DNA of 32,998 nt from Alphaproteobacteria bacterium (lineage in GTDB: Bacteria; Pseudomonadota; Alphaproteobacteria; Rs-D84). Shown here one piece after another: positions 1 to 32,998 of this stretch. Within the stretch, counting starts at the first letter, position 1, and each line of letters opens with the position of its first letter. The stretch spans positions 1-32,998 of the forward strand of contig JAFXGD010000002.1 of NCBI GenBank assembly GCA_017513285.1. The letters run 5' to 3'. The notes beneath the pieces are model-generated. The model saw nothing but the letters and a program-made list of their open reading frames with translations, searched no databases and was not told the origin of the DNA. The position numbers and the translations under genes were made by a program.

Positions 1-1
1 C

Positions 2-109
2 GGTTGGTTGTTGATTATCCCGGGTATTGTTGTCTGTATTTGGGCGTTTGTTGACTTTATTATTGGATTGGTCAATATGGGGACCCCGGAAAAAATATTT
101 AATAAATAA
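2..109 (+). CDS. C-terminal end of a TM2-domain-like membrane protein (5' partial)
   Basis: Only the last 35 codons are in the window, in frame from base 2 to a TAA at 107-109. The peptide is a hydrophobic run (GWLLIIPGIVVCIWAFVDFI) followed by a short polar tail ending PEKIFNK. A Pro-Gly kink between two hydrophobic stretches followed by an acidic D/W-rich turn is typical of the second helix of TM2-domain proteins, small two-helix inner-membrane proteins of uncertain function. The gene ends just before a strong hairpin terminator (116-139). The frame, stop and terminator are visible. The family assignment is inferred from a short tail and could be wrong, because any small membrane protein could end this way. 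Confidence 0.55.
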   Translation, partial: GWLLIIPGIVVCIWAFVDFIIGLVNMGTPEKIFNK

Positions 110-115
110 TAAATG

Positions 116-139
116 ACCGTCCGATTGGGCGGTTTTTTA
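116..139 (+). terminator. Rho-independent terminator after the partial TM2-like gene
   Basis: A 7-bp stem (ACCGTCC with GGGCGGT, one G-U pair) with a GATT loop is followed by a run of T. It lies 7 nt after the stop codon. Confidence 0.8.
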
Positions 140-170
140 TTTTATAGTATGGTTTTTGTGTGCGCAAAAT

Positions 171-192
171 AAAAATCCCCAAATGGGGATTT
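171..192 (-). terminator. Terminator for the rpmB-tRNA-Leu transcript
   Basis: An 8-bp perfect stem (AAATCCCC with GGGGATTT) has a 4-nt loop. Read on the minus strand it ends in five T and lies 5 nt beyond the 3' end of the tRNA. Confidence 0.75.
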
Positions 193-197
193 AATTC

Positions 198-282
198 TGG
201 TGGCCCTGGTCGGACTCGAACCGACACTCATTGCTGAACTTGATTTTGAGTCAAGCGCGTCTACCAATTCCGCCACGGGGCC
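198..282 (-). tRNA. tRNA-Leu (anticodon CAA)
   Basis: The reverse complement starts GGCCCCGTGGCGGAATTGG and folds as a class II tRNA. It has a D-arm with GGTAGACGC, an anticodon arm CTTGA-CTCAAAA-TCAAG giving anticodon CAA (reads UUG), an extended variable arm, a T-arm GTCGG-TTCGAGT-CCGAC, discriminator A and an encoded CCA. The 7-bp acceptor stem has one C-A mismatch (position 6 with 67). The tRNA lies 18 nt downstream of rpmB on the same strand with no promoter visible between, so it is probably cut from the rpmB mRNA. UUG is by far the favoured leucine codon in the surrounding genes, so this tRNA serves the main leucine codon. Confidence 0.95.
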
Positions 283-300
283 GTGGCATCAGAAAACCAA

Positions 301-669
301 TTATGCGGCTTTCTTTGCTTCAACTTTTTTTACCAAACGTGCACTGCGATTTGCTTTATGGGCAGGTTTTTTTGCAGGTGCAGCAGGTTTGCCGACTTTC
401 TTTTCGATGGCTTTTTTGATTACAGCCATGTCTTCAGTCAAACGTGATACAGGTTTTGACATAACATATGCATCCAAACCGCCGTGTTTGGTCAATGTAC
501 GCAGACCAGCGGCCGAAATACGCAATGAAAAATCACGTCCCAAAATATCACTGTGGAACTTTAATGTTTGCAGATTTGGCAAGAACGTACGTTTTGTACG
601 ACGATGAGAGTGGGAAACATTCATCCCAACTTCTGTTTTCTTACCTGTAACTTTACATACACGTGGCAT
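301..669 (-). CDS. rpmB: 50S ribosomal protein L28
   Basis: A 122-aa protein beginning MPRVCKVTGKKTEVG and containing NVSHSHRRTKRTFLPNLQ, the signature stretch of bacterial L28, then a GLRTLTKHGGLDAY segment as in alphaproteobacterial L28. L28 is a structural protein of the large ribosomal subunit. The start at 669 is chosen because an AAAGGT ribosome binding site lies about 10 nt upstream and all L28 proteins start at this point; the open frame extends further to 729 but that part lies in the promoter. The protein is longer than usual for the family (about 75-100 aa): the last 30 or so residues are a Lys/Ala/Pro-rich basic tail. The gene is followed by tRNA-Leu 18 nt downstream and preceded by a TTGACT/TATAAA promoter. 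Confidence 0.97.
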   Translation of the reverse strand: MPRVCKVTGKKTEVGMNVSHSHRRTKRTFLPNLQTLKFHSDILGRDFSLRISAAGLRTLTKHGGLDAYVMSKPVSRLTEDMAVIKKAIEKKVGKPAAPAKKPAHKANRSARLVKKVEAKKAA

Positions 670-702
670 AATACTTTTACCTTTATTAATAGCGAACCCA
701 AA

Positions 703-729
703 TTTATAACAAAAATATGCAAAAGTCAA
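703..729 (-). promoter_or_regulatory. Promoter of rpmB-tRNA-Leu
   Basis: Minus-strand -35 TTGACT (724-729) and -10 TATAAA (703-708) are 15 bp apart; TAAATT two bases on gives a 17-bp spacing. It lies about 30 nt upstream of the rpmB start. The rpoA promoter at 26666 has nearly the same layout (TTGACTTTT, then TATAAA 15 bp after the -35). Confidence 0.55.
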
Positions 730-754
730 GCATTGTTTTCATATTTTTTGTTTT

Positions 755-2182
755 TTAATTTTTATGTGTTGGCTTTAACAGATCCGATATAACTTTTACC
801 GGGGTAAATGTGGTCAGGGGCGTTTCAACAAAAACAGTGTTCCATTTTGCCATCGCACCATTCCACAGACCGGGACGTTCCATCGCACGCAGTGGTTTGC
901 CATTGCTGGATTTTTCCGATATAAATCCGGCACGTTCATCAATGTGGTTCATTAAATTAAATGGTTGACCCATATAATCACGTGGCATGCATACGATGTC
1001 GGTTGGACTGAAAAATTCGCCACGTTTTAAAATGTCTATGTTTTCGGGGGCGATTTGGGCGGGTTCTACAATTTGCAGGCCCAATGCGCCATTTTCATCA
1101 CGTACCCAGAATGGACCACCGCCGGGTTCGCCGGTGTTTTTAATAATGCCACATATGCGCAGGGGTCTGTTTAATATGTCACGGACATTGGCGTCGTTGG
1201 TGATTTGAATGCCCAATGTGGTGTTTATAAAATTGCGTATTTCATTTATGTCTGCCGTTCCGGAATCCAGCGCACGCATGTATTCAAATATTTGTGATTG
1301 TATTTGCATGGCCAATCCCGCCAAGGCGCGTTTGTGATACACTGTATCCGTACGGGCCGATTCGGGACATACGTTGTCGATGTTTTTGATGAATATTATG
1401 TCTGCGTCTATGTTATTCAGGTTGGCAATCAATGCGCCATGTCCCGCAGGGCGGAATAATAATTTGCCGTCGGGGGTTCTGAATGGGGTGTTGTCCATGT
1501 TGACCGCAATAGTGTCCGTTGATGGTTGTTGGGTGGACATGGTGATATTATATTTTACCCCCAATTCCGATTCGTATTGTGGGATGATTTGCGCCAAGTG
1601 TTTGTTAAATCCGTCCATGTGTTCGGGGGATACGGTAAAGTGTATGTTAACCACGCCGTTCGATTGGGCGTATTGGGCGCCTTCGATTAAATGTTCGGCC
1701 AATGCCGTACGGTTAAAATTATCATATTTGTGAAACTGTAATAATGCTTTGGGCAAGGCGCCGTAATTCAAACCTGCATCTGTGATTAAATGTTTGATAA
1801 TGTCCGATTCGGTCGCATTTGTTGGCAACGTCGCACACAAATCGTCGTAAAATGCGAACTGCTGTAAGTTGTCCAGTACCATTTGTGTGGTTTTATTCAT
1901 CGTTCCCGTTCCCAGGTATTCAAACAGGTCTTTGAACATGCGGGTTGCCGCACCCGATGCAGGTACAAATTTGACAATGTTATATTTGTTTTGATTGTTT
2001 ATATAGTGTTCAACATATGTATTATCCAGCATCGGCAATATGCCATTGTTGATGGTCGCTGCAGATTCAATGTTGGCATATGGAAAGCCGGTGACAAAAT
2101 CATGCAGTTGTTGATTTACAATATCCAATGTTAATTCGTGATTTTTGATTTGTTCGATATCTGATTCGGAAAAATATGACAT
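755..2182 (-). CDS. DUF4301 family protein (nucleotidyltransferase-like)
   Basis: A 475-aa cytosolic protein with no signal peptide or membrane helix. It contains KFVPASGAATRMFKDLF near residue 70, matching the PASGAxSRMFK signature of DUF4301, then FRPAGHGALIANLNNIDADI (about 240-265), a GEPGGGPFW stretch and an NLMNHIDERAGFI-like C-terminal part. The GHGALIxNLN and ADIIFIKNIDNV pieces resemble sugar-nucleotide pyrophosphorylases, so a nucleotidyltransferase-like role is possible but unproven for the family. The start is supported by AAAGGA 8 nt upstream and a TATAAT -10 at 2222-2227. From memory most relatives are in Bacteroidota, so transfer within a shared habitat is plausible; codon use here (Leu TTG, moderate AT) looks like the neighbours. 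There is no terminator before rpmB, only 26 nt to the rpmB promoter. Confidence 0.85.
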   Translation of the reverse strand: MSYFSESDIEQIKNHELTLDIVNQQLHDFVTGFPYANIESAATINNGILPMLDNTYVEHYINNQNKYNIVKFVPASGAATRMFKDLFEYLGTGTMNKTTQMVLDNLQQFAFYDDLCATLPTNATESDIIKHLITDAGLNYGALPKALLQFHKYDNFNRTALAEHLIEGAQYAQSNGVVNIHFTVSPEHMDGFNKHLAQIIPQYESELGVKYNITMSTQQPSTDTIAVNMDNTPFRTPDGKLLFRPAGHGALIANLNNIDADIIFIKNIDNVCPESARTDTVYHKRALAGLAMQIQSQIFEYMRALDSGTADINEIRNFINTTLGIQITNDANVRDILNRPLRICGIIKNTGEPGGGPFWVRDENGALGLQIVEPAQIAPENIDILKRGEFFSPTDIVCMPRDYMGQPFNLMNHIDERAGFISEKSSNGKPLRAMERPGLWNGAMAKWNTVFVETPLTTFTPVKVISDLLKPTHKN

Positions 2183-2272
2183 GGGGAAATCCTTTGGTAT
2201 ATGTCACTTGTATTTCATCATATTATACTTTTTATGCATCTGCAAGGAATCCTTTGGCATTCGTTCCTGTGT

Positions 2273-2300
2273 CTTGAAAGGCGCAAATGTGGCACTATAT
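2273..2300 (+). promoter_or_regulatory. Probable heat-shock (sigma-32 type) promoter of clpB
   Basis: CTTGAAA (2273-2279), a 15-bp spacer and CTATAT (2295-2300) lie 33 nt before the clpB start. CTTGAAA is the textbook sigma-32 -35 box, and CTATAT fits the alphaproteobacterial form of the -10 box. That this gene encodes a heat-shock disaggregase supports the reading. Sigma-32 use is inferred. Confidence 0.6.
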
Positions 2301-2333
2301 ATGTGGTAAAGTGAAAAAATTAAGGAGTGTCTT

Positions 2334-4391
2334 ATGAATCCGGATGATTTGCAAGAAACGCCACAACAGGCAATTGAAAAATATACAACAGATTTTACCA
2401 AGCTGGCAGCAGATGGTAAATTGGACCCTGTTATCGGTCGTGATGAAGAAATTCGTCGTGCCGTTCAGGTGTTAAGCCGTCGTACCAAAAATAACCCGGT
2501 GTTAATTGGTAACCCGGGGGTGGGTAAAACTGCAATTGTTGAAGGATTGGCGAATCGCATTATATCGGGCGATGTGCCAGAAAATCTGTTGAAAAAGCAA
2601 TTGTTATCTTTGGATATGGGGGCGTTAATGGCGGGGGCGTCATTCCGTGGCCAATTCGAAGGGCGATTGAAAGCAATTTTAAAAGCGGTAAAAGATGCCG
2701 ATGGTAAAATAATACTGTTTATTGATGAATTGCATACTTTGGTTGGTGCAGGTAAGGGTGAAGGCAGTATGGATGCCGCAAATTTATTAAAGCCGATGTT
2801 GGCACGTGGTGAACTGCATTGCTTGGGCGCAACAACGTTGGATGAATATCGCCAGTATATTGAAAAGGATCCTGCGCTGGCCCGGCGTTTTCAACCGGTG
2901 TATGTGGATGAACCGACTGTGGATGATACTATTTCAATTCTGCGTGGATTGAAAGAAAAATACGAAGGTCATCATGGTGTGCGAATCGCAGATGCAGCAT
3001 TGGTGGCGGCAGTGAAATTGTCAAATCGATATATTACGGACAGATTTTTGCCCGATAAAGCAATCGATTTAATCGACGAAGCCGCTGCACGGGTCCGTAT
3101 CGAAATTGCATCCAAGCCAGACAGATTGGATGAAGTCGACAGACATTTGATGCAGTTGAAAATAGAACAACAGGCATTGAAAAAAGAAAAAGATGAAGAA
3201 TCTAAAAAACGCTTAAAGGATTTGGAAAATATTATCGCCCAGGTCGAAGCAGAGTCAAAAAAACTGACCGCAGATTGGCAGGCCGAACAACAAAAAATGC
3301 GTGGCCTGTCCGATGCAATGGCGGCATTGGATGCCGCCAAGGCAGAGGTGGCGGCCGCAATGCGAAATGGTGACTATGAAAAGGCGTCTGCGTTGCAATA
3401 TGGTAAAATTCCACAGTTGGAAGAAGATATTCGGGCAATGAATGAAAATGCCCGTGAATATAAAACTGTGTTGCCGGAACATATTGCCGCAGTGGTCAGT
3501 AAATGGACCGGTGTACCCGCCGACAGATTAAATGCAGAAGAGCAATCTAAATTATTGAATATAGAAGATGCTTTGCGTAAACGTGTTGTGGGTCAAGATA
3601 ATGCGTTGGGTGTTGTGGCGCGTGCAATTCGTCGTTCACGTGCAGGGTTAAGTGATCCACGTCGTCCGTCGGGCAGTTTTATGTTTTTGGGGCCAACCGG
3701 TGTTGGTAAAACCGAAGTGGCAAAAGCCTTGGCAGAATATCTGTTTAATGACGATATGGCAATGACCCGAATTGATATGAGTGAATATATGGAACCGCAT
3801 TCTGTGTCCAGATTGATTGGCAGTCCCCCGGGGTATGTCGGTTATGAACAGGGTGGGGTGCTGACAGAATCGGTACGCCGTCGCCCGTATCAGGTATTAC
3901 TGTTCGATGAAATAGAAAAAGCAAATCCGGATATATTCAATGTTTTCTTGCAAATATTGGATGACGGGCGTTTGACAGACGGTCAAGGGCATGTTGTGAA
4001 TTTCACAAATACCATTATTATAATGACCAGTAATTTGCCCGATATTGATGCGGTGAAAAAACATTTCAGACCCGAATTTATTAACCGTATTGACGATATT
4101 GTGTTCTTTAACCCGTTGGGTAAAGATGTGATGGCTGATATTGTTAAAATTCAGTTGGGTGGTCTGACAAAACGTTTGGCGGAACGCCGAATCGGTATCA
4201 ATGTGACGGATAAAGCAATCAAATGGTTGGGTGACAATGGATATGATGCGGTGTTCGGCGCCCGTCCGTTAAAGCGCTTGATAACAACGGCGGTGGAAGA
4301 TAAAGTCGCAGATTTGATTTTGTCCGATGTGGTTGGTGAAGGCGGAACCGTTTATGTTGATGTCAAAGGTAAAGAATTGACCGTTGGATAA
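2334..4391 (+). CDS. clpB: ClpB-type disaggregase lacking the N-terminal domain
   Basis: A 685-aa AAA+ ATPase that with DnaK rescues aggregated proteins. The first nucleotide-binding domain has Walker A GNPGVGKT at residues 59-66, Walker B ILFIDELH and the [15 protein letters not shown] segment. A complete coiled-coil M-domain follows (about 265-390, [14 protein letters not shown]... [13 protein letters not shown]). The second domain has GPTGVGKT at about 452-459, the [13 protein letters not shown] pore loop and FINRID. Usual ClpB is about 860 aa; this one begins where E. coli ClpB residue ~150 would be, so the N-terminal substrate-binding domain is absent. The start is firm: AAGGAG lies 7 nt upstream and no open N-domain lies before it. 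A second loss of about 18 residues follows TSNL in the second ATPase domain, where E. coli has a longer linker before [10 protein letters not shown] heat-shock-like promoter precedes it. Confidence 0.95.
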
Positions 4392-4393
4392 AT

Positions 4394-4418
4394 AAAAACC
4401 GCCAAAATGGCGGTTTTT
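4394..4418. terminator. Bidirectional terminator between clpB and the 62-aa gene
   Basis: A 10-bp stem AAAAACCGCC / GGCGGTTTTT with a 5-nt loop ends in T on both strands. It serves clpB on plus and the VirB11-type operon on minus, and overlaps the last bases of the 62-aa gene by 2 nt. Confidence 0.85.
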
Positions 4419-4605
4419 ATTTCTGTCTGGCTTTATAAAATCGGGCAATAATTGAACACAGCGTGTCCAGAATTAACGAAGGTGCGTTTAATATTTCTTC
4501 TTCACGCATTGCGGCATATGCCAATTTTTCGTTGTTGTAACGTTCTTGTTCGGCACGGCTGTTATCTGCGGGCGGGCAGATGTCTATGGATCTTAATATG
4601 TTCAT
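4417..4605 (-). CDS. Small conserved-looking protein downstream of the VirB11-type ATPase
   Basis: A 62-aa protein, not recognised. It is polar and probably helical, with a charged middle (RAEQERYNNEKLAYAAMREEEIL) and a more hydrophobic C-terminal helix ending FYKARQK; there is no signal peptide. The start at 4605 has AAAGGT 7 nt upstream, the gene sits 35 nt after the ATPase gene on the same strand, and it ends at the shared terminator. These are good signs that it is a real gene. Co-transcription with the ATPase suggests a linked role, but nothing in the sequence names it. Confidence 0.65.
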   Translation of the reverse strand: MNILRSIDICPPADNSRAEQERYNNEKLAYAAMREEEILNAPSLILDTLCSIIARFYKARQK

Positions 4606-4640
4606 GTTTATACCTTTTGATTTTATATTGCGGCGGGGGA

Positions 4641-5618
4641 TTATACCACTTCTGTTACCGCACGCAAGGCCCCATCACGAGATAATTGAACAACACGAAT
4701 TTTTTTCTTCATTTCTGCAATTAAATCTGCACGATCGTATGCCGGTTGGGTGTGTAATATGCGGTCGGCAAAGGCCGCATAGGCGGCTTCGGCACTTTCG
4801 GCATGAATGGTTGTGTAAAAGTGTTCGTGGCCCGTTCCCAGCATTTCCCATAATACAGATGCGTTGTCGGTTGAAATTTCGCCCCCAATGATAACATCGG
4901 GCGTCATACGTACAACCAAATCCAACAGGCGGGCATAATTAAAATCGTTGGTTTGTTCGGTTCGTGATAATACAAAGTGAACACGGTTTGCCTGGGGGAC
5001 ACGAATTTCACGGGCGTCTTCGACCGTGATAACACGACTGTTTTTATCAATCAATGTTAACATATGATTTAAGAACGTGGTTTTACCGGTTGCGGTTGCG
5101 CCACTGATTAAAATAGGGCTGCCATCATTAATGGCGGTCATTAATCGTTCGTATGGATCGTCGGGACGTTCTTTCAGACGTGGATTGACCTTTAACAGTT
5201 CTTGGCCACGCTTTAAATGATAGTTTTCAAAACTGGTACTGGGGGCGCCACCACCACGTATGTTCATTGCAACGCCACCGGTGACGTCGTTTTCGTCGTA
5301 TTGGACGTTTGGACCCGCAATTGCGGTAAAGCGATGGTTGCCCGGCAGTGTCGCATAAACCACCGGAATGCCATGAACCGGGTTAAACGGGCGTTCATAT
5401 ATATTGGCGACCGTGTGTATTAAATCGACCAAGTATTGTTTGCTTAATGCCTCGGCTTTGTATGAAACCCATGGAATGCGGGCGCCGTGCAGGCGCATCC
5501 ATACTTCGCCGGCATGATTTATGGCGATTTCTTCTACGAACGATGGTTTGTAGAATTCTTCCAGTGGGCGTAATAAAGATTCCAATACAACGTTTACCAT
5601 TGTAATTGATTTTATCAT
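4641..5618 (-). CDS. virB11: VirB11-type secretion ATPase
   Basis: A 325-aa hexameric P-loop ATPase of the type IV secretion / type II secretion superfamily, acting at the inner membrane to power pilus assembly or substrate transfer. The N-terminal domain (about 1-150) includes RFTAIAGPN and an AMNIRG stretch typical of VirB11. The C-terminal RecA-like domain has Walker A GATATGKTT at 173-181, a VEDAREI Asp-box at about 199-205, Walker-B-like TPDVIIGGEIS at 239-249 and a His-box GHEHFYTTIHA at 263-273. The start at 5618 is chosen because AGGA lies just upstream; Met7 is an alternative. No other vir gene is in the window; only the 62-aa gene follows. CpaF/TadA is the main alternative, but the GPNV and His-box context favours VirB11. 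Confidence 0.85.
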   Translation of the reverse strand: MIKSITMVNVVLESLLRPLEEFYKPSFVEEIAINHAGEVWMRLHGARIPWVSYKAEALSKQYLVDLIHTVANIYERPFNPVHGIPVVYATLPGNHRFTAIAGPNVQYDENDVTGGVAMNIRGGGAPSTSFENYHLKRGQELLKVNPRLKERPDDPYERLMTAINDGSPILISGATATGKTTFLNHMLTLIDKNSRVITVEDAREIRVPQANRVHFVLSRTEQTNDFNYARLLDLVVRMTPDVIIGGEISTDNASVLWEMLGTGHEHFYTTIHAESAEAAYAAFADRILHTQPAYDRADLIAEMKKKIRVVQLSRDGALRAVTEVV

Positions 5619-5628
5619 AAATCCTGAC

Positions 5629-5657
5629 TTGAATCAAAATAGTTTATTTGTTAGAAT
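5629..5657 (+). promoter_or_regulatory. Promoter of the lipoprotein gene at 5679
   Basis: TTGAAT (5629-5634), a 17-bp spacer and TAGAAT (5652-5657) are followed by a short purine-rich leader containing AGAGAG before the ATG. Confidence 0.65.
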
Positions 5658-5678
5658 GAAAAAAAAGAGAGAAAGAAT

Positions 5679-6242
5679 ATGAAGAAAGTGTGTTTGTTTA
5701 TGTTGTTGGGTGGATTGGTATTGGCGGGCTGTACCAATGGTGTGGATGCGCCCTATAATCAAGAAGATTTTGCCCAAGGTGGGGCGGATGCGCCACTGTA
5801 TAACGAACGGACCAGTGCTTTTATTCAGGCAGATAATCAATATTCTAATATCGATTCGTATAAACCAAAAACAGATGCGGAAAAAGAACAAAACAGCAAC
5901 CGTTGGAATACGTCACGTATGGAAACCAGATGGCAAGAATACAAAGGCGCAATGGTGCGGGTTCAAATCTTGTTGGGGAATACCGATTTGCGTGAAATGC
6001 GGTTGCGTTTGATGCAGAACGCAGATGGTATGGATATTGATGGGGATTCACGTACCGTCTTGGCGGCGGTTGCAGATTTCGAAATGAAGCGTGTGTGTGG
6101 GCGTAACGCCGACAGTATTGTTATGGTGTATGATCGTCCGTCGTTTGATGTGATGCGGCCAACGCCTTATTTCGATTTCAGAATCGAAGCCGAAGGCGCA
6201 ACTATGCGCGAATATGGTTTTAGATGCGTGTACAATAATTAA
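5679..6242 (+). CDS. Lipoprotein of unknown function
   Basis: A 187-aa protein with a lipoprotein signal: MKKVC start, hydrophobic core and lipobox LAGC, with Cys18 as the lipidated residue. After cleavage the first 60 residues are polar and low in structure (many Gln, Asp, Ala, Asn), followed by a compact part (about 75-187) with MRLRLMQNADGMDIDG and a C-terminal FRIEAEGATMREYGFRC. A second Cys pair (in RVCGRN and GFRCVYNN) could form a disulphide. No family is recognised. It is 26 nt upstream of the FKBP-like lipoprotein on the same strand, likely one operon, so both act in the periplasm or at the outer membrane. Confidence 0.8.
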   Translation: MKKVCLFMLLGGLVLAGCTNGVDAPYNQEDFAQGGADAPLYNERTSAFIQADNQYSNIDSYKPKTDAEKEQNSNRWNTSRMETRWQEYKGAMVRVQILLGNTDLREMRLRLMQNADGMDIDGDSRTVLAAVADFEMKRVCGRNADSIVMVYDRPSFDVMRPTPYFDFRIEAEGATMREYGFRCVYNN

Positions 6243-6268
6243 CAAAACAAAAAAAGAAAGGTGAAAAA

Positions 6269-6598
6269 ATGAAAAAAATAGTATCAGTTGTTGGTGTGTT
6301 GGCTGCTTTGGGTTTGGCGGCATGCGATAAAACAGAAGTTGCAAAAGCGGGTGATACCGTTGTTATCAACTTTGCAGGATTTTTGGATGGTGTTCAATTC
6401 CCAGGCGGAACGGCAGAAAATTTCCCATTGGAATTGGGCAGCGGTCAATTCGTTCCGGGCTTTGAAGACCAAGTTATTGGCATGGCAGAAGGTGAAGAAC
6501 GTGATATTAATATCACTTTCCCAGAAGATTATGTTCCAGAATTGGCAGGCAAATCTGTTGTGTTCAAAGTGACATTGGTTGATGTTGTTGAAAAATAA
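6269..6598 (+). CDS. FKBP-type peptidyl-prolyl isomerase lipoprotein
   Basis: A 109-aa protein with signal peptide and lipobox (LAAC, Cys19), then one FKBP domain filling the rest. It begins GDTVVINFAGFLDGVQFPGG and includes LELGSGQFVPGFEDQVIGM and ITFPEDYVPELAGKSVVFKV. This matches the isomerase domain of trigger factor more closely than cytosolic FkpA-type FKBPs, but here it is alone and exported. Expected role: cis-trans isomerisation of prolyl bonds in periplasmic or outer-membrane proteins. The start has AAAGGTGAAAAA upstream. The gene shares an operon with the lipoprotein before it and ends at a strong hairpin. Confidence 0.9.
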   Translation: MKKIVSVVGVLAALGLAACDKTEVAKAGDTVVINFAGFLDGVQFPGGTAENFPLELGSGQFVPGFEDQVIGMAEGEERDINITFPEDYVPELAGKSVVFKVTLVDVVEK

Positions 6599-6614
6599 TA
6601 TTTAATCAAATGAT

Positions 6615-6645
6615 AAAAAAGACGGGGCGATGTCCCGTCTTTTTT
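6615..6645. terminator. Bidirectional terminator between the FKBP gene and lptB
   Basis: The stem AAAAAAGACGGG / CCCGTCTTTTTT (12 bp) has a 7-nt loop. It is T-rich on both exits and lies between two convergent genes. Confidence 0.9.
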
Positions 6646-6667
6646 GTTTTTATTTTTGTTGTGGTTG

Positions 6668-7396
6668 TTACATAACAAAATCTTCACCCAGGTATACTTT
6701 TTTAACCATTTCGTCTTGGACGATTTCCGGTGTTGTACCGTGTTTTAATATTTTGCCGTCGTGTAAGACATAACTGCGATCGGTGATGCCTAATGTTTCA
6801 CGTACGTTGTGGTCTGTGATAATAACGCCCAGGCCACGGTTCTTTAATTGGGATACCAAACTGCGTATTTCGTTAACAGCAATTGGGTCAATGCCGGCAA
6901 AAGGTTCGTCCAACAGTATGAATTTTGGGTCGTTTGCCAATGCGCGGGCGATTTCAACACGTCGACGTTCGCCACCAGACAGGGCGGTTGCCGGGCTATG
7001 ACGCAGGGATGTGATTGAAAATTCGTCTAATAAAGAGTCCAATTTTTGTTTGCGTTTTTTACGGTCGGGTTCTACGACCTCTAATATTGCCATAATGTTT
7101 TGTTCAACGGTCAGGCCACGAAACACACTGTTTTCTTGGGGCAGATACCCAATGTGCAGACGGGCGCGCTGATAAAACGGCAGGTGGGTGATATCTTGGG
7201 AATTTAAGAATATTTGGCCACCCGTTGCCGCCAATTGGCCCGTTATGCAATAAAATGCAGTTGTTTTACCTGCGCCGTTTGGACCCAACAGGCCAACCGA
7301 TTCGCCTTGGCGGGCAATCATGGATATGTCTTTGATAACCATGCGTTTGCCGTATGTTTTTGATAAGTGTTCGATTCGTAATACAGACTGTTTCAT
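6668..7396 (-). CDS. lptB: Lipopolysaccharide export ABC ATPase LptB
   Basis: A 242-aa ABC ATPase that energises extraction of LPS from the inner membrane together with LptFG and LptC. Walker A GPNGAGKTT is at 38-46, the Q-loop in GYLPQENSVFRGLTV (highly typical of LptB), the signature LSGGERRR at about 139-146, Walker B FILLDEPFAGIDP, and the H-loop in VIITDHNVRET. Length is as expected. Its ATG overlaps the lptC stop by four bases (ATGA), so translation is coupled. In most proteobacteria lptA sits between lptC and lptB; here it does not. Confidence 0.97.
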   Translation of the reverse strand: MKQSVLRIEHLSKTYGKRMVIKDISMIARQGESVGLLGPNGAGKTTAFYCITGQLAATGGQIFLNSQDITHLPFYQRARLHIGYLPQENSVFRGLTVEQNIMAILEVVEPDRKKRKQKLDSLLDEFSITSLRHSPATALSGGERRRVEIARALANDPKFILLDEPFAGIDPIAVNEIRSLVSQLKNRGLGVIITDHNVRETLGITDRSYVLHDGKILKHGTTPEIVQDEMVKKVYLGEDFVM

Positions 7397-7872
7397 AATT
7401 TTATCACCAATTCATCTGTTCTTAATTTGTCGCCGTTACTGGAATCAATGCGCACGTTGCCGTTCAGTGTTATCGTCTTTTTTGTGCGGTTGTATTGTCC
7501 GGTGTTGGCGGTTATGTTGTCGGTTATTTTTTGACCGTTGGATGTGCGGCGGGTCATGCCGGAAATGGATTCTAAAAATATTATATCGGGATTGTTATAT
7601 TCTTGGTATCCATTCTTTGCACGAATTTTAAATGGTTCGCCATTTTTATCTGTGCCGACAAATGATGCGTTTGTCATCTTGAATTGATTGGTGACAATGT
7701 CGGTCATGTTGATGGCGGAAATAGGTGTCCATAACAATTGCTTGGTAAACAATGACCCGGCAACCAATGCCGCAATCATTACCAGACCCCATCCGGTAAA
7801 AAAGAACTGCCACAAGCGCTTCAGACGCTTGTGTCGGGTTACAATTATAAAGTTGCGTTTGCTGGGTTGCAT
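7393..7872 (-). CDS. lptC: LPS export protein LptC
   Basis: A 159-aa protein with a basic N-terminus, one transmembrane helix (about 21-42, FFFTGWGLVMIAALVAG) and a periplasmic beta-rich OstA/LptC-like domain. That domain includes TNASFVGTDKNGEPFKI, GQYNRTKKTITLNGNV and LRTDELVIKL, a pattern typical of the LptA/LptC fold that shuttles LPS. It is a little short for alphaproteobacterial LptC. The start at 7872 lies 6 nt after a TAAACT -10 box with a TTGCTT -35 at 17 bp and has no Shine-Dalgarno sequence, so the mRNA is probably leaderless. It is followed directly by lptB. Confidence 0.9.
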   Translation of the reverse strand: MQPSKRNFIIVTRHKRLKRLWQFFFTGWGLVMIAALVAGSLFTKQLLWTPISAINMTDIVTNQFKMTNASFVGTDKNGEPFKIRAKNGYQEYNNPDIIFLESISGMTRRTSNGQKITDNITANTGQYNRTKKTITLNGNVRIDSSNGDKLRTDELVIKL

Positions 7873-7878
7873 ATGTGC

Positions 7879-7907
7879 AGTTTAGCCTGCATATTCACAA
7901 AAAGCAA
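7879..7907 (-). promoter_or_regulatory. Promoter of lptCB (leaderless)
   Basis: Minus-strand TTGCTT (7902-7907), a 17-bp spacer and TAAACT (7879-7884). Only six bases separate the -10 box from the lptC ATG, placing the transcript start at or next to the start codon. Confidence 0.6.
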
Positions 7908-7938
7908 TTTTTATATTTTGTTAGCTTTTTTTTTATGT

Positions 7939-7944
7939 TATAAT
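7939..7944 (+). promoter_or_regulatory. -10 box (TATAAT) of the secreted-protein gene at 7959
   Basis: A perfect TATAAT. The -35 is weak: TTTTGT at 17 bp, or TTGTTA at 14 bp. The expected transcript start near 7951 lies after an ATG at 7947, which supports the ATG at 7959 as the start codon. Confidence 0.55.
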
Positions 7945-7958
7945 GCATGTTAAGAGAG

Positions 7959-8780
7959 ATGAAAGCAAAATTTGTGATGTTTACGGCATTGTTGTGCGCC
8001 ATCAATGGGGTGGCGGGTGCTGTGACGATTAAAAAAGCCGCACCTGTGACAACACAGAAAAAAGAAGTTATAAATGATGGGGCCGCTTTGTTGCCCGGTG
8101 TTCTGAATTTAATCAGTGGGGTTCAGCAAATAACACAACAGAATAAAGCGTTAAAGGCAGAGTGCGTACCCAGTAGTTCGGAAATCAGCTTTGTTAACAA
8201 AATGATTAAAGAGTGGGCCAAGACAGGCGCCCGCAGCGCAACAGATGTATGGAACAGTTTGGAAGTAGAGCAGTGTGGCAGTGGCGATTCGTATCAAGAA
8301 TCTGTTCGGTATTCCAGTGACCCAAATGACATTGTGTATTTGTGTTATGATTCGTTTAATAAAACAGAAGACGATGGGGCAATTTGGAAGGATATGCCAA
8401 AGGCATCCATTGCAACATATTGCACCGATGGCAGTTCTTCATGTCAAGACAGATTTAAACGTACGGCTTCGAATGTATATGAAGTTTTTGCGCTGATTGA
8501 TTTTGATGTCGCAGATTATACCAAAGAAGAGGCGACGCAAAAAGCAAAACTGCAAGAAAAAATGGAAAAGTGTGCGCCTGCAAAGTTGTTGGCCAAGCAA
8601 AGGGAAGTGATGTCGGGGACTGTGAACCAGTTGTTGGGCAGTGTGGGCGGAAAAACAGATACGGCAAATGTAATGGATGCCTTGACCGGCGTTTTGGGTA
8701 ATATCGGCGGTGGCGGTGGTGCCACGGGTGTAATTCAGTCTTTATCAGGGGTTGCGTCCAGTTTACTGATAAAAGAATAA
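7959..8780 (+). CDS. Secreted protein of unknown function
   Basis: A 273-aa protein with a clear signal peptide (MKAKFVMFTALLCAINGVAGA) and likely cleavage after VAGA. The mature part has a helical N-terminal third (LLPGVLNLISGVQQITQQNK), a Cys-containing middle with six spaced cysteines (about residues 65-170), and a Gly-rich C-terminus with a run of five Gly followed by IQSLSGVASSLL. The start at 7959 rather than 7947 is chosen because the predicted transcript begins near 7951; AAGAGAG sits right against the ATG, leaving only a very short leader. No family recognised. The cysteines and signal peptide suggest a disulphide-bonded periplasmic or surface protein, like several other genes in this window. 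Confidence 0.8.
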   Translation: MKAKFVMFTALLCAINGVAGAVTIKKAAPVTTQKKEVINDGAALLPGVLNLISGVQQITQQNKALKAECVPSSSEISFVNKMIKEWAKTGARSATDVWNSLEVEQCGSGDSYQESVRYSSDPNDIVYLCYDSFNKTEDDGAIWKDMPKASIATYCTDGSSSCQDRFKRTASNVYEVFALIDFDVADYTKEEATQKAKLQEKMEKCAPAKLLAKQREVMSGTVNQLLGSVGGKTDTANVMDALTGVLGNIGGGGGATGVIQSLSGVASSLLIKE

Positions 8781-8805
8781 CAGACAGTATAAAGGTGTTT
8801 TTTGC

Positions 8806-8835
8806 TTTACACAGATTGTGAAAAAAGCGTATAAT
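8806..8835 (+). promoter_or_regulatory. Promoter of the OmpA-domain lipoprotein gene
   Basis: TTTACA (8806-8811), an 18-bp spacer and TATAAT (8830-8835), 30 nt before the ATG at 8866. Confidence 0.65.
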
Positions 8836-8865
8836 GAAACAGTATTGATAATGAAGGAAAAATAT

Positions 8866-10527
8866 ATGAAAAATAAATCTGATGTGGCCACATGGGTTGT
8901 TTCACGTATTTTGCTGTTGGCGGGCGTGGTTGCGGTGGCGGCATGCGCCAAAACGAATGATAATGCAGCGGCGCCGGTGATGACGCCAACGGTTGATTAT
9001 GTCGAATCGTTGGATGTGTATTCTGCGCCACACCAAGATTCTTTCTTAAATCAATTGGCGATGAATTATCGTTCTTATGCAATTTACAACGCACGGACCA
9101 GTGGATATCCAGATGTTGGTGAATTGTTCGCAAATAAAGCCGTTGCGGCATTCTCGGGCGATGTGCCATATCCGGAAAATCTGGAAAATTGGCCTGTTGA
9201 AAATGAACAGGAATCTTTTGATTTATATACCGCATATAATGAATTGACGGGGCTGTTGCGTGATGATGGGGCGGCGTTAAATCCAGAATTGATGGCCGAA
9301 GCACAGGCGAAATTTGATTGTTGGGTGTCGGCATCTGCATCGGGTCAGATGGCAACCGCCAAACAGTGTCGTGACAGATTTGAAAAAACAATGGCTGTTT
9401 TACAAGATGCGGCCGGTGGTGTAATTGTTTCGCGTACAGAAAGCAGTGTTGTGACAGATGGTGATGTTGTTATTGAAACTGTGGCGGCACAATCAAAACA
9501 AAAATCAATGCAATATTATCCGGAAACACGCAATATGCGTGCCATGCGTGGGGCTTCGTCTGCACGTGAAGGTGTGATTGTTGTAAATAATGTTAATGTA
9601 CCGGAACATTTAATTAATCCTGTGCCTGTACAACCAATGGTATTTAACCAAAATATTTATGGTGGCGATAAATCTGTTACAAAAAGCAGCAGTGATAACA
9701 GTGTAAAAAACAGTGGAAATTCGTTCAGTGCGCAATGCACAACGGAAAATCCGGACTGTGATAAAGCCCCAGTGGAACACAACCATGAACATGTGTGTCA
9801 GCATGGTGATGTAAATTGTCAAAATGCACCATCTGTTGCGGTTGTAATTACGGAAAAAGAACAGCCTGTTCCGACATGTCCGGCGTGTGCAGAATGTCCA
9901 ACATGTCCCGAATGTACATCATGTGAACCAATCCCAATGGTAAGTGAAGAATTGGTGACGCGTGAAGAATTTATCAATATGATGATGGCAATGCGGGCGG
10001 AATTGGCGGCAATTAATTCCAGATTGGATCAGATTCAGGCCACAGTTGGCGAAAAAACAATGATTAAGGTTCAACAGATTCCGTTGGAACCAACCCAACA
10101 CGTTATGGAAGAAGTCTTTGAAATCAGATTTGATTTTAATAAAGCAACAATCAAACCGGAATATCAGGAATTGATTGAGCAGTTGGCCACCGCAACCCAG
10201 GAAAATAAAAATATCAAAGTTTCTGTTGTGGGACATACAGATACATCTGGAACCCAGAATTATAACTATGCATTGGGTGGACGCCGTGCCGAAGCGGTAC
10301 AAAAAATGCTGATTAAATATGGTATCCCGGCCAGTCAGATTGTAGCAGTATCTGCGGGTGAAGAAGATTTGGCGGTGCCAACACCGGATAATACGCCAAA
10401 TGCGGCAAATCGTCGTGTGCGTGTCGTCAAAGAAGTTCATTACACCGAAGAAGCAAAACCTGTGCCGATGGAAATTTCTGTTGAAGAATATTCCGAAGGT
10501 ACATGTGGCGAGTATGGTTGTCAGTAA
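8866..10527 (+). CDS. OmpA-domain (Pal-like) outer-membrane lipoprotein
   Basis: A 553-aa protein. An N-terminal signal with lipobox VAAC (Cys27) indicates a lipoprotein. Residues about 45-190 form a helical domain (FLNQLAMNYRSYAIYNA... FDCWVSASASGQ) seen ahead of OmpA domains in alphaproteobacteria. A long low-complexity linker follows, with a Cys-Pro cluster CPACAECPTCPECTSC near residue 340. A coiled coil (EELVTREEFINMMMAMRAELA) leads into the C-terminal OmpA/MotB domain (about 420-530: RFDFNKATIKPEY, VVGHTDTSGTQNYNYALGGRRAEAV, NRRVRVV), which binds peptidoglycan. It likely tethers outer membrane to wall. The start at 8866 has AAGGA 8 nt upstream; an in-frame ATG at 8818 lies inside the promoter. 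The Cys-Pro cluster is unusual for the family and suggests disulphide cross-linking or metal binding. Confidence 0.9.
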   Translation: MKNKSDVATWVVSRILLLAGVVAVAACAKTNDNAAAPVMTPTVDYVESLDVYSAPHQDSFLNQLAMNYRSYAIYNARTSGYPDVGELFANKAVAAFSGDVPYPENLENWPVENEQESFDLYTAYNELTGLLRDDGAALNPELMAEAQAKFDCWVSASASGQMATAKQCRDRFEKTMAVLQDAAGGVIVSRTESSVVTDGDVVIETVAAQSKQKSMQYYPETRNMRAMRGASSAREGVIVVNNVNVPEHLINPVPVQPMVFNQNIYGGDKSVTKSSSDNSVKNSGNSFSAQCTTENPDCDKAPVEHNHEHVCQHGDVNCQNAPSVAVVITEKEQPVPTCPACAECPTCPECTSCEPIPMVSEELVTREEFINMMMAMRAELAAINSRLDQIQATVGEKTMIKVQQIPLEPTQHVMEEVFEIRFDFNKATIKPEYQELIEQLATATQENKNIKVSVVGHTDTSGTQNYNYALGGRRAEAVQKMLIKYGIPASQIVAVSAGEEDLAVPTPDNTPNAANRRVRVVKEVHYTEEAKPVPMEISVEEYSEGTCGEYGCQ

Positions 10528-10546
10528 GGATGTGTCGATAAAATAC

Positions 10547-10575
10547 TTGACAAAAAGTTTTTGTTAGTGTATTTT
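10547..10575 (+). promoter_or_regulatory. Promoter of the 51-aa gene
   Basis: Consensus TTGACA (10547-10552), a 17-bp spacer and TATTTT (10570-10575). The transcript should begin near 10582, just before a CAGAGAG motif and a seven-codon leader frame (ATG 10591 to TGA 10614). Confidence 0.75.
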
Positions 10576-10615
10576 GTTGGCGTCAGAGAGATGTTTTTGA
10601 AAAGAGGCATTTGAA

Positions 10616-10771
10616 ATGACTGATATGGTAAAAAACTTTAAAGATGCGGAAAGTGTGATTGATGCACGGACTGCGGCGGCGTCGAATGAGCGTGTTCCTA
10701 TGAACTTGGCGGCTATTTTTGGAAGCCTGGGGATTAATGTGCGTAACGACAAAGGCGATAATTCTTTTTAG
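10616..10771 (+). CDS. Small protein of 51 aa, unknown
   Basis: The frame runs from ATG 10616 to TAG 10769-10771. The peptide starts MTDMVKNFKDAESVIDAR and ends DKGDNSF, with an amphipathic helical first half and a hydrophobic patch (NLAAIFGSLGINV). No signal peptide, no family recognised. Evidence that it is real: a consensus promoter, AAGAGG 8-9 nt before the ATG, and a strong terminator 27 nt after the stop, so it forms a complete stand-alone transcription unit. A seven-codon leader peptide frame (M F L K R G I) ends two bases before its ATG and could couple its translation. Confidence 0.7.
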   Translation: MTDMVKNFKDAESVIDARTAAASNERVPMNLAAIFGSLGINVRNDKGDNSF

Positions 10772-10797
10772 TTTGTGGGAATCCAGAATGTATTTGA

Positions 10798-10829
10798 CCC
10801 TGTACGAGTAATGTCGTACGGGGTTTTTT
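10798..10829 (+). terminator. Terminator of the 51-aa gene
   Basis: A 10-bp stem CCCTGTACGA / TCGTACGGGG (one T-G pair) with a 6-nt loop and six T. Confidence 0.9.
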
Positions 10830-10846
10830 GCTTGTTTTTGTTGGGG

Positions 10847-10875
10847 TTGACAAATGCAGATGTGGCTGCTATATA
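10847..10875 (+). promoter_or_regulatory. Promoter of the 138-aa gene
   Basis: Consensus TTGACA (10847-10852), a 17-bp spacer and TATATA (10870-10875), 27 nt before the ATG at 10903. Confidence 0.75.
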
Positions 10876-10902
10876 ACTATGGATGAAAGAAAAGGGTATA
10901 AT

Positions 10903-11319
10903 ATGAAGACTTATAAGATTGTACGGGTTGAATACAGCAGTTTGGGACAAACATTGCATGTTGTCGAAAATGGTGATAAGTCTGCGTCAGAAGTGATACG
11001 GCATGCGCCGGCGTATCCGATTTTGTTGTCGGGTGGTATCATGCATGAAGTATATGACAGGTTTTCCGGTACTGTTACCGTTGCGACTGTTTATGATTTG
11101 GACCGTTGGCCATATGTTAATGCGTATGCCATTAATTCCGAAAGTGAACAAAATTCTTTCTATAAGCGGATGTCAATGTCTGATGCGGCATTTGTTAAAA
11201 CAAAAGTATTTCAAGCAATGCAGAAACGTCAAATGTATACTACACCAGATAATTCTTTGAATTTAATGAAATTGATGAATGCGCAATTACAAGAATATCG
11301 TAATATTATGGGCAGATAG
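10903..11319 (+). CDS. Hypothetical protein of 138 aa
   Basis: Not recognised. A soluble protein: an N-terminal beta-rich part (KTYKIVRVEYSSLGQTLHVV), a central YDRFSGTVTVATVYDLDRWPYVNAYAI stretch, and a helical C-terminal third (FVKTKVFQAMQKRQ... LMKLMNAQLQEYRN). The start at 10903 is set by AAAGGG 7 nt upstream and by the promoter; an upstream in-frame ATG at 10828 lies inside the preceding terminator. It is a single-gene unit with its own promoter. Length and general style resemble the tandem family at 24062-26661, but I see no shared motif and do not group it with them. Confidence 0.75.
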   Translation: MKTYKIVRVEYSSLGQTLHVVENGDKSASEVIRHAPAYPILLSGGIMHEVYDRFSGTVTVATVYDLDRWPYVNAYAINSESEQNSFYKRMSMSDAAFVKTKVFQAMQKRQMYTTPDNSLNLMKLMNAQLQEYRNIMGR

Positions 11320-11351
11320 TTGTTGGGGTATAAAAAAAATTATCTGTCACC

Positions 11352-11380
11352 TTGCACGGTTGATAAAACCGTGCTATTAT
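11352..11380 (+). promoter_or_regulatory. tyrS promoter with an inverted repeat across it
   Basis: TTGCAC (11352-11357), a 17-bp spacer and TATTAT (11375-11380). A perfect 8-bp inverted repeat GCACGGTT / AACCGTGC (11354-11361 and 11367-11374, 5-nt loop) covers the -35 and the spacer up to the -10. It could be an operator, or the terminator of the upstream 138-aa gene (a T-rich tract follows), or both. Confidence 0.6.
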
Positions 11381-11413
11381 TTTTCGTAATGGTTATTAAT
11401 ATAAGGGTAAAAA

Positions 11414-12628
11414 ATGTCACAAAAATTGTTTGATATGTTGCAGGAACGCGGATTTGTTAAGGATATGACACATCCGGATCAGATTAAAAATCTGTTAAAT
11501 AGTGATAAAAAAATAACCTTTTATTTGGGAATTGATCCAACGGCGGACAGTTTGCATATTGGACATTTCTTTGCGTTGCGTATGTTCCGACATCTGCAAA
11601 ATGCGGGGCATCGTGGTATTTTGGTTATTGGTGGGGCAACATCTTTGGTCGGCGATCCAACCGGTAAATCAGATATGCGTAAAATGTTAACCAAAGAACA
11701 AGTTCAACATAATTTTGAAGAAGTAAAGGCTTTGGCACGCAACTTTGTTTTGCCAGAAACAGAAATTGTAAATAATGCAGATTGGATTAATAAATTTACA
11801 TATGTGGACTTTATGCGTCTGGTTTGTGTGCATTTTAATGTGAACACTATGTTGGCCAGTGAGGCATACGCACGCCGTCGTGAAAATGGTGGATTGACAT
11901 TCTTGGAAATGGGATATATGCCAATGCAGGCGTATGATTTTGTTCATTTGCATAATGAAATGGGATGCGTGCTGGAAATCGGGGGCAGTGATCAGTGGGG
12001 TAATATCGTTGCCGGTACGGAATTGTTCCGCAAAATGAACATAGAGCAGGGTAAAGATAAAGCGGAAATTTATGGGTTGACGTCACCTTTGTTAATGACG
12101 GCTGATGGTAAAAAAATGGGTAAGACCGAAAAAGGTACACTGTGGGTGGCACGTGACAAAACGACACCATTCGATTTCTATCAATATTTTTACAATACGG
12201 CGGACGAAAATACGCAATTGTTGTTGTCGCTGTTTACGGATATCCCAATGGATGAAGTAAAGCAGATGTGTGCAAATGATATTATTGCCGCAAAGCGTCG
12301 TATGGCGTTCGAAATTACAAAACTGATTCATGGTGAACAGTTGGCAAATGAAGCCGTTGAAACCGCAACTGCGTTGTTTGCAGGTGGGGCAAATATGGAC
12401 AATGTACCCAGTATAGAAATTGAATTGATGGATGATATGCCAATACTAGATTTTTTGGTTGCAACAGGGTTGTTCCCATCAAAGTCAGAAGCACGTCGTA
12501 TGGTCGAACAGGGCGGGGTGCAAATCGATGGTGAAAAAATTGTTGATATTCGTGCAACAATTTCTGTAAACGGTGATGTTATGGTTCAGAAAGGTAAAAA
12601 AACTTTCTTGAAGGTCGTAAAAAAATAA
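11414..12628 (+). CDS. tyrS: Tyrosyl-tRNA synthetase
   Basis: A 404-aa class I aminoacyl-tRNA synthetase that charges tRNA-Tyr. The HIGH signature is HIGH itself at 48-51 in LHIGHFFALR, the adjacent YLGIDPTADS binds ATP and tyrosine, GGSDQWGN is at about 194-201, and the KMSKS-like loop is KMGKT at 234-238. A C-terminal S4 RNA-binding domain (about 340-404, SKSEARRMVEQGGVQIDG) completes a normal-length enzyme. The start is at 11414 with AAGGGT 7-8 nt upstream. It has its own promoter and a strong terminator, so it is monocistronic. Confidence 0.98.
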   Translation: MSQKLFDMLQERGFVKDMTHPDQIKNLLNSDKKITFYLGIDPTADSLHIGHFFALRMFRHLQNAGHRGILVIGGATSLVGDPTGKSDMRKMLTKEQVQHNFEEVKALARNFVLPETEIVNNADWINKFTYVDFMRLVCVHFNVNTMLASEAYARRRENGGLTFLEMGYMPMQAYDFVHLHNEMGCVLEIGGSDQWGNIVAGTELFRKMNIEQGKDKAEIYGLTSPLLMTADGKKMGKTEKGTLWVARDKTTPFDFYQYFYNTADENTQLLLSLFTDIPMDEVKQMCANDIIAAKRRMAFEITKLIHGEQLANEAVETATALFAGGANMDNVPSIEIELMDDMPILDFLVATGLFPSKSEARRMVEQGGVQIDGEKIVDIRATISVNGDVMVQKGKKTFLKVVKK

Positions 12629-12653
12629 AAAAAGGGCAAATTGCCCTTTTTTT
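12627..12653. terminator. Bidirectional terminator between tyrS and the gene at 12680
   Basis: A perfect palindromic stem AAAAAAAGGGCAA / TTGCCCTTTTTTT with T runs on both exits, between convergent genes. Confidence 0.9.
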
Positions 12654-12679
12654 GTTATTTATGTGCGATTTCCATGGTG

Positions 12680-13183
12680 TTATGCACAACAATACATTGC
12701 ATTCAAATAATCCGTGATTGTTTCATAGTAATTTGATGCCGCCGATAAATATGTGTGGGAATCAGATTGGGGTGTGTTCGGGTTATTGTTCAGATATTCT
12801 TCTGCAGATGCAACCGATGGGAATATCAGAATATATGAATCTTGGTCTGATGCATTAATGAATTCTTGTGATTGTGCATATGTTATTTTTTGGGTTTTTT
12901 TCGGTGTGTCTGTTGGGGTGATAAGTATTCCGTTCACGTGAACCGGTATGTCCAATGTTTCTTGGATTGTTGTTCTGATTTGGGTGATGATTCCTTCTAA
13001 TTTATTTGAAGACATATCCATTGCAGAAACCCACAGGCGTTCCCCAGAATCATCAAATGCCAATGTTATAAAATCTGTTTCTTTTTTGGTAACATATGTC
13101 AATGGTTTGTTGATAACGGTGTATCCAGCTTTGGCAAATAAGTACGCCAATAAATAAAAATTTGGACGTTTAATATCGGGCAT
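12680..13183 (-). CDS. Hypothetical protein of 167 aa
   Basis: Not recognised. A soluble protein starting MPDIKRPNFYLLAYLFAKAGYT, with FITLAFDDSGERLWVSAMDMSSNKLEGII in the middle, a hydrophobic strand HVNGILITPTDTPKK, an IFPSVASAEEYLNNN stretch and a C-terminus ending NAMYCCA. The start at 13183 is set by AGGAGAG 6 nt upstream and by a promoter whose -10 (TACAAT) lies 25 nt before it; the open frame upstream of 13183 runs back into the promoter. Repeated strand-helix units suggest a small alpha/beta fold. It is divergent from the EnvC-like gene and shares that gene's -35 box. Confidence 0.75.
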   Translation of the reverse strand: MPDIKRPNFYLLAYLFAKAGYTVINKPLTYVTKKETDFITLAFDDSGERLWVSAMDMSSNKLEGIITQIRTTIQETLDIPVHVNGILITPTDTPKKTQKITYAQSQEFINASDQDSYILIFPSVASAEEYLNNNPNTPQSDSHTYLSAASNYYETITDYLNAMYCCA

Positions 13184-13208
13184 TTGTTCTCTCCTGTTGT
13201 TGTTTGTT

Positions 13209-13237
13209 ATTGTACCACAGTTATGGATTTCTTGCAA
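13209..13237 (-). promoter_or_regulatory. Promoter of the 167-aa gene (shares its -35 box)
   Basis: Minus-strand TTGCAA (13232-13237), a 17-bp spacer and TACAAT (13209-13214). The hexamer TTGCAA is its own reverse complement and is also the -35 of the plus-strand promoter. Confidence 0.65.
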
Positions 13238-13260
13238 AGATTTTGTTTTCGGTGTATAGT
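13232..13260 (+). promoter_or_regulatory. Promoter of the EnvC-like gene (leaderless, shares its -35 box)
   Basis: TTGCAA (13232-13237), a 17-bp spacer and TATAGT (13255-13260). The ATG at 13268 begins 7 nt after the -10 box. Confidence 0.65.
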
Positions 13261-13267
13261 TGGGTGT

Positions 13268-14341
13268 ATGCGTTTTCTGATTGTATTTTTTTCTGTTTTT
13301 GTATTCGGTACCCATGTTTGTATGGGGGCCAGTGAGTTATCAAAAATAAACGCACAAATCAAACAAACAGAACAACAAAATAAGAAGATAGAACAGCAGG
13401 TAAAATCATCGGATAAAGAAATATCTAAAACCAAAAAAGATTTAGTGCGGGCGGCAGATAAGGTCAGTTCTTTGGAGGATCAAAGAACACAGATGGCCAA
13501 AAAAATTGCCGAATTGGACAAGCAACGTGAACAAATTTCAAAAGATATGGAAAAAAATCGTGGGCGGTTGTCTGATGCGGCATCGGGTGTGCTGTTTGTG
13601 GCATCAAAGCCGGGATTTAATACGGATGATATGCGTGACTATGTTTTAATGGCGTCTGTATTAACCGGGGTGGCAGACAGATTGGATGCGGAAATAGAAC
13701 GGGCATCAAAGCAGGTCAAAGAATTGGGGAAAATCCGTGATGCACGTGCCGTCGAAAAAGAAAAATTAGACAGAACTGCAAAAAAATACGCCAAAGAAAA
13801 AAATAAATTGGATGATTTGTTGCGTACACGCAGCGCACAAAACAAAAAGTTAAAAGACCAACATTCGGCATTGCAGAAAAAATTGCGGGAATTATCTGCA
13901 CGTGCAAAAAGTATTTCGGAATTGTCCGCAGGTGTGGGCAGTTCGGAAATGTCGGCGGATTCACGTTTTTCACGTCGGAAATTAAATCTGCCTGTGCGTG
14001 GGCGGGTGGTGACACGTTTCGCAGAAAAAACCGCATTGGGGTTAATGTCGGATGGCTGGCGTGTGCGTACACGTGGTGATGCGTTGGTGATGGCGCCGGC
14101 AGATGGGGTGGTAAAGTTCGCAGACAGTTTCCGTGGATTTGGTAAGGTGGTGATTATGTCACATAAAAATGGATATAATACTGTTATGACAAACCTGGGG
14201 TCGATTGATGTGATGTTGGAACAAGAAGTATTGGCCGGGGAACCGATTGGTCGTATGAACCCGGATAAACCAGAAATGTATTTAGAAGTGCGTCGTGGGA
14301 ATAAAGCTGTTGATCCCGCCCGATTATTCAAAGAAGAATAA
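13268..14341 (+). CDS. EnvC-like coiled-coil protein with a degenerate M23 (LytM) domain
   Basis: A 357-aa exported protein: signal peptide (MRFLIVFFSVFVFGTHVCMGA), a long coiled coil (about 25-220, rich in Lys, Glu, Gln) and a C-terminal LytM domain (about 240-357: LPVRGRVVTRFAEK, MAPADGVVKFADSFRGFGKVVIMSH, GEPIGRM, MYLEVRRGNKAVDP). The catalytic metal ligands of active M23 peptidases (HxxxD early, HxH late) are missing; YLEVRR replaces the HxH strand, as in E. coli EnvC. So it should be an amidase activator or scaffold in daughter-cell separation rather than an enzyme. The start at 13268 is chosen by the promoter; earlier in-frame ATGs (13184, 13223) lie before the transcript start. There is no Shine-Dalgarno sequence. 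Confidence 0.88.
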   Translation: MRFLIVFFSVFVFGTHVCMGASELSKINAQIKQTEQQNKKIEQQVKSSDKEISKTKKDLVRAADKVSSLEDQRTQMAKKIAELDKQREQISKDMEKNRGRLSDAASGVLFVASKPGFNTDDMRDYVLMASVLTGVADRLDAEIERASKQVKELGKIRDARAVEKEKLDRTAKKYAKEKNKLDDLLRTRSAQNKKLKDQHSALQKKLRELSARAKSISELSAGVGSSEMSADSRFSRRKLNLPVRGRVVTRFAEKTALGLMSDGWRVRTRGDALVMAPADGVVKFADSFRGFGKVVIMSHKNGYNTVMTNLGSIDVMLEQEVLAGEPIGRMNPDKPEMYLEVRRGNKAVDPARLFKEE

Positions 14342-14366
14342 AATCCCCAAATATGGGGATTTATTT
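14341..14366. terminator. Bidirectional terminator between the EnvC-like and kinase genes
   Basis: An AAATCCCC / GGGGATTT stem (8 bp, 6-nt AT loop), T-rich on both exits, overlapping the stop codon of the minus-strand kinase gene. Confidence 0.8.
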
Positions 14367-15296
14367 TTGGATGGAATTTTTAAACACCTGTTCCACGTAT
14401 TTAATTTTTTCTATCTGTTCACGTATGAAATGGATTTTGTTGGTGTTGTTGACGATGCCTTTGGCGGATTCTGGATTGATACGCAGGTCGTCTGATGCTT
14501 TGATAATGCGACGCAGCAGTGCAACCAATATGCGATACTTCATTATATTGCGCAGGTTTGGATTGCGGGCGCCCGGCATTGGATACATGTCTTTGTTGTG
14601 TAATTTGTTGTATGCTTCATAAACTGGGGTATATATATCCAATTCAATTTGTAATGGGGCAAAGATATCACGATAAATGAAGTGATAATCTGCTTCGGCA
14701 AAGTCAATAAATGATAATGTGCTGGTTTTTGCATCATATAATACGTTGCCAGAATTTAAATCGCCATGTGACCATGCCATGCGGGTTTCATATTCAAATG
14801 TGCCAACCGCATTGCGTACATTATTCATGTATGAAACTTCATCGGCTGTGAACCATTTGGACATTTTTGTGTCTATGAATGCGTTAAGGCGATTGAATTT
14901 AAAGTCTTGGGAAATTTTATGTTTGATAACCGGGCCAATAGGTTTCAATTCGTTCATGTCAACCAAGAATGAAGCAATGCCGTCAATTATTTCGTATCTT
15001 TGGCGTTGTGGTAATGTTTTGAATAATTCAGGGGTTAAATGTTCGCCGGGGGCGCGTTCTTCCAATAATTGATATTCGTCATCACGAATAAATGTCATTT
15101 GTGGAATATTATAGCGTGGATTTTTAATCGCAGAAATTTCTTCAATAATCGATTTTGTTCTGTGTTGCTTTTCCAACCATGCATTGCGTGCGTCGGGACC
15201 AAATGTTGGCAGTGGGCGCTTCATAACAAAAGCGTCGCCAAAATCAACCATATAGGTTTCACGTCCGTGTACAAGATGCTCGGTTGTTTTTGTCAT
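14361..15296 (-). CDS. APH-fold phosphotransferase (aminoglycoside/choline-kinase-like)
   Basis: A 311-aa protein with the bacterial kinase-like fold: an N-lobe with FVMKRP (Lys26) and a hinge-like LLEERAPGEHL at about 78-88; the catalytic loop SHGDLNSGNVLYD at 176-188, with Asp179 as base and Asn184 for metal; and a second metal site SFIDFAEADYH (Asp198). This is the APH/HSK/CHK superfamily, which phosphorylates small molecules or, in some members, proteins. The substrate cannot be told. Its ATG follows the stop of the Fic-like gene directly (TAA then ATG), so the two are translationally linked. AAGAAG inside the end of the Fic gene serves as ribosome binding site. Ends at a terminator. Confidence 0.85.
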   Translation of the reverse strand: MTKTTEHLVHGRETYMVDFGDAFVMKRPLPTFGPDARNAWLEKQHRTKSIIEEISAIKNPRYNIPQMTFIRDDEYQLLEERAPGEHLTPELFKTLPQRQRYEIIDGIASFLVDMNELKPIGPVIKHKISQDFKFNRLNAFIDTKMSKWFTADEVSYMNNVRNAVGTFEYETRMAWSHGDLNSGNVLYDAKTSTLSFIDFAEADYHFIYRDIFAPLQIELDIYTPVYEAYNKLHNKDMYPMPGARNPNLRNIMKYRILVALLRRIIKASDDLRINPESAKGIVNNTNKIHFIREQIEKIKYVEQVFKNSIQK

Positions 15297-16022
15297 TTAT
15301 AAACTTCTTGATTTCTTTAAACGTTTTATAATTTCGGTTTGTGTACGCAACATGCAAGAATACATGTAATGTGAATATGTTTTTGTGTCGCCATGGGCAC
15401 GTGCCCGCAGGGCTTTCATATAGTCTGCTTTGTCGGTGCGTTTGTTGAATAATATCGGGCGATAACCATTTATGATTAAAAACCAATTCATTATTAAACG
15501 GGCGGTACGCTTGTTAAAGTCATTAAATGGTTGGGCCGCAATTATGTCATAATGCAAATTGAATGCACGTGTTAAGACGGGTACATTATCGTCTTGGATG
15601 TGATATTGGATATTGTCCATATGGTACAATAATTTTTGATATGATGGGGCCGCAATGCCCAGTTGCATTATATGCGCATCAGATAATCTGTATTGTCCGC
15701 CGGGAATATCCGTGTTTTCGCATAAAATTCTGTGTATGTGTCTTATGTCGTATGTGTCAATTGTTTTAATGTTGTCGTGTTCTAAAATATAATCCCATGC
15801 CGTCCCCAGATTCTTTAAGTTATTAAAGTCCAAGAAGAACTTTTTGTCTTTTTGGGGCATGTAATCGGGGTATTGAAATAAAATTTTTGCCTCTTTGGTC
15901 AATTCGTCACGAATCCAATTCAAGTTATTTAATCGTTTATGCGTATCAGAAGCAGACAGCATTGTTGTGATAATCTGTCTGTTTTGTTCGATAAAAACTT
16001 TTAAATCCGGTGTTTTTGTCAT
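15297..16022 (-). CDS. Fic/Doc-family protein with a degenerate active site
   Basis: A 241-aa helical protein. Fic proteins transfer AMP or phosphate to target hydroxyls using an H-P-F-x-x-G-N-x-R loop. Here the loop reads QPFNDFNKRTAR (residues 164-175): the catalytic His is Gln and the first Gly is Phe, while Phe, Asn and Arg are kept; FNKRTA recalls Doc. The flap upstream is present (IPGGQYRLSDAHI, about 107-119), and LIMNWFLIINGYRP follows as in true Fic domains. Transfer activity is therefore doubtful. The start at 16022 is chosen by GGGGT upstream and a -10 25 nt away; the open frame to 16076 runs into the -35 box. It forms an operon with the APH-fold kinase. Confidence 0.85.
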   Translation of the reverse strand: MTKTPDLKVFIEQNRQIITTMLSASDTHKRLNNLNWIRDELTKEAKILFQYPDYMPQKDKKFFLDFNNLKNLGTAWDYILEHDNIKTIDTYDIRHIHRILCENTDIPGGQYRLSDAHIMQLGIAAPSYQKLLYHMDNIQYHIQDDNVPVLTRAFNLHYDIIAAQPFNDFNKRTARLIMNWFLIINGYRPILFNKRTDKADYMKALRARAHGDTKTYSHYMYSCMLRTQTEIIKRLKKSRSL

Positions 16023-16046
16023 GCTATTACCCCGTTTTCTATATAT

Positions 16047-16076
16047 AGTATATAGCCCGTAATTATAATTTGTCAA
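16047..16076 (-). promoter_or_regulatory. Promoter of the Fic-kinase operon
   Basis: Minus-strand TTGACA (16071-16076) and TATACT (16047-16052) with an 18-bp spacer; TATATA at 16049-16054 gives 16 bp. Confidence 0.7.
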
Positions 16077-16106
16077 GTTTTTTTGGGCGTTATCCTAATT
16101 TTAGTG

Positions 16107-16135
16107 TTGAATGACGGTGGATTTTGTTCTATGGT
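16107..16135 (+). promoter_or_regulatory. Promoter of ctpA
   Basis: TTGAAT (16107-16112), a 17-bp spacer and TATGGT (16130-16135), 28 nt before the ATG. Confidence 0.6.
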
Positions 16136-16163
16136 TGCAGTGGTAATAAAAAGGTAAAGGTAA

Positions 16164-17594
16164 ATGTTCAAGAAAATATTTGTGTTGATGGCTTTGATTG
16201 CGCCAATTGCCGGGATGGCGGCGCCAAAAAAACAAAAGAAAGAAGAGCCGGTGGTTCATTTGACGGATGAACAGATTTATGAAGAATTGAAAAAGTTGGC
16301 GCTGGTATTCGAAGTGGCACGTGCGAACTTTGTAGAAGAGGCCGATGAAAAAAAGATGTTAGAGGCTGCTATGAATGGGATGTTGGGGGCGTTGGATCCA
16401 CACTCTTCGTATTTGTCGGCCGATGATTTTAAAGAATTCAGCGAAAAATCACATGGGGAATTCGGTGGTTTGGGTATCCAGATAACCAGTGATAAAGGCG
16501 CTGTGCGTGTTATTTCGCCAATCGATGATACGCCCGCAGATAAAGCAGGTATCAAAGCAGGCGATTATATTACCCATATCGATGGTGAACAAGTGTTTGA
16601 TTTAACGTTGAATCAGGCCGTTAAAAAAATGAAAGGACGGCCCGGGACCAAGGTGAAATTGACCATTGTATCGGATGATGGTGAATCAAAAACTTTGACA
16701 TTAAAACGTGATATTATCAAAGTAAAATCAATCAAGTTTGATGATAAAGTGTTGGCCGATGCCGACCCAGAAGACAAAGAAACACCCAAGATTGGATATG
16801 TTCGTATTTCTGATTTCGGTGCGACAACTGCACGGGATTTGAAAGATGCGCTGGCCAAATTGGAAAAGAAGGATGTTGTTGGATATGTGGTTGATGTGCG
16901 AAATAATCCGGGGGGATATTTGACCGCAGCAATTGATGTGTCGGATGCGTTTTTGGATGCGGGTGAAATTGTATCTACACGTGGCAAAGACGAATTTGAT
17001 ATTGAACGTGTCTTTGCCAAACCGGGTGATATGGTTGATGGAAAACCGGTTGTGGTTCTGATTAATCACGGGTCTGCGTCTGCGTCCGAAATCGTGGCGG
17101 GGGCATTACAGGATAATGGACGTGGTTTGGTTATGGGATCACAATCGTTTGGTAAAGGCAGCGTGCAACAGCAAAAACCATTGGGCGATGGTACGGCAAT
17201 TCATATTACCATTGCACGTTATTATACGCCATCGGGCCGTTCTATTCAAAATGAAGGCATCACCCCAGATGTTGAAGTGTTGCATTCAAAGGTCGAAGTG
17301 TTAGAGAAAAAAGAAAGTATGTATTCCGAGGCATCATTTAAAAATTCTTTGAAAAATGATAAAGCAAAGAAAAAAGATAAAAAGAAATCAGATGATGATA
17401 AAGATGACGATGATGAAGAAACGCCATATGAAGAATTGACGGACGAAGAAAAAGATGCACGGGATTATCAATTGCAGCGTGCAATGGAAATGGTCATCGC
17501 AATGTCGAAAATGCAAGAACGGGCGAATGTGTCGCCAACAGATATTGTGCCGGCAGATGATGATAAAGAAAAATCTGAAACGGATAAGAAGTAA
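16164..17594 (+). CDS. ctpA: Carboxy-terminal processing protease (S41, CtpA type)
   Basis: A 476-aa periplasmic serine protease: signal peptide (cleavage near GMA, residue 19), an N-terminal helical region with MLGALDPHSSYLSADDF, a PDZ domain (about 85-170, GGLGIQITSDKG... GIKAGDYITHIDG) that feeds substrate C-termini, and the S41 core with RNNPGGYL. By alignment to E. coli Prc the dyad is Ser306 in GSASASE and Lys331 in SFGKGS, with Asp317 also present, so it should be active. It trims C-terminal tails of envelope proteins. The last 95 or so residues are a very charged Lys/Asp/Glu tail, unusual in length. AAGGTAAAGGTAA precedes the ATG. Ends at a strong hairpin. Confidence 0.95.
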   Translation: MFKKIFVLMALIAPIAGMAAPKKQKKEEPVVHLTDEQIYEELKKLALVFEVARANFVEEADEKKMLEAAMNGMLGALDPHSSYLSADDFKEFSEKSHGEFGGLGIQITSDKGAVRVISPIDDTPADKAGIKAGDYITHIDGEQVFDLTLNQAVKKMKGRPGTKVKLTIVSDDGESKTLTLKRDIIKVKSIKFDDKVLADADPEDKETPKIGYVRISDFGATTARDLKDALAKLEKKDVVGYVVDVRNNPGGYLTAAIDVSDAFLDAGEIVSTRGKDEFDIERVFAKPGDMVDGKPVVVLINHGSASASEIVAGALQDNGRGLVMGSQSFGKGSVQQQKPLGDGTAIHITIARYYTPSGRSIQNEGITPDVEVLHSKVEVLEKKESMYSEASFKNSLKNDKAKKKDKKKSDDDKDDDDEETPYEELTDEEKDARDYQLQRAMEMVIAMSKMQERANVSPTDIVPADDDKEKSETDKK

Positions 17595-17619
17595 AAAAAC
17601 GGGGAAAACCCCGTTTTTT
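17594..17619. terminator. Bidirectional terminator between ctpA and the gene at 17618
   Basis: An 11-bp stem AAAAAACGGGG / CCCCGTTTTTT with an AAAA loop, between convergent genes. Confidence 0.9.
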
Positions 17620-17869
17620 AATGCTGATATTGATAATGGTCGCATAATTTGGCGATTTCACGTGCGGTTTTCATTGCGAAAATCGGGTCAAAACAAATCA
17701 GTGTCTGTTTGTCAATTACTTGATTGTTTGCATCGATATATGTTTCGATTGTGCAATCCCCAATTTTTGGTAATATTTTGCGACCACGCAGTTCTGTATA
17801 GCCCAATTCGCAACGTTTTTCACAGCCAGGACATTTTGCAATGTTGATTTTTGTGATTTGTTCAAACAT
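17618..17869 (-). CDS. Small protein with a CxxCxxxC motif, downstream of the ClpP-like gene
   Basis: An 83-aa protein, not recognised. It has an N-terminal NIAKCPGCEKRCELGY segment, then single Cys residues in IGDCTIETY, LICFDPIF and LCDHYQYQH, six in all, ending in a His-rich tail. The clustered CxxCxxxC suggests a small zinc site or an Fe-S site. The start at 17869 is set by AAAGGA 7 nt upstream; the longer open frame lies over the neighbouring gene's end. It begins 16 nt after the ClpP-like gene and ends at the shared terminator, so the two form one operon. Its job may be to assist or target that protein, but this is only inferred from position. Confidence 0.7.
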   Translation of the reverse strand: MFEQITKINIAKCPGCEKRCELGYTELRGRKILPKIGDCTIETYIDANNQVIDKQTLICFDPIFAMKTAREIAKLCDHYQYQH

Positions 17870-17885
17870 GTTTAATCCTTTTTGG

Positions 17886-18569
17886 TTATTTTTGCTTTGA
17901 TTTTTTCGCATTGGCAATACGTTGTTTCAGTTTGCCAAAGTCGTCTATCACCCAATCGCACAGACCGTATTGTAAGCATTCGTTGGCGTTCAGGTGACCG
18001 CATTCGTTTTTCGTCAGTCTGTCCAGGTCACGCTGTGTCAATTTTGTGTGGTCTGTATATAATTTTAATGTTTCTGTTGTGTATTCTGTTATATGCATTG
18101 CCATCATATTTACTTCTTCTTGTGTGCGGGCAGATAATCCGTGGCGACCAAAATGAACAAAGTGATATGCTTTGGAATACATGATACGGAATCCCGGTGT
18201 TCCTTGGATGGCCAGCAGGCTGCCACAACTGGCTGCGATGCCCAAGACTGTGGTGCGTACCAAAGCCCCACGTGATTTTGCAATGCTTAATAAAGTGCTG
18301 ATAGAGTGTAATATTTCACCGCTGCCGCCGGGTGAATTGATGTATACGTCAATTACAGGGCGGTCGGAATTCCCCAAATCATATGGGTTGGTAATGGTCG
18401 CAGGCATTGAATACATATTGCAAGGCTTCATAGAATATACCATGCATGCCAGATGACCAATCATTTCATTGGTTTCTTCATCAGAAAACCTGCCCAATAT
18501 AAATATTTTATTGTCGTTCGTTGCAAAGTTGTTGCCTTTGCCGCCTCTTAAGATGCATTCATCAATCAT
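17886..18569 (-). CDS. ClpP-like (S14) protease homologue with an altered triad
   Basis: A 227-aa protein with the ClpP/crotonase fold: VIDVYINSPGGSGEILHSI (about 72-90), the nucleophile region GIAASCGSLLAIQG with Ser114, and FVHFGRHG with His139, exactly 25 residues after the Ser as in E. coli ClpP. The third member (Asp171 in E. coli) aligns to Cys190, next to Glu189, in TKNECGHLNANECLQYGL, so the triad is incomplete. An inserted loop (MVYSMKPCNMYSMPATITNPYDLG, about 43-66) is not in ordinary ClpP. It could be a dedicated divergent protease, or an inactive ClpR-like subunit. The start has AAGGAT 7 nt upstream. No Clp ATPase gene adjoins it; clpB here is of the disaggregase type and would not normally partner ClpP. 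Confidence 0.85.
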   Translation of the reverse strand: MIDECILRGGKGNNFATNDNKIFILGRFSDEETNEMIGHLACMVYSMKPCNMYSMPATITNPYDLGNSDRPVIDVYINSPGGSGEILHSISTLLSIAKSRGALVRTTVLGIAASCGSLLAIQGTPGFRIMYSKAYHFVHFGRHGLSARTQEEVNMMAMHITEYTTETLKLYTDHTKLTQRDLDRLTKNECGHLNANECLQYGLCDWVIDDFGKLKQRIANAKKSKQK

Positions 18570-18596
18570 AGGATATCCTTATGCTGTGTTGTACTA

Positions 18597-18625
18597 CATA
18601 TAATACAAATTATATTGTTTGTCAA
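18597..18625 (-). promoter_or_regulatory. Promoter of the ClpP-like operon
   Basis: Minus-strand TTGACA (18620-18625), a 17-bp spacer and TATATG (18597-18602). Confidence 0.65.
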
Positions 18626-18646
18626 TATGTCTTTTTGTGATAAGTC

Positions 18647-18675
18647 TTGCTTTGATTTATTTTTAGGGGTATGAT
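18647..18675 (+). promoter_or_regulatory. Promoter of nifJ-bamE
   Basis: TTGCTT (18647-18652), a 17-bp spacer and TATGAT (18670-18675). Transcript start expected near 18682. Confidence 0.65.
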
Positions 18676-18713
18676 TTGGACAGTGTGAAAATTATGATAA
18701 AGGGAAATATGTT

Positions 18714-21700
18714 ATGTCTGATGTGTCTAAATTGATTGTTGATGGAAACTGGGCGGCGGCAGATGTCGCATACAGATGTGTGGATTTTGCGGCGATTTAT
18801 CCAATCACCCCCAGCAGCACAATGGGCGAATTGGCGGATGAATGGTCTTTTCAACATAAAAAGAATATTTGGGGGGCGCAACCGGAAATAATTGAAATGC
18901 AATCCGAAGCAGGGGCCGCCGGCGCAATGCACGGTGCGTTGCAAATGGGGGCGTTGGCAACCACGTTTACCGCATCCCAGGGATTGTTGTTGATGATTCC
19001 AAATATGTATAAAATTGCAGGTGAACAAACACCATTTGTTATGCATGTGGCGGCGCGTGCGCTGGCGACACACGCATTGTCTATCTTTGGTGACCACAGT
19101 GACGTTATGTCGGTGCGTTCAACGGGGTTTGCAATGTTGTCATCGCATAATGTACAACAGGCACACGATATGGCGGCGATTGCACATGCGGCGACTTTGC
19201 GCAGTCGGGTTCCGTTTTTGCATTTCTTTGATGGATTCCGTACCAGTCACGAAGAATCACGCCTGACACGTATCGACGATGATGTGTTGCGTGAAATGAT
19301 ACCTGAATCTGTGGTGTTGGCAAATCGTGCGCGGGGTATGACGCCCGATAACCCAACAATCCGTGGAACGGCACAAAACCCAGATGTATATTTCCAAGGA
19401 CGTGAAGCGGCAAATCCATTGTATGCCAAGACGCCTGAAATTGTGCAGGACATGATGGATAAATTCGCAGAATTAACAGGACGACAATATAATTTGGTGG
19501 ACTATGCCGGGGATGAAAATGCAAAATATGTTATTGTCGCCATGGGCAGTGCATTGGAAACCATAGAAGAAACGTTGGCGCATTTGCCGGCGGGATTGGG
19601 GGTATTAAAGGTGCATTTATATCGTCCTTTCCCGGTAGAGGCATTTTTGAATGCGTTACCAAAAACAGTAGAAAGTATCGCTGTTTTGGACAGAACCAAA
19701 GAACCGGGCAGTATCGGTGAACCTTTGTTCCAAGATGTTAAGTCCGTGATTGGTGATCGTGCCAAAGTTTTTGGGGGACGTTATGGTTTGGGATCAAAAG
19801 AATTTAAACCACGTGATGTCAAGGCGGTATATGAAAATATGATGCAGGGAACGTTGCAACATAACTTTACCGTGGGAATTGATGATGATTTAATGGGATT
19901 GTCGTTAAAAACAGATGCGGCGTTCTCTGTGGAAGATCCAAATTTTAAAACCGCTGTTTTATACGGTATCGGCAGTGATGGTACAGTTGGTGCGGTTAAA
20001 AATATCGTGAAAATTGTTGGGGAAAATTCAGATTTATATCCCCAATCTTATGCGGTGTACGATTCAAAAAAGTCGGGTGGTTTGACCGCTTCGCATATTC
20101 GTTTTTCGGATGCACCAATTAAAAGTCAATATTTGGTCGAAGTTGCTGATTTTATCAGTGTTTCAAACTTTATGATTGCGCAACGGTTTGATGTGTTCCA
20201 TGGGTTGCGTGCCGGTGGAACGGTGATGATTAATACGTCCATGACACCGGATGTGGCGTTCGCAAATCTGCCACGTGATGTCCAAGAACATTTAATTCGA
20301 ATTCGTGCAAATGTTTATTTCTTGGATGCGAATCGGGCGGCGGCCGAATTGGGATTGGGCAATCGTATTAATACATTTATTATGTTGAATTTCTTTAACT
20401 TAACCCGTGTTATCGACCCAGATGTCGCCGCAGCCAGCGCAAAAGTCGCAATCGAAAAAACGTATAAAAAGAAAGGTATGGATGTTGTTCAGGCAAACTG
20501 GGCGGCGGTTGACAGGGCGGCAGAATTTTTACATAAATATAATTTGCCGTCGTCTGTGTCAAATTTTGCACCGGATTTTGTGCCTGCAATGACATTGGAT
20601 GCACCGGCAGAAATTGCGGGGACTTTGGGTGAAATGGCGGCGCAACGTGGTGATGCAATACCGGTGTCGCGATTCCGTGTTGATGGGCCATTTGGTGGCG
20701 GACAATATCCGGTCGGTACCGCAAAGTATGAAAAACGTGCCATTTCCGACAAAGTTGCAACGGTGGATATAGATAAATGTATTCAATGTGGGAAATGTTC
20801 AATGCTGTGTCCGCATGCGGTGATTCGTATCAAGGCTTTGACCGAAGACCAGGTCGCAGATGCACGTGCAAAAGGTATTAAAGTCGTCCCAATGAAAACA
20901 CCAGAGTTGGGCGCAAATATGTACTTTACAATAAATATATCGCCGGCAGATTGTACGGGATGCAATGTCTGTGTGAAAAATTGTCCGGTTGGGGCATTGT
21001 CTATGGTGCCGGCACGTGATGTTATCGCAGATGCCCAGGCTGCATTTAATGCCGCAGAAAAATTGCCGGATATTGAACGGGAAAAATTGAATTTGAATAT
21101 CCCAAAGCATGTGGAATTATTGCCGCACTATTTTGAATTCCCGGGTGCATGTGCGGGGTGTGGTGAAACGCCATATGTGAAGTTATTGTCACATTTATTC
21201 GGTGACAGAATGGTTGTTGCAAATGCGACGGGATGTTCATCTATATATGGTGCGAATTTGCCAACGACACCTTGGACACGTGATGCGGCGGGGCGTGGGC
21301 CGGCATGGTCGAATTCTTTGTTCGAAGATAATGCAGAATATGGTTTGGGTATGCGGTTGGCGCTGAATCAAAAACGTGCCAATTTAAAGGCGTTATTGTT
21401 TGAATTGGGAATTGAAGATGTCGAAGGTATCTTTGATGAAACCGATTCGGCCAAGCAACGTGAAATTGAAATGTCACTGCGTGGTCGGTTGGCAAAAATC
21501 GATGGGCCACGTGCACGATTGGCCGAAAGTTTGGTCGGCGAAATCGTTGATAAATCTGTTTGGATTATTGGTGGTGATGGTTGGGCGTATGATATAGGAT
21601 ACGGTGGTTTGGACCATATCTTGCACAGTGGTGAAAATGTTAATGTTTTGGTGTTGGATACCGAAGGTTATTCCAATACGGGTGGTCAACAGTCAAAATC

Positions 21701-22232
21701 TACGCCGTTTGGGGCCAGTATGAAGTTCGCCATTGGTGGTAAAAATCATGCCAAGAAAGATTTGGGGATGATTGCAATGATGAGTGGCGCATATGTCGCA
21801 CAAATTGCAATGGGTGCCAATCAGGTTCAGGCGATTCGGGCGTTCCGTGAAGCGGCTTCGTTTGATGGGCCATCTATTATATTGGCGTATGCACCATGTA
21901 TTGCGCACGGGTTCGCACTGCAAAATGGCGTGGAACATCAAATGCAAATGGTACAGACGGGGGCATGGCCTTTGTTCCGCTTTGACCCCAGATTGATAAA
22001 TGCGGGGCAAAATCCGTTGACCATGGATTCAAATGTTGATAACCCTATGCCTTTGGAAGATTTCTTGAAAACAGAATCCAGATTTGGGGCGGCACGTGCT
22101 GTAAATCCGCAGTTTAATAAATTGGTTAATTTGGCCAAGGCAAATAATGCATACAGAAGTGAATTGAAAAAACATATTGCGCAGTTTGCAATGATGAACA
22201 AGCCATGTGTGAAAGAAAATGGAGAAGGTTAA
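18714..22232 (+). CDS. nifJ: Pyruvate:ferredoxin (flavodoxin) oxidoreductase, single-chain
   Basis: A 1172-aa enzyme that converts pyruvate and CoA to acetyl-CoA and CO2 while reducing ferredoxin or flavodoxin, the hallmark of anaerobic metabolism. All domains are in order: domain I with YPITPSSTMGELADEW near residue 30; the gamma-like domain (about 415-630) with SDGTVGAVKNIVKIVG and KSGGLTASHIRFS; the two-cluster ferredoxin domain with CIQCGKCSMLCP (about 688) and CTGCNVCVKNCP (about 747); and the thiamine diphosphate domain with CAGCGETPYVKL (about 812), GGDGWAYDIGYGGLDH (about 953) and DTEGYSNTGGQ (about 982). Length is normal for the fused form. AAAGGG lies upstream of the start. The stop is one base before the bamE ATG. 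Confidence 0.98.
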   Translation: MSDVSKLIVDGNWAAADVAYRCVDFAAIYPITPSSTMGELADEWSFQHKKNIWGAQPEIIEMQSEAGAAGAMHGALQMGALATTFTASQGLLLMIPNMYKIAGEQTPFVMHVAARALATHALSIFGDHSDVMSVRSTGFAMLSSHNVQQAHDMAAIAHAATLRSRVPFLHFFDGFRTSHEESRLTRIDDDVLREMIPESVVLANRARGMTPDNPTIRGTAQNPDVYFQGREAANPLYAKTPEIVQDMMDKFAELTGRQYNLVDYAGDENAKYVIVAMGSALETIEETLAHLPAGLGVLKVHLYRPFPVEAFLNALPKTVESIAVLDRTKEPGSIGEPLFQDVKSVIGDRAKVFGGRYGLGSKEFKPRDVKAVYENMMQGTLQHNFTVGIDDDLMGLSLKTDAAFSVEDPNFKTAVLYGIGSDGTVGAVKNIVKIVGENSDLYPQSYAVYDSKKSGGLTASHIRFSDAPIKSQYLVEVADFISVSNFMIAQRFDVFHGLRAGGTVMINTSMTPDVAFANLPRDVQEHLIRIRANVYFLDANRAAAELGLGNRINTFIMLNFFNLTRVIDPDVAAASAKVAIEKTYKKKGMDVVQANWAAVDRAAEFLHKYNLPSSVSNFAPDFVPAMTLDAPAEIAGTLGEMAAQRGDAIPVSRFRVDGPFGGGQYPVGTAKYEKRAISDKVATVDIDKCIQCGKCSMLCPHAVIRIKALTEDQVADARAKGIKVVPMKTPELGANMYFTINISPADCTGCNVCVKNCPVGALSMVPARDVIADAQAAFNAAEKLPDIEREKLNLNIPKHVELLPHYFEFPGACAGCGETPYVKLLSHLFGDRMVVANATGCSSIYGANLPTTPWTRDAAGRGPAWSNSLFEDNAEYGLGMRLALNQKRANLKALLFELGIEDVEGIFDETDSAKQREIEMSLRGRLAKIDGPRARLAESLVGEIVDKSVWIIGGDGWAYDIGYGGLDHILHSGENVNVLVLDTEGYSNTGGQQSKSTPFGASMKFAIGGKNHAKKDLGMIAMMSGAYVAQIAMGANQVQAIRAFREAASFDGPSIILAYAPCIAHGFALQNGVEHQMQMVQTGAWPLFRFDPRLINAGQNPLTMDSNVDNPMPLEDFLKTESRFGAARAVNPQFNKLVNLAKANNAYRSELKKHIAQFAMMNKPCVKENGEG

Positions 22233-22233
22233 G

Positions 22234-22665
22234 ATGAAAAAAGTATGCGCTTTATTAATGATGCTGATGGTGGTGGGGTGTACATTCCAAACGCAACACC
22301 GTGGATACGTTTTTCCATCTGATTTACAGGCCGAAGTCGCAACCGTAACAAAAACATCCGAATTATTGGATAAAGTTGGCGCACCCCAGGTTAAAACAGT
22401 TCATGGTGATGAAGTGTGGATTTATTTTGGGGCGGATGAAAATTATCGTGGGCCTTTGGCGCCAACGTTTACCAATGAAATGGTGTTGTTGGCGTGGGTG
22501 AAGGGAAACAAAGTCTTGAAAACCCAGGTTTTACATGATGCCGATTTGCCAGATGTGAAAATCGCCGAAGGTGAAACCCAAATCCCGGCCGCAATCGAAT
22601 TAAATGCGTTGGAAGAATTGTTTAACAATATTGGCCGGTTCAGTCCTGCCGGTCTGGGGCAATAA
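22234..22665 (+). CDS. bamE: BamE/OmlA-type outer-membrane assembly lipoprotein
   Basis: A 143-aa lipoprotein: signal peptide with VVGC (Cys16), then TQHRGYVFPSDLQAEV and a SELLDKVGAPQVKTVHGDEVWIYF segment, the SmpA/OmlA fold, and ELFNNIGRFSPAGLGQ at the C-terminus, where alphaproteobacterial BamE proteins carry a similar NIGRF tail. BamE is an accessory part of the BAM complex that inserts beta-barrel proteins. The start at 22234 is chosen because it gives a proper lipoprotein signal and has GGAGAAGG just upstream, inside the end of nifJ; the in-frame ATG at 22219 adds only five codons. Pairing with nifJ in one operon is odd functionally. Confidence 0.88.
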   Translation: MKKVCALLMMLMVVGCTFQTQHRGYVFPSDLQAEVATVTKTSELLDKVGAPQVKTVHGDEVWIYFGADENYRGPLAPTFTNEMVLLAWVKGNKVLKTQVLHDADLPDVKIAEGETQIPAAIELNALEELFNNIGRFSPAGLGQ

Positions 22666-22670
22666 AATAA

Positions 22671-22697
22671 AGCGTGTGCATTGGCGCACGCTTTTTA
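22671..22697 (+). terminator. Terminator of nifJ-bamE
   Basis: A 9-bp stem AGCGTGTGC / GCGCACGCT with loop ATTG, then a T run. Confidence 0.9.
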
Positions 22698-22699
22698 TC

Positions 22700-22728
22700 T
22701 TGTTATAAATATAAAAATATTGTAAAAT
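22700..22728 (+). promoter_or_regulatory. Promoter of the secreted Cys-rich gene (leaderless)
   Basis: TTGTTA (22700-22705), a 17-bp spacer and TAAAAT (22723-22728). The ATG at 22735 starts six bases after the -10 box; another in-frame ATG at 22729 touches the -10 box and would not be transcribed. Confidence 0.65.
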
Positions 22729-22734
22729 ATGCTT

Positions 22735-23277
22735 ATGATTAGAAAAATGATAGCTCTGTCTTTGTTAATATTTATGACGTCTGGTTTTGCACATGCGGCA
22801 TTTACGTCGTGTGGCGCCGGGTATGTGTTGGTTGAATCCCGTAATAAAATTGACGGTGTGCCAACCAAAGAGTGTGAAAAACTGTGGTGTCGTGATTTGG
22901 AAAATGGTAAAGCGATGGGGCGTGGTGAACGGGCGAACTCGGGTTATCAAATGACGGGTGCGTCGTATGAATTGTGTGATGCCAACAATAATTGTGTTGA
23001 GTGTTGGGGTGAACGTCGTTGGTGCGCCGGTGAAGCCAAAGGTGTATGGAATCCGGAATATGGTGCATATACCCGTGGGGGCGATAATGCCACGTATCAA
23101 TCGTATCAAAAGGGTTCTTGCTTTGCATGGCGTTTGGAAAAACCGGATTGCGGGGCGGGCGAAACGGCCATTTTACAAGACGGTAAATGGGTTTGTGCCG
23201 TTGCAGATAAGCAGGCCGAAGTTGGTCGTGCATCGGCGGTGCGTCGAACCGGGACTATGCGACGGATTTTGCGATAG
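22735..23277 (+). CDS. Secreted cysteine-rich protein, unknown
   Basis: A 180-aa protein with a signal peptide (MIRKMIALSLLIFMTSGFAHA) and a mature part holding about ten cysteines, including CGAGYVLVES, KECEKLWCRD, YELCDANNNCVECWGERRWC, GSCFAW and PDCGAGE. The CGAG(Y/E) motif occurs at both ends, suggesting an internal duplication. The C-terminal 25 residues are Arg/Ala-rich. No family recognised; probably a disulphide-bonded envelope or surface protein. The start at 22735 is chosen by the promoter (leaderless) and by the signal peptide; no Shine-Dalgarno sequence is visible. It is monocistronic, with its own promoter and terminator. Confidence 0.8.
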   Translation: MIRKMIALSLLIFMTSGFAHAAFTSCGAGYVLVESRNKIDGVPTKECEKLWCRDLENGKAMGRGERANSGYQMTGASYELCDANNNCVECWGERRWCAGEAKGVWNPEYGAYTRGGDNATYQSYQKGSCFAWRLEKPDCGAGETAILQDGKWVCAVADKQAEVGRASAVRRTGTMRRILR

Positions 23278-23283
23278 TTTTAC

Positions 23284-23309
23284 AAAAATGCCCATTTGGG
23301 CATTTTTTT
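23284..23309 (+). terminator. Terminator of the secreted Cys-rich gene
   Basis: An 11-bp stem AAAAATGCCCA / TGGGCATTTTT with a tiny loop, then T. Confidence 0.85.
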
Positions 23310-23320
23310 GTTGCTTTAAT

Positions 23321-23349
23321 TTGTTTTTGTGCTTTTTTTGTGCTATAAT
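23321..23349 (+). promoter_or_regulatory. Promoter of carD
   Basis: TTGTTT (23321-23326), a 17-bp spacer and TATAAT (23344-23349). The leader carries a CAGAGAGA motif and an out-of-frame ATG at 23366. Confidence 0.7.
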
Positions 23350-23391
23350 ACGTGGGACAGAGAGAATGGCAACCGTAAAGAGTGTTAAAAA

Positions 23392-23946
23392 ATGCCAAGT
23401 AAAAAATTGGAATTTAAAGCCGGTCAATATGTCGTTTACCCAACACAAGGCGTGGGTAAATTGTTGCGTGTCGAAGAACAGACAATCGCCGGACAAAAAA
23501 TAAAAATGTTGGTTATTGACTTTGAACGTAATCACATGGTTTTGCGTGTGCCGGTCGAACGTGCAGAAATTTCCGGATTGCGCCCATTGACCAGCGCAAA
23601 AAAAATGGATGAAGCAATCGCATCCGCAAAAGGTAAGGCCGGGGCAAAACGTATGATTTGGGCACGGCGTGCCGCACAATACGAAGAAAATATTAATTCG
23701 GGCGATCCAATGAAGTTGGCCGAAGTGGTACGTGATTTGCAACGACGCAGTGCAGCAGATACAATGACTTTTTCGGCACGTCAACTGTATTTGCGTGCAT
23801 TGGAACGCATGGCGCAAGAATTTGCAGTTTTGCATAAAATCGATTTGGATGCCGCATCCGATAAAATAGAAGATATTTTGGGGGTTCCAAAAGAAATCGA
23901 TTTAAATGCGGTCGATGTCGATGAAGAAGAGTTAGAAGAAGATTAG
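23392..23946 (+). CDS. carD: CarD/CdnL-family RNA polymerase-binding regulator
   Basis: A 184-aa protein. The N-terminal RNA polymerase interaction domain (about 1-65) reads FKAGQYVVYPTQGVGKLLRVEEQTIAG followed by VLRVPVERAEISGLRPL, the CarD_CdnL_TRCF pattern. The helical C-terminal domain (about 70-165) has RMIWARRAAQYEENINSGDPMKLAEVVRDL and RQLYLRALERMAQE. Such proteins stabilise open promoter complexes, mainly at rRNA and housekeeping promoters. The start at 23392 has AAAGAG about 10 nt upstream. An acidic tail (DVDEEELEED) closes the protein. It has its own promoter and terminator. Confidence 0.92.
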   Translation: MPSKKLEFKAGQYVVYPTQGVGKLLRVEEQTIAGQKIKMLVIDFERNHMVLRVPVERAEISGLRPLTSAKKMDEAIASAKGKAGAKRMIWARRAAQYEENINSGDPMKLAEVVRDLQRRSAADTMTFSARQLYLRALERMAQEFAVLHKIDLDAASDKIEDILGVPKEIDLNAVDVDEEELEED

Positions 23947-23951
23947 TATAT

Positions 23952-23974
23952 AAACCCGCATGGCGGGTTTTTTT
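23952..23974 (+). terminator. Terminator of carD
   Basis: Stem AAACCCGC / GCGGGTTT with a 3-nt loop and a T run. Confidence 0.85.
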
Positions 23975-24061
23975 GTTGGGAAAACAATACTGTTAAAAAT
24001 ACTTGATAATTTCCGTTGTTTTGATAGTGTGTGACTAATACACTTTAAAAAGGATAAAAGT

Positions 24062-24562
24062 ATGAAAGATATTAAAATGCCCAAATTGACACGTGGGCAG
24101 ATGGAAAATTTGCTGGATGCGCCATATGATATGGTGGTGGCGTATGATTTTACAACAGGTAAGGTTAATCGTGCAAAGTATGCAGGTCGGACAGTCGCCC
24201 AGAATGGGTTGGCGGATTATGCGCCCGCTTTGAAACGTGATATTGAAAATATGGTGGATTTTGAAGGACGTAAATTGATTATGGCGGTCGTTCAAGGTGT
24301 GCCACACGTGTCTTGGAACGGTAAAAATGAGTTTGTCCGATACCCTTTGAATGATGAAATGTCACAATTAATTGTGGGTAATGTTATTGCATTTAATCCA
24401 AAAACAGGCCTGTATGAAGCAAATCCAAAAGGTTGGATGGGGTTGGATATTAAAAGTGTTATGACATATGGTCAATACGCCGCATTGCAACGGTTCGTGT
24501 TTCGTATGTGGGCGCATGAACGTGAACGTCGGGCATTGATTGCGCCATTTAAAACAAAATAG
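24062..24562 (+). CDS. Tandem family member A, unknown function (166 aa)
   Basis: A soluble protein, not recognised. It opens with a helix (LTRGQMENLLDAPYD), then MVVAYDFTTGKVNRAKYAG, a helical LADYAPALKRDIENM, a strand KLIMAVVQGVPHVSW, and GNVIAFNPKTGLYEANPKGWMG before a basic C-terminal helix (FVFRMWAHERERRALI). The same order of elements recurs in the genes at 24641, 25650 and 26143, so I read it as the first of four divergent paralogues. AAGGA lies 8 nt before the ATG. A terminator follows at once. No signal peptide or catalytic motif is visible. Confidence 0.75.
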   Translation: MKDIKMPKLTRGQMENLLDAPYDMVVAYDFTTGKVNRAKYAGRTVAQNGLADYAPALKRDIENMVDFEGRKLIMAVVQGVPHVSWNGKNEFVRYPLNDEMSQLIVGNVIAFNPKTGLYEANPKGWMGLDIKSVMTYGQYAALQRFVFRMWAHERERRALIAPFKTK

Positions 24563-24563
24563 T

Positions 24564-24586
24564 AAATCCCCATTGTGGGGATTTTT
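24564..24586 (+). terminator. Terminator of the 24062 gene
   Basis: A 9-bp stem AAATCCCCA / TGGGGATTT with loop TTG, then a T run. Confidence 0.85.
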
Positions 24587-24588
24587 TG

Positions 24589-24616
24589 TTGACAAATACA
24601 AAATATATATTATATT
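24589..24616 (+). promoter_or_regulatory. Promoter of the 24641 gene
   Basis: TTGACA (24589-24594) and TATATT (24611-24616) with a 16-bp spacer; TATTAT two bases on gives 18 bp. Confidence 0.6.
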
Positions 24617-24640
24617 ATTTTTGTCAATAAATGGAACAGT

Positions 24641-25252
24641 ATGTCAGAACATGTATATTATTGTACAAGTGCAGAGTATCGGGGATTGCAGCAAGAGCTG
24701 CAACGTATCCAGCATTTGTTAGATATTGCTGTTGTTTGTGATGATGTGACAATGGGGGCGGGGCGTCCTTTGTCGGATGCGTCTGTGTTTGTGTTGTTTG
24801 GCAAACATTATCATGCCGTTATGTATTATAATTTTGATTTGAATACAGTTGGCGTGGGAACGCATTGGCAAAAAAAGTCTGCCACAGAAGGCGGACTGGG
24901 GTGGCGTGATGTGCATGCAGTGTGTAAATTGTCTGTGTCAGAATATCAAACCGTGAAAAGCATCAGTAAAAATAACCGATGGTTGGCGCCGGGTGAATCG
25001 GTGGTGGCATTTGCGGTTGTGCCGGTGACACGGGCGGTATATGAAACCGCCATGTTGGTTAATCCGAATACTGTATTTAAACGTGCCAGTTTGACCAGCA
25101 AGCATGTCTTTGGTTGTTATGTCTTGCGAAATGATAAGACCGGGGATTTGCGATTGGCGCCATGGATAAAGTGTCCATATAATCGTGACGAACATGCCAG
25201 TGATTGTTTAATGGATGCATTGATGTGGGGGGTGAAAAACGTCGCACGTTAA
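24641..25252 (+). CDS. Tandem family member B, unknown function (203 aa)
   Basis: The most divergent of the four. An extra N-terminal helix (YRGLQQELQRIQHLLDIAV) precedes the shared core: LFGKHYHAVMYYNFDLNT (compare YYNFD and YYNYD in the later members), a strand VVAFAVVPVTRAVYE, and CYVLRNDKTGDLRLAPWIKC, which matches the NVIRRDRQSGRLLPV piece of the 25650 protein. Five cysteines are present but no signal peptide. The start at 24641 is favoured by the reading frame; GGAA lies 7 nt upstream. It has its own TTGACA promoter. Function unknown. Confidence 0.7.
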   Translation: MSEHVYYCTSAEYRGLQQELQRIQHLLDIAVVCDDVTMGAGRPLSDASVFVLFGKHYHAVMYYNFDLNTVGVGTHWQKKSATEGGLGWRDVHAVCKLSVSEYQTVKSISKNNRWLAPGESVVAFAVVPVTRAVYETAMLVNPNTVFKRASLTSKHVFGCYVLRNDKTGDLRLAPWIKCPYNRDEHASDCLMDALMWGVKNVAR

Positions 25253-25321
25253 GAAAAATTTGCGGGGCGTCGTATGGTGCGGCGCAGAGAGAATGTCATA
25301 ACAGAAAAAAAGGAACATAAT

Positions 25322-25648
25322 ATGAAAAAATGTTTGATTGTTGGTATGTGTGCTGCTATGGTGTTTGGCCCTGCGTCTGCAGCGGTTAAATATACAGAAA
25401 CAGAAACCGTTGTGACGGTGGAACGTGTGTCTGCTAATCGTGGTGGATGTGCAAAACGCTTTGCGTCCAGTCGTGACGTTCGTCCATGTGCGCATAAAGC
25501 AGTGGCAAAACCTGTGCGCGTTAAAACGCATACAGAAGTAATCGATCATTATCAGGTTTATCAGCCTGTTACGGTTTATCAACCAATGGGTGTCCAGGTT
25601 GAACGCCGTATTGTGCCGGTTAAATCTTGTAACAAGTGTGGATTTTAA
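25322..25648 (+). CDS. Small secreted protein, 108 aa, unknown
   Basis: Signal peptide MKKCLIVGMCAAMVFGPASA, then a basic, Val/Tyr-rich mature part (VKYTETETVVTVERVS, VIDHYQVYQPVTVYQPMGVQV) with paired cysteines in GGCAKRF, RPCAHK and a C-terminal CNKCGF. The Tyr-Gln-Pro-Val repeats (VYQPV, VYQPM) suggest an extended beta structure. No family recognised. The start at 25322 is set by AAGGA 8 nt upstream. It is preceded by a CAGAGAGA motif with a two-codon leader frame (ATG TCA TAA at 25292). The next gene starts two bases after its stop, so it is translationally linked with the 25650 and 26143 genes. Confidence 0.75.
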   Translation: MKKCLIVGMCAAMVFGPASAAVKYTETETVVTVERVSANRGGCAKRFASSRDVRPCAHKAVAKPVRVKTHTEVIDHYQVYQPVTVYQPMGVQVERRIVPVKSCNKCGF

Positions 25649-25649
25649 A

Positions 25650-26159
25650 ATGGTAAAAAATGGTAAAGAACTTTTGACAAATGCCAAAGCGGCGGAATTG
25701 TTAAAGGTTAAGCACAACGAAGATGTTGTGTACTATAATTTTGATGCAAAGTGTTGGAATACTACGCATTATCTGGGGCATGATATATTGTGGCGTGATT
25801 CAGATACGTTGGCCGTCCAAGATTTTAAAAAATTATTTGAATCAGAACCAGAATTTGCAGATGTCGAATTGGTCGCATGTGCAATAAAGGCGATTGCAAA
25901 AGGCAGATACTGGTATAAAGGAATGCCTGTTCCTGGGCCGGTGTACAGTCAGAAAGCAAATGCGGCCACATTTAATGTCATCCGCCGTGACAGACAAAGC
26001 GGGAGATTGTTGCCCGTATCTGATGCATGGATTGCAGGTGTTGTGTATGCCAATCAATGGATTTTGACACAATTTGCAATGAATGATTTTATTAACTATA
26101 AAGATTATATGTATTCAATTCGTAATGCATTGGTGGCGGAATATGGCAGAAAAAAATAA
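25650..26159 (+). CDS. Tandem family member C, unknown function (169 aa)
   Basis: A soluble protein with the family core: a helix LTNAKAAELLKVKHNE, DVVYYNFDAKCWNTTHYLGHDI, VELVACAIKAIAKGRYWYKG, and FNVIRRDRQSGRLLPVSDAWIAG, then a helical end. Closest to the 26143 protein, with which it shares the spacing of YYN(F/Y)D, W-N, YLG(H/Y)D, ELVAC and the R-x-R-(Q/R)-S strand turn. The start at 25650 follows the previous stop with one base between; the Shine-Dalgarno sequence is weak, so coupling is likely. Its end overlaps the next gene by 17 nt. Function unknown. Confidence 0.75.
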   Translation: MVKNGKELLTNAKAAELLKVKHNEDVVYYNFDAKCWNTTHYLGHDILWRDSDTLAVQDFKKLFESEPEFADVELVACAIKAIAKGRYWYKGMPVPGPVYSQKANAATFNVIRRDRQSGRLLPVSDAWIAGVVYANQWILTQFAMNDFINYKDYMYSIRNALVAEYGRKK

Positions 26160-26661
26160 GACCGTAAAACCGGTGGAAGTTTTGACAGATGATAAGATGC
26201 GTGATTTGTTTGGCACAAATTATAGCAATATCATCTATTATAACTATGATAAAGGTGCGTGGAATCGTAACGAATATCTGGGGTATGATTTGACGGTTGC
26301 AAATCATATGACGTCGCAATATTGGGCGCCGGCTGTCAAAGGTATCATAGACAGAGAATATGCAAACATGGAATTGGTGGCGTGTGTTGTTATGATGATT
26401 GAAGCGCGGGATTATAAACGTGGTGGGGCAATTGTAAAATCGCCACACTTTGATCCGTTGGGGACTGCGTTTGTCGGTAATGTGGTTTATCGCAATCGCA
26501 GAAGCCATAAAATTGCACCGATTGGGTCGGATTGGATTTGTGCAGGGCATTTTGTCTATCCGGACCGTGCGGCCATGTCTGTCGGGGAATTTTTACATCA
26601 ATTGGCGTTTAATGCAAAATTTCGTCACACTTTGATGGATGCCAAAGTACGTCGTAAATAA
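26143..26661 (+). CDS. Tandem family member D, unknown function (172 aa)
   Basis: A soluble protein with the family core: LTDDKMRDLFGTNYS, NIIYYNYDKGAWNRNEYLGYDL, MELVACVVMMIEARDYKRGG, FVGNVVYRNRRSHKIAPIGSDWICAG and a C-terminal helix AFNAKFRHTLMDAKVRRK. The start at 26143 (MAEKNKTV) is chosen because it removes a long hydrophobic extension lying over the neighbouring gene; it overlaps the 25650 gene by 17 nt in another frame, so the two are coupled. The rpoA promoter follows 5 nt after the stop. Function unknown. Confidence 0.75.
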   Translation: MAEKNKTVKPVEVLTDDKMRDLFGTNYSNIIYYNYDKGAWNRNEYLGYDLTVANHMTSQYWAPAVKGIIDREYANMELVACVVMMIEARDYKRGGAIVKSPHFDPLGTAFVGNVVYRNRRSHKIAPIGSDWICAGHFVYPDRAAMSVGEFLHQLAFNAKFRHTLMDAKVRRK

Positions 26662-26665
26662 ATAT

Positions 26666-26694
26666 TTGACTTTTCAATGGGTTGAATATAAAAT
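26666..26694 (+). promoter_or_regulatory. Promoter of rpoA
   Basis: TTGACT (26666-26671), a 17-bp spacer and TAAAAT (26689-26694), overlapping TATAAA at 26687. The leader is about 65 nt and holds two weak 6-bp hairpins. Confidence 0.7.
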
Positions 26695-26768
26695 ATGCGG
26701 GCGCATTTAATATGTGCAGGTTTACCGTATTGGTGAAAATGATAAACTAAGCCGAAAAGGGGTAATGA

Positions 26769-27797
26769 ATGATTGAAAAAAACTGGATGACTTTGATTAA
26801 GCCAAAGAAATTGACAATCAAAGTTGATGAACATAATCCTAATATTGCTACATTGGTTGCGGAACCTTTGGAAAAAGGTTTTGGTTTGACATTGGGGACT
26901 GCATTACGTCGTGTATTGTTGTCGTCTTTGCAGGGATGTGCGCCAATCTATATCAAAATTGATGGTGTGCAACACGAATTTTCCAGTGTTTCTGGCATCC
27001 GTGAAGATGTGACGGATATTATATTGAATTTAAAGGGCGTTTATTTCAAAGCGTTAAGCGAAGGTCAACACAAAGCTTATTTGAAAGTTAAAGGTCCGGC
27101 TGTCGTAACCGCAGGTATGATTGAAACAACCGGCGGTGTCGAAGTTATGAATAAAGATGTTGAAATTTGTACTTTGGATAAAGGTGCGAATTTGGATATG
27201 GAAATTACGTTGGGTACGGGTCGTGGTTATGTGCCTGCATCACAACATTCGGATGGTTTGCCATTGGGTGTTATTCCCGTGGATTCAATCTTTTCGCCAA
27301 TTTTGAATGTCGCCAGCGATGTTTTGCCAACACGTGTTGGTCAATCTACGGACTATGACAAATTGGAATTGACGGTAAAAACAAATGGTTCTGTGTCCCC
27401 AGAAGATGCAATCGCATTTGCAGCACGTATTTTGACGGATCAATTGGTTGTCTTTATCAATTTCGAAGATCCTGCACAAATCAGTGCGCCAAGCGATGAC
27501 GAAAAAGCAAAAGACGCTTTGCCATTTGATCCAAAATTATTAAAATATGTTGATGAATTGGAATTGTCTGTTCGTGCAAATAATTGCCTGAAGAATGACA
27601 AAATCAATTGGTTGGGCGAATTGGTTCAAAAGACCGAAGCCGACATGTTAAAAACACCAAACTTTGGCCGCAAATCTTTGAACGAAATCAAAGTTCAATT
27701 AGAAGCCATGGGCTTAGGTTTGGGTATGGAAGTACCAGGTTGGCCACCTGAAAATATTGCAGAGTTGGCCAAAAAGTACGAAGATCCATACAAATAA
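26769..27797 (+). CDS. rpoA: RNA polymerase alpha subunit
   Basis: A 342-aa protein. The N-terminal assembly domain (about 1-235) contains [26 protein letters not shown], the alpha dimerisation signature, and GRGYVPA. The C-terminal domain (about 260-330) contains [19 protein letters not shown] and [13 protein letters not shown], which bind UP elements and activators. Length is normal. The start at 26769 has AAGGGGTAATGA upstream. Normally rpoA is within rpsM-rpsK-rpoA-rplQ; here the gene before it belongs to an unknown family, rpoA has its own promoter, and a long hairpin and a 52-aa gene separate it from rplQ. Confidence 0.98.
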
Positions 27798-27900
27798 ATT
27801 AAATTCTGTGGACGCTTGTCGTGTTTGTCGGTTCTTATGCGGGTCAACTGCACTGCGAACCGCCAAACACCGCCAATCGTCGCACATAATTTAATTTTTT
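27796..27900 (+). repeat. Very long imperfect inverted repeat (hairpin) after rpoA
   Basis: Two arms, 27796-27834 and 27857-27897, pair over almost their whole length: CGGTTC/GAACCG, GTGTTTG/CAAACAC, CTTG with CAA-C, GACG/CGTC, TGTG/CACA and a 10-bp AT-rich base (AAATTAAATT region with AATTTAATTT), broken by a few mismatches and one small internal loop. The apical loop is 22 nt. A run of T follows (27895-27900). The base of the stem includes the rpoA stop codon. It may act as an oversized terminator or a stable structured RNA. It does not carry the SRP RNA or 6S RNA consensus. Confidence 0.75.
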
Positions 27901-27946
27901 AGAATATGTGACACGGCATACTGTTATGTCAAACAAGGAGGCAGAA

Positions 27947-28105
27947 ATGTCTGAAAAAACAAAGAAAGAGAACTTAAAAAAGGCCACCAGAAAAGTGAGT
28001 TGGTTGGAAAAAACTTTGAGTGTCTTGTTTTATGGTGAATCTGCCTTGAGAGATGACTTTTACAGCAGTGAACGTGTAAAAGATATTAAAAGGAAGCAAA
28101 GATAA
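27947..28105 (+). CDS. Small basic protein of 52 aa between rpoA and rplQ
   Basis: Starts MSEKTKKENLKKATRKVSW and ends VKDIKRKQR; very rich in Lys, Arg and Glu, with a short hydrophobic centre (WLEKTLSVLFYGES). No signal peptide, no family recognised. It has the best ribosome binding site in the window, AAGGAGG at 27935-27941, 5 nt before the ATG, which also settles the start over an in-frame ATG at 27926. Its charge suggests RNA or ribosome contact, but that is only inference from composition and position. Confidence 0.75.
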   Translation: MSEKTKKENLKKATRKVSWLEKTLSVLFYGESALRDDFYSSERVKDIKRKQR

Positions 28106-28115
28106 AAATTTAATC

Positions 28116-28179
28116 CCACGGTTCTGGCATTTGATGTCAGGTTGTGGACGTCTCAAAAAAATCCCATCATGGTGGTGGG
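28116..28179 (+). promoter_or_regulatory. Two-hairpin leader upstream of rplQ
   Basis: The first hairpin pairs CCAC (28116-28119) with GTGG (28044+100, i.e. 28144-28147) outside an inner CTGGCAT/ATGTCAG stem (28124-28130 with 28134-28140). The second pairs CCCATCA (28163-28169) with TGGTGGG (28173-28179), loop TGG. No T run follows, so neither is an evident terminator. It may be a regulatory leader of rplQ. Confidence 0.4.
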
Positions 28180-28204
28180 CGGAAACAAAATAAAGGAGTA
28201 ATCG

Positions 28205-28693
28205 ATGAGACATATGAAAGCGGGTCGTACATTCAATCGCGACACAAATGCACGCAAAGCCTTGTTTGTTGGTTTGGCGAAAAACTTGATTGAAAAAGAA
28301 CAGATTAAAACAACTTTGCCAAAAGCAAAAGATTTGCGCAGTGTAGTTGAAAAATTGATTACTCGTGCCAAAGTTGATACTGTTGCAAACCGTCGTTTGA
28401 CCGCATCGGAATTGGGTAATGCATCGGCGGCAACTGTTAAAAAGTTGTTTGATGTTTTGGGTAAACGCTATGCCAATCGTCCAGGTGGTTATACACGTGT
28501 CTTGAAAGCGGGCTTCCGTTATGGTGATGCGGCACCTATGGCGATTATCGAATTGGTTGATCGTGATGTGAACGCAAAGAAAGCACCAGTTGCGGCAGAA
28601 GAAGCGCCAGCTGTGGCAGAAGAGGTTGTAGCGGAAGAAAAAGCCGAGAAGAAAACATCTGCAAAAAAATCAACCGCCAAAAAGGCAGAGTAA
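28205..28693 (+). CDS. rplQ: 50S ribosomal protein L17
   Basis: A 162-aa protein. The first 117 or so residues are a standard bacterial L17: [48 protein letters not shown] and [24 protein letters not shown]17 sits at the peptide exit tunnel region of the large subunit. The remaining 45 residues are an Ala/Glu/Val stretch and then a Lys/Ala/Ser tail, a non-conserved extension like the one on L28 here. AAAGGAG lies 7 nt before the ATG. Ends at a strong terminator. Confidence 0.98.
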
Positions 28694-28705
28694 TTATATC
28701 TGAAA

Positions 28706-28737
28706 AATAAAAAACCGCCATATGGCGGTTTTTTATT
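28706..28737 (+). terminator. Terminator of rplQ
   Basis: A perfect palindrome AAAAAACCGCCA-TA-TGGCGGTTTTTT flanked by AT on both sides. Confidence 0.9.
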
Positions 28738-28748
28738 TGATAAAAGTC

Positions 28749-28777
28749 TTTACCAAGTATTTTTATTGTGTTAAAAT
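28749..28777 (+). promoter_or_regulatory. Promoter of the giant Cys-rich gene pair
   Basis: TTTACC (28749-28754), a 17-bp spacer and TAAAAT (28772-28777), 28 nt before the ATG at 28806. Confidence 0.55.
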
Positions 28778-28805
28778 GAATCATAATAGTTGGAAGGGAT
28801 TTTAC

Positions 28806-31541
28806 ATGAATAAATTTGGCATATCACTTTTGTGTTTGATGACATTTATGGCGGATTCTGTTGCGGCGCCTGCTGTACGCAGGGGGCGTAATGATACGAC
28901 CACGGCAACCACCACCACAACAACAACTGCGGCACGGGCGGCGGTGCGCGGTGCATCGCGTACGTCGGGTGGCGGTGATGCGACAACCACTGTGGCGGCA
29001 CGCAGTGCATCACGGGCGCCGGTTGCGGCACGGGCGGCCACGGCATCAACGGTTGTTGCACGTGCAGGGGCCAAGCAAAATGTTATCAGTACCGGTACAA
29101 AAGTTGCGGCGGCAACACAGAATACGGCGGTCAGTGCCGAATGCCGACAGAAATTTGAAGGATGTATGGATTCTTTTTGTATGTTGGATAATGAAACCGG
29201 TGGTCGTTGCATCTGCAGTAATAAAAATGCCGAATTTGATGATATTTTGGCCGAAATAGAAAAATTAGATCAGCAATCTTATCAAATGGCGACATTGGGG
29301 TTGGAACGGTTGCAAATGGGTGCCGATGCCGATGCGGCAATTGCCAATGCAAATGCGGCCGCCGATGCTGTTTTAAGGGGTGGTCAGAATACGGATGCGC
29401 GTTCGGCATTGGATTTGTCTATGTGGGATACGCCAATTGATATTGAAGAGGTCGAAGAGTCTATCTTTGGGGGCAGTGAATCAGCCATTGCAGGTAAAGA
29501 GGGTGATGCGCTGTATAATGAAGCCACCAATATTTGTGCGACCCAGGTGCCAGAGTGTGCATCTGATATGAATATGTTAAAGTTAATGTATCTGCAACGT
29601 ATCAAATCGGATTGTGCGGCATATGAAAACAGTTTAAAGGCACGTCGTAATGACAGTCAGAAAAAACTGACCGCCGCCGAACAGGCGTTGCGTGAAGAAG
29701 CGTTAACCCAATTGCGTTCTGCGAATAGATATGATTTGGGCGAATGTACAATTGAATTCAAGAGTTGTATGCAAACAACAGCCGGTTGTGGTAAAGATTT
29801 TGCACAATGTGCATCAATTGCCGCAATGGATGCGACAAATTCTTCGACGAAATCTTCGAAATCACCGAAAAAGTTTGCTATCCAAGGGGCGGCGACCGTT
29901 ATTGAAATTCAAGCGACAACATATGATACTTTGATGGGCAAAAAGCCATTGTGCGAAACGGTATTAAAGTCTTGCACATTGGTGGCGGATAAAGTTTGGG
30001 ATACTTTCTTGAAAGAAGTTGCGCCACAGTTAAAAAGTGCGGAATTAATTGCAGAAGATAATGTACGTCAGAATTGCATTGGTAATATTGCATCTTGTTT
30101 CCAGAAGGCCTGTAAAGATAACATGGATCCAAATGATCCGGATGGGTCGTATGACGTGTGTTTGTCACGGCCGGAAACCATGTTGGATTTTTGTAAGGTG
30201 CCATTGAATGCATGTGGTATTGTTGCCACGGTCGAAGGGGCAGAAGAAAATCAGATTTGGGGCTTTGTAAAAGATCGTTTGGCATCTATTCGTGTTGATT
30301 CGTGTACGAAATCAATTAAAGAATGCTTGACCGCAGAAGACAGGTGCGGTGCAGACTATTCGCAATGTATCGGGTTGGATACAGATACAATTGTTCGTAT
30401 GTGCCCAGAAGAAAAACTGTTCGGATGTGAAGTGCAATCGGCAGAAAAGACGGGTGGGGTGGATGTGTACGAACGTATTGAATCCTATATCACGGGTATC
30501 ATGTTGAATATGGATAATAATTTCTTGAAGCAGTGTCAAAAAGCCGCCGATGAAGCCATGATTCGTGTTTGTGGTGATACAGAAAACTGTAATGCATTGA
30601 CAATTGATGATGGAATTGGTTCCCGTTCTTTGGAATATAAATTGTGCAAGGTTAATGAAGCGGGTGAGCCGATTGACAGCAAATGCGCACAAACAGTGGA
30701 TCAGATTTTGGATAACGAATTGGGGTATGGTTGTGAGGAAAAATCGGCCGAAGGCGATTGTATAAAATGGAATGACCGTATTAATTATGCGGGACATGTG
30801 GTTGGGGTTATTCCATGGGATATGGTTGAATTCTTTGATGAAAATGGTGATTTAAAACCTGATAGTGCAATATATGACAGATATGACGATTTGACAGAAG
30901 AAGAGCAGGCGGAAATAAAATTGCTGTATCGTAACGTCAAAATGGCAATTGATACAATCGAATCTGATACACGGGTTGATTTTTGTATGAATGGTCGTCA
31001 GGTTCAAGGACTGCGTAAGTCCACCGATGATGGCGATTTTATATCTATGTTTGGCAAGGAAAATCAGCGCTTTGATGCATTGACAAAACAAATGCGTCAA
31101 AAAATTGCGACGGCGGCATTAAAGAAGGCCAAAGATAATTATGCAAAGAAAATGGATGAATTTGCAGAACGTAAGGCCCAAGACTATGTTGCACTGGGCC
31201 AGCGTATCGCAGCCGCAGAACAGAAAAATGCGTATGATGCACGACGTGAAGATGCACGTATCGCATGTGTTAATATGGCAAAGAGTGCAACATTGGGAAC
31301 ATCGTATGGAAAACGGAATTTGAAATCTGTGGCGTATGATACCAATGTGGCGCCGGATACTTTGATTGGTTCGCATTCACGTAATGATTGGAATTATAAA
31401 GAAGTGACGACCACTACATTTGATATGGAAACATTAATGTGTACCAAGTGTGTACGTGTGCAAACGTGTACAAAGCCAAAACGTAAATGGTGTAAAACCT
31501 GGGGCGAGGAAAAAGAAACATGCACCAATATTCAATTATAG
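28806..31541 (+). CDS. Giant secreted cysteine-rich protein, paralogue 1 (911 aa)
   Basis: Signal peptide (MNKFGISLLCLMTFMADSVA), then about 85 residues of Thr/Ala/Arg-rich low complexity with a DNA-level repeat (GCGGCACGGGCGGC twice). From about residue 112 on come many cysteine modules with a fixed C-x6-C step: CRQKFEGC, CATQVPEC, CTIEFKSC, CETVLKSC, CIGNIASC, CKVPLNAC, CTKSIKEC. Two stretches (29745-29810, 30303-30368) have four cysteines exactly seven apart. A charged coiled-coil-like region (about 760-830) precedes a Cys-rich end (CTKCVRVQTC, KWCKTWGEEKETC). No known family or catalytic motif is recognised. The start at 28806 has GGAAGGG upstream; the frame before it is promoter. Probably a disulphide-stabilised periplasmic or surface structural protein. 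The next gene, a paralogue, overlaps its end by 22 nt. Confidence 0.85.
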   Translation: MNKFGISLLCLMTFMADSVAAPAVRRGRNDTTTATTTTTTTAARAAVRGASRTSGGGDATTTVAARSASRAPVAARAATASTVVARAGAKQNVISTGTKVAAATQNTAVSAECRQKFEGCMDSFCMLDNETGGRCICSNKNAEFDDILAEIEKLDQQSYQMATLGLERLQMGADADAAIANANAAADAVLRGGQNTDARSALDLSMWDTPIDIEEVEESIFGGSESAIAGKEGDALYNEATNICATQVPECASDMNMLKLMYLQRIKSDCAAYENSLKARRNDSQKKLTAAEQALREEALTQLRSANRYDLGECTIEFKSCMQTTAGCGKDFAQCASIAAMDATNSSTKSSKSPKKFAIQGAATVIEIQATTYDTLMGKKPLCETVLKSCTLVADKVWDTFLKEVAPQLKSAELIAEDNVRQNCIGNIASCFQKACKDNMDPNDPDGSYDVCLSRPETMLDFCKVPLNACGIVATVEGAEENQIWGFVKDRLASIRVDSCTKSIKECLTAEDRCGADYSQCIGLDTDTIVRMCPEEKLFGCEVQSAEKTGGVDVYERIESYITGIMLNMDNNFLKQCQKAADEAMIRVCGDTENCNALTIDDGIGSRSLEYKLCKVNEAGEPIDSKCAQTVDQILDNELGYGCEEKSAEGDCIKWNDRINYAGHVVGVIPWDMVEFFDENGDLKPDSAIYDRYDDLTEEEQAEIKLLYRNVKMAIDTIESDTRVDFCMNGRQVQGLRKSTDDGDFISMFGKENQRFDALTKQMRQKIATAALKKAKDNYAKKMDEFAERKAQDYVALGQRIAAAEQKNAYDARREDARIACVNMAKSATLGTSYGKRNLKSVAYDTNVAPDTLIGSHSRNDWNYKEVTTTTFDMETLMCTKCVRVQTCTKPKRKWCKTWGEEKETCTNIQL

Positions 31542-32998
31542 GTCTTGTTATTTCGACATTGTGTTATGTGGGATTGGTGGGGAATGTGGCCGTTGCGGCT
31601 GCGGCCCCACAGTCTAAACAATCTGTTGTGTCGGCGGGGACAAATGTTGTGGCCGCAACGGCGGATACAACCATATCCAATACATGTAAAGACAAATTTA
31701 ATGGATGTATGGATTTAATGTGCATGGATGATAATGTCAGTGGTGGCAGATGTCTGTGTAATAATAAAATCTTTGAATTAGAAAAAATCGCATCCAGTAT
31801 AACTGATATTAATTTGCAATCGGTGACGTTGGAAAATTTTGGTGAAACGGCATTGTCCGATACACCCGTGACTGTCAAAAATAAAAAATCTGGGTTGGAT
31901 TTGTCTATGTGGGATTCTGATGTGTCGGAATTTGATGACGAAGATGATTCAGAATCGGATGCAGATGATTTGGTGCGTGGTGGCGCTTTGATGGCGCAGT
32001 CCGCCCGGTTATGTGGCGACAGATTTCCCGAATGTGCAAATGATATTTCTGTGCTGACGGCGATGTATGATGCGTCGACACGGTCCGACTGTGCGGCATA
32101 TGAAAACGCATTAAAGAAGCAAAAGACAGATGCCAATCGTAAATTGGCATCGGCACAAAGTGCGATGCGCACGGCGGCATTGGATAAATTGCAATCTGCG
32201 AATAAATATGATTTGGGCGAATGTACAATCGCATTTACAGAATGTATGCAAACGACGGCGGAATGCGGAACTGATTTTTCCAAATGTGCTGTATTGGTTG
32301 CAATGGATAATGCGGGTACACGTTCCATGACGAACGGTGACACATACAAAATTACGGGTGTTGGTTCGGGGGTTGAGATATCGGCATCGACATATGACGT
32401 GTTGGAATCAAAGCGTCCGCTGTGTGACACGGTATTAAAATCATGCACATCGGTTGCGGATAAAGTGTGGGATGCGTTTTTGCATGCGAATGCAGCCCAG
32501 ATAAAAAGTGCAGAATTGATTGCGGAAAACAATGTCCGCCAAGAATGTATTGGACGTATATCTGATTGCTTTGTAAAGGGATGTAAAGACAACATTGACC
32601 CCAGTGATCCGGATGGTTCTTATGATGCATGTTTGACCCGGCCGGAAACGATGATGTCGATATGTACGGTTCCATTAAATTCATGTGGTGTTGATACGTC
32701 CGATGTTGACACGGCACGGGCGGCACCGATATGGAACTTTGTTGTGGACAGATTGGCATCCATGCGTGTTGATTCATGCACGTCTGCGGTTAAGGAATGC
32801 TTGACTGCAGAAGGCAGGTGTGGGCCGGATTATTCGAACTGTGTTGGGTTGGATACAGACACGATAATTCGCATGTGTCCATATGATAAATTGGTTGGGT
32901 GTCAGCAGAAATATGGTGATGTTGAAATTCGTGGTGATGCGGTCTATGACGAATTGGCGACGATGGTACGTGGTTTGATGGTAAATATAGATAATAAA
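31520..32998 (+). CDS. Giant secreted cysteine-rich protein, paralogue 2 (3' partial)
   Basis: 493 codons are open from ATG 31520 to the window edge. Signal peptide MHQYSIIGLVISTLCYVGLV...AVA, then a module order the same as in the gene before it: CKDKFNGCMDLMCM, GLDLSMWDSD, CGDRFPEC, SDCAAYENALKK, YDLGECTIAFTEC, CDTVLKSC, CIGRISDC, NIDPSDPDGSYDACLTRPETM, CTVPLNSC, RVDSCTSAVKEC and GLDTDTIIRMCP. The Thr-rich linker of paralogue 1 is almost absent and an acidic stretch (DVSEFDDEDDSESDADD) is added. The two C-x6-C-x6-C-x6-C ladders are kept (32222-32287, 32777-32842). AGGA lies 9-10 nt before the ATG, within the end of paralogue 1, so the two are co-translated. Function unknown. Confidence 0.85.
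   Translation, partial: MHQYSIIGLVISTLCYVGLVGNVAVAAAAPQSKQSVVSAGTNVVAATADTTISNTCKDKFNGCMDLMCMDDNVSGGRCLCNNKIFELEKIASSITDINLQSVTLENFGETALSDTPVTVKNKKSGLDLSMWDSDVSEFDDEDDSESDADDLVRGGALMAQSARLCGDRFPECANDISVLTAMYDASTRSDCAAYENALKKQKTDANRKLASAQSAMRTAALDKLQSANKYDLGECTIAFTECMQTTAECGTDFSKCAVLVAMDNAGTRSMTNGDTYKITGVGSGVEISASTYDVLESKRPLCDTVLKSCTSVADKVWDAFLHANAAQIKSAELIAENNVRQECIGRISDCFVKGCKDNIDPSDPDGSYDACLTRPETMMSICTVPLNSCGVDTSDVDTARAAPIWNFVVDRLASMRVDSCTSAVKECLTAEGRCGPDYSNCVGLDTDTIIRMCPYDKLVGCQQKYGDVEIRGDAVYDELATMVRGLMVNIDNK

Follow-up and report, generated by a model that had tools for sequence, protein, structure and literature searches.

The locus and its two tandem genes

The window analysed here is the whole 32,998-nucleotide stretch (positions 1 to 32,998 of contig JAFXGD010000002.1, assembly GCA_017513285.1). 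Two neighbouring genes, A and B, lie at its end; they and all features given coordinates below are on the + strand. Upstream are rpoA and rplQ (26769..28693), conserved neighbours of this locus in relatives, where the order rpoA-rplQ followed by one or two family genes is found in G003, G028, and G002. The ORF of gene A, a class I family member, opens at 28722 and runs to 31541 (939 aa; residues are numbered along this ORF), although translation probably begins at the ATG at 28806, giving a protein of 911 aa (28806..31541). This ATG opens a predicted Sec signal peptide without a lipobox (28806..28868, MNKFGISLLCLMTFMADSVAA), and most homologues in the alignment begin at the same position, which supports the export signal proposed in the first-pass annotation.

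Gene B (31520..32998), a tandem class I paralogue, is open at the window end, where only its first 493 aa are encoded. The remainder lies on another contig of the same assembly (C12), which ends in the same 141 bases as the window, and by arithmetic the full protein has about 905 aa. The two ORFs overlap by 22 bases, and the proteins are 52% identical and have the landmarks LDLSMWD, DPDGSYD, and GLDTDTI in common. Two adjacent, overlapping paralogues were therefore correctly recognised from the start; of the two large proteins then described, A is complete as an ORF, whereas B is cut by the window end and reaches its size only with the second contig.

Domain layout and cysteine modules

After the signal peptide, a low-complexity spacer rich in Ala, Thr, and Arg (28869..29120; pLDDT <50) leads into a cysteine-stapled core (residues 134-520; 29121..30281) that is all-helical in the AF2 model of the core alone, save for one hairpin. 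C141, from which on A has 40 cysteines, opens the family-defining N-terminal motif C-x6-C-M-D-x-F-C-x9-C-x-C (C141-C165; 29142..29216). A diverse set of 97-98 members has this motif in at least 96 cases, and in other families of the order, members only about 300 aa long still show it as CMDxYC..GRCRCS. Downstream, a twin C-x6-C module (C342, C349, C356, and C363; 29745..29810) is followed by the pair C411/C418 (29952..29975), the element C452-x6-C459-x4-C464-x15-C480 (30075..30161), the pair C491/C498 (30192..30215), and a second twin module (C528, C535, C542, and C549; 30303..30368). The two twin modules match each other when their profiles are compared (score 42.7, where shuffled columns reached 25.7 at most), and C491/C498 repeats the 411-418 element in diverged form (hhalign score 20.5, control maximum 17.8). 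We also considered an internal duplication of an entire 300-residue unit, but only the twin module and this single C-x6-C helix element exceeded the control. In B, cysteine spacing places the corresponding twin modules at 32222..32287 (C235-C256) and 32777..32842 (C420-C441).

The protein ends with a further cysteine module (C907-C934; 31440..31541) that closes on a strand, ...CTNIQL. Across the family the C-terminal third carries large, variable modules, and some members have a glycine-zipper or hydrophobic segment close to the C-terminus. The terminal pattern [ILVFT]-x-[MFL] occurs in 87 of 107 class I members and in 9 of 126 background ORFs; a sorting role was considered for this conserved end, but it may just be the strand with which the domain closes.

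The regularity of the cysteines exceeds chance expectation. A and B each contain 11 C-x6-C pairs, where 2.03 and 1.48, respectively, would be expected from 2000 residue shuffles of each protein (maximum 7; none of the 2000 reached 11), and among the other spacings between 0 and 15 none was enriched to a like degree. At least seven pairs in matching order had been reported for each gene, a count that is thus surpassed. All 26 cysteines of B match those of A, with spacings that are a near-exact repeat. The layout is also kept in homologues: among 42 close ones, 30 cysteine columns are fully conserved across residues 141-655 and at 755, together with three C-terminal columns. Indeed, orthologues are only 45-61% identical overall (RpoA 90%, ClpX 82%), while their cysteine columns are 89-99% identical.

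A lineage-specific family under purifying selection

Searches of Pfam, NCBIfam, PHROG, and PDB sequences with single proteins and profiles returned nothing beyond chance-level coiled-coil or low-complexity matches, apart from a lone PHROG match (8.6e-5, in 1 of 25 members) to a family of unknown function. The best EGF/laminin match of A was EGF_Pikachurin, whose 10.4 bits (E 0.6) fall short of the 27-bit cut-off, the Myxococcal Cys-rich repeat TIGR04201 appeared in one of 25 members at E 0.32, outside its curated cut-off, and no chlamydial cysteine-rich family was among the Pfam and NCBIfam matches with E values up to 1 listed for the 25 members. Foldseek and VIA-align 2, run both on the complete model and on the isolated core, gave no match at E <0.001. 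The best structural match, to spectrin repeats (Z 6.2 over 93 residues, rmsd 4.0), falls within the chance range for helical models. The AF2 models, which drew on 11 of the several hundred family sequences, are weak (full-length pLDDT 58; core alone, mean pLDDT 71 and pTM 0.40), so the missing fold match says little. Nevertheless, the sequence and fold searches agree with the initial impression that no known family is represented.

A and B both carry the N-terminal motif C-x6-C-M-D-x-[FY]-C...[GR]-C-x-C, downstream C-x6-C helical modules, and a signal peptide, and are members of a previously unnamed family. This family is present in 100% of the examined genomes of an alphaproteobacterial order with reduced genomes (most likely Rs-D84 / Ca. 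Enterousia) and absent from 380 of 380 other alphaproteobacteria; the viral contigs searched held no relatives. The suspected lineage specificity is thereby borne out. Congeneric genomes encode 10-13 members each, spread over many loci (the host genome itself was read in the stretches around family members), which by arithmetic from frame lengths amounts to about 3% of a 0.8-1.1 Mb genome. Members range from 300 to 1060 aa and fall into at least two classes distinguished by their C-termini, and the genus as a whole retains at least eight orthologous groups of ancient origin. The dN/dS values of 0.05-0.21 reveal purifying selection, showing that the genes are functional and under no overall arms-race selection.

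Predicted disulphide pairing and a linked oxidoreductase

Of 67 class I members, 66 have an even number of cysteines, despite at least 12 changes of that number along the tree with a single change of parity, and no conserved free odd cysteine was found in the family. C910 and C934 are both present in 52 members and both missing in 27, never one alone, and were gained or lost together in seven of seven independent comparisons (p 0.016). Presence and absence also agree for C349/C411 in 95 of 96 members, with few independent changes, and for C464/C480 in 94 of 96, with just one or two. The candidate pairs 642/655, 535/542, and 828/849 received no support from co-change. The even counts and the joint changes of C910 and C934 favour closed intrachain disulphides over a cross-linked network, with C910-C934, C349-C411, and C464-C480 as predicted bonds and perhaps 16-20 bonds per molecule, or about 18-20 on the narrower estimate.

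A gene for a ScsC/DsbA-like protein lies 1.6-17 kb from the core cluster of the family in 14 of 17 genomes and is the sole DsbA-family gene in most of them, in line with the suggestion that oxidoreductases might be linked. This linkage is mostly one inherited synteny and therefore worth little more than one event. The protein has a DsbA-like thioredoxin domain (PF13462, E 7.5e-19; PF01323, E 1.2e-17) with CGYC and TGTP (cis-Pro) motifs, and judging from its sequence an N-terminal stalk and a membrane anchor. In the PDB it matches 3gyk and the DsbA-like 4xvw best, followed by copper-resistance (ScsC-type) entries and DsbC. It is a putative isomerase for the family proteins. DsbB, also suggested as a possible linked gene, and VKOR were both searched for and not found. 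Elsewhere, one orthologous group is divergently paired with the gene of a Pom-like outer-membrane protein (a name taken from Protochlamydia) in four of four genomes.

A possible envelope scaffold and its alternatives

We consider it about an even bet (probability roughly 0.5) that A, B, and their relatives serve as rigid, helical scaffolds in the periplasm or the outer membrane. Following Sec export, the membrane-anchored ScsC/DsbA-like thiol-disulphide isomerase would probably sort the bonds that staple the long helices and helical hairpins (the twin C-x6-C modules) of these order-restricted, mostly helical proteins within each chain. The mature proteins would sit on the flexible spacer, some tethered through the C-terminal glycine-zipper segment, as load-bearing or spacing elements of the envelope, in the periplasm or on the outer-membrane face. 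The first-pass proposal of a disulphide-rigid surface or envelope scaffold thus holds for the rigid build; the scaffold role is the best available interpretation and the part of which we are least certain. Counted in favour of the overall reading were the even cysteine numbers, the joint changes of C910 and C934, the cysteine columns kept amid low orthologue identity, the low dN/dS, the ancient orthologous groups, and the copy number and genome share, along with the Pom-like gene pairing, the glycine-zipper or hydrophobic C-terminal segments, and the DsbA-like linkage. Counted against it were the weak AF2 models, the lack of a fold match backing a structural role, the failure to find DsbB or VKOR, and the even cysteine counts, which oppose intermolecular cross-links, although such links typify the cysteine-rich envelope that is known best.

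The main rival, possible but clearly the weaker candidate, holds that these are surface adhesins or partner-interaction proteins, with outward-facing paralogues binding a host, protist, or bacterial partner and disulphides guarding against gut proteases. The likely host lineage, auxotrophic and without most biosynthesis and standard transporters, has been proposed to be partner-dependent (PMC12306168), and divergence faster than that of housekeeping genes, tandem duplication, and the variable C-terminal third would suit this role. However, antigenic or host-range proteins would not be expected to show such low dN/dS or to form such old and stable orthologous groups, and Pfam/NCBIfam scans of 25 members revealed neither an adhesin domain nor an autotransporter or surface-anchor signal. 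An organism that must import nearly everything (PMC12306168) might instead use these proteins to bind peptides, lipids, or metals and pass them across the envelope, replacing lost transporters. Several ancient paralogues that share a conserved core but differ in their C-termini would fit different substrates, and the Pom-like porin gene beside one group points the same way, but Pfam scans revealed no binding-protein or transporter domain and the predicted long, all-helical rod has no evident pocket, making this reading unlikely.

Two further readings concern the cysteines themselves. High cysteine content, high copy number, and the neighbouring Pom-like gene recall a chlamydia-like sheet of proteins bonded to one another, which we regard as very improbable given the parity and co-change evidence above. 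Cysteine-rich repeats can also bind zinc. Nevertheless, metal-binding clusters are the least probable reading of all: the proteins are exported, their helix-borne C-x6-C spacing differs from C-x2-C knuckles (C-x2-C occurs just once in A), distant cysteines are gained and lost as pairs, and a disulphide isomerase-like gene is present.

Genomes of about 1 Mb that shed most biosynthesis have nonetheless kept eight or more ancient paralogues, each 700-1060 aa long, and the family must therefore serve something central to their lifestyle. A bolder version of the scaffold reading, which we offer as speculation and think rather doubtful, is an order-defining protein exoskeleton of 10-13 paralogous disulphide-stapled helical rods, taking up about 3% of a 1 Mb genome and oxidised by an undescribed route in an anaerobe without DsbB or VKOR. 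How such a fermentative bacterium makes some 16-20 disulphides per molecule is a puzzle in itself, and the predicted pairs make the model directly testable. The family also lends itself as marker and antigen for this uncultured order, whose bacteria live in the guts of ruminants and termites.

Comparison with known systems

The linked oxidoreductase resembles ScsC and Wolbachia alpha-DsbA2 (PMC6450060) in its DsbA-like domain, N-terminal extension, and CGYC motif, but differs in its predicted membrane anchor and in having no DsbB or VKOR partner among the genes found. The CHCH proteins of the mitochondrial intermembrane space are helical hairpins stapled by twin-CX9C cysteine pairs a fixed number of turns apart, with a dedicated oxidoreductase (PMC5404111). 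The family described here may use hairpins stapled by fixed-spacing pairs and a dedicated folding oxidoreductase as well, a likeness of principle only: the spacing is six rather than nine, C-x9-C in A is at chance level (two, with 1.94 expected, against 11 C-x6-C), and the proteins are bacterial, Sec-exported, and 300-1060 aa long, without a Pfam CHCH match. Chlamydial OmcA/OmcB, which act with MOMP, are likewise large, cysteine-rich, exported envelope proteins of reduced-genome diderms that depend on oxidative folding (PMC2811131). In contrast to these two proteins, our family comprises 10-13 paralogues with a predicted helical fold, lacks a sequence match to any chlamydial family (Pfam scan, 25 members), and shows even cysteine counts that point to intrachain bonds instead of a network. 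The chlamydial cysteine-rich envelope proteins are unrelated to A and B, yet they are the nearest functional analogue.

Two cysteine-rich exported paralogs and their anatomy

At the right end of the window, rpoA and then rplQ precede two paralogous genes on the forward strand: gene A (ORF 28722-31541, +; the likely start at 28806 gives a Sec signal peptide) and gene B (31520 to the contig end, +, open at that end), which overlap by 22 bases. The first-pass annotation was right to describe a tandem of overlapping C-x6-C paralogs, and the lead was a good one: 11 such pairs occur in each (shuffle means of 2.03 and 1.48; never more than seven in 2000 shuffling trials), C-x6-C is the most enriched spacing, with no comparable enrichment of the others, and the cysteine-by-cysteine spacing series of B almost equals that of A. 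Over its final 141 bases (32858-32998), the window matches the end of contig C12 exactly, an assembly-graph overlap that places the two contigs side by side. Since a 459-aa family fragment, open at its 5' end, lies on C12, B would be about 905 aa long.

From the N-terminus, A (residues numbered on its ORF from 28722) comprises the signal peptide, a low-complexity Ala/Thr/Arg spacer, the family-defining motif C-x6-CMDxFC-x9-C-x-C, a helical core with C-x6-C elements, a coiled coil, a beta-rich region, long helices, and a C-terminal cysteine module. A twin C-x6-C module is present twice (342-363 and 528-549; hhalign 42.7 vs. a control maximum of 25.7) and element 411-440 resembles 491-523 (20.5 vs. 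17.8). Because members of about 300 aa from other families of the order retain the N-terminal motif and the first helical part, these constitute the minimal core. Close to their C-terminus, some members have a glycine zipper or a hydrophobic segment, which A lacks.

Searches of Pfam, NCBIfam, PHROGs, and PDB sequences with A, B, and 25 members gave no credible match, in agreement with the initial impression of no known family. AlphaFold2 performed poorly on the whole protein (pLDDT 58, pTM 0.32; 10 sequences) and better on the core alone (residues 134-520; pLDDT 71, pTM 0.40), which was modeled as all-helical save one hairpin, the longest helices having 58 residues. Fold searches with both models retrieved nothing above the helical background; both models are weak, so these proteins may still have a known fold.

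Distribution and paralog groups

The family is real, order-wide, and without a name in the libraries searched. Its profile (25 members) is present in 41/41 genomes of the genus and 18/18 other genomes of the order, the weakest genome matching at E 1e-3, and in a class-wide sample of 385 genomes, 380 had no match and the five that did all belong to this order. At the tblastn level, the window's own genome has 16 matches on eight contigs and all 34 congeneric genomes have matches (5–17 each). The copy number survey proposed at first reading gave 12, 13, and 10 clear members (distinct frames) in the relatives G003, G028, and G002, with summed frame lengths of ~9,900, ~10,500, and ~7,800 aa, that is, ~3% of each genome (using rounded genome sizes), unusually costly for a reduced genome. 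The named relatives were recovered from gut samples of livestock (yak, goat, sheep, and others), and L044, from a “Rickettsiales bacterium” isolate, is taken to be of termite origin; from habitat, genome size, and literature (PMC12306168, PMC11257099), the host, of order Rs-D84, probably belongs to the genus Ca. Enterousia.

On a 97-member tree, the paralogs fall into at least eight orthologous groups, each crossing species, so most duplications are older than the genus. Class I comprises A, B, and two of the three groups named after contig C42, and has a common C-terminal module; an [ILVFT]-x-[MFL] end is found in 87/107 class I members, 1/21 of class II, and 9/126 background ORFs.

Predicted cysteine pairing and selection

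Of 67 class I members, 66 have an even number of cysteines in the mature protein (range 32 to 42), as do 13/19 of class II, and on the class I tree the number changed at least 12 times, once in parity. C910 and C934 occur together in 52 members, are jointly missing from 27, and are never found alone, the two changing together in 7/7 independent comparisons (p 0.016); C349/C411 and C464/C480 agree near-perfectly, with few independent changes. Between species, family identity is 45–61% (RpoA 90%, ClpX 82%), while cysteine columns are 89–99% identical. The C-x6-C layout, on which the first-pass annotation had staked its proposal, is conserved in homologs. The dN/dS of close pairs is 0.05–0.21. 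The even counts, the C910/C934 co-change, the cysteine conservation, and the low dN/dS thus indicate a scaffold that would be held by intrachain disulfides, its surface drifting under purifying constraint.

Linked oxidoreductase and envelope context

Most genomes have one DsbA-family gene. In the window's genome, where 1.6 kb separate it from the C42 family cluster, it encodes a membrane-anchored ScsC/DsbA-like protein (L045:4912-5763, contig C42). This protein has a helical stretch at its N-terminus and contains CGYC and TGTP; 3gyk, DsbA-like 4xvw, copper-resistance (ScsC-type) proteins, and DsbC are among its best PDB matches. Surveyed as initially advised, the gene lies 1.6–17 kb from the C42-type cluster in 14/17 assessable genomes; in G002, an exception, a different family gene is ~4.4 kb away, and in G036, from another family of the order, two family genes flank it. 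As much of this proximity is shared synteny, the linkage is only suggestive. In 13 genomes of these fermenters, profile searches for DsbB and VKOR found no match, both searches giving matches in control genomes. A 1269-aa protein with weak, below cut-off ankyrin-repeat matches (L045:16022-19828) adjoins the same cluster.

Because the window encodes an OmpA-domain protein, an outer membrane is assumed for the organism. In 4/4 genomes, the C72-type member is divergent from a gene for a Pom-like outer-membrane protein (PF17251, named from Protochlamydia, E 5.6e-9; L047:7876-9525, orthologs L149:9573-11057, L150:8430-9896, and L151:9480-11105). In three genomes, the family genes linked to rpoA have downstream of them a conserved gene for a second cysteine-rich exported protein (22–36 C, 670–759 aa; L053:13304-15580, L055:15045-17063, L057:11161-13170), without a Pfam match in the one copy scanned. 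Many other exported cysteine-rich proteins, with 16–61 C (L054:320-973, L054:5194-5781, L057:2424-5105, L047:12832-14235, L052:2638-4707), lack a convincing Pfam match; the order seems to invest broadly in disulfide-rich exported proteins. A 1030-aa OmpA-domain protein has 36 cysteines (L054:16647-19736).

Proposed role

The export signal, the paralogy, the conserved and even-numbered cysteines, and the retention under purifying selection were computed directly; the function of the family we infer. The proteins would be exported by Sec, oxidized and isomerized by the linked enzyme, and folded into long stapled helical rods, which might, as the least certain step, serve as rigid envelope elements. 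The main rival, in which they would be surface proteins that bind a partner, is less likely, as both the low dN/dS and the stable orthologous groups count against it.

The linked enzyme resembles, in its combination of features, ScsC and the Wolbachia alpha-DsbA2 isomerases (PMC6450060). Although homology is unsupported and the even counts do not support a cross-linked state, the nearest functional comparison to the family itself is with the chlamydial Omc proteins.
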